Source of the DNA: Calycina herbarum
Taxonomy: Eukaryota > Ascomycota > Leotiomycetes > Helotiales > Pezizellaceae
Assembly: GCA_001414485.1 (NCBI GenBank)
Contig: LLEY01000004.1
Coordinates: 372,001-436,000 of the forward strand
Length of the DNA stretch: 64,000 nt
Direction of reading: 5' to 3'
Shown here: positions 1 through 64,000 of the stretch, piece after piece
How positions within the stretch are numbered: position 1 is the first letter of the stretch
Layout of the letters: each line of letters begins with the position of its first letter
Position numbers and translations under genes: made by a program
The notes under the pieces: model-generated
Database searches by the model: none
What the model was told of the DNA's origin: nothing
The model's input: the letters and a program-made list of their open reading frames with translations, nothing else

Positions 1-1178
1 TTGGAACCTGTATGCCAAGGTAAATGAGTTAGCACTCCATCTTGAGAAGTTCCCCCCCTAAAAAATCGTGCAAGCGAGAATACCCCTTTTTTTAAATACC
101 CGAAAAATCAAAATAAACACTCCACGATGAAAAAACGAAAATCCATTCTTACAGTACTAGCCTTAGCACCCATCCCTAACCCTAAAAGGATCCTACAAAC
201 AAGCGCCTGTGGCCATGTCTGCGTAAATGCAGAACCAAGAACGGTCCACAAACATATATTCCCCGCAACGAAAATAGTCCCTCGTCGACCGAAATAGGAA
301 TTCAAGGGATCTGACAACCAACACCCAAAGAGTGCCGAGCCGATGTATGGCGCCGCGTTGATTAACCCTTGAATTAATTGGTCGCGGGTATTTTGTTCGT
401 CGATGTGGAAATATCTTGGGAATGCGAGGTTTGCGCCGTTGGATCCTGGGTTATGTGAGTATCTAGAGATTTTGGAAAGATGTTGGGAGAGAGTAAAGAC
501 AGCTGGAAATATGATAGATAGCACTTGCTTCTCACGAAGTGAAGAAAATTGAGATTGAGAATGGTTGGCCGAAATAGCTTCTTCTTCAATCCGCTTTTCC
601 CAAAATTGTTCCATATATGCGAAAAACATACCAGTCTGATCCCAACCCTGTACTGCAGCCCCGATACTACAACAAACAATCGTAAAGTAAAGTGCCTTAG
701 GCTGTTTCCACTTGTGCAAAACCTCGTCAGTCAACGCTTCAATCTCATCCCCCTTCAACGTATTCTCTCCTCCAATATCCTCATAATTCGTCGGATCGCG
801 CGCCACCAGAGCGCCTTTTCGTAGTAAAGGCAATATGATTGCGAGATCTTTTGCTATGGCGAATTCTTCAACTTGGCTTAGGAGGACCTCGTCTGATAAT
901 CCGGCGAGGGGGTTTTGGATTCTGAGATATGGGTCAATGAAATTTGTAGGGGTGGAGGAGGGAAGGAGGGGGAATGTACTTTGCTTCGAGGTTGGTGTTT
1001 AGGTTGACATGTCGGGGATTGGATTCTATTGTATAGTCTCCTCCATTGCTTCCATTCCGCGGAGGGTCTCTGCAAGGGATTCGGTTAGTGCTTATCCCTC
1101 AAGTTAGATGGTCGCAACATACGGTAAAGCTCGCTCATGGTATTGCGTTCGAGGTTCTTCCAGGTATGAACCAGCCAT
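1..1178 (-). CDS. MFS sugar/inositol-type transporter, 5' part (runs off the left edge)
   Basis: Five exons read on the minus strand: 1178-1123, 1069-980, 921-632, 445-153 and 7-1, all with GT/AG borders and matching phases; the last continues outside the window. About 245 residues are present, so the gene is partial only because of the window edge. The start (MAGSYLEEPRTQYHERALP) was chosen because it splices in phase to the following exons. Conserved blocks seen are NPLAGLSDEVL, LRKGALVARDP, GAAVQGWDQTGSNGANLAFP, the loop with DPLNSYFGRRG after a transmembrane segment (the family's intracellular G-R-R-G signature), and LLGLGMGAKASTVP. These are typical of fungal MFS myo-inositol/hexose-type H+ symporters of the plasma membrane. 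Substrate cannot be told from sequence. Family call is firm; subfamily is inference. Confidence 0.85.
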
Positions 1179-3277
1179 GGTCGACAAGGTATCATCGGCG
1201 AGCAATAGCAGCAAACCAGGTCTGATATAATGGAACGGTAGAAATGTAATCATAAAGGTGGGGGTGGGGATGCTTGCTTTTTACCAACAACACGGGAAAT
1301 TTAAGGCTGCCATGCTGGAGGGACATTCTGTAGCACAACCGGGCGTGCTATTCGTGCGGCGGTACGAAAGAGATATTTGCTTATGGTAACACAAACTCTG
1401 CACATCTGCATCTTCGAAAATTCCCCAATCACAGTATGCCATACACACTGGACCGTCTAAATGCTTCATTACATCAGTCTACAGGGCTCCCATCTGCAGC
1501 CCTGTTGGAGAATAAGAAAGGTGATGAGGTGGAATGGTTTAGCGAAAGGATTATACGAACAGACGATTCGGAATACCGGGTTCCTTATTTTACATATCTT
1601 GAGGCTGCGAATTACACTGCGGACTAGCAGATACGCGGCGACTCTCAAGTATGCCTTCTGGCGACCCTGGTGAGCTTCAGAAGACATCCTTCAGAGCGGA
1701 ATCTTTCTTGGCTTCCTTCTTGGCTGCATGGGTTTCTCCCGTCATCTTCTCGGTCTGCCAGATCGAAATATGAGTCTCCAACTCGTGCCGCTTGCTGCAA
1801 TTTCCCCTGATGATTTGGCGAGTGTGAGATGTAGTGGAATGCCATCGTGGCAGAAGCACAAGTATGGCCAGGCACAGCAACGGGGAAAGCTACCCACGGC
1901 ATGTTGTGAAGAATATCTGGCGATGGGGAAGTGAAAAGTTCAACTTCATCCTTGACCAGCTGTACTTGCATGTTTTTGCACTTCCCCGCATGGGATCACC
2001 CATCAACCTTGGAGCTTATGACGGAACCCCGCATAAAGCTCTCTTGAGGTCCAGAAGACACCCTTTCGATCAATCCACACCTTGGAAAGATCCCTTGGGA
2101 AAGAAAAAGATGCTAAACAAAAACAAAAAGAGAAAACATTCGAGGACATGAAGCAGAGCGCGCATACTCCATATGGCGTTGTCGTGTAACAATAATCGCT
2201 GTGTCTCGGCTCTCTCGGCCGCAAGAAGCTCACTTGGAGGCTGGCTACCTGCAGCGCTTGCCAACCCAGTTGTTGGCTCCCTCGTAGCACATGGGTATCG
2301 TGAACCAAAAATATCACAACCTTGTGCTCCGAAGTTTGGGAAGTTCGAAAGATCAAAAGCATTTGTCCTCCAAAACCAAAGGAAGGAGAAATAACGAATC
2401 AGGACCCTATATGCAAGCCTTTCCAAGGCAACAACTCTTTTCTTGTCCACGCCGCTGTTCTAGAACCTCGCTGTGGCAAAAACTGTGTTTTCTGATTCGT
2501 AAATGTCTGTAAAAAGGAACGAAGAAGCAGGGATAAGGCACCGTGTATGTAATGAGAATGACATTAAGCCCAATGCAGTGCGATGTTTTGCTCCAAGTGT
2601 ACACCCGTTCGCGATGGACAGCAAAGGTGGCAGTGAATAGCTCGCGCTGTTCAACCCTCTTTTCAAAGGCTGTCACAGGTTTTCTTTTTTCTATCAAGAA
2701 TCAAATCTTTTATTTCCCATCCCCGTCAGCCATATACGATGGGGGTTGGGGGTGAGGCGCTGGTCTGGTCCTCACCCCCCGCGATTGGTTTTCGATGACA
2801 AGTAAGTGTATATATGGAGAGGGCGAAGGGGGGGGTTATACTTCAGAAGGAATGGGGTCGTGCCTTCCCTCTCGTCCTCTCGCGGTCTTGGCATGACAAG
2901 GTCGAGGTGAGAGTGCGAGGGAAGGAGCGACCTCAACGTAGTATCGCCTCGCGGTTGCCGAGAAGTCCTCTAAAATCCGTGAGACGGCGTAACAAAAACA
3001 TATGCTGCACATAATAAAAAATCACACAACAAAAGTCACATAAGAGACCAAAAGATTTTCCATTTCAGTTACTAGCTGCTTAACTTCGCGTAACCCAAAA
3101 AGAAAACTAACTAATCTCATCATAGCATCCCCTTCCTCAGTCAGTCATCATAAATGTCACTCTCAATTTTCTTTCCCAACTGTATCCTAATTCCTTTCAT
3201 TTTCCCATCCTCCTTCCCCTTACTCGCTAATACTCATCTCTCATCTCGACTAGCAGGACATGGAGAGCACGGCATGC
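1179..3277. other. Intergenic, weak coding signal only
   Basis: Upstream of the MFS transporter and downstream of the secreted-protein pseudogene. No frame can be assembled into a recognisable protein. The only coding-like patch is the short minus-strand exon candidate at 1677-1794. A block at 2911-2940 resembles one at 24821-24850, differing mostly by transitions. The stretch 3000-3270 is AT/CT-rich with nothing recognised. Confidence 0.5.
1677..1794 (-). CDS. Possible terminal exon of an unrecognised small gene
   Basis: After a good acceptor (ttgcag) a minus-strand frame uses GAG/AAG/GCC-rich codons and reads KRHELETHISIWQTEKMTG followed by a Lys/Ala-rich tail ending ALKDVF and a TGA stop. 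Codon choice and the clean acceptor are what suggest an exon. No start or upstream exons could be placed with certainty; a 23-bp patch reading IFFTTCRG upstream may be the preceding exon. The protein is not recognised. It could be a spurious frame. Confidence 0.28.
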
Positions 3278-4098
3278 TTAACAATCGCCAGCATGAATAG
3301 CGACGTTATCTATTAAAACACAGGTCAGTCACTACTACCTATGGTGCACTACGAAATTTGTGGTGCAATAAACATACAATGATCAGTTTCAAATTCCTGA
3401 CCACAAACACCCTGTCCGGAGGTACATTGATCAACTAAATCCTGGGCGTAGGAAGCGATGTAATCACACTTCGGTTGAATGTCGTAGAAATTCTATCATC
3501 CTCATCAGCATACAGTACTTTGCCCTCTCTCCTTCTCCCCGAAAGCAAGAAAGAGGAAATAACTTAAGTCAATAACATGCATCGTTACAAAGCCAAATCC
3601 CGTTAGATTTATCACAACTCAATCGCGAACAAGTACGCGCCTTAGCAACACAAAGATCATGAGTCTTGATAAAGCGGATTCCATCACGAATTGGTCCAAC
3701 ATAGGCGGGTTTTCATGGTTGTCCAGGGACTGGGCAGCAGATATATCCGTTCTTTTGTCTCATTAATATCACTCTAGAATATATGAGAAGGGGGGAGATG
3801 AACCTTGTTAAGAGCAGCACGCGAATTGAGGTCAGAGTTAGTAACACCGAGGAAGGGATCGAAATCAGGATATTGGGCCTTCATCTGTGCGAGTTGTTCT
3901 TAAACTGTTCCTGTGAGAGAGACTTCATGACCACCCCAGGTACCGGTGTAGGTCCATTCTACCTCTGGGAGAGGGGGTTCGGCTGGCACAGCGAGGATCT
4001 GGATAGATGTGTTAGTTAGTATTATCATGTTGGGGTTTGAAGTTACTTGCCGACGTGAAGAGGCTAAGGAAGCTCAAAAGGAAGAGTAGAAGTTGCAT
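3278..4098 (-). pseudogene. Small secreted Cys-rich protein, broken by two in-frame stops
   Basis: Reconstructed from short exons. A signal peptide (MQLLLFLLSFLSLFTS, 4098-4051) joins by a GC-AG intron (donor gcaagt) to an exon at 3998 coding PEVEWTYTGTWGGHEVSLTG and an acidic/Pro segment with AQYPDFDPFLGV. Later exons carry RTCSRLSCDKSNGIWLCND and PKCDYIASYAQDLVDQC, and the gene ends YNVAIHAGDC then TAA at 3278. The Cys spacing and the C-S-IW-LCND block match a fungal small secreted, effector-like family known to me only as hypothetical proteins. Damage: TAA at 3902-3900, where Gln (CAA) is expected, and TGA at 3715-3713, where Trp (TGG) is expected. One internal donor is a poor gcatgt, and the exon 2/3 junction does not join in phase. 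Signal peptide and Cys blocks are clear; the exact exon 3 start is not. Alternatively introns could hide one stop, but no such intron was found. Confidence 0.6.
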
Positions 4099-4213
4099 GG
4101 TGGGTTGTTTTAGATGTGTTGTTTCTTGATGTTATTGCACGGGATAGATTAAGAAAGGCAGGAAGAGCTTTTTGGAAGATGGGAAGGTGTTAGAGTGGCA
4201 AGTCTTCCATTGC

Positions 4214-4221
4214 TTTTTATA
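4214..4221 (-). promoter_or_regulatory. TATA box of the secreted-protein pseudogene
   Basis: TATAAAAA read on the minus strand about 116 bp upstream of the ATG at 4098. Its position and strand fit the core promoter of the signal-peptide gene. It suggests that the promoter outlived the coding sequence. Confidence 0.45.
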
Positions 4222-4761
4222 GACTTATGGAACGGGGAAATTAACGAAATAAAAGATTTAGTCTGCTGACCACATTGTTCTATTCACCTACACTTACTTA
4301 TAAAGGTTACCCCATCAGAAAACAGGGAGTGAAATCACAATAGGTGTGGTAACCAGACTCGGCGGAGAAGTTACTGTAAAACTACTAGCCTCCCGTCCAA
4401 TTCACCGAATACTCTCTGGGAACTGAATGACTTCATACCGAAGCTAGAAGAAGTCATTTATGGGTACAATAGAGACAATTATGTGAATGGTTTAAGAAAA
4501 GTTCTCGCAGATATCCTAATTTATTTTAAACAATTTAGTTGGTTTTTCCAGGACACATTAACATGCGTCAAAAAAGGGAAGTAGATGCCTGGTTTGCGAT
4601 CGACAACGGAACTTTTCATTTCCATAATACTATCATGCATGGTGGGATTGAGCCGAGTGTGGTTCATCAGCCATAAGGCATATCCCAAACGTACACCCAT
4701 AGTACGGTATTTCAACATTCCCATAAAGCCTCCCCTCCCCTCAACCAAATTTCGACTTAGC

Positions 4762-6971
4762 TCAACTCAAAACAACAAGCGAATCCAAAACCCCCCTCTT
4801 CAAGTTCCCCAACTTCTCATCACGTTCCCTAATTTGCTGTCTCAAATCAAGATACATCTTCTTCCAAGACTCTTCCGTCGGTTCCGGTCCATGCTCCAAC
4901 ACCGAGCTCTCAACCCCATGATGAATAGTCGCCAAAATAGTAAAACTCCCCTCAATAGATCCAAATCTCATTTTCCAATGACATTCATAATGCGCCACAG
5001 TCCCTTGTTCCAACCGTGTCATTTTCAATCTCGTCATCAGAGGTCCCCCAGCTAAAGCAGAAAGGTTGATAAGAAATGCTTCAGTGCTCGAAGATTCATC
5101 TTGCAGGTTCTTAACGACTTCTTTACATATTTTATCCGCTTCATCGATACTGCATTTTTCGATGCTGGCCCCCGAGGCATCGTACCAATCTGCGGCGAGG
5201 ATCTCGCAGATGAAATGGCTTTCCAGGGCGTCCATGTTGGTGCGATCTGTGTCTTCGTTTTGGGTGAATTCTATACTGACAAAATGCTGAAAATTGGGGT
5301 CTTGGTTTTCGGGCGAGGTGAAGTACTCCATTAGAGGTGCTTGGCGGGAATTTGGAATTTGGTCGTGTTGGAGGTTTGGACTGTCTTCTCCATTTAGGAG
5401 GACGACTGGAGGGGGAGGTCCAGGCGGGGGTGGTGTTGCTAGTCTTACTGGACCTCCTTGTCGTTGAGGAACTTGAAGCTGTAGGCGACTTGGTCTGCCA
5501 TTGTTCAAAGTCTGGTTATTTAGCGTTTGGCTGTTTAATATTTGGCTATTTGTTGGAGGAGCTGGGGGGAAGAATTGAGGAACTTCCGACCTATCAACCA
5601 CAGGAGTGGCTGTTGGAGTGTTATCGTGGAGATTGATAGTTGGGACATCTCGAGAGCTTGGGTTCGCTGGAAAAGTTGAAAAGGGTCCATCCTGTACCGA
5701 TCGGTTACTTGAAGGTCTTCCTCGCAATTTTCCAGTGGACTTTCCGCCACTACTTGGCCAAGCAGAGGAAACCGCTGGGCCATGCCGTCGCCTTGATCGA
5801 CCTTTGGGGGTAATAGCAGACTGTGGTTCATTTGCACCATCCCACATCAGTCGATTACTAGCAGGTGTAATGGCAGATTGTGGATAAGCCGATAATGGAG
5901 TCTGGATATTATCAGGACCGTTCCAGCGAAAATTGGGTGGCAATGTCCCAGTTGCAGACCAAGGTGCCATTCTATCATTGAAGTTCTGGGAGAACCCTGG
6001 ATGCGCTGAGGCAGGAGTGTCTCCAATCATCGAATTCCTCGCCATCAAGAAATCTTCAGATAAAGTAGGCGAGGCTTCTAAACGAGGACGCTGAGCTGGC
6101 GATTTTCCCGTATCGCTTTCGTTATCTCTGTCTTCTGCCTTCCTTCTACCACGTTTTGGTCTCGTTTCTGGTAGCAATGCACGAAGTGCTAAATCTTCCT
6201 CGGCGGGTACTCCGTCTCGGCCTTCTGTATTTGGGTCATTCGGTGATGAAATTTGGGTCCAATACACATGAGGTTTGCCCAGAAGATACTCAAAAAATGC
6301 ATCAACGTGCATTGCATGCATCCAACGCTATAGAATTTTGTCAGCTAGGAAGTGACGGTAATTATTGTGGGAATTCCATGCTCGAGATGAACAAAACGAA
6401 AACAACGTAAGAAACATGGGGGAATATTTGGTATCGGTGGCAATAGAAAATTGATCCTTACCTTGAGTCGGACTGCATACTGTTGTACCTTTTGAGCACT
6501 CTGGCCCTTTTCTATCACAGGTTGCTCCACCCCCAGTTCAATCGCAAGTTGAGCCCAAGTCTTAAGCTCCTTTCGTTCCAACTTTCCAATCAATTCGTAC
6601 AAAGTAAAAGTGCTAAAAGACTTCCCATCGCTTTTCGGGGGAGCTCGAAATACTTTTCTCAATTCTGTCGAATCGGTGTCAGCTGCAACCGATGGGTTGC
6701 AGTGAAATATGAAGCTCACATATGCATCGTCAAAATTCGCATCCGTAACATCCGTACAAGGCAACAGCATTCTTATCCCCTCACAAGGACCAGCTGTTGG
6801 AGTTGGAGGATGAAGTCGCGTAGGTGTCGACTGTTGTATTGGACTTGTAAGAATTTTGGACTGATTTGACCGCTGGGGTACCTCGAGCTTTTCAGTGGGC
6901 GGATATAGCATTTGCATTCGAAGCCTCGTTTCTTGAGAAATGCCGTTCGGGAATAGTAACTCGGGAGGCAT
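4762..6971 (-). CDS. abp2: ARS-binding protein 2 (Abp2-like)
   Basis: Two exons, 6971-6462 and 6327-4762, joined in phase 0 (LK|RWMHAMH) by a 134-bp intron; 691 residues. The conserved core (about residues 70-195) reads DDAYVSFIFHCNPSV, then KSDGKSFSTFTLYELI, KTWAQLAIELGVE, EKGQSAQKVQQYAVRLKRW and MHVDAFFEYLLGKPHVYWTQ. This is the ARS_binding_2 family first described from fission yeast Abp2, a nuclear protein binding AT-rich replication origin DNA. A basic stretch PKRGRRK near residue 227 looks like a nuclear localisation signal. The rest is low-complexity Pro/Ser/Asn-rich and ends with a short charged coiled-coil-like tail. The start ATG is the first in frame before the core. Divergent from the carrier gene across about 850 bp. 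Family call is strong; role in this fungus is inferred. Confidence 0.9.
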
Positions 6972-7824
6972 TTTAATTGAAAGATTTCCGCGAAGCCATA
7001 CGAGATATGAGAAGAAGTAATAGAGATTCAATATAAAAACAACGAAATACAATGGTTATGAACAGGAAACCGTCGCTCTTTTCGATAAAACTGCGCTCAA
7101 AAAAGAAGGATTCAGCTGAAACAATGCGCAAAAAACCCCAGTGACTCCTCGAAAGCAGAACCAGCGCAAGACAAACAGAACGAAAGGTATAACTTATACA
7201 AAGACGGAATTGAAGAGATATATGGTCAGCAGTAGGCGAGGTGGATAGAAGTCAAGGCGATGATTAAATGGACTTAATTGAGGGCATTTTTGAGAATACA
7301 TGAAGGCTGAGAACAGCTGATGGCTTCATAATCATAGCTAATAATAGATTTTCACAAGCAAAATCAGGGGTAGATTGAGATTCATGCCTGCTTTTCAGCC
7401 TCCTTTCTCAGGAACACATAACAGAAAAGCGGCAAGTTGGGCCACATTTTTTAGATATTACCCAAATACTTTGGGGCAATCGAACTTCATTGTTCCAAGC
7501 TATCTGCATTAACATGAAATTGACCCAAGCTTTTAGGTTAATTACCTTGGATTACTCTAGATATTTGGGATTTACGGTGGTACTGCCGCTTTTATTGTCT
7601 ACCAGCTTCCCCACATTCTTCCTTATCACGCCCGAACGACCTCGGCTGCCAACTCGGAGATGGGGAATTTATGCGTCAGAATCGCATTGCAAGTTCGACA
7701 TTTGTTCCTGACTCTCTTGCTAAATACATGACTGAATCATCTGCCACATCCACAACTTCCATCCTGACTTCCCAAAACTCGTCTAGAATTCCCATCTTCA
7801 ATATCAACCGATTTGAACTACACA
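6972..7824. promoter_or_regulatory. Divergent intergenic promoter region of abp2 and the carrier gene
   Basis: 853 bp between two divergent starts. CT- and AT-rich with no ORF of interest; no specific operator could be recognised. Confidence 0.4.
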
Positions 7825-8863
7825 ATGGCGCCAACTACTACAGCAGCCCAGCAATCCGATAATGTTGCACATGCCCTTAGCGGAGCAGGAGGAGGAATCC
7901 TCTCTATGGCATTAACGTATTGCTCCCAGAAATATTCAGTCTTTCTCGTATTTCCCAGCTAACGTCTTACCCCAGATACCCCCTCATTACCCTCTCCACC
8001 CGCGCTCAAGTCGAATCCTCACGCGCCGACTCTGGCTTCCTCGATGCCGCCAAGAAGATTATAGCCCGCGAAGGCATCACAGGATTATATGCCGGGCTAG
8101 ACTCTGCCTTATTCGGAATCAGTGTCACCAATTTCGTTTACTACTATTGGTACGAATGGACCCGCGCGGGGTTCGAGAAAGCGGCTATTACATCCGGCAG
8201 AGCGAGCAAGAAGTTGACGACAATAGAGAGTATGATTGCAGGTGCTATTGCAGGGAGTGCGACCGTTATGTTGACAAATCCAATTTGGGTTGTGAATACA
8301 CGCATGACGACGAGAAAACAAAATAAGGAGGTTGATGATTTGTCGGGGAAAGCCAAGGCTCCTACTACTGTAGGGACATTGTTGGCACTCATTAGAGAAG
8401 AAGGGCCACTTGCTCTCTTCTCTGGGGTTCTTCCAGCTTTGGTCTTGGTTGCCAATCCAATTTTGCAATACACCATATTTGAGCAGTTGAAAAATTCTTT
8501 GGAGAAGAAGAAGAGGATCACTCCTACAGTGGCATTTTTGCTGGGCGCATTCGGAAAGTTGTTTGCGACTAGTATCACATACCCTTATATTACGGTGAAG
8601 AGCCGGATGCACATTGCAGGGAGAGATGGCGGAAAAGAAAGTATGGTCGAGGGTATGAAGAGGATTAAGAGAGAGGAGGGGTTGGTTGGGTTTTACAAGG
8701 GCAAGTTGTCCACTGTAATATTCAAGAATCATGCTAATAATAAATAGGTATTGGGCCAAAGGTCACACAGAGCGTGCTTACCGCCGCATTCCTATTTGCT
8801 TTTAAGGACGTGCTCTATGAGCAGACCATCAGATTGAGGAGAAAACTCCCAGTCAAGGCATAA
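7825..8863 (+). CDS. ANT1: Peroxisomal adenine nucleotide / small-molecule carrier (Ant1/PMP47 type)
   Basis: Three exons, 7825-7916, 7976-8700 and 8748-8863; 310 residues, the normal length of a mitochondrial-carrier-family protein. Three carrier repeats are visible by their signatures: TYPLITLSTRAQ near residue 31, TNPIWVVNTRM in the second repeat and TYPYITVKSRM in the third, each followed by the EG...G.Y.G/F.G half-signature (REGITGLYAGL, EEGPLALFSG, EEGLVGFYKGIGP). The aromatic residue in the second motif (NPIW) is typical of the peroxisomal PMP47/Ant1 group, which exchanges ATP for AMP across the peroxisomal membrane for fatty-acid activation. The last intron is GC-AG (donor gcaagt at 8701, acceptor ending 8747); splicing it restores GFYKGIGPKVTQ and a normal C-terminus. 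Convergent with the dehydrogenase, stops 155 bp apart. Confidence 0.9.
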
Positions 8864-9017
8864 ATCGCACAATAGACCATCAAATGTACAAAAATAAGGG
8901 GGCACAAGGGGCTCAGGCTGACCCATGGTAAAGTGTCGCATCCCGCATTGTTAGAGTAACTGTATGGCTAAATTTATCATCATCCATCGCGATCTAGAAA
9001 TTAAAAAAATACCCCAT

Positions 9018-10007
9018 TTACAAAAACTGCTGCTCCCCAAACTCCCCACTAAGAACCACATCCAACTTCTTCTGAGACAAAATCTCTTCCTTCCTCTCAA
9101 CCAGTTCATCCACGCTCCAGTTTACGTTAACATATTTCCCATTCAAGAACGCCCCCTTCTCAGTTGCGAGCCAAACTGCAGTTCCTCCCGCAAGATCGAA
9201 TGTATCGTGAGCGAAAGGCAACAAGTTGCCCGTCACGATATCGGTCTTGATGAGGCCGGGATGGATGCCAATGGCTACGACATTAGGGTTCTCAGCTGCG
9301 ATGAAAGCTTGCAACTTGAAAGCCACCAACTTGGTCAATCCGTAGGCTGAGAGGCCTGGGAAAGTAGCAAGTCCCAAGGCACTGGAGAGGTTGATGATCG
9401 TTCCTTTGCTCTCTTTTCCGAGAAGTTTGAGGAAGCCTTGGGATACGAGGAAAGTGCCTTTGATGTTGGTTTCCTGTTTTTTTCTGTCAATTATAGTGTT
9501 GTCACATGTTAAAGGGGGGACTTACGAAATCCGACCACCACTCATCAGGATTCACATCAGCAACAGCCCCAGCGTTCAAAGTCCCCGCATTGTTAATCAA
9601 CACATCGGCCTTTCCAAACTTCTCCTTTACAGTCTCCCAAAGAGCAGTGACCGATTTGGCGTCACGAACATCGGCGATTGCGGTGACGACTTGGATGTCT
9701 TTGTTGATTGCCAAGATCTCTTCACGCACTTCGTCGAGTGGCGCTTGCTTGCGGGCGACTATGACGATGGCCTTGGGTCCTGCTTTGGCGAAAGATTTTG
9801 CGAATCCCTAGGGTTGTTAATGGGGGAGTGAAGAGGGGAAGGGGGGATAGATACCTCGCGACCAATTCCTTTTCCTGCCCCAGTGATTACAATGACTTTT
9901 CCGGCTTGGCTGTTGGAGGGGGAGGTGGGATCAATTGATGGGTAGACATCTCGGTAGTAGGTTTTTGTGAATTGAGATCCTTTGATGAGGGCGTCGCGGT
10001 CTGCCAT
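9018..10007 (-). CDS. Short-chain dehydrogenase/reductase (SDR)
   Basis: Three exons, 10007-9855, 9807-9526 and 9473-9018, all phase 0; 296 residues. Classical SDR features are present: cofactor loop TGAGKGIG (about residues 41-48), NNAG at 123-126, catalytic Ser in INLSSALG (about 175-176) and the YGLTK catalytic Tyr189-Lys193 pair. A conserved HPG follows (GIHPGLIKTDIV). These give an NAD(P)-dependent oxidoreductase of about normal length. There is no signal peptide or membrane segment, so a soluble cytosolic enzyme is likely. Substrate is unknown. No neighbouring biosynthetic gene suggests a secondary-metabolite role. Confidence 0.88.
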
Positions 10008-12151
10008 CTTGAATGTGTGTAAATTGTTGGGTTGTTTTCGAAAATGAGTTTTAAATTTTAGTTATGAAGTTTAGCGTAGCGGGTAGACAAGAGTTTTAAA
10101 GTGATGTTGAGTATTGAAAGTGAATTGTTTTTGCATCATTCCTCGAGACAAGAAGGGGTTTATATCTTGTTCATTAGCTTTTGCTCAAAGTGCGGTTGTA
10201 TTTATGTCTATAGAGTAATGTGTTGTAATGTGTTGTGATTACTACTCACGGAATTCCTCGGTGGGGTTTACAAATCTGTTACACCGCATGAACTCCCAGC
10301 TCGCAATTTACCACATCAAGTTCAAGTCCCTTTTTGGGTTCCAGGGCGTAGACCGTATCCCCTTTCAAGATTAATCTCATATCTCATCCCTTTCACTTAT
10401 CTACAAGCTTGTTTATAAAGAACCAAGTCCACGTTTACCAGCATGTAGTTTGCACTAACTCCTCCTATTTCCTTGTAATTCTCACGCCATTCACTCGTCA
10501 ATTTTTCCATGTGCTGATATGGTGAGACTCGTAAACTTACTGGAGCTGAGGCAGTATTCCAAATTCTTGGGAGTATTTGTGTTTCTTCTTTCCACTTTAA
10601 TCCCTGGACCAAAACGGGATGATCTTCTAATCATTTTTTGTATGAAACGGATTCGATTTTTAATTATACCGTCTCCATTGACACACTCAAGGGTAATTTT
10701 TGGAAGATGTATTATTTGCACAGTTCTATCGCTTTGAGGGCTGAACTTCGGGGTGGAAATATGGGAGGGTTCTTGTCAGGCAAACTTCGGATGCGAATGC
10801 TGGGCAAAATTTGGCTTTTGCATCACTTTGACTGTACTTACTATGAATTGCGTGATGGTTGCTATTACTTCTTCTATCCCTCGGAATTTTTATCGTGGGG
10901 CGTCCTTCGAGCATTTCCTTTGTTAACAAATGTTGAGTAATCATTTTCCCGGTATTTCCTAACCGAGGGCGTGTGGGCTTGACTACCATTTTTTCCGAAA
11001 GTACTTTAGGCATAACTAACATACCTAGTCATACTTCTAAAGCAATACTGCGATTGTCGGAGAGGTATAAAGGTTGTTGAGAATTTTAGAAAACTAGCTA
11101 CATAGAGCAGCAAGTTTGTTCAATTGTTGCATACTCATGTGCTTGCTTTTGCTCAGTTTTGGCAGAGTTGGATCTATTTAATCCCCTGGCCGTTGTACTA
11201 AATTGAATATCTAGCCAAGAAGCAATGATTGAATTTAAAAAAGGTGTACGATATCCAGCGCGCCACAGAAAGTTTCTTTTGTCGTTCCTAAACTTTTCTT
11301 TACCAGTTCAGAAAGCCAAGTAATGTTAGCCTTCATACTATATTGTGGGCTGGATATTTCAAGAATAATTTGTATTTTCGGCAGTAGAATAAGATTCGAC
11401 AGCAAGTGTTGCCCATAATTTGTTGACGTCAGCTTACAGTAAATATGGGTATGGGGTGCTCAAAGTGGTTGAATTTTGCCCCTAATATGGACAGTCTTGA
11501 TATCAACATAGATTCTCCAAATCTGTGTTTACTTCTCAGGGTCCATGGGATGACGAATCCTTCATTTGCCCAACTTGTAGAGTTCTATCTTTCTTCACGA
11601 ACTCGGCATTTTATAATCGCTCAGACCAAGTCTCACCCAGTAACCAGAAGGCGCACTCGTTCTAGGAGAGAGTGGAGCCGAACGATTAGAGCGAGAATTA
11701 GTTTACGGAATGAGACCTTCTCCATCTATATGATGTATGATGATTGAAGTCTCTTTTGAACTAGGTAAAGGGGTGAAGAACACTTTCTCGTTTTGAAACG
11801 CTTCCAGTTCTGAGCTGAGAGCTTACCACAGAGAGATTCAATCTTTAGGCAAAGTATAGTACAGCATTACGATAAATTCACATCCGTTGCTCCCTGGGTG
11901 GAAATATGTCACAAGTCGCAAATGCATTACCAAGCTGATTTGGTGCCAATAGAGGCGTTTTAATACATGCTATATACTAAAAGACAACAACCATGAACAG
12001 TAGTCCCATCACAACTCTTCTTCATCGAACGCCCAGGTGGACGTCCTAAGTCATGTGTGAATCTCTTTCCTGACTCTGGCCAGTATTTCAGAGATCGACA
12101 GTAAGTATCGCTCAAGAATTTCTAAGTGTGCTTTTACGTGGTAAGAAAGAA
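10008..12151. other. Gene-poor intergenic stretch
   Basis: About 2.1 kb, AT-rich. It starts with the dehydrogenase promoter. Open frames are short, overlap on both strands and have no recognisable domains or splice logic. Nothing else is supported. Confidence 0.5.
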
Positions 12152-12429
12152 TTAAAGATTGATGTGAAACTCAAGAACAGCTTCTCCGACTCTCTTCAAA
12201 ATAACACAATCTGATCCGATACGATCTCTTTTCTGCCAGAAATAAAATTGGAAGCCAGTTAAATCCCCCGTAATACCGAATGCGCGCCAAATGAAGCAAA
12301 AGGTTCTTCGATGACAAGCCTAAACTCACATTTGAACTCTTCCTCGAGAGGCTTTGAGAATAAAATATCTCTTATAGCCTGCAACCAAAGGAAAGGGTAC
12401 TCTTCTTTCAATTCCTTGCGAACTCTTCA
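12152..12429 (-). pseudogene. Exon remnant of an unrecognised protein, frameshifted
   Basis: After an acceptor (tttcatacag) the minus strand reads RVRKELKEEYPFLWLQAI, then RDILFSKPLEEEFKCEFRLV and IEEPFASFGAHSVLRG. It runs into a stop within a G5 tract at about 12265-12269. A shifted frame continues without a gap as DLTGFQFYFWQKRDRIGSD and CVILKRVGEAVLEFHINL, then TAA at 12152. Both halves have protein-like composition. One extra G in the tract would join them, so a one-base contraction (or an assembly error) is the simplest reading. An alternative is a real GT-AG intron from the gtgagt within the frame to ctggcag, but that splice creates TAA at the junction. The protein is not recognised and upstream exons could not be assigned. 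Confidence 0.4.
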
Positions 12430-12722
12430 CTGTATGAAAGAACTGACATATATCAGAAGTTTTTCTTCGATGGGGCATGTCTTACAGTCTTACGGTTCAA
12501 TGCATAACCTATGTCACTATTAAATAAGTATCTATATCCTCATACAAAACTAAATCGAGCTATTTAAGCTTGCAGATTCCAGCTCTACAAGAACCTGTCA
12601 AAAAAAGAATGTTTGTTCTATGAAAAGATGTATCTAGGTATTTTTACCGCTAATCCCACTCCCTATCAATATCAACAAACCTAATCTACCCCCAAGAAGA
12701 AACTTCATACAACAAACACCCT

Positions 12723-14551
12723 TCACGAGGAAGCAGAACCCCCACCTGCCAAAATCGCGAGATTGGGGACTACTGGTCCATATGTGATCTTAATCCCTAT
12801 GCTTACAAGGGTCAGCTGAAATTCCGAGATATGGAATATAAAGGGATGTAAAGTAAAACTTACCGGTATCTCTTCGTGCCTTTCTTTTCATGTCATCGTC
12901 TTCTGACGCAGCTCCCTATTAATGTGTTAGTTGATTCAATTTATATACGCTTTGAGCAGACATACACCTGTAGCTTGAGCGGCAGGGGCAGCAGCGGCGG
13001 CGCTCTTCTTGGGAGCTGCGCTCTTTTTAGCTGGGGCGGCTCCTGCGCCACTAATTCAATGTTAGCATTACCATACAATCGGCAGTGGTGGTCTCGCGAT
13101 GAACGAAACCAGGTGTTCCAGCTTTCTAGGGCAATTCAAGTAAATTATCCCAAATGCTTAGAACAATCAACTTGAATTGTTCTATACTATCTGGGTTAAT
13201 ACATTGGATTGTTCTAGAAAGTTAGAACAACGAGAGGTGTTTACTGTCACTTTTATTGTCCCTCGTGTGGAGGTGTACTCACGTTGCCGCAGCCACTCCT
13301 GCACCATTTCCAGCGCTCTTCTTTGCTGCACCGCCACTGGATGAGTGTTAGTAGATGCAAGGGAAATTGAAATAACTCTTCTTACGTGGCTCCTGCAGCA
13401 CCAGCTCCGTTTCCGGCACTTTTCTTTGCTGGTGCTCCGCTAATGAGACATATTAGCTCAGTTCATTCGAGGTGTTCGGTAGCTTCGATAGCAAGATTGA
13501 TCGACATGCAGAGAGAACACTTACGTTGCAGCAGCAGCTCCAGCACCGTTTCCAGCGCTCTTTTTTGCAGCTCCTCCACTATGCAGATATTAGTTACATA
13601 TCACCACATAACAAAAAACCCCTTCTAAGTTAGTTTATCCGAGGAGGGAGGTAGTCTTACGTTGCTGCAGCAGCTCCAGCACCGTTTCCAGCGCTCTTCT
13701 TTGCAGCGCCTCCACTATGTGAATATTAGTTTTATACTACCATATAACAACCATATAACAAAGAACCCCTTCTAAGATGGTCCATCCGAGGAGGGAGATA
13801 GTCTTACGTGGCAGCAGCAGCTCCAGCACCGTTTCCAGCGCTCTTCTTTGCGGCTCCTCCACTATGCAAACATTAGTTTCATATCACTACATAACAAAGA
13901 ACCCCTTCTAAGATGGTCCATCCGAGGAGGGAGGTGGTCTTACGTGGCAACAGCAGCTCCAGCACCGTTTCCAGCGCTCTTCTTTGCAGCGCCTCCACTA
14001 TGTAAATATTAGTTTTATATCACCACATAACAAAAACCCCTTCTAAGGTGGTTCATCCGAGGAGGGGGGTAGTCTTACGTGGCAGCAGCAGCTCCAGCAC
14101 CGTTTCCAGCGCTCTTCTTTGCGGCTCCTCCACTATGCAAATATTAGTTTTATATCACCACATAACAAAAACCCCTTCTAAGGTGGTTCATCCGAGGAGG
14201 GGGGTAGTCTTACGTGGCAGCAGCAGCTCCTGCTCCATTTCCGGCGCTTTTCTTCGCTGGAGCACCACTAGATTGATATGTCAGTCCAAAGGCCACGTGA
14301 ACAATTTGAATCAACTGCAATATCACTCACGTGGCTCCAGCAGCCCCAGCTTTCGTAGGAGTGGCAGCTTGTCTTCTCTCGAGAAATCTTTTTCCGAAAT
14401 CAACAACCGCAAAGTTACTCCTTACCACGATAGGTTCTGCCTGTCTAACCTCGAGAAGATCATCCTGTCTAACCTCGTGCTCTAATGGTGCTGAGAAGGC
14501 TGTCATGGCGAAAGCGACCAAGGCCACAGAAGTGAATGTCTGTCCACGCAT
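12723..14551 (-). CDS. Secreted Gly/Ala/Lys repeat protein encoded by tandem duplicated 54-bp exons
   Basis: Twelve exons can be placed. Exon 1 (14551-14331) codes a signal peptide (MRGQTFTSVALVAFAMTAFSA), an acidic stretch and dibasic sites in FGKRFLERRQ. Eight exons of exactly 54 bp follow, starting at 14267, 14132, 13997, 13861, 13714, 13578, 13439 and 13336; each codes a variant of GGAAKKSAGNGAGAAAAT, begins with the third base of a Thr codon and keeps phase. Then come 13050-12968 (AKKSAAPKKSAAAA type), 12911-12864 (SEDDDMKRKARRDT) and 12796-12723 (ending GPVVPNLAILAGGGSASS). Total 285 residues, with consistent GT...AG phases throughout; the 12911 acceptor is the least certain. No known domain. 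Secretion is likely; function is unknown. It may be a repeat effector, cell-wall protein or precursor processed at dibasic sites. Confidence 0.72.
13112..13231. mobile_element. Foldback/MITE-like palindrome inside an intron of the repeat gene
   Basis: The two halves are imperfect reverse complements over about 55-60 bp around a centre near 13172. Arms include TTGTTCTA...TAGAACAA (13209-13230), AGAACAAT...ATTGTTCT (13160-13183) and CAATTCAAG...CTTGAATTG. The host intron (13051-13282) is 232 bp while its sister introns are 49-93 bp; removing the palindrome brings it near normal size. No transposase and no clear target duplication are seen. Confidence 0.6.
13283..14267 (-). repeat. Tandem ~135-bp exon-plus-intron repeat units
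   Basis: Eight exon units spaced 135, 135, 136, 147, 136, 139 and 103 bp apart. The exon parts are nearly identical. The introns between the first six units are also near-copies, sharing a core reading accccttctaaggtggttc and tccgagg on the plus strand. The duplicated unit is therefore genomic (exon plus intron), not a coding minisatellite alone. Outer units are more diverged than the central ones, as expected for unequal crossing-over. Confidence 0.85.
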
Positions 14552-17500
14552 TTTGAATGTATTTCGAAAACGAAAATTGGTATATTATTGAAGAAATGGG
14601 AAGTCTATCGATGAAGACTGAAGGTTGGTATAAAAATTACAATATGAATATAAAACCTAAATCCAGTTCAAGTAAGAAATAAAAATTAGAATAAGGACTG
14701 GCTTCGATTCCGGTCAACAGATGAAGAATGTAGTATAGAGAAGGAAGAATAATCGTGCAGAAAGGAAAGATGTAAACTTCCTAAGTAGGTTTGGGAAAAG
14801 CCCGTACCAAGTGTCTCACGGACCATGCGCATATCGGACCATAGTCCATTCTCTTACTTGGCTTCTGACCAGACCAACAGAAACCCTGGAATTTGCGACG
14901 GCCGGGGGTTTGTCATTAGCTTCCAGCAACTATTTCCTTGCAGAAGGCGTTTCTAAAACGAGGCGATTTCTCTGCCATCCGGGACCAGGACTCATATCGA
15001 GGTATGTGGAACTAGAGAAAAAGTAATCATGTAGAATATACCGGTAACGGTTGGAGATCCCACTTATCTCCATCTCCGCTTGCACATACCACTTAATGAT
15101 AGAAACATACCCTGCAATGTGGACACTGCTACAGAACGGACTCAGAACATCCTCAAGCTAGATTGTAATTTGAAGTAACAGGAAACAAACAACATCTACT
15201 TTTGGTATGACGAAAACAAGGTGAATCCATCGCATAATTGCCAATTCAACAAGACAAGTCAAAATGAGGCAAGTCAAAAGTCCAGAAATATCTTTAGACG
15301 AATGCCAACCCAACACAAGACAGACAACAGCGTGAAGAAGTCACTCACCCAAATTCGTGACCCGACTAAACAAAAGTTCTAACGAACCAGACATCTGCAA
15401 CAGCCCAAGCCTCAGGAGCACGGCTTCCGCGCCCTCTCAGACCTCGCTTAACAGCATGCCGTCAATTTAGACTTTTCTCCCCGAGTCGGAAGCCCGACTT
15501 AAAACCAACGTACATCCAATCATCCGCATAATATTTCCTTCTGGAAGAGGCGTTCCTGATTCTGACCATGAATCTCGCCTTCCAACGGCGGGAAACGAGG
15601 TCTAAGGAGGCTCATACGCAAGGGCCTGCTGGCTGTCCGAGCGGGGATCTGTCTGCGACGAGGATCTGTTTGGGACATCAAACAAGAAGACCAAGATCAG
15701 GAAGGCTCGTTGTCGATCTCATGGTCATGGCAAAACATCATCCCGCTTCTTGGTGTGGGTTCAATGGCTTTTTCCTCGGTTATGTTGACCATTTCTTCGT
15801 TCGTTGAATACGATAATATCGCACTCCAGACACGGTCTGTTGAACAGGAAACCGTCAAACGGAAACATCATCACTGACGCCCTGGCCTTATGATAAATTA
15901 AAGGGAAAGCCATGCTTTCTTTTCGACATGAGGTCAAACGTACAGCCTTACAAATATTGATGATCAGGACATGAGATCGAACGGGGTGAGCCATGACAGT
16001 ACTTCGAGGCGCAATGCTCTACTCGGATCATGTTTTTGCTACAAGTAGTGACTACAACCAGTTCCCCTCATCCTGCTCGCTCGGGATATGGGGAAACTGA
16101 CTGTTAGCCTGTTGCATCGTACAGCGAAACATGACAACCCACATTGAATACGAAAACAAACCCACAAGGAAAACCCGTGCATAGAATCCCTACGTCGATC
16201 CTAGAAATAACTCGGTCCGTCCTTGATGTTCGCCCCCGAAGCCGAAACGGGAATTTTCTACCTATCGCAACAAAGACTCCGTTCCATATGTACAGTAGTT
16301 CTGTTCAACTCGAGCACAACCGTTGAACCGACCGCTCGCTCAACAACGAACCTGCTTCCAAACTAGAACAGGTGTCTGCCCGTTTCAAAAGTTTACAATT
16401 CCCAAATATAGCAAAATAAAAGCTTCCGGAGAATTCTTCCCTTTCCGAACGCCCTTCGTAACGAAAATGGTCTTGACTCTTTACAAAAAGAATGTTTAGC
16501 AATTCTAGGCCTTCGAACCATCAAAACAAAATAACGGAAATACATCGCCTATCGCATGGGTCTACCATATCTATTTCTTAAACATCTGGCCAAAGAATAA
16601 CACTTCGTTCTCGTACCGAGAAAAGCACAAGCAATTTGGAAAGTGGCAAGAGTCCACAAGTTCACCGAATCTTTCGCCATCGGATAATTTTTGCCTGTCG
16701 CATGGGTACCACCACACTTTAACAGGCACCAGTTTACTAATGAAAGAAGCCAGATGTCTGTTCGCAAGCACCAAAATCACTTTTGAAAGACCTGCACATG
16801 TATGGCGAGACCAGACTCTTGGCATCGACTCTCGAGAGAAGCGGGCAGGACAGAGTCAGAAGGTGGCAATTCCATCAGTCCACTCAATACTCAACACTCA
16901 ACTTTCGACCACCAAAACAAAACAAAACAAAACATCGGAGATTATCTTCCTATCGCATGGGCACAACCTTGGCATACCCAACAGCAGTAGGCCAGTGAGG
17001 AAAAGTATGGCGGTAAGCTACATCTAGTCCGCTCAACTGCCTACCCCAAACTTAGCTAGAGCTAGCCTTGTAAACGTGAAAACAAAACAAACAAGACAGA
17101 GATTTCTACCTCTCGCGTGAACACATACCCACCACATCTTACCAATCGTAAACAATTCAAACATCCAGCCTTATAACAAATACCAGTTCTCAAGTATCAT
17201 CTCATTCAAGAAGCCAAAATTCAAGAGATGGCACTTGCCAACGCAAGAAGCAATACATACATACTGCTTACTCGTGACCCTCATCAAACACTTTTCACAT
17301 CCCATCTTCAATCAAGTCTCACAAATCCAAAGAAAGAAACGGGAAAAAATAGAGATGACACTTGTCAATCTGTCATTGCAAGAAAAGCACAAAAACTGTA
17401 AGAGAAATAGAATGCCATACCGCCACATATTCTAAATATAGCAACCCCTTCAACTCCCTTCATGTTTCAGCAAAAGACAGACAGTGAAAAACATCCCACC

Positions 17501-17772
17501 AGTTAAACAACAACACAACAAAGTAAACATCAAATGAGATCGGAAAATTAAAATGTAATTAAAGGGGTGAAAAAAGTATCACCAACATCTCACCAGTCCG
17601 CGGCCCACCGCAATGAGAATATAGAGATCTGGCCTATTAACAACTCAATGCCTAACTACTTGTCATGCCTATGCTACAGAGAAGTTCTCAGCCCGCTCAT
17701 GTACTCGCTCGCTCGCTCCTTCATCTAGAATGCTCGAGAAGGGAAAAATATACACAAACCCAAATTCCACAT
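14552..17772. other. Gene-poor intergenic stretch
   Basis: About 3.2 kb between the repeat-protein gene and SLA1. Short frames lie on both strands, none with recognisable domains. The right third holds a degenerate repeat (see 16258-17120). The last part, next to SLA1, is probably its 3' UTR. Confidence 0.5.
16258..17120. repeat. Degenerate repeat with a CTATCGCATGGG-like core
   Basis: The core recurs at about 16258 (ctacctatcgcaac), 16548 (cctatcgcatggg), 16693 (gcctgtcgcatggg), 16949 (cctatcgcatggg) and 17109 (cctctcgcgtga). Most copies are preceded by an A/C-rich run and a cgga-like word. Spacings of roughly 140-290 bp suggest an old tandem repeat of about 145 bp with losses. Non-coding as far as can be seen. 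Confidence 0.5.
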
Positions 17773-20700
17773 CTAAAAACCAAAAGGATTTTGCGGTGCT
17801 AGAAAAATAGTTAGAAACAAATTCAAGTAATTCGCACAAACAAGGATAATACTTACTCGCTTGAGACAGATTCGCCCTACGCCCCGTAGCTTGCGGCATA
17901 AGTTTCTTCGTGTCTCCTGTCACTCCAAACCTGACGGGCGGAGGTGGTCCGGTCTTTTGTGGAATCAAAGGCGCTGCAGAATGTTGTTGAGGCATGGGTG
18001 GCATTGGCGGGGCGTTGAAAGAGTTACCGAAACCGTTTTGCTGTTGTTGTGGTGCCCCGGTTGGGGTAGGTTGTAATGGGGGTGGCAAGAATGAATTGAT
18101 TCCAGTAGGCTGGGGAAATTGTTGCTGTGGAGGCCCAAACGAGCTTTGAAACCCGGTAGGTTGTTGCTGAAGTGGTTGTTGTTGAAATTGTTGCGACGCT
18201 CGTGGATCAGCAAATGGCGATCCTCCATTGTTCATCATCCCCTGTTGCTGCTGTGGCATACCTGTTGCCATAGGATATTGGAACCCATTCTGCGCTCCGG
18301 GGTTGAATTGGCCGTAGCCTTGTGGTCCCATCATACCCATATTCTGCTGCTGCATGTTTTGTTGTTGCATGTTCTGCTGCTGCTGACGCATTTGCATTTC
18401 AGCTAAACTTTGCCCAGGAGGAGCGACTTGGGGTTGAAATGACGAGTTTGGCATTCCAGTATTCTGAGATTGTAATGGTGGAAGTGAGAATGCACTTTGC
18501 GCTTGAGGTGCTGATAATGGCCGGCCTGGTGGAGGAGGAATCATGAGACCAGGTTGATTTTGGTTTTGGAATTGACCAGGAGTAGGTCTTGGGCGAGCAA
18601 TACCCACTCCACCGTTTTGATTAAATTGATTTTGGTTGTAAGGAAGGCCAGTAGGTTGTTGTGACATACCAGTTTGTTGCTGCGGCAAACCTGTTTGCTG
18701 GTTTCCAATTCCCGTGAAGAACGAGGGAGTGACAGCCGGTGGGCCTTGCGCCTGTGGCATAGACTGCGGTGGAGGAGCCTGGGATACTTGTGGTTGCGGA
18801 GGAGGGGTAGGTTGAGCTCTCGTTGGTTCTAGTGGTTTATCGAGCAAGGTAAGCTCTTGCATAGCACCTGTCAACGCGGGTGCTTGAGCAGGTGCAGACA
18901 CAGGTGGAACTGATGAAGACCGCGGTGGTTGACTTGCAGGAGGTTGAGATGTTTGCTTTGACGGCTTTACATCCCATGCATCATCATCAAATCCGCTCCT
19001 TGCTGGATCCTGTTGAGCAGGTCTAGGGGCGTTGGCAAGTGGTGTAGCCACACCCTCTGGTTGCTTGTCGCCAGATTCTTGAGAAAATGCTTTTGCGTCC
19101 ACAGTGTTGTTGGTTTGCACGGGAGGCGCTGGTCGCCCTTTGCTGGTGTTGTTTTTCAGCGTACCTCCAGGGCCAGAAAATATACCTCCAGCCCCCTCAC
19201 CCTCTTCCCCAAAGCTGACTCCCTTCTTTCCTGAACGGGCGTATTTCTTGTCGAGAAATCTCATAACCTTTATTATATCGCCTTCTCTTAAGCCGAGATT
19301 TCGTAGAACTTGTGAGTCGATATCAGGCAAGACACTCTCATCCATGGAGTCCTTGTTAAACGCTTGAGCATATCTCTGGCAAAGGCCAACTGCAACATCA
19401 CAACCAAGGAAAAACTCAAACCAATCATATTCAGGCTTCTGCGGGCGTTCAATAGTAGCACCTGCTGGAGAGCTGGACGATGTTCGAGCTTTATCGGCCG
19501 CCCGGGTTTGCTGTCGTTTGATATCTGACAATGGCTTGTCTTCGTCGAGAGAAATTCCTGTTTTTCTTTCAACGTATTCCAAGTCCTCGACAGACATCTT
19601 AACAACAGGAACGGCGATTTTCACACCATTCATTTTATGAAGATTAATCTTGCCATCTTTCAAGGCCAAGAACTGAGCCTCGACACTGAAGGATTTCGAG
19701 CGGTCTGTCCATGTTCGGACTTTAGAAGGATCGGGTTCTACAAGGTGTTAGTATCTGTCAATAAGCAAGTGACAAGTACATACTAGATTTTGAGGACCGC
19801 GATGAAGTGTCGTTTCGACCGCTGTCTCGTTTTCTCTGTTGCGCCGAAAAGTTACTACTATCTCGCTGCGACAAACTACTCCCCCGTTCGGGTAAACGCA
19901 TTCCAGGGCCTACCTCTGACCCACGATCCTCCTCTCTCCGTGCAGCTCTTATAGACTCTTTCGCTAATCGCTCTTCTTCAAGTCGGGCCTGATCTCTTGA
20001 TGAAAGGCCAGCATTGATACCGGAGGTGCTGGTACTAGGACCAGTGGAGACAGTTCCAGTAATTTCAATATAGCTGCTAGGCACCACGCCCTCTTTGTTA
20101 TTCTTAAGTCGTTTCACTTGCCACCACTCTTCACTCTTGGTATCATCGATTACGATAACTTCATCTCCAACAGCCACAGTGACTTCATCATCTCCCTGAG
20201 CCATAAAGTCATAAAGAACTTGGCCTTTCTTCTGTTTTTGACTAGACCCGGCGCCAGCCCGAATTATTTCGTCCAATCCGGCGGCTCTAACTGCTCCAGC
20301 AAGGTCACCAAGAGCGCTAACAATTTCCTCGGCCGTGTCCTTTGCTCCTGCATGGAAATCTACACTTTTGCTGGGTCGTACTAACTCAAGAAAGACATGC
20401 TTCCCCTCTATTGAATAGTGTTTCATTTTCTCGGCGGTCCAGGTTTGTTCAGGTCCATCTCGAGACTTTTCCGGGGCAATCATAATCACTCCTGTGGCAG
20501 AATTTATTCCTAAAGTTGTTGGCATCTTCTTCCGTTTTCCCATAATGGAGACCATCTCATTGATATTGTACATATGGTATCCACCAGGCGAATGAACCAT
20601 AACCTCCTCATCCATATGTCTATCGTGGGTAGCTCTGTTATAAGGAGGAGATGCCGCCACGCCCTGTATGGGTGCATTTCTCGCTGTACGGGTATCGATA

Positions 20701-21506
20701 GGTTCAGGCGCCCTAGGCTGGGGAATCGGTCGAGAAGGGAGTGTTGGGGTTGGAGGCTCATCATCATCGGAGGCTTCAGGAGTAAATTGGGGAGGTGCTC
20801 TGGCAGCTGGCGCAGAAGCTTTTCGTTGCTGGTTCAAAATTCCTACTATGTTGGCTGCTGGGTTATGAACTGGACTGGTGGGAGACTCGGGTTCATCCTC
20901 AACCTCTGGCTGCGGGGGTCGACTTGGGAGTTTTGGGGGAGCTGCGACTGCGGCTGGGGGTGGTTCCTCCGCTCCGCCTTCCAAATCAATGTAGTTCGCT
21001 GGTGCAAATCCGTATTCCCCATCGAGTCCTACTAATATCCAGTCTGGGTCCGACGTGTCAAAGACTTCAAGGCGAGCGTCTTCACTGAAAGAGAGTTCTT
21101 CGTCTGTTTGCCTGGCATAATCATATATTGCTCGAGCATGACTTGAGGGTTCGGCCTTGTATTATAGTTAGCAAGTTTCGTAACATACAATTCCAGTGTA
21201 TAACCCCATTCCTATCCGCAGACCGAGGTCATTCACAAAAAGAAAGGAAGCTGCCCCGGCATTGCCACAACTCTCAAGACCAATCGCCCAAGCTTGTAAA
21301 ATACATACCTCCTCGATGTAATTATTGGGAATCAATCCCACAGGTTCGTCATCGTCATCCCCGGAAGCCTTCTTCTTCGCTCTCCACCAGTCGTCCTCTC
21401 CGCTCTTTTCCAGCACAAAAAGAATGTCCCCCTCCTTGATGGCCAGCTCCGACTCTCCTTGTGGCTCGTAATCGTAGACCGCTTTGTATACGCCGAGGAA
21501 ACCCAT
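17773..21506 (-). CDS. SLA1: Actin cytoskeleton-regulatory complex protein Sla1
   Basis: Four exons, 21506-21309, 21155-19784, 19737-17857 and 17798-17773; 1158 residues. Endocytic adaptor that links cargo, clathrin and Las17/Arp2/3 actin nucleation at cortical patches. Domains in order: SH3-1 (GVYKAVYDYEPQGE, from residue 3), SH3-2 (ARAIYDYARQTDEELSF, from about 72), a Pro-rich linker with PSRPPQP-type SH3 ligands, SH3-3 (GQVLYDFMAQGDDEVTVAVG), SHD1 (RTWTDRSKSFSVEAQFLALK) and the SAM-like SHD2 (YDWFEFFLGCDVAVGLCQRY). The C-terminus is Gln/Pro-rich with many TG repeats (QQTG, QPTG, QATG); in yeast such repeats are Ark1/Prk1 phosphosites and bind End3/Pan1. The protein ends TPQNPFGF. The start at MGFLGVYKA was preferred to an in-frame ATG 11 codons upstream because it aligns with the family N-terminus. 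Confidence 0.93.
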
Positions 21507-22331
21507 TTTCGAGAGCTCTGCTGGGACTGGTAGAACCACGGACTCCTTGCACTTGCTTCGAGATGTTTAATTGTCCTGCGAAGCGCAGGTAGTCTGGCCC
21601 ATCCAATTTCGGGCTCTCCTGCAAGGTCGAGGCCGTGCTTGGGCAACACGGGGGCTTCGGGGTTACTCGCTCGTTCGAGGATCAGGGTGGGAGATGGTTC
21701 CTGGGATCGGAGCGCGGTTTAGTGATCGTCTGTAGATTCGAAGCTCGATGTGAGAATGGACGAGGGCAGCCCAAGTGGTGGTGGATTATGAGTGTAAATA
21801 GATACTAATTGCTCACTCTGCCAGCAACCGGCCATTGAACGAGAGGCAAAGTGGCTGGAGTGGCTTATCCGGTCACCGGAGTAAGGTTACAGCAAACCTG
21901 GTTCGGGTAGCAACAGCTTCACCCAACCCAACGTCACCAAGGTACCACAGTTTGGGATATAAAGTTGCAGCAATGCCCTTGTGCAGGTGAATTTGACGTG
22001 AATCAGCTCTTGTGGTCACTAAAACCTACACCTAACTATACACTCACCATTCACTTATCAACAGTGCAACGACAAGCTAGAACGCCCAGGATTCCAAGGT
22101 CCAGAATTTCACGCATGAAAAACCAATATCCCCACTTGATACAACGTAAAAACATCCCACTGAAGCGGGGTTACTCATCAGAGAAGTCTTGTCACCAGTA
22201 CAAGGCTGTTAGTAATCTCTATGTTGTCTCTGTACGAAATTCTCCAAGATGAACTAGGTTAATGACCAAGTTTTCAGAAAGAAAGAAGTGGCACAAGAAA
22301 TCATTTTAGTGGCACTACCTAGTGATTCAAG
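21507..22331. promoter_or_regulatory. SLA1 upstream region
   Basis: 825 bp between the SLA1 start and the stop of the next minus-strand gene, so it holds the SLA1 promoter. GC-rich near the gene; no individual site recognised. Confidence 0.4.
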
Positions 22332-24105
22332 CTAATAAGTATATCTAAAATCCAACGTCCCCTCCAAAAGTTTCTTCCCCTTCCTCTGTTTTTTGTTCGA
22401 CCACCAAAAGTACACCGAAAACACAGCAACAATACAAATAATCACAATATGTGATCCAATACTAACCCAAATCGCAGTAATGTATCTCGGAGCTTCCGGT
22501 TGTCTAACAATGAAGCTTCCAGCAATTCCTCCCAGTCCGTTGCAAGCCGTAATGGAAGCAGCAAAAGTTGCTCGTTTCCATTGTCCTGTGATGTTGGAAC
22601 TTTGGTAGGCGTTCATTGCTGCCCACTTCAAGACAGGAAGTTAGTATTGGAATATGAGTTGAATGGAGGGGTCATCAGAGAGATACATACGTTTGAAACA
22701 TACCCCCCAGTAGCAAGATAAGTCCCAACATACCTCACAGCATCATACTTCGAAAACCCCAACATCCCAAACCCAACAATCGTACAAGCACAATTGAAAA
22801 CCACAACCGCCCCCCTCAACTGATATCTATCCCCCACGAAACTGCTTATCAACACTGGCAAAACCGCATAAAAATACGGCGGGGCACTCAGTAAAATTGC
22901 TTGATCAGAACTGAACCCCATCCCAGACTGCAGAATAATGGGCAGAAAGTAGGACAAGGATGTCGAGACGAGGTTAAGGCAGAAGAACAGCGTGCAAAAT
23001 CCATAAAGTTTCGGGTCCAGGAAATGGACAAGGCATTTCTTGAGAGAAAAAGGATCAGGTTTTACATCCCCGCGATCTTCAGTAATTCTGGTGCAGGCGA
23101 ATACTTGTTCGGAGGGGGTGAGGAAATGGAAACTGTTGTGGGAGTTTTCGGGGAAGTCGACGATCCAGAGGTAGGTTATGAATCCGATGCCTTTTTCTCC
23201 AATCAGCCATTTGAAGAGAGTTTGCATGAGGGAGGCACTTACAGATAGCAATAAGTCCTTGAACGAGAAACATCCATCTCCAACCGACTAATCCTCCCTT
23301 GCCATCAAGTTTATTCAATCCATAATTTAGGAACCCTCCTAAACCGACGACTGTCACCTCCCCGCTCTGTAAGAATGCGAATCTCAATTGTTGTTCTTTC
23401 CTTGTATACCAGGTACTGATCAGGTAACTCAATCCTGGGAAGACAGCACTTTGTGTAATACCCAGAAGAATTCTTAGACCAACCATCTGTTTCCAAGTAG
23501 TAATGAAGGCGGTACACTTTTGACGTGTTAGCTGGAGTTGTATGAGATGAGAAGGAGAAGAATACCAGAGTAATAACACCAAACCCAATAGTAATAAGCG
23601 AAAACATCAATCTCGGTCCCAAGAACCTAACCGCAATCGTAGCAGGTAATTGGAAAGTAACAGAGGCAACGGTGTAAACCAGGATAGCGACAGACTATTC
23701 AAACAACTCATCAGCAAAATCCTTTCTCCAATTCATACCCAAAAATCCCACAACCCATCCAATTCCACCAAAGACTCGAAAGAGCAGAAAACAGGAAAGA
23801 AAAGAACTCACATAACGATCCCCAACACCCATCCCCAAATCTTCAAAGATAGACGTAACGCTAGCAGAAGAAATAATCCCACTATCCAGTAAATTCAAAC
23901 TACAAAGTATCCCCGCAATAGTACAAAGCCTCAAATCCACTTTCCGCACCAGTTTCCGCTCCATTTCCTTCGTAGTAGCTTCGACTTGCAATTCATCGCT
24001 GCTTTCCTGGTTCCAATTCTCAGGAGGAGTCTCAAAGCCCTTGATTGTCTTTCTTTGGTCGGGAGACAAGCCCCCGATGACTTGGGGTTGGGAGGAGATA
24101 CTCAT
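22332..24105 (-). CDS. MFS permease, Dal5/Tna1-like anion:cation symporter family
   Basis: Five exons, 24105-23812, 23694-23566, 23516-23243, 23190-22691 and 22625-22332; 496 residues, normal for the family. Splices rejoin conserved blocks such as WMFLVQGLIAICIGFITYLW across the 52-bp third intron. Features: cytosolic N-terminus, first membrane segment ending in LNLLDSGIISSASV (the family normally has a D-R-x-N motif here), the ITQSAVFPGLSYLISTWYTR block before the motif-A-like region, FLWIVDFPE-like loop text, the second half beginning with LYGFCTLFFCLNL, and a basic C-terminal tail NKKQRKGKK. This family imports allantoate, nicotinate, biotin precursors and related organic anions at the plasma membrane. 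The substrate here cannot be assigned. Confidence 0.87.
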
Positions 24106-25324
24106 TTTGAGGTTGTTTTTTGGGGGTTCGATTCGCTGTGTAATTGATGGACGTGCCTTCGTCTCTCCTCCTTCCTCTTTGCGACACTGAGTCACAAACA
24201 AACCTCTTCCTCGAAAGCCCGCGACCTCACTCTCTGAAACCCAAAAACCCCTTCTTTCCAACCCTCTCCTCTCTCTCTTTCACTCCCACTTTCCCGTTCT
24301 TTCTTTCTTCTTCGCTCGTCCCTAAAAAAGAAAAAATTCCCCTGTCAAAAAACCTTCTTAAAGTCTCGCGGTCGTCGAAAAATTTAATCAGTGGCGACTC
24401 AATCAACCTAACTAAAAAAAAAACAGGGGCACAACCTCCCTTATGTACTCTCATGTACCTACCCTATCCTACCTACCTCCCCGTGTACAATATTACCACT
24501 CATCCGTCACCATCGGACACATTCACATCATCCATTACAAAGCTGCGTCGTGGGGTTCCACCACACCTGCACTTAGCCTATTCCTCGGCTCCCTCGAGTC
24601 TATCGGGAAAGATAAGCCGATCCAGCTCCCATGGGTGAAAGGTGGGAGGAGGGGAAAATACCCACTATGAAAAAGACGACATTTGACATCGGCATCCGCT
24701 CTCGTTACGCGGCAATGAGGAAGTCTTGATGTTTGAACCTACTTATCGGACATTTGAATTTGTTTTCAGTTTCTGGGAGACCCACAGATGGAAGGAGTGA
24801 TTTGTGGTGTCGATTCGAGGACATGTGAGGGAAAGAACGACCTCGACCTTCTGACCCCGGAATCGCTATTACCTTGAATTACTCTAAAGAGTCGGGACAA
24901 CAAGAGCTGGGTAGCCATGTGCAAACCATCTTACATCTTCGGAACGCCAAGTCCCCAAGTGGGAAAATAATCTTTAAAGGGGAATCAATTTTTGGTATCA
25001 GAATTAATAGGTATTTTCACAACGCCCAGAACAGCAAAGCCAAAAAATCTAGACTATAGACAATCGACGCATGTCTGTCTGAATTACAAAGGTTTTCAAT
25101 TGCGTACCATTCTGATTGAACGAAGAACAACCTTCACGGTGCTCACAAATAGTTAAAGAGAAAGAGAAAAAAGACAATACGGCCCTAAAGACTCCCGAAT
25201 GAACAATGATGAAGGCTCCGTGACTCCGAGTGCTGGATCCTGTGGGTAATCAAGTTCCAAATCTAGCCCTCAAGTATGTATTCTCACAAGAGACACCTAG
25301 ACATGAACCGAAATCATTCTTGTC
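24106..25324. other. Intergenic; MFS promoter and tubulin 3' flank
   Basis: CT-rich tract immediately upstream of the permease (24150-24400), then AT-balanced DNA. Contains the block at 24821-24850 that resembles 2911-2940. No gene seen. Confidence 0.45.
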
Positions 25325-27103
25325 CTAGTACTCTGCCTCAGCTCCCTCCTCATCACCCATGGAGTCAGTGGCAACCTCTTCGTAATCTCTCTCAAGAGCA
25401 GCAAGATCCTCACGAGCCTCGGAGAATTCTCCTTCCTCCATACCCTCACCGACATACCAGTGGACGAAGGCACGCTTGGAGTACATGAGATCGAATTTGT
25501 GGGAAAGAGCGGACCAAGCCTCGGCGATAGCGGTGGTGTTGGACAACATGCAGCTAAAATTTATTAGTACAAATAATTCACATTGGGGTTGGACAACTTA
25601 CACAGCACGGTTAACCTTGGCCAAATCTCCGTTAGGGACCATTTGAGGTGGCTCGAAGCAGATACCAATTTTGAAACCAGTTGGGCACCAATCAACAAAC
25701 TGAATGGTTCTCTTGGTCTTGAGGGTGGCAACAGCGGCGTGAACGTCCTTGGGGACAACATCACCACGGTACAACAAACAAGTGGCCATGTATTTTCCAT
25801 TACGTGGGTCACACTTGACCATCTGGTTGTTGGGCTCGAAGCAAGACATGGAAATTTCCTGGACAGAGTTGGCCTCGTGGGATGCCTTGGCTGCGGAGAC
25901 GACTGGTGCGTATGCAACGAGAGGGAAATGGATACGTGGGTATGGGACCAAGTTGGTTTGGAACTCGTTCAAATCAACGTTGAGGGAACCATCGAAACGG
26001 AGCGAGGCGGTGATTGAAGAAACAACTATAAACGTATTAGCATTTGATTCCCCCAACAGGATAAACAAAACAAACCTTGAGCAATCAAACGGTTCAAGTT
26101 TTCGTAGTTAGGTCGCTCAAGACCAAGGTTACGTCTGCAGATGTCATAAATGGCCTCATTGTCGACCATGAAGGAACAATCGGAGTGCTCGAGGGTGGTG
26201 TGTGTAGTGAGGATAGAGTTGTATGGCTCCACAACGGAGGTGGCGGTTTGTGGTGCTGGGTAAACGCAGAACTCCAACTTGACCTTCTTGCCAAAGTCTA
26301 CGGACAAACGCTCCATCAAGAGAGCACCAAAACCAGATCCAGTTCCACCACCAAAGGAGTGGAAAACAAGGAAACCTTGAAGACCTGAGCAGTTATCGGC
26401 GACGTGGCGAACTTTGTCGAGAACTTGATCAATCAACTCCTTTCCGACAGTGTAGTGACCACGAGCGTAGTTGTTTGAGGCATCCTCCTTTCCTGTAATC
26501 ATCTGCTCAGGGTGGAACAGACTTCTATAGGTACCGGTACGGACTTCGTCAACGACATTTGGCTCGAGATCGCAGTAGATGGTTCGGGGAACATATTTTC
26601 CTTGTCCTGTGGAACAAGATATGTCAGTATGTGTATATGCAAGCGTAACGGGGCCAGCGGGTGCTCACCAGTCTCGGAGAAGAAAGTGCTGAATCCTTGA
26701 TCAGGCTCTGCGGCCTTTCGCTCCTCGGTCAAGTATCCATCAGGCTGTCGAAGATTGACGCGTCAGTAAAGTGTATTTGATGGTTGAGGTTGCCTCAGGG
26801 AGGTGGGCGGAGGGTGTAAACATACCTGGATACCGTGCTCGAGGCAGTAGAGCTATATCGAAAAATATCAAGTCAGTCGAGTCCAAAGAAACAGATTGTT
26901 CCCATCTCGCGGATGGCGGGTGTCGTCGTTGATGTATCTTACCTCCCAGCAAGAGTTTGCAATTTGGCAACCGGCCTGGCCGACTAGGGAGCACAGAACG
27001 ATTAGCACAGGTTTTTTGTTGAGGGGGTTTCTGGCAGGACTTTGAAGCGGTGTGTGGCGCGTCTAGAGGGGTTCTTACCGTTGATGCTGATAACTTCACG
27101 CAT
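25325..27103 (-). CDS. tubA: Alpha-tubulin
   Basis: Seven exons: 27103-27079, 26983-26943, 26852-26826, 26744-26669, 26606-26076, 26025-25602 and 25553-25325; they join to 450 residues, the exact family length. Alpha- rather than beta-tubulin is shown by the N-terminal [15 protein letters not shown], by [15 protein letters not shown], by [12 protein letters not shown] and by the C-terminal tyrosine (GAEAEY), the substrate for detyrosination. The GTP-binding glycine loop GGGTGSGFG is intact. The N-terminus is carried on three tiny exons (25, 41 and 27 bp), a common fungal tubulin layout. Forms the alpha/beta heterodimer of microtubules. Divergent from PGA1 with about 630 bp between starts. Confidence 0.96.
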
Positions 27104-27729
27104 ATTGTATGTTGAGGATGTGAAGTAGGAGAGGCGGGTGTGTGTTTGGTAGAGAGCAGTTGAGGTCCAGGAATTCTGGTAGTCTTGCAAGGTGGTGCGG
27201 TCTGAAGATGGATCTGTCGGTCAGGAGCAGGACGATAGTGGGGAGAAGAAGTTACAAGGGGACGGGACGACCTTAATTTTCGCTTGAGGAGGTGCCCGCC
27301 AATGGCTCCTGCCAAGTCTGCATAAAAACATAAACAAATGGCACGACGTGATTTGTGTGGACCGCGTTATGAAAGTCTAGCCCTATCCAGTATAGCGTTC
27401 TGAGTTGGTGCAGCGCTAGTTTTATAGCGGCAATGGATATAAAATTGCTACTCCAATAGAAATGGCTACTTGGGTTTTTCTCGAGGACAACATGAACAAC
27501 ATCAACAACATCAACAGTGCCTATGTAAACAATTAGGCATCTTGTACTACTTTGAAATACTTTCTAGAAAAGATACTACCAGGAGAAAAAAACAGTGCCG
27601 CTTTTCCAGCATCGTGATCCCCTGGCCCAAGCTCCTCCTCAGCGGGGAACTTTTAGGAGCATCAACTCATGAACTATCAACACCAGAATAAAATCTCCAA
27701 TTCTATAAACAATACCGCCCTCCGTCAAA
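27104..27729. promoter_or_regulatory. Divergent promoter region of alpha-tubulin and PGA1
   Basis: 626 bp between two divergent starts; AT-rich with CA/CT-rich patches. A plausible 5' UTR for tubulin lies at 27104-27320. No specific site recognised. Confidence 0.4.
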
Positions 27730-28513
27730 ATGTGGTTCGCAGTTCTAAATCTCCTCTTCCACCTCCCCCTCATCCTCGCCAATACCGAAAAAGCAATCTT
27801 CCTCGGCCCACCTCCCCTCCAAGTCCCCCTCGAACATCCAACCCTCTCAGACCTGCACCTTGATTCCCTCTCACCCCAACACTGGTCTCTTCGAACCCAT
27901 ATACGCGCAGAGTTTCCAACGAATAGCTCAGAGAAAGGACCTTCATCGTGGTATCTACTCCATAGATTAGAAGAAGGGCAGAGGTACGAGGTGCGGGTGT
28001 GCTGGGCTGCTACTGTAGGTATTTCTTATCTTATATCCCCGGGAAATACATGAATAAAATATAGAAACCAAACTAACCACAATTACTTACCAGCAACCAA
28101 CCTCCTTCCACCTCACAACCCACGACCTCCCCACAGTCTTCCAGACCCCAGAATTAATAACTTCCCTCGCAGAATACTCCGAAGCCCGACGTCTCGAATA
28201 CGATCTCCAAGACGACGGAACAGCCAAATACAAACCAAAAACCGATGACCTCTCTTCGACCCTATTCCTCCAAATCTTCGCAGCAGCAGATTACTACACA
28301 ACAAACAAAACACTCATGAACAAAGTCCCACCAGTATACGTCGATATAATCCTCGATCCCTTTATCTTCAACATTCTCCCCCGCTCTCTACTCCCCACAG
28401 TAGCATATATCATCCTCCTCGCAATCGGCTCCTGGTACTTGTCAAAACACATAAGCAAATGGTTCTTACAACTCGGGCGCGAAGATGTGGACAGTACCAA
28501 GAAAGAGAGTTGA
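27730..28513 (+). CDS. PGA1: GPI mannosyltransferase II subunit Pga1
   Basis: Two exons, 27730-28014 and 28094-28513, phase 0; 234 residues. N-terminal signal/anchor MWFAVLNLLFHLPLILAN followed by TEKAIFLGPPP. The diagnostic block is SSWYLLHRLEEGQRYEVRVC, then WAATQPTSFHL across the splice. A single C-terminal membrane segment (LPTVAYIILLAIGSWYL) ends in a charged lysine-containing tail (DSTKKES), fitting an ER membrane protein. Pga1 partners Gpi18 to add the second mannose to GPI anchors in the ER lumen. Luminal domain between SP and TM as expected. Convergent with the WW gene, stops 187 bp apart. Confidence 0.85.
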
Positions 28514-28700
28514 ATGACACCTTCAAAACGATCATTTATTCAGTGGAAAAAGTTTGACATCATAAACTACACATACAACGTCTGTATCCGGGGGAATATC
28601 CATCAAAAAAGGGAAAGAAACCCCCGTCTTCCAAGTAGGAGGGAGAAAAATTCAGTATGTCATTATCCGTAAAATGCGTATTATCAACGACCGTTTACCA

Positions 28701-30463
28701 TTACCAATTCTGTCCCTGTTGTTGTCCAGAATATGCTCCACCATGAGCAGCACCATATCCACTAACCGGACCACCACTTCCACCCGGCGGACCACCTACT
28801 CCTCCACCATAACTTTGGTTGGTTTGCGGACGAGTGTTGGTTGGAATATGAGGTTGGGAACCACTGGCTCCTGGGTTACCGTAAAGACCTCCAGAGTGCT
28901 CGGCGTTATGTAGACCTTGCATGTGGGAATGTTGAGGTTGATCGAGATTTCCAGAGTGGCCGCCTACTCCCTGGCCATAGTTTTGAGCTGGTGGGGGATA
29001 TTGTCCAGATTGTGGCCCTTGACCATATTGTTGTCCTCCTGGAGGATGGCCTTGGGGAGGTGGTGGATATTGACCAGGTGGTCCTCCTTGACTGTATCCA
29101 GATTGTTGACCTGGAAGTGGGGGGTAATGGCCAGGCTGATGCTGTCCGTGTTGATCAGGCGGTGGGGGGTATTGACCATGCTGACCTTGCGGTGGTGGCG
29201 GATATTGCCCTGGTTGACCTTGGTTTTGACCATACGACTGTTGGGGATTTGGCGATCCGTAAGGTGGATTGCTTTGATGAGAAGGCGCTCCTCCGTATTG
29301 ACTGTGAGAGTCGGGGGATCCATATGGAGGCTGTTGTGCATGAGCTGTCTGGCCATATCCTCCTCCTCCCGAAGGGTTATGTGGTTGCGAGGAAGGAGTT
29401 GGTTGGTGGTATGAACTTTGGCCTGATTGTCCTTGTCCTTGAGATGGAGGGTTATATGCGTTCGCGCCGTTTCCACCCTGATAAGAAGCCGGAGGAGCAG
29501 ATCCAGAGTATCCACCTTGTTGACCACTACCGCCCGTCGAATAACCATAATTATTTCCACCCTGATTTTGCTGCTGCTAGAATCAATATCAGTTTCCTCT
29601 TCAAACATAGTAAATCGCCAAAGAACATACCGAGTGACCACCAAACATGCCTCCAGCCATCCCACCCAGACTTCCCATCAACCCTCCACTTTGCTGACCT
29701 TGATGCGCACCAGAATAGTTGCCGCTTTGTTGGTTACTACTACTTGGTTTCTTACCACCACCTAGTAGACTTCCAGCTAGAGCTCCTACGATACCACCTG
29801 CTCCACTGCTCTGTTTTCCACTGGAACCGTGAGATCCTCCTCCGAGGAAAGAACTTGCCAACCCTCCTAGACCTCCACTTCCACCGCCGCTAGTTTTCTT
29901 TCCGCCCATCAGTTGGTTCATTGCGAAAGACTAGAAATCAAAATTGTCAGCATAAACTCCCTCTTATCCTGTGGTGAGAACTCGAGGGTGCGAAAGAGAA
30001 CAAACGTACACCAATCCCTCTATCCCCCGAATAAGGTTCCGTCGTCCCATCAGCATGTCTGATACTCTGACTCCCATCTGCATTCGTTATGATATTTAAA
30101 TCCTGCTGTCCTCCTGGTCCACCAGGGCCTTGGGATCCAGGTGGTCCTCCATAAGGGTTCTCATTGTTCTGGGGTGTTGCGGATGCAGAACCTGTTGGGG
30201 CTGCATGCGTGGGCGTATCCCATTGCGAGGCGCCGGTGGAGAGTTGCACGAAGTAGTATTTCTTTGAGAGGCCGTCCCATTGAGCTATCCAGCCTTCGGG
30301 GAGGGGAGGAGGCGCGAAGGAGGGACCTTCTTGGCCTGGTCTTAGGGGATGTTAGCTGAGGATTTTCGAGGAGACAGTGGGAAGAGGATAGAGGGTACGG
30401 GTTAGAGGGTTGTGAGGATAGGAAGGGAGCGAAATGGAGGACGTACGTTGCTGGGCCTGTCAT
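28701..30463 (-). CDS. WW-domain protein with a Gln/Gly/Pro-rich tail
   Basis: Four exons, 30463-30447 (17 bp, MTGPA plus two bases), 30340-30010, 29930-29631 and 29576-28701; 507 residues. One WW domain near residues 15-45: LPEGWIAQWDGLSKKYYFV followed by QLSTGASQWDTP, with both signature Trp and the Pro. WW domains bind Pro-rich ligands. The third exon codes a Gly/Ser-rich segment with GGLGGLASSFLGGG-type repeats. The fourth codes a long low-complexity tail with repeats such as GQYPPPPQGQHG and many Gln, Gly, Tyr and Pro residues, a prion-like or phase-separating composition. The 17-bp first exon is inferred from phase: ac|a rejoins MTGPATPGQEGPSFAPPPLP. Exact function is unknown. A long antisense frame over the tail is a composition artefact. 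Confidence 0.8.
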
Positions 30464-32620
30464 TTTGGTGGAAGTTCTGCGATCGATTGTGGGATATCGA
30501 GGTTGGAAGGAGGGTTGAGGAGGAAAGGGTTTTGTATGATCGCGGGTTTTGGTTCGCGAGTTCAGTCGCGGGATAAGGTGAGGTAAGACGCTCTCGTGCC
30601 TTGGAGGGGTTGGTCTTTGAGGCTATGCTGTGGCTTATCCAATCTCTTGAGGTCCCTACAACGGAACGAACTCTTCTCTACCTCAAAAAAGATGTAGGTG
30701 AAGGAAGGTCGAGGGTTTGTCAAGTTTCGTTGCGAGCGATTTCAGCCACACTTTCCACGTTTTCGGGGGCTGGGAGATGACGGTGGTGTATTTGCCCCTC
30801 TTGTTCAAAATTCAGCTCAGCAGGGAACGTGAATGCTCGCCGAAGTTAGGTGAGATTTCTGGAGATTTCTTTGGGTTACATGTGTCTACGGCTATGAGAC
30901 TTTCTGGTGTCTATTTTCAGTTTGATTATTCACCATCATTATATTTATTGGGCCGAGGAAGTGACTGGAGCTCGAGGGAGGAACAGAGCTCTTTGTTTCA
31001 CTGAATTGAGGGGGAGGTTCGTGTGTTTTTGCGACAATTGCCCCGCAGCTGAGGAAAACGTTGGTGCGTCGATATCTTGGTGGCGTCATTTTTCTGGGCG
31101 TTTGGAGATATTTTGATGTGATTTTATCGCGAGTTTGGTTCTCGTTGGTTATTGTTTCCTGAAATATTGTTATTGTCGCTCGCTTCTCTGGTGTCTTCGT
31201 GTTTAGCTTGTTTGTTGGACTGAGTAGCCTATCTTACTTCAGGCTTCAACCTAGCAAAACCATGAGCTCGTAAAACCGTATGTTTATTTAAATAAACAAA
31301 AATGGAATCCAGGGAAAAATAAGAAAGAGACTGAATGTCTTTATTAGTTTTCTTTCCGTATTTCATCCGTTGAATCTCGACAGACTTGGTGCCACTATGG
31401 ACTGTTGCTGGACTGTTGCTGGACTGTCAAAGGAGATTTGTGGCAATAGGCAATCACACATGGTCTTATATTTATATCCTGCTGTTGGAAGCTATACTAT
31501 TCAAACACTCCTGATAAGTTCTATCGCATATCATATTCCAAAGCTCCAACAACGTGATTGTGGAGTTACCTGATTACAGCCCAACCAAGTCATGTTTTAT
31601 TGCGAGTCATAAATGAAGATCTTTTGGAATTCGTTGCACATCGCACTTTTGTGAGTCAGTTCAGATGTCACGATGTGAGCTGACTCTTGTAACATTAGTG
31701 ACACTGAGGCATATATTTCAAAATCATTCACAAGATCCACATCCAGAGAGAGAATCGAAGTTCATTCGTGGATATTTCAAACATCTACCACCATATTCTG
31801 CTTTCAATGTTCACTCAATTTGAATCAGTATTCTCCTTGCAAGTGCTATGACCTTCTATTTACCTATGAACCACATCATCTGTCTCAACCTCCTGCTCAA
31901 AGCTCCAAATATACACCAAAAAGAATACAGCAAAGAAATACAAAAGAGGGAGCAGCCAGTTCTACTACAGGAATAGTTGACATACTCGGGCTTCGCCAGA
32001 CAGATCACAAAGGATAAGCCAACTAGGCAGGGTACATCGTACATTGATCACAAGGACCAAGACAGCTGTACCGGAATCAACCAGGTAGACCACGGAGGAT
32101 CTTTGATTGATTCATGCCTGTGTCCTTCTTATTTGAGTCTATATTTATTTGTGACCCGAGGTATTTCCTGCTGCCAAGATTGGAGTGAATTGAAGGCTTC
32201 TTATATTACTAAAAATATTGCCTTTTTCGCTTGGACTCGTCCCTTATTCTGTCCGTTTTTCCTTCATTGAAATGGAGTGTTCTCAGGAGAATGGAGAAAT
32301 CGATTCCCTTCGTCTGAAAGCTTCCCGAACACTACCTAAAAATATTTTTGACTTATCCTAGACGCTTTCGTTCCATCTCAAAACAAAGTATGCGTTTGTG
32401 GAGCAATGACCAAGGATCAATACTTTTTTTCTATATCATATCTTAAACTTGATAATCCAATCCAAGAGACGCGTGTCTCCCATTTTTGTAATATATCCCT
32501 CAGGCGTAAAAGCCACCCATTATCCTTCCATTAACTTTCCATTAACTTTCCATTAACTTTCCATTAACTCCTCTCCCCTCCCTCCCCAACCCCCACCCCA
32601 TTTCCAGCGCCCTTTTTATA
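30464..32620. other. Intergenic
   Basis: About 2.2 kb. The left part is the WW-gene promoter. An 11-bp word (ggactgttgct) is repeated at about 31398-31425. No gene seen. Ends with a pyrimidine-rich stretch and the 11-bp tandem repeat at 32526-32569 downstream of the LtrA-like gene. Confidence 0.45.
32526..32569. repeat. Four tandem copies of TTCCATTAACT
   Basis: Perfect 11-bp direct repeats in four consecutive copies, just beyond the stop of the LtrA-like gene, so probably in its 3' flank. Confidence 0.9.
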
Positions 32621-35124
32621 TCAAGCAATCTCATACATCCCCTTCTCCCCCTTCCCCCTCAACTCCTCAACTCTAACCATCCCCTCCTTCTTAACCCCCT
32701 CCAACTCCCTCTTACTGATCTTACAATTAGCAGTATACCTACACTTCCCCTTGTCATCTACCCCCCACCAATTATCCTCCGGACAACTGACACCCCAAAG
32801 CTCAATCAACAAAACATACACCACACATCCCGTTACCACACTGATCAACTGCAGAGAATTCAGATGTTCAGCAGCGGGAAGACAGAAGAGAATTATACAG
32901 ACTGCAAAACGGTTGGCGAGACGGAAGGATTTTCGGATTCGGATTACGCGGTGGGGTTCTTTGTGGACGTCTGGAGGATGTGTTAGATTGTCGAGGCGTT
33001 TGGGGGAGGCGATGGGGCTGGGATGATATGGGAATGTTTTGGAGGCATGGTTCTAGAAAGATAAATAGAGTTACTTACGGGTTAGGGAAATGACTCCCAT
33101 TAGGGCGAGGGCTAGGCCGAGACCGATGCAGTAGAAGAGGCGGAGTCCGAGTGGGATGTGTTCTTCGGATTTTTCTTCGTAAAGATGGGTCAAATCATGG
33201 GGATCGGCGTCTAAACAGTCGTGTGCCATGACGAGTTTGGAGAGAGCGGATGCTCCCAGTGTGTAGGCCATGATGAATGGGAGGTGGACTGCTCCCCATA
33301 GCATTGCTGTTAAAGACGGAATTAGTTTTATGGTTTTCGAAAGGGGGATTTGGAGGGGGGAATAAGCGAAAGAGGCTTCCTGGGAACAGCTTGCACCTCT
33401 CTAATATCTTGAGCGAAATATTCAGAAGAAACAGAGACCGGAAATCCCTGTTCTTTCAAACATTCTGACCTAGATTCCAGAGGAATCGAGGAAAGGGGTG
33501 TACGGAGAAGAAAGCTACACTTACCAGCAGTAACATTCCTCCTAATAGCATGCGCGAATAAATCCGCCCCATCCAATTCAAAATAAATCCAGTTAAAGCA
33601 AAACGCTTGAATCAATCCCAAAACCGCCTTCCCAAAAAATGCATTCAGTCCAAAAGATGCCGTGCTCTGATAAATAACCGCGACAACACTATAACCAAAA
33701 ACCAGCGTCACAAAAGCATTCGTCCTCTCAACTTTATGCTCGATATTAACAGCGGGGTAGAATTCGAAAACTCGATCTACCCAAGGCCCAAGACTGGGAT
33801 GGATGTATTTTGCTGTTCGGATGAAGAGGACCGTGAGCATTCCGCCGGTGAGATCGAGGAAGATGGCTATCCAGACTAGGGCGAGACGGTTGGGGTATTC
33901 TACGTAGATTGAAGCGATCCAAAGGGCGGCTGGGAGGAGGGTCACGAGGAACTGAGCTATCATCATGCCGCGGATCATGGGAATTAGACGCATTACTAGG
34001 AGATAGTAGGAGCCCATGAAGAGGCGGGCGGCGAGGTAGAAGGAGACGAGCATGGACCAGGTGTCTCCGAATGCTTCAAGCATTTGTGTTGTGAGACTAG
34101 ATTGTGTTAGTGAGCCTTATCTATCTCCATTGAAAGAAAAAAGGGGGGGGACAAGAAATGGAAAAGAGACAATATGGAATCAACATACCCAAGAAGACAA
34201 GCCATGATGAAGATCACGGAAACTCTCTGCAAGATATCGTCCGTTTCGAACCATGATACGATCAATCCCAGATCACTCCAAATCTTCCAGCTCATGATGA
34301 AAGTGATTGTGAAGCGAAGAAGTTCTTGTCCATTGGGGACCTCCGAAGCGTGATCTCCATTGATCGCTAAAATTCCAACATAGAGAAGATCGACGAACAG
34401 CTCGAAAGATGCTACCTCAGTGGTTCCTGAAGCTCTCCAAAGTAGGCCTTTGTGAAAGTATTGTCGCACAATTGGCTGAGTTTTTGTTAGCTAATTCCTG
34501 ATTTCGCAAATGGAAATAGAAGAAAAGATTTGAAGTAGAACTCAGAACTCAGAAGGAAACAAGATAGCTCACCTTCCTATAAATCTTCATAATCTTCCCA
34601 TTCTTCTTCTCCTTCCCCCAATCCTTCTTCTCATGATCCGGATCGTGAAACCCATTAATACTACTCGCCGAACTCCCCGGCGCACTCCCATCATCATAAG
34701 TCCTCAAATGAGCACTATACCCATACTTACTAAAATTCGCATCCAGCGCCACAGAATGATCGGTCAACATATGTAACTCTGAGCCTAGCGCATCAAGTTC
34801 CGCCTTCACGTTTTCAAACTCATCATAAGCTTCCCCATGTTTAGCCTTGAGAGCGTCTCTTTTACTCTCATGATGTGAATGAGCTTGTCGTAAAGCTTCC
34901 AAATGTTCAGGAGAACCGGAGATTACGAGGTCGAATGGTTCTTCTTTACTACGCACAGCGGCGAGACGTTGACGTAGAGTTTCTGCTTCTTCGGGGGAAA
35001 GAGCGATATGGATTTCCCTCCCGTCTGGTAAGATGAAGTTTTTCAGTCGTCGACCGCGATGATGATGTTGATGGTGGATTCCGGTAGTCGTGCCGCTTAG
35101 GGTTGTGGTTGGTGTTGTTGACAT
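32621..35124 (-). CDS. Low-temperature requirement A (LtrA)-like membrane protein
   Basis: Five exons, 35124-34573, 34475-34189, 34096-33525, 33306-33079 and 32970-32621; 662 residues. The cytosolic N-terminus (about 180 residues) is charged, with a His-rich stretch HHQHHHRGRR and helical segments. The LtrA block follows: LLWRASGTTEVASFELFVDL (the family's E-x-x-S-x-x-E-L-F-x-D-L motif), LLYVGILAINGDH, several membrane helices, AHAIRRNVTAAMLWGAVHLP, and a final membrane pair before a charged tail. LtrA proteins are polytopic and poorly understood; the name comes from a Listeria cold-growth gene. The fungal function is unknown. Start chosen at MSTTPTTTL; the frame is open further upstream but that part looks like leader. 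Confidence 0.85.
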
Positions 35125-36048
35125 TTTTGATAACTGCAAGGGGGCTTTCAGCCGCAACCAGCACCAGGGGATTTCAAAATCTGGAGAGAGATTTGTTGTA
35201 TGGAAAACCCTGGAGATTTGGGACCCAAAAAAGATGGGACTTGCAGACGGGGAAAGAGAAAGCGGCAGCCTCTTTATTGCTCTCCGGTGATTAAAGCTGG
35301 TGGTCACAACATCTTGGCGTCGCTGCACGATGCTTACTGTAAGCTTGGCTTTGGGATTGAGGCGAGTGGCGTATGTACGGAGACATGTCTAGATTGCATT
35401 GCCTTAAGTAGGAAATCATGAAGATCTCAAAATCGCGCCAGCACTATTTAGTTGAATATGTATGAACAAGGGAAAGTTCTTGAACGAGGAGGATTAATCG
35501 AAGCTTAAGCACGGAGCACATAGTGATCAAGCACCCTTATTTTTTGATAAGTGAGACAGCGAGAAAGTTTGGAGACCTATTTAAATAAGTCTCCGTATAC
35601 TTGGTATGGGAAATGCTAAGTTTTTCAAAGAGAAGCTTTGTACTTGTGCGATTCAACACTTACCAAATACCAAACACAGCACAAAAATCCCGCTCTGAAA
35701 CACTTGCATTCGCTTTTGCCATTGACCTTCTTCTTCCCATGGCCTTTGCTAAGTCCTATTCGATAAACGGCACGAGTCCGGTTCAAATGATTTTCTCACC
35801 AGATGCATAGCTGTTTCCCAAAATGAATACAGAACAAGAGGTTGAATACAAATGGGAGAGTCTCTGTCAACGTTGTGGGTAACCTTAAGTAAAATAATAA
35901 TATACTAAAAATCTTAGGAGAATCAAATCAAGCATACGGCTTTCTTGAAGCAATTATCCTGATTGTTCGACTTCTCGAAGAAAACTTTCTTGCTAACTCG
36001 CGAATTTGCTTGTAAACTAGAAGCTACTGGATGAGCATACTATAATAA
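35125..36048. other. Intergenic
   Basis: LtrA-gene promoter side followed by AT-rich DNA leading into the decayed frame at 36049. No gene recognised. Confidence 0.4.
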
Positions 36049-36624
36049 TTCGCAAAATCCAGAAGAATTAAAATACCTCCGCATTCTCAAGCGAACAAGA
36101 AGTTAGATATTATTTTTTCTTCGCGCTTTTGCAGAAAAGAAAATGACTGAGAGAGTGCAAACAAGAATGATGTGATACCATCTATGACAACATATGCATT
36201 GGGGAATTGATCCAAGTACACAACGGAATATCCAAGACTTTGGATTGGTAGATATGGCAAAAAAGTCTTCCCGGAATGTATATTTTTGGAATTCGCTCAA
36301 CGTCAATCCCCATCTCCGTTCTGCCGTCGTGACATAATATAGACTGCTGAAAAGAATATAGAACCAAAGTCAGAACACGCGAGAGATGGCAATGGACCAG
36401 AGTCTAGGCTCGTCGGGTACCAGTACTGCCATACCGTCACTAGCACCACCTCTCACAACCTGGATAGCTACCAGGGGAGTTCATGTACCAGCCTATTATT
36501 GGGACTCATAGGCTGGACGTTCGTAGCCTCGCTTGCATTGTTGGCCTTTCAAGGATTCGTTCTTTCAACTACCCTGTTTGTCTATGCCAACAAGATGATT
36601 GAATATCATGAGATGCGACAATAG
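36049..36624 (+). pseudogene. Decayed reading frame with a membrane segment, three in-frame stops
   Basis: One frame runs 191 sense-length positions to TAG at 36622 and is broken only by TGA at 36148, TGA at 36208 and TAG at 36340. Between stops it reads like protein: KYTTEYPRLWIGRYGKKVF, PECIFLEFAQRQSPSPFCRR, then after the TAG (CAG expected) TAEKNIEPKSEHARDG, and a hydrophobic segment GLIGWTFVASLALLAFQGFV ending YANKMIEYHEMRQ. The final 94 codons are fully open and C-rich at third positions. Family not recognised. One TAG and possibly one TGA are explained by C-to-T transitions. Introns removing the stops were looked for and did not keep phase. It could still be chance, mostly for the AT-rich first third. 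Confidence 0.38.
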
Positions 36625-37158
36625 AACAAATAATGCAATTGTGCCGTGTGAAGATGAGAGAGATTCAAAATCCAGAGAATACGTACGATCTTACAGCATT
36701 CTAACATAATATTGCTGAGTAGCGATTCACCAGAAGAATAAGTGGTGTTGAGCTGCGTATATTTGTGCCTGTCGCCAAAAGCAGGCCCGGCCGTTGGATC
36801 ACGCCAAGACCCAAACCACGACTTGACTTCAACCTCTACGGTACGGAATCGTCATCTCAGGTTCTCTCTCGACCAGACTCTGCGCATCAACACCACGACT
36901 CCTCCACCGATACGCATCTTATTACCAATCTGCAAACGACTCACGACGCGCCGCATACACGAATTTTCCATTCCCTCATCGCTTTCACCACCCCACACAG
37001 GCTCTTGCCTCTCAGCCTTTCCTGCATCAGACCCCGACATCCCTCGACTGCGAGCAGATCGACGCGACCCAGCTCCGAGTGGCCTCAGATTACAAGCCCC
37101 CGGCTTTTTGTGAAAATACCTGTGGCGAGGATACCTTCTTCTCCACACGGTCTAAAAG
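36625..37158. promoter_or_regulatory. Leader/promoter region of the PP2A B-subunit gene
   Basis: C-rich from 36780 onward, consistent with a long 5' leader. Contains upstream ATGs (for example at 36742) whose frames do not match the downstream protein. Confidence 0.4.
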
Positions 37159-39023
37159 ATGGTAGAAGGGGAACCGAACTCTCCAACATGGAAGTTCACA
37201 CAGTCAGTAGCCTCCTCCACCCCTCCCTCCTTTGGCGGGGAGCACAGTTGAGACTGCGCGCTGCATGTCCTACCTCAATTTGTGCCTCTGCGAGATACGC
37301 ACATGCAACTCCGGTGCTAATCCACCATCTAGATGTTTTGGAGATAAGGGAGATGTTGAAGATATTACAGAGGGTTAGTTTTACCGCCTTCGATCTCGAG
37401 GGAACTTCTACAGCTGCCCCAAATGAAGCTCTTACCGCTTGACTGTAAATTTTTGGAATAAGGCTGATGTGCGTGACAACAGCGGATATCATATCAACGG
37501 TCGAGTTCGACCACACGGGCAACTATCTCGCCACTGGAGACAAAGGCGGGAGAGTTGTTTTATTCGAGAGGAACGAGACGGTACGTAGGACAATGGCATA
37601 TTCCAGGGCTACAAGGGCATCTACAAGCACGGAGCTAACGAGGTCTACAGAAAAAGACTTGCGAGTATAAATTTCACACCGAATTCCAATCCCACGAACC
37701 GGAATTCGATTACCTAAAGTCTCTCGAAATAGAAGAAAAGATAAACAAAATCAAGTGGTGTAAACGACAGAATGCCTCCCACTACCTCCTCTCGACCAAC
37801 GATAAGACAATCAAGTTATGGAAGGTCTTTGAGAAGTCATTGAAGGTCGTTGCGGAAAACAACCTCTCCCACGACTTGACACCCGGAAATGTGGCAGGTG
37901 GCGGGGGGGTTCGTCCTATTTCCAATGTCCATTTCACAAGCGCTCATGACCTCAAATTACCCCGCCTCACCCACCATGACACTGTCGTTGCCGCCGTACC
38001 CCGCCGAACATATGCCAACGCACACGCGTACCATATCAACAGCATCTCCGTGAATAGTGATGGGGAGACTTTCATCAGCAGTGATGACTTGAGAATAAAT
38101 CTCTGGAATCTCAACATTCAAGACCAGAGTTTCAACATTGTCGATATCAAGCCAGCCAACATGGAAGAATTGACTGAAGTCATTACAGCTGCTGAATTCC
38201 ACCCACAGAGCTGTAATTGGTTCATGTATGCAAGTTCGAAAGGTACCATCAAGCTGGCAGATATGAGAGAGAGTGCTCTATGTGACCAACATGCGAAGCG
38301 TAAGTTCTTTTGCTCTCCCAAAAATCCATTCATATCTAACACGTCCCCCAGAATTCGAGCAAGAGGAAGACCCATCGGCAAGATCATTCTTCTCAGAAAT
38401 TATTTCTTCAATTTCCGATGTCCGATTCTCTCACGATGGGCGATATATACTCTCACGTGATTACCTCACAGTCAAGATTTGGGATGTGAACATGGAACGA
38501 CAACCAGTCAAGACCATTCCAATCCACGAACACCTTCGACCTCGACTTTGCGATACTTACGAAAACGATAGCATCTTTGACAAGTTCGAGGTTGTCTTCT
38601 CTGGAGACGCCAAGAATGTCATGACGGGTAGTTACAACAACAACTTCATGATCTATCCTTCAGACCCAGAGAAGGAAGTCGAAGTTGTTTTGCAAGCCGA
38701 CAAATCCGCCTTCAAGGCCAAGAAAGTCGGTGTACCCACTCCCATCAATGCTTCGACGAGCCCTACTGCTACGAACGGTAAGAAAGGCAATTCCAGAGCC
38801 AACAGCCCAGCGGCTGGCGCAGCTGGTCAAGGTGGCAGAATGCGGAAGGAAACTGATGCCGACCAAATTGATTTCAATAAAAAGATCTTGCATATGAGCT
38901 GGCATCCATTCGAAGACAGCATCGCGATTGCTGCTACCAACAACGTAAGTTTGCTATCCAAGATGTATTGGGGAGTGATAGATGGCTAACCGTTTCCAGC
39001 TTTTCGTCTTCTCCGCGTTGTAG
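37159..39023 (+). CDS. CDC55: Protein phosphatase 2A regulatory subunit B (Cdc55/PR55)
   Basis: Six exons, 37159-37202, 37333-37373, 37483-37580, 37651-38299, 38352-38944 and 39000-39023; 482 residues. N-terminus [19 protein letters not shown] rejoins across two short exons to [22 protein letters not shown]40 blades typical of the B55 family are clear: [68 protein letters not shown] and [19 protein letters not shown]. It ends [22 protein letters not shown] on a 24-bp last exon. The protein directs PP2A toward mitotic, cytokinetic and morphogenetic substrates. An Asn/Ala/Thr-rich insert ([20 protein letters not shown]) near residue 420 is usual in filamentous fungi. Confidence 0.95.
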
Positions 39024-40841
39024 AGATTTTTGTTCTGCGAGGAATGGAGTCTCTTGGTGTAATATTCTATCGGCGCTTCCGTTCTTGGCTAGCTACAGCA
39101 TTCACAAATTCCTTGTCCCAGGATTCTCAATTCCCCCCCTATACCACAGATTTTGCTAGTCATGAGAAACGAAATACAACAACATCATGGATGATAGACA
39201 GCGATCCAGTTCCAGCGGAAGCTCGTAAGTTGGCGTGGATAATCGGAGGATGGTAGTCGTTTATGGCCAGCTTGGGAGGAATGTCCCATGTTCTGGCAGG
39301 CAATCATGTTTTGCTGTTGATGATGGAGCTTGAAGTTTATGAGGTATTCATGGCTTCGGGTGAGTTCCCAGCGATCAAGTAGACTAGTCACCTCGCAGAT
39401 GAATAATGCAAAGAGATTCGAGTATGAATGGCTTGTGTGTGGTCTTCTGATGTGAAGCTTTTACCCGGCGCTACTACTGAGGGTTGTAGTATCTCCACAC
39501 GTGCCTAACCTAACGAGATATCTGCAGGTATCTGCAACTATGCCGTGCAGATGGGACTTGTCCTCGAATATATTGATTGATCCTTTCTACGGAAAAATAC
39601 AAAAGCCGGGAAAGATAACTCCCTCGCTGTGGACATTAAAAGCGACGACAAATAGCTCGTTATTTTACTTCAATTACTCAAATGATTTGGGACAAGTGAA
39701 CCTGTTTGCTCTAGGTGTTTAGAATAATGACTTTGAAGTACTAAAAGCTGGAACGACAAGAGCTGGTATCTACTACCGCGAGACTCCTCTGCCATCTGGT
39801 TTGCCACCAGTTCAAAGGATACGAAGAAGCTATTCACGATGACACCTATTCATTGCGACCTGCCTAGTTCAGAGCTATACACCGCGTCAACGTTTGGCAT
39901 CCTGGTATCGTGAGCCCACTACTGCAGGACAACCTGACGGGCGACTTTTCGGCCCCTCATGATGCCAATGCTACCCACCACCGGTGTACGGAGGTGTGCC
40001 TAGGTACTCGGAGCTATGTTCTTTTCGTGAGATAGTTTCGTATTTTCCTCTAAAAGTAAATACTCTTCGTTTAGAAAAAAGCTCACTGTCCTTGCTGTAG
40101 TTATCCGCGACGGACAGAATCTCACTACAAGTAAGTTTGAAGCACTCACGATAAATAATAAATAATAAATACCCCTCTTCCCACCAACACTCTTCCCCTC
40201 CTTCTCTTGTGCCTGATCTAAAATGATTTCAGCCACTTCCGCTCTCTAGGTTGCTTGCCCGATTGCCGAAGGGCGCCCTAAATCGCCTAAATCAACAGCA
40301 AAAAAAGAGATGGGGATCGCTGGTGTGTTACAGGGCCGATGCTGGATTTAGCACCCGCAGACGGGCTTCAAGGCTCGACTGGACGAATCCAATAAGCTGT
40401 AAAGACACTAAGCTACTTGTACCCTACTTGCCTGCCCTGCTTGCTGCAATACCATCTCTCTACTACTTGCACTCTACCCTACCTACTACTCTACTCTACT
40501 CCCGGCACCCAAGTTATGCCGTAGTGTCATCGCCAGACCAGGTCCTGTCGCATTCATTTGGTTTAAGTAAGTGCCATGTGCCAAAATCTCCTTCGTCCCC
40601 TCTAGTCCTGCCTCCAGCTCCAACTCCAACTCTCTCCGTCTCAAGCTTCCTTCCCAGCAAGTCAGTCAGCATGAGAGCATGAAGGGACCGTGTCAGTAAT
40701 TTTCGACGTCAACGTGTCCGAGTCAAGTCAGCCTGGAATCCCTCGACCAAGCGCCCCCGTCTGAATTGCGCAGTCGAGAAAAAAGCTCGAAGATTGAGCG
40801 AGACGAGCTGCGACCTGATCAGCAGAAACAAATTTGGGAAG
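39024..40841. other. Intergenic
   Basis: 1.8 kb between the PP2A subunit and the transporter. No gene seen. A short CTACT-rich tract at about 40430-40500 resembles the AGTAG-rich element at 53.4-53.9 kb. Confidence 0.45.
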
Positions 40842-42384
40842 ATGGCCAGGAGACGCAGAGCTGACTCCAGCAGCACCCAACCTCTCTCGAGCCCTATGAC
40901 CGCAACCACCCGTCGTCGTTCCACCCTACGAGATCTCCAAAGCCCGCCGACACCGAGTGATGGAGACATAGTCGTACCCAAGGTCATCAATGCTGCCCCC
41001 TCCTTGGAAAAGGCACAAATGTATGGCATAGACGACCCCAGACCAGCCTCCTCGCGGATGCTGGCCATGGCCGGGCGGATTTTCATCGAGACGATTCCAC
41101 AATGGTTGGCAATAGGGGTCATGTTGGGGTTGATTTTTGGAGGCTGTTGCTCAAATGTGAGTGACTCTGGTCGGATTGGTCGGATCTATGCAAGAGGGAG
41201 GCTCATGAATTTCCACAGGTCTTTGCGCTGGAAGCCATTGTGAAGTAAGTCACCAAAGTCCAAGTGTCTGGGAGAAAGTGTGCTAACATCTACACTAGGG
41301 TTGAACCAGAGAGTGGTATGAATACATTGCGAGCCATAACTAAAGCCAGAAGCTGACCCCCTTAAAGGAACCCTCTTGACTTTTGTTCAATTCCTCTTCG
41401 TGGCCACTACGGGATACATCTCCCAATTCGACAAGAATCGCCCTCCGCTATTCCTCAAGCCGAATCGAGTACCAATCCGACGATGGATGATCAACATTCT
41501 ATTATTTTTCACAATCAACGTACTGAATAACCACGCATTTAGCTATAACATATCGGTTCCAATTCATATTATTCTTCGATCCGGAGGAAGTATCACAACT
41601 CTTGCGGCAGGCTATCTATGGGGGAAGCGATTTTCTAGAATACAGGTTCTCGCTGTCACTCTCTTGACGGTTGGCGTGATCATTGCAGCATGGTCAGACC
41701 AGCAGTCAAAGGTAAAGAGAACACATATCATTTTCTCCTATGCTTAACTAATATGTATAACAGAAAGGAATTGCGACACCCACAGATCTTCCTCCGTTTA
41801 GCACCGGACTCGCCATACTTTTTGTTGCACAAGTACTCTCCGCAATCATGGGTCTGTACACCGAAGAGACGTACAAGGAATACGGGCCTCATTGGAAGGA
41901 GAACCTGTTTTATTCTCACTTACTGGCACTACCTCTTTTCATGCCATTCTTACCAGCCATGCACCGCCAATTTTTGAAATTAGCTGCCTCGCCTCCACTA
42001 GGATTGCCATGGCAGGAATCTTACGTCAATCTTCCGATGGAAGTTCAATCGGGATTGAGCAAGATTCATATCCCGAGTCAATTCGCCTACTTGATCACCA
42101 ATGTCTTGACACAATACGCTTGTATTCGAGGTGTAAATCTACTTGCCTCGGCAGCTTCAGCTCTTACTGTAACCATTGTACTAAATGTACGGAAGCTGGT
42201 AAGCTTGTTGCTGAGCATTTGGTTGTTTGGAAATAGACTTTCTCCAGGGACTCTGCTTGGAGCGGTGATTGTGTTTGGTGCAGGAGGGATGTATGGACTT
42301 GACGGAGGATCTAAAAAGAGTACTGGGCGGGCCAGGCATAGAGCCAGTGTTGCCAGTGTCAGTACTAATGGGAAATCTGGATAG
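40842..42384 (+). CDS. YEA4: UDP-N-acetylglucosamine transporter, Yea4/SLC35B4 type
   Basis: Five exons, 40842-41156, 41219-41244, 41299-41315 (17 bp), 41368-41711 and 41764-42384; 440 residues. The micro-exons code VFALEAIV|K and VEPESG and rejoin to TLLTFVQFLFVATTGYISQF, a hallmark of the UAA transporter family. Further signatures: NNHAFSYNISVPIHIILRSG, GYLWGKRFS, LFVAQVLSAIMGLYTEETYK and VLNVRKLVSLLLSIWLFGN. Ten membrane helices are expected, in ER/Golgi. Such carriers supply UDP-GlcNAc for chitin and glycan synthesis. The N-terminus is basic (MARRRRADSS) with a Ser/Thr/Pro-rich extension. An in-frame ATG lies 16 codons upstream; 40842 was preferred for its better context (AAGATGG). Confidence 0.9.
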
Positions 42385-42620
42385 AATAAATGTAAAGCAG
42401 GTACTTTTAAAGATGCAGTACGCTGGATGATGATATAAAATGATTTCTTTGTCCCGCCCATTTTCACTTCTCAAGTTAAAAGTTGTTGATTCATTCAGTA
42501 GATCGGCGTTAAGTTTCTCCGATTGGGCGTTTCCTTGTGCAGATCCCCGGCCGATCCTGGAGCTCTTAAACATGAAGCTCCACCCCAAATTCACATTGGA
42601 ACCAGGAAACACAAAACAAA

Positions 42621-45600
42621 ATGGCGCCCCTCCCCCTCGATACCGACGGTTCGGATACCCCGCCAATGTTACCTGACGCCGCAATGATCGAAGACGATAC
42701 ACCAGAAAACAGAACTCCACAAGAGGATGAAGGAGAGGTCGAAGATGAAGAGGGCATGCTCCCTCGGGACTATCAACAGAAGACTGCGTACTATGACTAT
42801 GTCGCGGACAAGCAATTGAGCCAGGCGGATGCAAAGCTATTCTACCAACGAAGTCAACAGGAAGGAAATAAGACTGGCGGAAGCAATTGGGGAAACTCGC
42901 AGAGCTCACCACAAGGAAGTCCAGTCATAATTCCCAGATCGATTCCAAATGGTTTCGAGGCGACCCAGACAGGTGTTCGTAGGTCAGACAGTGTCAACTC
43001 GGTAAAGAGTAGTGGAAATGTGCTATCTCCTAGGTTAGCGCTTCTATTCTGTGTCTGCGCGCTAATTAACATGCTAACTCTTTCGTAGCTCAGTCAGATA
43101 CAAACCAGCTTATCCAGTTGGAATATCGGACCCCAATAAACATCCTGAGAGCAACCTCATTCAAGATCCAGGTGCTGCAATCTCGCAAAGTCCAACTGAA
43201 CTCCATCGCGTAGATTCTCTCTTACGAGCCGACCGAGAAGCTAGAGAACACGCAGCGCACCCTTATCTTCCCCATGAAACGAAACCTTTATTGGAGACAG
43301 AAGGACTACATGGGGCAGGTGCGGGAGTTGGTGTAGGTCATGGCGTTGGCGGTTTTGCAGATAATGATGCTCAAATCACATCGGAGTTGAGAGAAATATA
43401 CTCAAACATTCAAAAGATATTGGACATTCGTCACAAATACATTCGCCTTTCTTTGCAACAAGATGGTGACAATCCAAAGGATGACCACAATTGGAATATA
43501 TACCCTCCCCCGCCAGAGCCTGCTTGGTATGAGGAGAAAGATCGTTACGGTACCGGTAATGCTGGGAGAGGAAGCCAGAATGCGAGCATGTCAAATAGCA
43601 TGGTTCTTGAGAAACCGCAAAGCAAGAGTAATGAAGGTAGTGTCCGGAACTTTAGCACGACAAGTCTAACTCAAATCCCACAAAGCCCTATTCTGGAGAA
43701 GAAGAAGAAGAAGCGCAAGCCTGGTGAGGATATTGGCGGAGACTTTGATATGGAAGAGCTACTACCCCTGCCAGGTCCTAGCGAAATGGTCTTTCGGATG
43801 GATGCAAGTAGCGTCTACCAAGTCTATGAAAACTCCAAGGCCGATGAGATTGACAGCCCTGTCCTCAATTTCCCCACCCTTCGAGATTTCTACAAAGACT
43901 TGGAAGCCATTCTTGATGTTTCTTCAGATGGCCCAAGCAAGAGTTTTGCCTTTCGTCGTCTACAATACCTTGAGGGCAAGTTCAATCTATACGTTCTTCT
44001 GAACGAGTACCAGGAAATGGCGGACAGCAAGAGAGTGCCTCACAGAGATTTCTACAATGTCAGAAAGGTCGATACGCACGTTCACCACTCTGCCTGTATG
44101 AATCAAAAGCATCTGCTTCGATTTATCAAGAGCAAGATGAAGAAGTGTCCCGATGAGGTGGTGATGTTCCGAGATGGGAAGCATCTTACGTTGCAAGAAG
44201 TCTTTCAGAGCATCAACTTGACATCCTACGATCTCAGTATTGATACGCTCGATATGCACGTAAGTCAATGTCGCAAGTAGACATATTTCGTGCAACTAAT
44301 TTCTTCAGGCTCATACGGATTCGTTCCATCGTTTCGATAAATTCAATCTCAAGTACAACCCTATTGGAGAATCTCGTTTGAGAACTATCTTTTTGAAGAC
44401 GGATAATTTCATCAATGGAAGATACTTGGCGGAGATTACCAAGGAAGTGATTTCTGATTTGGAGTCTAGTAAATACCAGATGGCGGAGTGGCGTATATCA
44501 GTATATGGCGTAAGTCAGCTTCTCAGGGCAATTTTCTTTTTTTCATTGTCTCCAAGGTCGCTGGACAACCTACCCGATCGTTTCAAAAATTGAGGAAATT
44601 TTAATATCAGCATCATACCACATCTCAAACTTATCTGCTTCAATAAACTAACTCCTTTTAGCGAAGCATCGATGAATGGGATAAATTGGCCGCTTGGGTC
44701 GTGGATAACAAGCTTTTCTCGCACAATGTTCGCTGGCTAATTCAAGTACCTCGTCTATTCGACGTCTACAAAGCAACTGGCTTGATGGAGAATTTCGAGC
44801 AGGTTATCAAAAATCTATTCCAGCCGCTGTTTGAAGTCACCAAAGACCCTACAAGTCACCCAAAGTTGCATATCTTCTTACAGAGAGTCATTGGCTTTGA
44901 TAGTGTCGACGATGAAAGTAAACCAGAACGAAGATTGTACAGAAAGTTTCCTGTGCCCAACGAGTGGGACTCAAAGCAAAATCCTCCTTACAGTTACTGG
45001 ATTTATTACCTTCTCGCGAACATGGCTTCGTTGAATGTATGGAGAAAGCAACGTGGATTCAACACATTCCTGCTACGTCCTCATGCTGGCGAAGCTGGTG
45101 ATACCGATCATTTGGCAGCAGCTGTCCTCGGTTGTCACAGTATCAGTCACGGACTGTTGCTACGCAAAGTTCCTCTGCTTCAATACATTTTCTATCTCGA
45201 ACAAATTGGAGTAGCGATGTCTCCTCTCAGTAACAACGCCTTGTTCTTGGCATATGAGAGAAACCCTTTCCTGAGTTATTTCAAGCGTGGTTTGAATGTC
45301 TCCCTTTCTACCGATGATCCTCTTCAATTTGCATTTACCAAGGAGCCTCTTATTGAAGAGTACTCTGTGGCTGCGCAGATCTACAAGCTTAGTGCCGTGG
45401 ATATGTGTGAGCTGGCGAAGAATTCTGTCACGCAGAGTGGGTATGAACATGCTGTTAAGCAGAGATGGCTTGGTCGGTTTTATAACTTGCAGGGTGTTAA
45501 GGGTAATGTTATGGCGAAGAGTAATGTGCCGAATATTCGGGAGGGATTTAGGCATGAGACTTTGTTGCAGGAACATGCTATGTGAGTTCTCCCCCACTTA

Positions 45601-46238
45601 ACCCATCAAGAGAAAATATAGCTAACAATTATAGGATTGAACGCTACACGGCAGTCGCAACACCAATAGCCACAGCACTAAACCCCACGACCGAACAAAC
45701 CAACCCCAAACCACCCTTCTCCCCCGCATCCTCCAAAATTGCCCACGCCTCCTCCAGTGGTCCAGAATCAGTAACATCACCCTACCAACCTTTCCCCGCG
45801 CAAGCAGCACGTATCCCGCACTCCCACTCGCAGGTCCAACTCGACGGGTTATCCCAAGGTACCAGTCAAGCTCACGGGTCCCCCCTTCAACAGGCTTCCT
45901 CGATGGATCATCGGGTCTTGTCCTCACCACATTTGAATAGTACGCCTTCGTGGCCACTGGAGAGTTTTGGCGATTTGAGGTTGAGTGGGAGTGAGCCGAA
46001 GATTTTCCCGGGGTTGGTTAGTAGGACGCAACGGAAGGATAGCTTGAATGTTAGGAAGGGGAGTGGGAGTGAGGGGGATTTTGAGGGGTATTATGGGAAG
46101 GGGGATGGGAGTGGGGGAGGGGGAAGTGTTGGCGGGATGGGGCATACGAGGAAGGGGAGGAGTGCTAGTAGTTTGAGGGAGGTTGGGGGGATTGTTGATG
46201 AGGAGCAGGAGGCTGAGAGTGATGGGGGGTCGAATTAG
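42621..46238 (+). CDS. AMD1: AMP deaminase
   Basis: Five exons, 42621-43033, 43089-44259, 44309-44509, 44662-45581 and 45635-46238; 1102 residues. Converts AMP to IMP and ammonia in the purine nucleotide cycle. Catalytic features: zinc ligands in [19 protein letters not shown] (about residue 465), [39 protein letters not shown] and the second metal/catalytic block [20 protein letters not shown] (about residue 810). The final exon is a Pro/Ser/Gly-rich tail of about 200 residues beyond the conserved [10 protein letters not shown], and the N-terminal ~140 residues are acidic and disordered. Only 236 bp follow the previous gene's stop, so its promoter is compact or overlaps the upstream 3' UTR. 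Confidence 0.95.
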
Positions 46239-49200
46239 AGGAGAATGTTGAGTTGGTTGGGGGTGGTGAAGTGTGGTGGATGATTTGTACCATTCGTTTG
46301 CGTCTCTTTCCTGGCTTGACCTGCCTGGGTCTTGCTTGGTCCGATTTGGCCTGGTTTGGAGCCTGATAGAGAGATGTGCGCAAGGCAAGACTTCTGTTTT
46401 TCGAGGGACGGACGATGAAAAATGAGATATGATAGATTATTGCGTAGAGTTATACGGCCAGGTCAGCCTGGTATACTGGGCGTTTTTTTGTTTGTTTCAA
46501 TAGGTGGAAATAAAAATAGAATTACAAACTTTCTTCCGCTTTTGAGTGAGTGTGTGGCGGATGCGTGAAGGGTCAGAACGGTGTAGAAAGTGTAACCAAG
46601 ATGGCGAGGAATACCGAAAGCTCTGGCGGATCCACAGAGCATTATATGAGCGAGGTCGATTTCCCCATTCGTTCGAACATTTCTCCCTCGGTATGCGAGG
46701 TTATTTAGAGGCGAGCGCCTTGATCTTGATTTGGGGGTATATAGTGAGGAGGTGTTAAATAGAGAAGTAACTATGAGTAAAGCAAGGCAGACACATCGGA
46801 CCCTCTTTCATTGCTCGTCGATTTTTAATTTGGGGATACATATGTAACGATACAATCTACGCGCACCCCTCTTTTTTGCTGAAAGTTTTACTTGAGTAAC
46901 TTGAGTTCTTTCGTTTCATGGAGCATTCTGTTTTGGTGCTGTTTACTTGGGCATTTGGGGTGTCTTTATTTTGCTGTCGGGTTTTGGGGTTGTTGTCGAT
47001 TTGGGTTCTTGCGTTTGTTGCGGGATTTTGGAACGTGGGGTATATTCTGGAGCGAGGTTATGGGTGTGAAGAGATGGAGGTTCTTGGGATGTGAAGAGGT
47101 GGATTGTGATGTAGGTATGTGGGTCACACGCAACCATAAGAAACTCGTGCAGACATGCTGGACGTTCGTAATAAAACCTTTCATTGAGTTAGTGTGTTGG
47201 TATTTATGTTGAAGGTGAGAGAATTGGGGGATGCTCTGTGAACTTTCGAGTATAGAAATAGTCAAGGGGAAATTGAAATTTATTTTGAGAGGGGTTGGAT
47301 GGATTGAAAGGTTAGTTTCTTTTTGAGGAAGAGAGGAGGCTTATAGGGTATAGGTATATGTAAAGTAAGAGAGAGAGGGGTGGTGGGATGTAATGGGTGG
47401 GCGCCTTGACATCACGTTGGTTTAACTAGGTGAGAGAAGATCCAGTTTGAACCTCATCCAAGGTCCGATATAAATAGAAAAGTAGCTTAGTTCAAAACAA
47501 AGCATAACTACAACAACCAATAGCGAGAATATTAGGGGGAAGATCGAATTTTGAAGAAGAGGCTGAGAGCTTTCTTCACGCTTTTATAAAGAGATATGAA
47601 AGAAGTTTCATAGTATCATATAGAGGTTTAGTGATTTTGTAACTGCATATAACTCTTTGCAGTCTTCCCCGGGGGGGGGGTTCTCGCTCAGATTATTTCT
47701 AGCCCTAAGCGACGAAGTGTCACGTAACTCCTTGAGTCGAGACATGATAATTCAGAGCACCCGCTTTTTTGTTTGCTGATCTAAAAAAGGAAGCTTAGTC
47801 TACCTTTCAAGAAGACTGAAGGTAAGTAGTCCTTTGCCCAAGATAGCATGGGAAGTCTTTGAGAATTCTAGGAGAATCACATCCTGAATGAGTAAAATAA
47901 AGTAACCAGCAAATTGTGTGTCAAGCTCGAAAAATCAATGACGACTTACTCTAACTGCTATATATGCATGCTTTCTATGCCATTCTTCCATTTGATCCAT
48001 CATCACCTTCCTCACCTTCCTTTAAAACACGGATTTATGCAAGACGACCCTCTATAAATTTAGAAAAGCCAGCCGAATCTTCTAAAACAAACCCGTGGAA
48101 GAATACGAAGTCACTTATACTGCAATTTGGTGAACTGTTGATTCGAATTAACCATAGTGAAGAATCACGTCTGGATGAAGAAACGACTGGTATATTACTA
48201 GAGTTGATCTAATTATATCTATTATTAGATCTCAATTCTAAAAGAAGAGACCGCAGAGCTTCAAAACGACAGTATAGGTAAATCGATAGTGGTATTTCAA
48301 CTTATTAAGCTCAGTGACAACTAAATGGTTTTATTTTTAACATATAATACCTCGCTACTAAAAGAGCGATATCAAATTCAATAGTCTTATCCCACTCTTA
48401 TATCCGCAAAAGATACTCCTAGTACGTCTCCGTTGATATCGAGAAGTTATATAGCTCTTAGAATGGCTAGTTGTAATATTCTAACCTAGCTCTTCTAAGA
48501 GTCGGAGTTCGGTTAAATTAGTATACTAATAGTGACTATTTCTAAATAATATCTCTAAGTAGGATTCCAAGTATATATATTCTAAAGATATTTCCAAAGA
48601 AATTCCTGAAAGTAAACATATCTAAAGTGAAAGTAATATTTCCGAAGTATTATTTCCGGCCTAATATCTCCGAATCAGATAAGTCCAAGATATATTCCCA
48701 AACGATAATTCCAAGTAAATATCTCCGAACAAAGATATCCGAGCTTATTTCCGAGCAGTTTATCTCTAAAGTATTTATTTCCGAGTATATATTTCCGAGC
48801 AAGTGAGTTAATTCCAAGTAAGTATTTCCGAGATACTTCTAAGTAAGGTTTCTAGTAAACAAATCCACGTCAATAATAGAAAAATACTCTATAAGCTCGG
48901 ATATAATACTTTAATATAGCTTACATCTGCTCATATTTTTCGTATATTTTTGCGACCCTCTGATGTTATGTTATACACGTTGCCGCTTTTCATAGAGTAG
49001 CCTATTTAATACCACTTCTAATTTCTACAAGGTGCTTGTCAAGAAGAAGATTTCCAGAACCTCATAGCGAAGTAGTTAGGGATTACACCTTCCTTCCTAC
49101 TCTAAAAAAGACATAAATTTGTACAAAGAAGTCGGGGGTTATTCCAAACAAAGCTCCTCAAAAAATCCATAGAAAATGCTAACGATTTTTCATTTTCCCT

Positions 49201-49250
49201 TCAAAAAGATACCACTCGAACCAAACTCTTTTTAAAGGGAATGAAGGGAT
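46239..49250. other. Gene-poor stretch after AMP deaminase
   Basis: 3 kb with no recognisable gene. GT-rich to about 47.4 kb, then increasingly AT-rich, ending in the degenerate TTTCCGAGTA-type repeat field (48540-48870). Confidence 0.5.
48540..48870 (+). repeat. AT-rich degenerate short tandem repeat (TATTTCCGAGTA-like)
   Basis: Words such as tatttccgagtatatatttccgagcaag, aatatctccgaacaaagatatccgag and tatttccgagat recur every 16-25 bp for about 330 bp, separated by A/T runs. The CCGA core is kept while the flanks vary. No coding potential. Confidence 0.7.
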
Positions 49251-49274
49251 GCTCTACTGGACTACTGGACTACT

Positions 49275-49286
49275 GCTCCAGCTCCA

Positions 49287-49320
<34 letters not shown>
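49275..49320 (+). repeat. Hexanucleotide microsatellite (GCTCCR)n
   Basis: About 7.5 copies: two GCTCCA then five GCTCCG and a partial copy. GC-rich inside AT-rich DNA. Open in several frames, giving spurious Ser-Arg or Gly-Ala repeat ORFs. Confidence 0.95.
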
Positions 49321-49469
49321 TTGATGTGGAAAGAGGAGAAGCAAGGACTTCTAGATACTCGCTCGTTACACGAGAAGGCACACGGCAGAACAAGGTCGAC
49401 GTATGCAGTAAGAGAAATAATGCAACTTGAGTTCGAATAAGTATGAAATAAAACAAAATACTCGACAAC

Positions 49470-52400
49470 AAGCAAAAATTCGACAGTACTGTAACTCTAA
49501 CAAAAGACCCAAGGGGATAGATTGTATTTCTATGACGGTTAAAGAACACACCAAATGCCTCAAATAAAACAGCCCAAAGAGACTCATGAGCTGGATGATG
49601 AGTGGGTCATTCACAGACCTGAAACCATAGGAATTCAATTCTCCGAGGACGATACTTTTGGCTTCACTAGAAAACGAGACCTCTGCAATTGTATATGAGG
49701 AACTGGGAATTCTGCTTTCATGCCCACCCAAAAAATTAGAAAGGGGGAGAAGTTCCTCCAGAGAATTTTAGTATTGCTCCAAACAAGCGAAAACCCTTTA
49801 TATCCCCAGAAAATCCAGAGCAGACACCAACTATTTTCCGCTTCCACTTCAGCAGATCACGATCCCAAGCCATCTTGAAAGGGAAGCTTCACTCAAATAT
49901 CGCAATCGCTTGTTAGAACCGTTCAGTGTATGGTTAATGCAATTCCCTTGTTCAAAAGACACAGTATCTAAAACCACTCAGTCCAAGAAAGGATCATTAT
50001 AAAGCCGCCAGCTACAGTCATTTGATCTATCTAGAGATATCTCCCATATCTACAATATCGAGATCCTGAACCGAGTTTCTTCACGTTGGCATTGAATACA
50101 CGAAAAGATAGCCAACCAAAATGCAACTTCCGAGACCACTTTTGGGAGTAGCCAAAAAGAAGATGCTGAGAAATGTTCAAAGGAGGAGTCCATTGGATCT
50201 TGAGTAAGACAAAACGAAATGGACTTCGTGAAGCCCTTGCTATTTGGTTCGATGCCAAACTTCCAAAAGACCTCCCCAAGAAGAGGGCAACTAGAGTGAG
50301 ATATGACCAATGGCAAATCCTAAACAAGCGGCCTATCCTTGAAAAAGGGAGTGAAACAGAAAGTAAACCGAGCAAGATGAAGAGATTCGACAACAACAGA
50401 AATAACGGGAGTAAATCTAACACAACCCTGCCCCCGCGCCCCCCTAAAAAGACACAAATTACAAATACGAGATTCTAGCAAATATGACACCCGTGGAGGA
50501 AAATACCATAGATTGCTAATTGAGGCCGTCAAGATTCCCAAACGAGAAAGCAAGGGTATAAAACCCATCTCAGTGACCACTTGTGCTGCGTCTCGGCGTA
50601 CAGGCTTCTTCGAATACCTTCTCTGTGACTACCAGAAGAAAACTGAATTTTCCCACGTCGTAATCAATCTATTCAAGAGAAACAGAAATCAGTCATAGGG
50701 TTACTTCGGCGAGATATATGACTTCTAGGGAGGAGACTGAAAGTTTTCGCATCAAAGAACGGACTTAAAAAAAACTCGAACCGTTCTTGTGTTCTTCATA
50801 CTAGAGGCCTCACCTTGAAGACAAATTCATAGTACCAGTAGATGGAAAGTTATGCTACTGTTGAGAAGAATAATAGCAAGAATTCAAATCTCTTAGGTAC
50901 CTATTCCTTATTCTCACTGGAAGCTCCTTCTTATGTCTCTTCCTCTTTCTCCCTCGAATTCTAGAAGATCACCAAATAATCGGTGATCTCATGATTCCTC
51001 AAAGTCCCGCGTTCTCGTTTACTCTTGGAGAATGAAATAAAACCAAAGAACTTAAAGGAAAGGAATGATAGATTCGAAAACAAGAGAAACCACGACGCTA
51101 AATTCACTGGTGCCTTGTACACAGTGCTGACTTGGATTTTTATTTTATTTTATTTTTGCCGGTGGTTACGAGCCACTTTGAGACTCACAAACCCACTATT
51201 TCACAAGACTACTGCGTCTTGGAGACTTATCGACTGTGGAGCTTAATCTGAGCTGATTCTAGTGACTAGATGCCTTCGGCTAAAAACAAAGGAGTAACAA
51301 GGTACATAAAATGTATCAATTAATTTAGCCAATCACGCCAGGCAAGTAAAACCTCGAATTTTAAGAAACGAAGAAACCTTCCTCCTCCATAATGCAGATT
51401 CCAAAGCCTACGACGAATAATAAGAACGAGTAGATAGACCTGACATTATATGAGCGTTTAGTTACGATTAACTGACGTACTGGGGGAAGGAAGGAAGGAA
51501 GGAAGGAAGGAAGGAAAGATGGAACCCTTTAACTTTACTGGCATTCAAAAAATCTAGGAGAGGAAGTTGGGACACCTTTTTTCCCCAAGCCAACTACCTA
51601 AGTGGCAAGCAGAAATAAGTTCATGGCTTCCATGAAAACCAATTAAATTGAATAAAAAACACGCTTTGGAAGTAGCAATTGAAGGCTTAAAGCAAGTGGC
51701 TAAAGAGAAGTTCACTACAATGAGACAAATCATCTTAACGTCATAGATTCACCTCTCTCTCAAATGTCCGAAAAGTTGAACCAACAAATTCTCATTGCCG
51801 GGGTATCAGGAGGAGGGGGATTGCACCCACTTCCGCATTCTCGCTTACTCAATACCTAACATCACATATAAAAATGATGGGTTTTCTCCTAGGGTCGACG
51901 ATCTATGCCTTTAGATGATAACTTCCCGTGCCAAAGGTATGGCTGTATTGACCTATGCACTAGGAGCCATTTCTTTTGAAAATGACAACGCGACGATAGA
52001 CCTTGATGGGAGTAACTGAGATTAATAAGGAAAGCAAAGGGCTAGAGGGTCATTAAAGAAAAGTGAAATAAGAAGAAATAAAAGATTCGACAACAACAAA
52101 AGAAAAGAAAGTAAACACGAGACAACCCCACCACCAGACCTAATATAAAACACTTCCAGGAAAGCATAAAATGGGAATCTTGTATAACATAGTAAAGGAG
52201 AAATCATAGATTAGCAATTGAGGCCGCGAAAGAGCAAAGAGAAATCCAGTCTCGCGAAGTCAGGGTGACATCTTTTTCTGATACCTTCTTCGTAACTACC
52301 ATTTCAAGTATTTTACCACAAGGAATAACAATATCCTCCACTCGTTACTCGTCAAGCTGCCGATGATATACTGGATGGAATCTCAACCTCATCGACAACC

Positions 52401-53330
52401 GCACATTATCTGAAACTTCTCGCTCCGACCCACGGGGGAACCATTATAAATAAATTCTCCAGGCTTCAGCTCACTTGAGCTTTGTGGGTGCGATTATACC
52501 GAGTCAACTTTTTCAGTTTCGAGGTCGGCATCCTCGTTGGGATCAACCGTATGTAAGGGTGGCCAACAGAAGGAGTAACTCCAAACGGGCCTTCCGTGAA
52601 CACTCAAGGGTAAAATGAATTGAATGAAAGGAGAACAAAACAAAAAGATTCGACAACAAGAGAAGACTCGACAATAAATCTGAATTCCCCCCCTAACTAA
52701 ACAGCAGACGAAGATGAAACAAAAACATGCGAATAGCAACCACAAATATCTGGAGGAGACCCTTAGAAAATACCTAGTCACGACCAAGTAACGTCGAACC
52801 TTCGCTCCGTAATTCTGGGAACCATTACTTCACTAACAATCAGAATCGTATAGAGAAGTAGTCAAGAATTCTGCTTTTCTCCCCTTCGCCTTCCTATGTC
52901 ACTTCATCACAAACAAAACAAAACGCAACATACCCCGTAGACCCTAGGTTTTTCGATTCATTTTCATAAAGAGCTGTTTTCCTTTAGCAGTGCTGGGACG
53001 AAGTAACTAATATCCCTGGACCAATTTCTGGAGGTTTTGACCGAGTGGGCGTTTTCGAAGATTAAATTCCGTTTAGCCCTAATTGAATTTAATGAATTCT
53101 TCAAGCTATCTGGACAGTACCAGTAACTCAAGGATGAGATAATCAAACACTTTGGATTTACCCAGTTGTTTCCTAGATTACCGACAAGGCGAAGGAACAG
53201 AGGTTACTGAGGTTAATGAAGAACTCGATTAAACCTGTAAAAGTATCTTAAAACCAAAAAAAATCAGTAAAAAATTCGAAATGAAATCGAATGAAATAGA
53301 GAGACTCGACGGCAGAAGAATAAACAAAAG
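49470..53330 (-). repeat. Left degenerate ~0.7-kb repeat array (inverted relative to the right array)
   Basis: A word TTCGACAACAA / ACTCGACAA recurs on the plus strand at about 49478, 50386, 51070, 52087, 52648 and 53305. On the minus strand this reads TTGTTGTCGAATCTTTT, matching the core of the right array (59.4-63.3 kb). Intervals are about 560-1020 bp. A copy of the second right-array motif is faintly visible at about 49555-49590. Otherwise no gene is recognised in this 4-kb stretch. Confidence 0.5.
51486..51516 (+). repeat. (GGAA)n microsatellite
   Basis: About eight GGAA tetranucleotide copies in a row in gene-free DNA. Confidence 0.95.
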
Positions 53331-53409
53331 GAAATACAGGCCCTTTCACCCCCAAAAAGCAAGACAAACAGGGTCGAAATCAACACTTCTCATTTTCAGT
53401 ATAAGTAAT

Positions 53410-53885
53410 AAGTAGAGTAGAGTAGAGTAGTAACTACTACTCTACTCTACTTAAGGGATTTTAAGTACTACTCTACTCTACTCACTACTACTCGAGTAGT
53501 ACTCTAGAGTAGTGGAGTAGTGCGGGCCGGATCGGGCCAGGGCCCAGGGTGGTATCGGAGTGGCGTTCCGGGGCTGCCTAGGAGCTTAAGCGAGATCTTC
53601 TTTCTACTCTGTCTACTACGTAACTTCTCTAATAATAGTCTTGATAGATTAGCTATTAATTATATAATTATAAAAAGAAGTTTATATTATATATAACTAC
53701 TAATATTACTATTAATAAGCTTTATAAGCTCTATAAATGCAAATATATAAATATTACTAAGACTACTCAAGACTACTCGAGTAGTCTTAAGTCACTACTC
53801 TACTCTACTCATCCGACCCGCTACTCATACTCTACCCTACTACTCAAGAGTACTACTCGAGTAGTAGTGAGTAGTTGAGTAGTTT
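53410..53885. mobile_element. AGTAG-rich palindromic element with ~55-bp inverted repeats
   Basis: Inverted repeats face each other at about 53478-53533 and 53811-53873. Both arms read ACTCACTACTACTCGAGTAG, then TACTCT, a GAGTAGT core and GCGGG-CGGAT. They enclose about 280 bp, GC-rich at left and strongly AT-rich at right, with no ORF. Simple CTACT repeats border both arms. The structure fits a MITE or foldback element; target duplications are obscured by the repeats. Confidence 0.6.
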
Positions 53886-54442
53886 GTGTTCACACTGCTC
53901 ATTTTCCAACTTTCGACAACGGTTTGAGACTTCCAGGGGGTCGGTCTAAAGGAGAGCAATGGAGTTGAAATCCCAGAAGCCCCATGTGAGAGAAATTGAA
54001 AAGAGGTGATTATTTTTGTGGAAAGCAAAGAAGTATCATCCAGGCCTTTTTGAATGCGGGACGACTCCCCTCGGGCACATAATTCTTCGGACTGATTCGC
54101 GATTCTGTTGTTATGAAAATGAACTGAAAAATTGAGGGTAAACAGAACAACGCATCTCTCCACATAGAAATTCACCAGAACAAGAAAATTAAGCTTCAGT
54201 AAAGAATAAAAAACGAGGATCATGAGGATATATCCAAAACCAGGAAGTGACACATTATGCGAGTGAAAAAAGAATATGCAATAAGAGAACTGGAGTATTA
54301 GGGCTTCCAACGCTCAGTACAAGCCACAAGCCACAAGCGAAGCAGACAAACCCAAATTCCCATACGCCAGTCACCCCTCTATGAACATGCTATACACACA
54401 AAAAGTTCTCAATGAAAGGTGCCTCCTATCCAAATTCTACAA

Positions 54443-55579
54443 TCATGAGATAGCCTCAATCGTCTCGTCATCCTTCCCGACATTTCTTCTGCGCACCTCG
54501 GTCTCGTCGAGATCTATCTTGACTTTGCCGTTGGCTGTGCTCTTCGAGGAAGAGGTCTTCAATTTCCTTCTCTCTTCCTTGGGTGGCTGGAATCTCTTTC
54601 GGACTGTCTCGATCATCTTGCCGAACCAGTAGAAGTTTAGGGTGTTGAGGATGATGTTGCTTCCGAGGTAGGTGAAGGCGAGCCAGAGAGGGACGTATTC
54701 CTCGCCTGCGAATCGCATCATTGGGCTGTGAATTGGCGCAGCGCTGTGTCCGGCTGCGGCATCGAGTCCAGCAGCTGTGCCGTTGTTGAGCGCATCGAAA
54801 TGGATATTTGCAGCGGCTGGTTTGTGGTGAACAGCTGCCCAGACATCTTGGTAGACTCGAACGGATTGGTATGTACCCCACACCAAACGGCAAGAGAAGA
54901 AAGTGGCCAGCAGCATGATTCCGTTATACAATTGTGGCTTGGATCCCGTCATGTCGAGTTTATCGAAGAACCAGTGGAAATTGAGGAAAGGGGAGGAGAG
55001 CTCGTATAGGATAAAGGTGCAGCCGTAAAAGTTTACGAAGGGTCTCTGAACACAGTATTAGCAAACATTGATGCATTTCCTCGCGGGAAAACTTACAAAG
55101 CCAAAGGAAAAGACTATCAGCGCACTCAACGCATGGGCAAGCATGCCTAATCCAAAGAGTCTGACATTCTGCAAAGTCACCACCAAATCCCACAGAAAAT
55201 AGCCCGCAGCCATTCCCTGAATCATTCCCGCAGCACCGGTATAACCCCAAACCCGTTCCAGCGCGTTCATATTCTTCCGCTCCTCATCAGCGTACATGAC
55301 CCATAATGCTAAGGCGTTGATGACTGTGCTCTGGCAGAGCGACACCACATGGACGTCCCAGTTGATCTTTCGCTCGGGAGAAAGCTTTGCATATTTGACG
55401 GGGAATATTTTCCTGGATATCCAAGGGGCGAAGGCGATGTTGATAAAGTAATAGGCAAAAAAGGACCCCAGGACTTCGTGGACGTGGAGTGGGAGTGTTA
55501 CCAGCCCAGTGTAATCGGCGAAAGGCTGAACGGCCTTGCTCAACCACGGTATTGGGGGGATTGGAAAAGGATCGTGCAT
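54443..55579 (-). CDS. TLC-domain polytopic membrane protein
   Basis: Two exons, 55579-55097 and 55045-54443, phase 0; 361 residues. Starts MHDPFPIPPIPWLSKAVQPF. Several membrane helices follow with the TLC-type features HVVSLCQSTVINALALWVMY, GYFLWDLVVTLQNV and a His in LAHALSALIVFSFGF, then NFHWFFDKL in the second exon. TLC proteins include ceramide synthases and TMEM56/TLCD lipid-handling proteins; the lengths and motifs here resemble the TLCD4 group rather than Lag1 synthases. A final basic tail (KEERRKLKTSSSKS) would be cytosolic. The frame is open for 78 more codons upstream from 55813, but that part is Ser-rich and unlike the family, so the internal ATG was chosen. Confidence 0.85.
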
Positions 55580-56118
55580 CGTGAGGTAGGAGGAGGAGGA
55601 GGAGGAGGTTGACGATGTCTGCGAGCACGCTCCCGGGGAGTAACAATCTGATGCGGAGGGTAAAGTATTGCTCTCCTGCTGTGAGGGAGCAAGACAGGAT
55701 TTAGGTGTGAAGCAGGAAACGGAGTCGGCTCGGAGTTGTAGAGTAGAATGACGCTTTACGAGAAGAGGGACAGGCAGAGGGACCAGTAGCGTAGCGAGGC
55801 TAAATCCCAACAACTTCGGCGCCCATACCGCTTTCGGTCAAGCTCTTTCAGGGGTATTTATGAATTTATTCACAATGAATGCCAAATGAAGCTTTTGATA
55901 AACAAAACAATTCACCGAAAACTTCATCTTGACGACGACTGATTCACTTCCTTTTATTCTATTCATCTACAGGCGCTAGCACAACCTAATGACTTGTGTA
56001 TTAGCTGCATTCACACGTGCTATGAGAGTTAGGCTGCCACGTGAGTCAGGATTGGAGATAGCATCACAATCATCATCATGCAACCTGAATGGGCGCAGGT
56101 GGTGGTGCAGCGTGATAC
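55580..56118. other. Intergenic between the TLC gene and the amidohydrolase
   Basis: TLC promoter plus amidohydrolase 3' flank. Contains an in-frame upstream extension of the TLC ORF at its left side; otherwise nothing is seen. Confidence 0.4.
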
Positions 56119-57640
56119 TTATTGCGGGCTGACCACTTGCCCTTGAAATATTGTTGTTCTTTCTTGTCCTGCATCATTTACCAGCGCTTGGGTAGTCTTC
56201 CTAGCCCTGAATGACCCAGAAGTTGTTGATTTGCTACCAAAAACCACCAAATCTGCTGAATTACCTACAGCTAGTGTCATATCCTTTGCTGGTGAGCAAC
56301 TCAACCCGATGGCATTTCTAGCCCGACTTGTCACACATTGCTGTTTACTCATTTAGCATTCTCACTTTCTTTATCTTCAAGGCTAGAGGCTCAAGGCAGC
56401 CTTGAACTTACCAGCAAGAGGTCCGCATCGTCTTTCGTTCCGGCCTGATATATGCCTACTCCAAGACTCGCAAGGCTGAGTGGATCACAACTGCCATGTG
56501 GTGTAAAGGCATTGCCAACATTGTTGGCACCTATAGCTGCATTCAAACCATATTGTTTGATAATTTGTGGAACTTGAAGTGTACCTCGTACCCTTTCACC
56601 CCTATCAGATCCATCTTTCGGCCTCCCCATCATGAAAAGATCTGAGGTAGGAAGTCCCACGAAAGAAACTGGAAGGTCGCCAATCTTCTCCTTCAAGTCT
56701 AACCACTCGCTACCATTGAAAAGTGTCAGGCGAGTGCAGTGACCAAAGACGACGGTTCTAAAATCCGGAGATCCTGGGTTTGAAGGCCATCCCATCGTGC
56801 GCAGAAGTCCGAGAGCCAAAGGTATCAGACTTGGCTCTTCCGGGTCCAGATTATAATCGATATGGAAATCCAAGTGTAAACCATACTCCTTCGCAAGCAT
56901 AATAGCAAATGAGATATTCGATATCCGTGTCTCTGGTCTTGGGTCTTCAACGTAAGGCGTGGATCCAAACACTTCAACTCCGGGTTTTGCTGCCGCTTCA
57001 TGGAGAAGCGCTTCCATTCGAGGTCCTTTATTTCCAATAAATATTGGATCCTGGGCGAAGACGCAAATCTGGATATAGCAGATATCGCTGAACTTCTTTT
57101 TGAGAGCCAACCCGGCATTCAGACACTTCATTTCAACTACTAAATCCACTTCCACGAAGGCTCTTATATGTGTAACGCCGTATTGGATACTTTCTTCGAT
57201 CAAGGCCTGGCCTCTTTCCATGAGGTCATCATGTTCAAATCGACTCTTTGCTTCGCCTGGGAGAAGAGTTAGAAACGCAACATCCTAAAGATATAAACAA
57301 ACGAGCATATAATTGACCATACTGCTTGAATTTGGACAGATTCAGACTCACTCGTGAGCTTCATAGCTTCCGCGAAATCGCCAGCTTTGATCTCCAAATC
57401 TGAATACTTGGGATGAGAGAGCAAGAAACATTTGTCGAGATGGATATGGGGATGACAAAGACCTGGTGCTACAAATTGAATTCCCCCTGAACTTGAGTCT
57501 TTGGTGGACTCGACTATTGATTGTATCTTCTTATCTTGACAACAAAGGTCCCATCGAGTATTTGGAGGCTTGCCAGCCATGTAAACGCCATTGAAATTTA
57601 GTGGGGGATTTGGGCTTGGGTTTGCTTCTTGAGATGCCAT
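56119..57640 (-). CDS. Metal-dependent amidohydrolase (cytosine-deaminase-like)
   Basis: Three exons, 57640-57352, 57256-56412 and 56340-56119; 451 residues. The N-terminal metal site is PGLCHPHIHLDKCF (HxH, with the HLDK of cytosine deaminase-type enzymes) near residue 65. Further conserved parts: THIRAFVEVD, LHLDFHIDYNLDPEEPSL (third His ligand), VVFGHCTRLTLF (fourth His), a family Asp region in GANNVGNAFTPHGSCDPLSL and a C-terminal beta-domain with NSADLVVFGS. Members deaminate cytosine, isoguanine or related heterocycles, or hydrolyse N-alkyl amides; the substrate is not assigned. Length is normal. Divergent from COG8 with only 228 bp between starts. Confidence 0.86.
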
Positions 57641-57868
57641 TACGATAGTCTATAAATATGAATAATGTGAAACAGAAGCAAGTATAAACATAACAATTAG
57701 ATTTAATTTGAGTTGTAAGGAAGGTGTATGAAGTGAAGATGTTGGCGGGGTCATGGAATATCTTCGGATACACTGTTTTCAGGGACCTTCAATTGCTAGC
57801 GAGCTTGAGAACACAACTCAACAACACCAAGCTCTAGATCTCGTAAACAGAGCCAGCATAGCGCAATA

Positions 57869-59308
57869 ATGTCCGATCCACTGTACGAATTACTAGTTCC
57901 TTATTTTAACAAACCACCTCCGCGCCCACCACCCAGCTCCAATGACCCAACAACGAATACCTACCTCGCTCGACTCACGACTCTCCCCCTCAACTCTCTC
58001 ACCACCAGCGAGCCCCAATCTCTCACCCAATCGACACATTCATTGCTCCTCTCCCTCCAGGCACTTTCCAAACGATCGCATAAATCTATAATCGACTCCT
58101 CCACCCACCTCTCTACTCTAAGCACCACCCTACCCAGCCTCGCGCAATCCACAGCCTCTCTACGAGATGCGCTCCCCAAACTCGACGATGCAGCAATCAA
58201 TTTCAGCGAGAACTATAACCTACGAGCCGAAAACACCAATCCCCTATTAGACCGAAGAAGAAAAGCCCTTCTTCTATCCCGAAATATCGATCGTCTATCC
58301 GATGTCCTAGATCTCCCCGCCCTCCTCTCCTCTGCGATATCCTCCTCCTCGAATACAACAGCACCAAACACAAATACCAATGCCTCAAACGCAACATTAA
58401 ATTATGCTTCCGCACTAGACCTCAATGCGCATATCAAGCGCCTGCATGGCTTATACCCCACCTCTCCCCTCATAACGAGCGTCAGCCTCCAAGCCGAAAC
58501 CGCGATGCAGGATATGTGTACAAACTTGATAGCTAGTCTGCGAGGCAACAGCCTGAAGCTGGCAAGTGCAATGAGGACAATAAGTTGGTTACGAAGAGTA
58601 GCCCCGGAATTAAACTCTACACCAACCAATACCTCCCTCTCCACAACAAGCTCAATATCCACAAGTTCAAGCAACGCCCGAGAAGGCGCCCTAGGCTCAC
58701 TCTTCCTCGTCTGTCGACTCTCCAATCTCTCACAGATGCTCTCCGCACTCTCACCCCTCCGAGAATTGGCAGATCAAGAAACTGCAAAGCTACTGGCACA
58801 AGGAAATCAAGGTTCCAAAGAAAAAAGTAAATGGGAAGGTGGTCAACAAACAGAACGCTACCTGAAACGATACATCGAGATTTTCCGTGAACAAAGTTTC
58901 GCGGTAGTAAGCATGTATCGCTCCATTTTCCCACCTCCAGCTGCAACACCCGAAGGCCTGAAAGGTGTAATTCCCGCTGCGGGAAAACAAGATCCTTTGC
59001 AACCTCTTCCTTCTGCACTGGGGACATTTCCTCAGAGATTGGTGGGTATGCTGGAAGAGACTTTACGGCAATATTTACCCAATGTTAGGGATAGGAGTTC
59101 GAGGGATAGTCTTTTGACTCAGGTTCTTTATTGTGCGGGCAGTTTGGGGAGGTTAGGTGGGGATTTTAGTTTGATCCTTGCGTTTTTGGGGGATGGTGAT
59201 GAGGAGGAGGGGGAGAGTGAAGATGACGAGGAGTGGGTGGAGGTTATTAGGAAACATAGGGTTTTGGCTGGGAGGTTGGAGTTGATGGTTGGGTCCAAGG
59301 ATCATTAG
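57869..59308 (+). CDS. COG8: Conserved oligomeric Golgi complex subunit 8
   Basis: A single intronless frame of 479 residues. Dor1-like family blocks: MSDPLYELLVPYF, QALSKRSHKSIIDSSTHLS, LDRRRKALLLSRNIDRLSDV, NYASALDLNAHIKRLHGLYP, TNLIASLRGNSLKLASAMRT with ISWLRRVAPEL, EGALGSLFLVCRLSNL and QQTERYLKRYIEIFREQSFA with VVSMYRSIFP. COG8 belongs to lobe B of the COG tether, which captures retrograde vesicles at the Golgi. Ser/Thr/Asn-rich low-complexity inserts interrupt the blocks near residues 168 and 255. An acidic stretch (DGDEEEGESEDDEEW) sits near the C-terminus. Confidence 0.92.
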   Translation: MSDPLYELLVPYFNKPPPRPPPSSNDPTTNTYLARLTTLPLNSLTTSEPQSLTQSTHSLLLSLQALSKRSHKSIIDSSTHLSTLSTTLPSLAQSTASLRDALPKLDDAAINFSENYNLRAENTNPLLDRRRKALLLSRNIDRLSDVLDLPALLSSAISSSSNTTAPNTNTNASNATLNYASALDLNAHIKRLHGLYPTSPLITSVSLQAETAMQDMCTNLIASLRGNSLKLASAMRTISWLRRVAPELNSTPTNTSLSTTSSISTSSSNAREGALGSLFLVCRLSNLSQMLSALSPLRELADQETAKLLAQGNQGSKEKSKWEGGQQTERYLKRYIEIFREQSFAVVSMYRSIFPPPAATPEGLKGVIPAAGKQDPLQPLPSALGTFPQRLVGMLEETLRQYLPNVRDRSSRDSLLTQVLYCAGSLGRLGGDFSLILAFLGDGDEEEGESEDDEEWVEVIRKHRVLAGRLELMVGSKDH

Positions 59309-59998
59309 ATGTCGGAGGTGGATGGAATGGAAAATAGATCTATGGACTACTACACATAGTCAGGAATTTACAAAAATTGGATCTAGTTGCCCAGTTGGCG
59401 CAACAGTTTTGGAGTATCGGTTTTTCAAACTGCTTTCAGTGAGGAGCTCCTCTTTCGTATTCATCAAAAGAGGACTTTCTCCTAACAAATTCGTTTGGAA
59501 GCTCAGTGACTCTCTCCTACAAAGAACAAGGCAGATATTCTTACTGCCTCCCATAGGAGTCCTATACTAGCTGTCCAGTTCGATAGTAGGTAAGTGTAGG
59601 CAATGTGTCATCTCGAGTGTCAGAAGGAAAATAATGAATCACCATCAATGTTAAAAACCGGGGCGTTCTTGTTTCACTTTTCCTGACATTACTTGATTGC
59701 TGTAATCCTTAAAGAAGACCTCTTGCTGTCGAGGTTTTAGTTCTTGTCGAATTCCTCAAGCGAAGTTTGGAAGTATCTGTTATTGTTTTCTTCTTCCAAC
59801 TGGTGTGGATGTTGAGGAATTTTGGAAGCCAGAATTTAACAGTAAAGTTTCGAGTATGAGCTTCCAACCTTTCTCTGACGGCAGTCAGCATTTTCCTTAT
59901 CTTTGATATCTGGTGTTGCCTGAAATATTCTCGGCTCCATCACCTTTTAAGAATAAATAGTTGGCTTCGACCTGTTCTGACTTTTCGGCATCTGAGGT

Positions 59999-60586
59999 GG
60001 TATATTTTATCTGACAATTAATTAATTGACCAATTATATAAGGAATTCATCAATTTCTCGGACTTTGTAGATTAATAAATTTGTCCACCAATAAATAATT
60101 GGAGGTTACATGTGAGGTTATTCCCACTTTTTATCGTATAAGCGTTCTAACCACAACATGCTCGTCACCTATTTAGGATTTATATACACCTCTGCATATA
60201 AATCCAAAATAGTTAGCTTTAAGCCTTTACCTAATTCACCTGAGAGAAGAAGGAATAAAAGGAAGCTTCTTCAGGATCGGTGGGAAGGAGATAATGCAGA
60301 GGCTATTGCTCTTTAAGATGATTTAGATAGCCAATTTGCTCAAGATATAGAGCAAGAGATAAGAAGGTCAAAAAGAGTTAGAGGAATTGAGAAGAGGGTC
60401 ATTAAGATTAGAGAAAAGGGGGTAGAAAAGGGGGGTAAGGCGGGCACTTCAGCTGGGAAAGGATGGGTTTAGGAATAGCTTCACTTTTATTTATTGGTGG
60501 GTACTTTTATTAATCCACAAAGTCCGAGAAATTGATGAATTCCTTATATATTTGGTCAATTAATTAATTGTCAGATAAAAGATACC
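59999..60586. mobile_element. MITE / deletion-derivative DNA transposon with ~100-bp TIRs
   Basis: The left end 59999-60098 and right end 60487-60586 are near-perfect reverse complements. Both begin GGTAT-TTTTATCTGACAAT and continue with AATTAATTGACC, GGAATTCATCAATTTCTCGG and ACTTTGT. TA dinucleotides flank the TATTTTATC-type start on both sides, compatible with a Tc1/mariner-like TA target, though the GG/CC outside them also matches. The 388-bp interior holds the broken ORF at 60224-60472. It lies within the right satellite array. Confidence 0.82.
60224..60472 (+). pseudogene. Broken charged ORF inside the MITE
   Basis: Reads PLPNSPERRRNKRKLLQDRW, then EGDNAEAIAL, a TAA stop where Gln (CAA) would fit, DDLDSQFAQDIEQEIRRSKR and GIEKRVIKIREKG, ending in TAG. 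Lys/Arg/Glu-rich and helical, it looks like the C-terminal tail of a transposase left after internal deletion. The transposase family cannot be proved from this fragment. Confidence 0.5.
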
Positions 60587-63330
60587 AGAGGAGTTGAAAC
60601 GATTCTTAACTTAGTTAAGAGTTAATTTCGTTGGTTCCGTTTCTCTGTTGGGGTTTTGCCGTCTATCCTGGTCGTCATCCCCTGCCGCTGGCGGATCATC
60701 AGGGGAGTGGTACGTCTTCGTATCTGGAGCATAAGACATAGTTAGATATATGTAGGCCACTGCGCATTTTGAAAATCTATAGGAAGTGCATGTATGTGCC
60801 TAGTTGGCGCGACTGTTTTGTGGTATTTTTCAAAGTTCTTAGATCTCCTATCATTTTCTCAAAATCATATTTCACCTCCCTACCAGGACCTCCATTTGGA
60901 ACGGACTTTGAACCTCGCTTGGCCTTTCAGTTTCTCTAAATCTAGACAAGACTTCTTGCTACTTATCTACCAGAATCTGTACCTAGGCTTTTGTCTGTGC
61001 CTTGGTGATTGTAGTATGTTGTTGGCGCGTTACATCAAGATTTGGAATCACCCCAATTATGTTTTGATATCTAGCATGTCCTTTGAATTCTTTGTGGTCT
61101 TGTGGAGTCGGTTTTTGCTGTCGAAACTTTTGCTCTTGTTGAATCCCCGAAACAAGTTAAAGCTAGTCTCTGCCACTTTCCATCTCCTAAACAGTATGAC
61201 TAAAAAATACTCGTCTTCCGTTCAATATTGGTGACTTGAAAGATCCTAAAAGCCCAACGCCGGAATTGGATCTTGGGAGCAAAGGAGCAAGCGAATGAAT
61301 GCGTTGGAGGAGTTAGGGTTGGAATGGGCTCTTTGCTGATAAAGTGGAACTCTGGTGCTTCGAACCTTGCCACGAGGGGATTTTCCAGGTTGATTTGCAG
61401 AAAATGGTCTCACTATCATGCATTTCATTCTACTAGGAACTTATACAGTGGAGTACTCTCACACTTGTACCTGTTACGTGCCTAGTCGGCCTAACTGTTT
61501 TGAGGCATTTATATCTTCAAATTGTTGAACCAGACAAGTTCCTTTCGATACTCTCTCTCATATTACCCTGGAAGTTGCTTTTCACATCCCTCTTGTTAGA
61601 ATTACAATGGTTTCTTCTTTTATAAATTGAAGGCAAAGTTTCTTGCAACCGCGTTCTTCATCTACGGGATCCAGTATCGTCAAAGCATTTGACTTGGAGT
61701 GTGGGAGATGTGCCGTATCGCGATGAGAGGAAGGTGTTACTGGTATACTGCAATTACGTCTGCAATCGAGGAAGGGCTTGAGTCTATGTTCTTGTCTTTG
61801 AGAGGTCCTTGTGGGTTTCATGGATAGGTGTTTACTGTCGAAATTTTTTCTGCTTCCGAATTGTCAAGCGAAATATGAAAGTATCTTCCGTAGTCATTTC
61901 TTCTCTTCTTCTAGGTGGTGTTATTTTGTAGAAACGAGGTTCTTTCCTGGTGATATCTCCTTGAGCTCCTGAACTCCATGCTGATGCAGAGATGAGCACT
62001 ATTATCGGCAGATGAGATCTCCGTATTCGTTTGGCGACGAGGCCAAAAAACAGAATTTTCGTTTTTGTCTCCCGGAACAAACCTTTCTGGTGAGATGTGA
62101 AGATTCTTTGATTTTTTGAGATCTGCCAGGACTGGGACTTGATTTGAAGGAACTTGTCTCTTTGCTTCGATACCTTTGTTACTATGGTAGGGGGCGGGGG
62201 TAGTCTAGGTATTGTATTCGGGCTGACTTATTGAGTGAGAACTTTGATACTGTCAGATCTTGGGCATTTTGTTGATATAGCTGATCGCATTTAAATTTCG
62301 TCACAAATTACCACAACCAGAACGCACAATACCATCAAACCAGTGACTGCACTGTACATCATTTTGATGGTTTGTGAGTTCTGAGGAATATCTCATTTGC
62401 TCAAAGCTACAAACTCTTGGAGTATGTTGATATATGGGGTAGCGTTCGGGGGTTTTGATGGTTGGAAAGGGGGGGTGATTACAATGTCGATGTTTTGGCT
62501 ATTGTCGAATCTCCTGAAAAGCTCAGAGTTATGTTCTAGCATTTTTTTTTGTTCTTCCCCCAGGTCAAATATTTAGGTAACGAAAAAGCCCTTGGGGTTG
62601 AACTGCAGAACCTAGTTTCAATTTGTCGACCATCTTAACTTATCTTGTTCCCCCAGTGAAATATTCTTTGTAGTTTTCGATTTGCTTATTGCCTTCGATT
62701 CAATAGCTCACCTCTCTCTTATTTGAGACCTGCGCATGACTGTGCATATCTAGGAGAGACAGCCGCGGTGCGATGCTCGGGGTGACTTGTTTGTTGGGAA
62801 CTTTGGTTGTTTTAGACCTTGAGTAATTTGCGCAAAGAATAATTGATACGGTTGCTTGTCTTTCTATTTAAATTTCACCCCAGAGTCCTACCTTGAATAA
62901 TCCCCAATGCTATCTACATTGGAATTGGGAAACATCATTCTAGGGGTTCTGAGCACATGGATATGTTAAAAATAGTGATGTTGTATAACCAACGTTCACA
63001 AATATGGGAAGTCATTCTAAACGTGTTGATATTTGGCTGAGCTTTCGAATCCTAATAAGATAAGTTATTTTGAAAGGTCCTACTTCGAAGATTTCATGGA
63101 CATACTTGAAAGGAGTTACAAAAACTTGGTTTCCAGATAAAGCTACTCTGGTAGTATTTATTCTATTTTCTGGTTGTACTTGGATCTCGTGACAAGATGA
63201 GAAAACTGGGGTGGTACTTCTACTGTCGAATTTGGGGTGTGCTGTCAAATTCTTCAGGGAAGTTTGAGAGTAACTGTACAATCTTTTTCTTCTCCCAAAT
63301 GGTGTGGTTCTGAAAGGGTGGGATTCTTGA

Positions 63331-64000
63331 CTCTTGAGATTGAAGGGAGCATCCATCGTTTCATATATGGGGAAACCAGTCAACGAAATGAACTCTGAGT
63401 ACTTTTGGTTTTGTGTGAGGCTATATGAATTTGGTAATTGTGCCCGATCCAGATTTTGAAGTCTTTAGAAAATAAGCTCGGTGGTCTAGGAATCGAAATA
63501 CTTGAGCAGCTTGTGCATTATGATGCATTTTCCCGAAGAAGAGTAAAACGATGGGATATTGTCTCTCTGGGACAATTCTACCTTCGTGTACAAGTTGGGG
63601 TTGGAAGTCAGCTGTTCCGCCACTTAGCTCAGAACTTCCGTCGAGGCTTTACCCTCGATCATCAGCATCGGTACTTGTAAGAGCTTGACGATGTCAGAAC
63701 CTGTTCAATTTAAGCAAGAGCAGAATCGATGATATAATCAATCGGCTTTCCTATTTATATCTTACCCTAACTTACGGCCCCGGATTATTTCATCCTTACC
63801 ATCAATTACAGCTTTATGGAGGATTCGAAGACAAGATAAAATCGCAGGTTTGCTGAGTATTTGATATGCTAGAAGCTGTGGAGTAGTTTTGCATAGAGGG
63901 GTAGTTACTCCATACAAAGCTTTTTATCTTTCAATCTATGTGCCCTTTCCCAAGTATCAACAAACAATTTGGCCAAAGAGCGGCAAAACGACAAAATCTC
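63331..64000. other. Window end, no gene recognised
   Basis: AT-rich DNA following the last clear repeat unit. The open frame at 63438-63680 shows no recognisable domain. Confidence 0.4.

Follow-up and report, generated by a model that had tools for sequence, protein, structure and literature searches.

The window, i.e., the whole stretch of 64,000 nucleotides of the Calycina herbarum genome considered in this work, harbors on its minus strand (14551-12790) a predicted gene of 12 exons, eight of which are exactly 54 bp long (Table 1). The reading frame opens with an ATG at 14551 and closes with a TAA at 12790; joining all the predicted exons gives a coding sequence of 816 bases, stop included, and a product of 271 residues. 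From the DNA sequence alone, this predicted gene is convincing, and its product could gain or lose length in whole blocks of 18 residues.

Table 1. Predicted exons and introns of the repeat gene, in the order of transcription (positions in the window).
Feature	Positions	Strand	Length (bp)	Remarks
Exon 1	14331..14551	-	221	Signal-peptide-like N-terminus (residues 1-21); pro-region; ends KAGAAGAT
Intron 1	14268..14330	-	63	GTGAGT..TCTAG; CTGAC motif; unlike core introns
Repeat exon 2 (unit 1)	14214..14267	-	54	GAPAKKSAGNGAGAAAAT; phase 2-2
Core intron 2	14133..14213	-	81	
Repeat exon 3 (unit 2)	14079..14132	-	54	Identical to exon 5
Core intron 3	13998..14078	-	81	1 difference from intron 2
Repeat exon 4 (unit 3)	13944..13997	-	54	
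Core intron 4	13862..13943	-	82	
Repeat exon 5 (unit 4)	13808..13861	-	54	
Core intron 5	13715..13807	-	93	Genome search matched this array only
Repeat exon 6 (unit 5)	13661..13714	-	54	
Core intron 6	13579..13660	-	82	
Repeat exon 7 (unit 6)	13525..13578	-	54	
Intron 7	13440..13524	-	85	Diverged; marginal likeness to core introns
Repeat exon 8 (unit 7)	13386..13439	-	54	GAPAKKSAGNGAGAAGAT
Intron 8	13337..13385	-	49	Diverged
Repeat exon 9 (unit 8)	13283..13336	-	54	GGAAKKSAGNGAGVAAAT
Intron 9	13051..13282	-	232	Contains repeated element (~13114-13267)
Exon 10	12966..13050	-	85	GAGAAPAKKSAAPKKSAAAAAPAAQATG
Exon 11	12864..12915	-	52	GAASEDDDMKRKARRDT; acidic-basic tail with KR, RK, RR
Intron 11	12863-12816	-	48	In frame; no stop inside; no CTRAY motif
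Exon 12	12790..12815	-	26	To stop TAA

Each of the 54-bp exons encodes a variant of the 18-residue sequence GGAAKKSAGNGAGAAAAT, and all eight start and end in phase 2, splitting a Thr codon as AC/T (AC/C once). An earlier note on this DNA had claimed eight phase-symmetric exons of this length, each coding for one variant of the same peptide, and such exons are indeed seen at eight positions of the minus strand, from 14267-14214 to 13336-13283. Across them, 21 of the 54 columns vary, and 17 of these 21 are third codon positions, an excess whose hypergeometric P (~2e-9) should be taken as a guide only, the eight units being related by descent; because the variable sites are so placed, the repeat pattern does not appear to be a matter of chance. 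The mean pS over the 28 exon pairs is 0.45 and the mean pN is 0.041; judging from their codons, the 18 predicted residues are under purifying selection. The core exons (3-7) differ by 0-4 bases, and exons 2, 8, and 9 differ from them by 8-14 bases, mostly silent; in these edge exons, the peptide is nearly unchanged, with the divergence lying in the synonymous sites and in the adjacent introns.

The GT and AG borders, which the same note had described as kept in every copy, are present in nine out of nine introns bordering the repeat exons. Introns 1-9 are all in phase 2, start with a GTAAGA, GTAAGT, or GTGAGT donor, and each carry a CTRAY motif that begins 15-17 nt before the 3' end. Moreover, if any one of them were retained, the reading frame would meet a stop codon spanning its donor (nine cases out of nine); failed splicing would therefore end the protein early, at the boundary of a unit. 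It had also been proposed that the intervening introns are themselves near-copies, with exon-plus-intron units of about 135 bp having been duplicated. This holds for the core of the array, where introns 2-6 show 1-14 differences per pair and TRF detected a 135-bp period (5.3 copies, score 1098), but not for its edges, whose introns are unlike the core ones: as many as 40, 95, and 43 out of 100 shuffled sequences were as good a match to the core introns as introns 1, 8, and 9, respectively, and the likeness of intron 7 is marginal (5 out of 100).

Since introns 1-9 are all in phase 2, any run of the eight exons could be skipped in frame. This feature would suit a device for splice variation similar to the micro-exon genes of schistosomes, in which the skipping of symmetric exons would yield a ladder of secreted isoforms in steps of 18 residues; exon skipping is described for micro-exon genes (PMC4015677), and five transcript versions are described for SP7 of an arbuscular mycorrhizal fungus (PMC4617103). 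Such a device seems to us quite unlikely here: introns 1-7 revealed no structure beyond that of shuffled sequences (z from -0.36 to 0.91), so that the idea of structured introns steering the splicing is unsupported. Furthermore, the introns are short and have uniform, consensus-like splice sites, a combination that favors constitutive splicing.

The presence of relatives was checked both in the same genome and in a protein database. In the former (68.8 Mb, 379 contigs), the whole protein retrieved six matches, all falling within the gene, with no second copy, and exon 1 retrieved this locus only; the KKSAGNGAG pattern, allowing up to two mismatches, occurred nine times, that is, in the eight units and in one two-mismatch site ~18 kb away on the same contig, which was taken as a chance match. 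Hence, no paralogue elsewhere in the genome emerged from the whole protein, exon 1, or the pattern. In the latter, none of the 7997 scored candidates sharing most words with the whole spliced protein reached E <= 1e-3, none of the 55 candidates for the N-terminal 75 residues reached E <= 10, and a Pfam scan of the protein gave no match at E <= 1. A search of this kind is weak for low-complexity proteins, limited in candidate length, and dependent on the gene models of others; therefore, it does not establish the absence of a relative. The database includes at least one protein from Hymenoscyphus albidus, which is the best match (91% identity over 96%) of the COG8-like protein encoded at 57809-59305 of the window; the next named matches of the latter come from other Helotiales, such as Halenospora and Amylocarpus.

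As regards the history of the array, TRF returned, in addition to the period of 135 bp, one of 283 bp that corresponds to a dimer; this periodicity, together with the identity of exons 3 and 5, points to a recent tandem duplication. The array does not look like a simple assembly stutter, because the introns downstream of these two identical exons differ at nine positions. The lack of any relative or second copy in the searches described above would fit a decaying or never-transcribed array (a pseudogene) or an assembly artefact, and an assembly could in fact mis-count units as similar as these; nevertheless, we deem this explanation very improbable, given the strong third-position bias and the splice motifs found in every unit and, for the artefact, the differences among the units. 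We read the array as an old one, in which the peptide was kept while the introns drifted, and whose core was later re-amplified or homogenized. The end of exon 1 (KAGAAGAT) and the start of exon 10 (GAGAAPAKKSA) resemble the repeat unit, as would be expected if the array grew from a single repeat split by an intron. In agreement with the view that this is not a plain coding minisatellite, each unit lies on its own predicted exon, and exon-plus-intron modules were duplicated in the core.

The core intron was judged not to derive from an introner or a transposon, as intron 5 has five matches in the genome, all in this array. Intron 9 owes its length to the insertion of a repeated element (13114-13267) that has many genomic copies; those compared share inverted ends like CGTTGTTCTAACTTTCTAG, and the element looks MITE-like. 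Scoring 40 of 108 candidates gave 45 match rows outside the locus, with an identity of 70-93%, at least four of which represent the same place on the opposite strand.

The 3' end was picked on the basis of open frame and splice-site likeness and is the least certain part of the gene model. Exon 11 has stops in both of its other frames. Intron 11 may be optional or false; in this case, a form of 287 residues, rather than 271, with a C-terminal insertion of 16 residues would be produced, the stop being at 12790 both in the full model and with the intron read through. If exon 11 is omitted, exon 12 is read in its first frame after exon 10 and the stop moves to 12723. The latter position had been given as the end of the gene; it was dropped as the main model, since it is reached only by leaving out the 52 bp of exon 11, and the different tail that ends there represents a possible alternative C-terminus.

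The predicted protein starts with a hydrophobic stretch (mean hydropathy of 2.4 over residues 9-17) followed by FSA-P. This signal-peptide-like start, judged from sequence and hydropathy alone, is compatible with the signal peptide placed ahead of the repeats in the earlier note, and the protein is probably secreted. The pro-region encoded by exon 1 carries KR at residues 54-55 and RR at residues 59-60, both of which would be cleavage sites for Kex2; two EVRQ motifs (HEVRQDD and LEVRQAE) lie ahead of these sites. KR and RR are confined to the pro-region and to the tail, and KR is found in no repeat unit; KK is invariant in all eight. The part following RR60 comprises 211 residues, including 85 Ala, 45 Gly, and 24 Lys, with a predicted pI of 10.57.

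The statement that no described family matches this gene is not supported in that form, in view of the schistosome precedent for tandem repeat exons and of the rule for Kex2-processed repeat proteins (KEPs) given in PMC7329392, i.e., at least three tandem repeats of at least 8 (and not more than 100) amino acids between KR, KK, RK, or RR. Applying the length and spacing limits of this rule, the protein yields eight fragments of 16-19 residues between KK pairs, all starting with SAGNGAG. The pipeline described in PMC6339444, which treats KR or RR as the usual Kex2 sites and KK as a lesser one, looks for at least three similar fragments from KR/RR cuts and turns to KK if these give fewer than four; cutting our sequence at KR/RR gives five unlike fragments, and at KK alone eight alike ones, so that the protein would probably be passed over, the KK step not being reached. 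Like the KEPs, this gene codes for a signal-peptide-like N-terminus, a pro-region with KR/RR, and tandem short repeats with a dibasic pair in between; it differs from them in that its repeats carry KK alone, each repeat has its own exon, the core introns are duplicated, and no homologue was found. The word "intron" is absent from the main text of PMC6339444 and PMC7329392, and occurs once in PMC9769878, in connection with the amplification of intron-less KEP sequences from cDNA.

Accepting the KEP likeness at face value, the gene would encode a peptide precursor that Kex2 cuts after each KK, releasing near-identical SAGNGAGAAAATGGAA signal peptides, and the modules would adjust the dosage. The eight tandem fragments fit the rule of PMC7329392, the KK pair is invariant, and it is listed among the Kex2 sites (PMC6339444); however, it is the lesser site that all eight units use, in a protein whose pro-region has KR and RR. 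Moreover, no DUF3328 domain was detected among the 20 out of 70 window ORFs scanned with Pfam, a weak argument, as a neighbor of this type accompanies only 22% of KEP genes (PMC7329392). We therefore regard the peptide precursor as possible, though doubtful.

As for the micro-exon genes, the likeness concerns proteins (secreted in schistosomes, probably so here) built from small exons, mostly with a length multiple of three, and repeats placed on tandem exons; small exons of this kind make up much of the coding sequence of our gene, too (8 x 54 bp, i.e., 432 of the 816 bases). Tandemly repeated exons of 81 bases were reportedly found in schistosomes by Davis et al. in 1988, a work cited by both descriptions of the micro-exon genes (PMC10526429, PMC4015677). 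The animal genes differ from the present one, in which a single unit gave rise to all eight exons and the introns are 49-93 bp long, except for one of 232 bp, to be compared with 100 to almost 5000 bp in schistosomes (PMC10526429). A fungal counterpart might be sought in the SP7-like effectors, which are fungal proteins with a signal peptide (here, a signal-peptide-like start) and hydrophilic repeats in variable numbers (PMC11333574, PMC4617103). That family is described as specific to arbuscular mycorrhizal fungi and as having one conserved intron ahead of the first repeat (PMC11333574). Here, an intron precedes the first repeat (intron 1) and another follows every repeat, and the host, judging from its COG8-like protein, is a helotialean fungus, belonging to a phylum other than that of the Glomeromycotina. 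Finally, fibrillar collagen genes contain many symmetric 54-bp exons encoding 18 residues; the exons are alike in this respect, but the Gly-X-Y pattern does not occur here, and no relation is claimed. In the open-licence literature searched, no account turned up of a secreted protein from fungi in which every repeat occupies its own exon. The principle is thus known from the precedents above, and the new part, as far as these searches show, is its use in a fungal KEP-like gene with duplicated introns.

On these grounds, we lean, with slightly better than even confidence, towards a helotialean gene whose product would be a secreted, cationic protein made of Ala/Gly/Lys repeats, the unit of repetition being the whole module of intron plus 54-bp exon. 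The array displays such modules and the mark of purifying selection; in its core, five similar units are flanked by more diverged ones, whose introns are unlike. In the case of a cationic repeat protein, the pre-mRNA would be spliced through every unit, and the protein would enter the secretory pathway, where Kex2 would remove the pro-region at RR60; this would release an intact chain of ~211 residues, in which a Lys pair recurs at intervals of 18. The chain might then bind to an anionic molecule (for example, a cell-wall polymer, an extracellular polysaccharide, or a nucleic acid), both partner and function being guesses from composition. Since the phase is the same at all unit borders, unequal crossing-over or conversion in the core would alter the protein in whole steps of 18 residues. 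Kex2 cuts preferentially after Arg. In our view, the conservation of KK and the lack of KR in the repeats speak for selection acting on Lys charge rather than on efficient cleavage by Kex2; on the same grounds, the intact cationic protein is favored, about twofold, over the peptide precursor.

It is unlikely, in our opinion, that exon-intron modules set both an isoform ladder and the strain-to-strain length of this secreted fungal protein, with recombination adding or removing modules and splicing choosing the number used. For the cationic repeat protein itself, the reading frame would be protected by splice phase and not by repeat length alone, since the unit consists of exon plus intron, and the core introns (81-93 bp) would give recombination more sequence to act on while leaving the residue count unchanged. 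Should strains vary in the number of units, the locus would represent a clean system in which to watch exon duplication in action. Gene prediction would easily miss genes of this type, and so, in turn, would the published KEP surveys based on annotated proteins.

With ORFs taken from stop to stop and a minimum of 130 aa, the window contains 70 of them; of the 20 scanned with Pfam, 14 matched a family and six did not. The families include Abp2, mitochondrial carrier, Sla1 domains, tubulin, short-chain dehydrogenase, LtrA, WD40, UAA transporter, AMP deaminase, TLC, and Dor1, and the neighboring genes are, from these matches, ordinary. A strong skew of G over C extends over positions 46000-47500 (0.80 at 46000-46249); it begins at the 3' end of the ORF at 45558-46238 and adjoins the AMP deaminase ORFs. 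A further short array of the type detected by TRF, with 4.8 copies of the 11-bp unit CCATTAACTTT, lies at 32517-32569.
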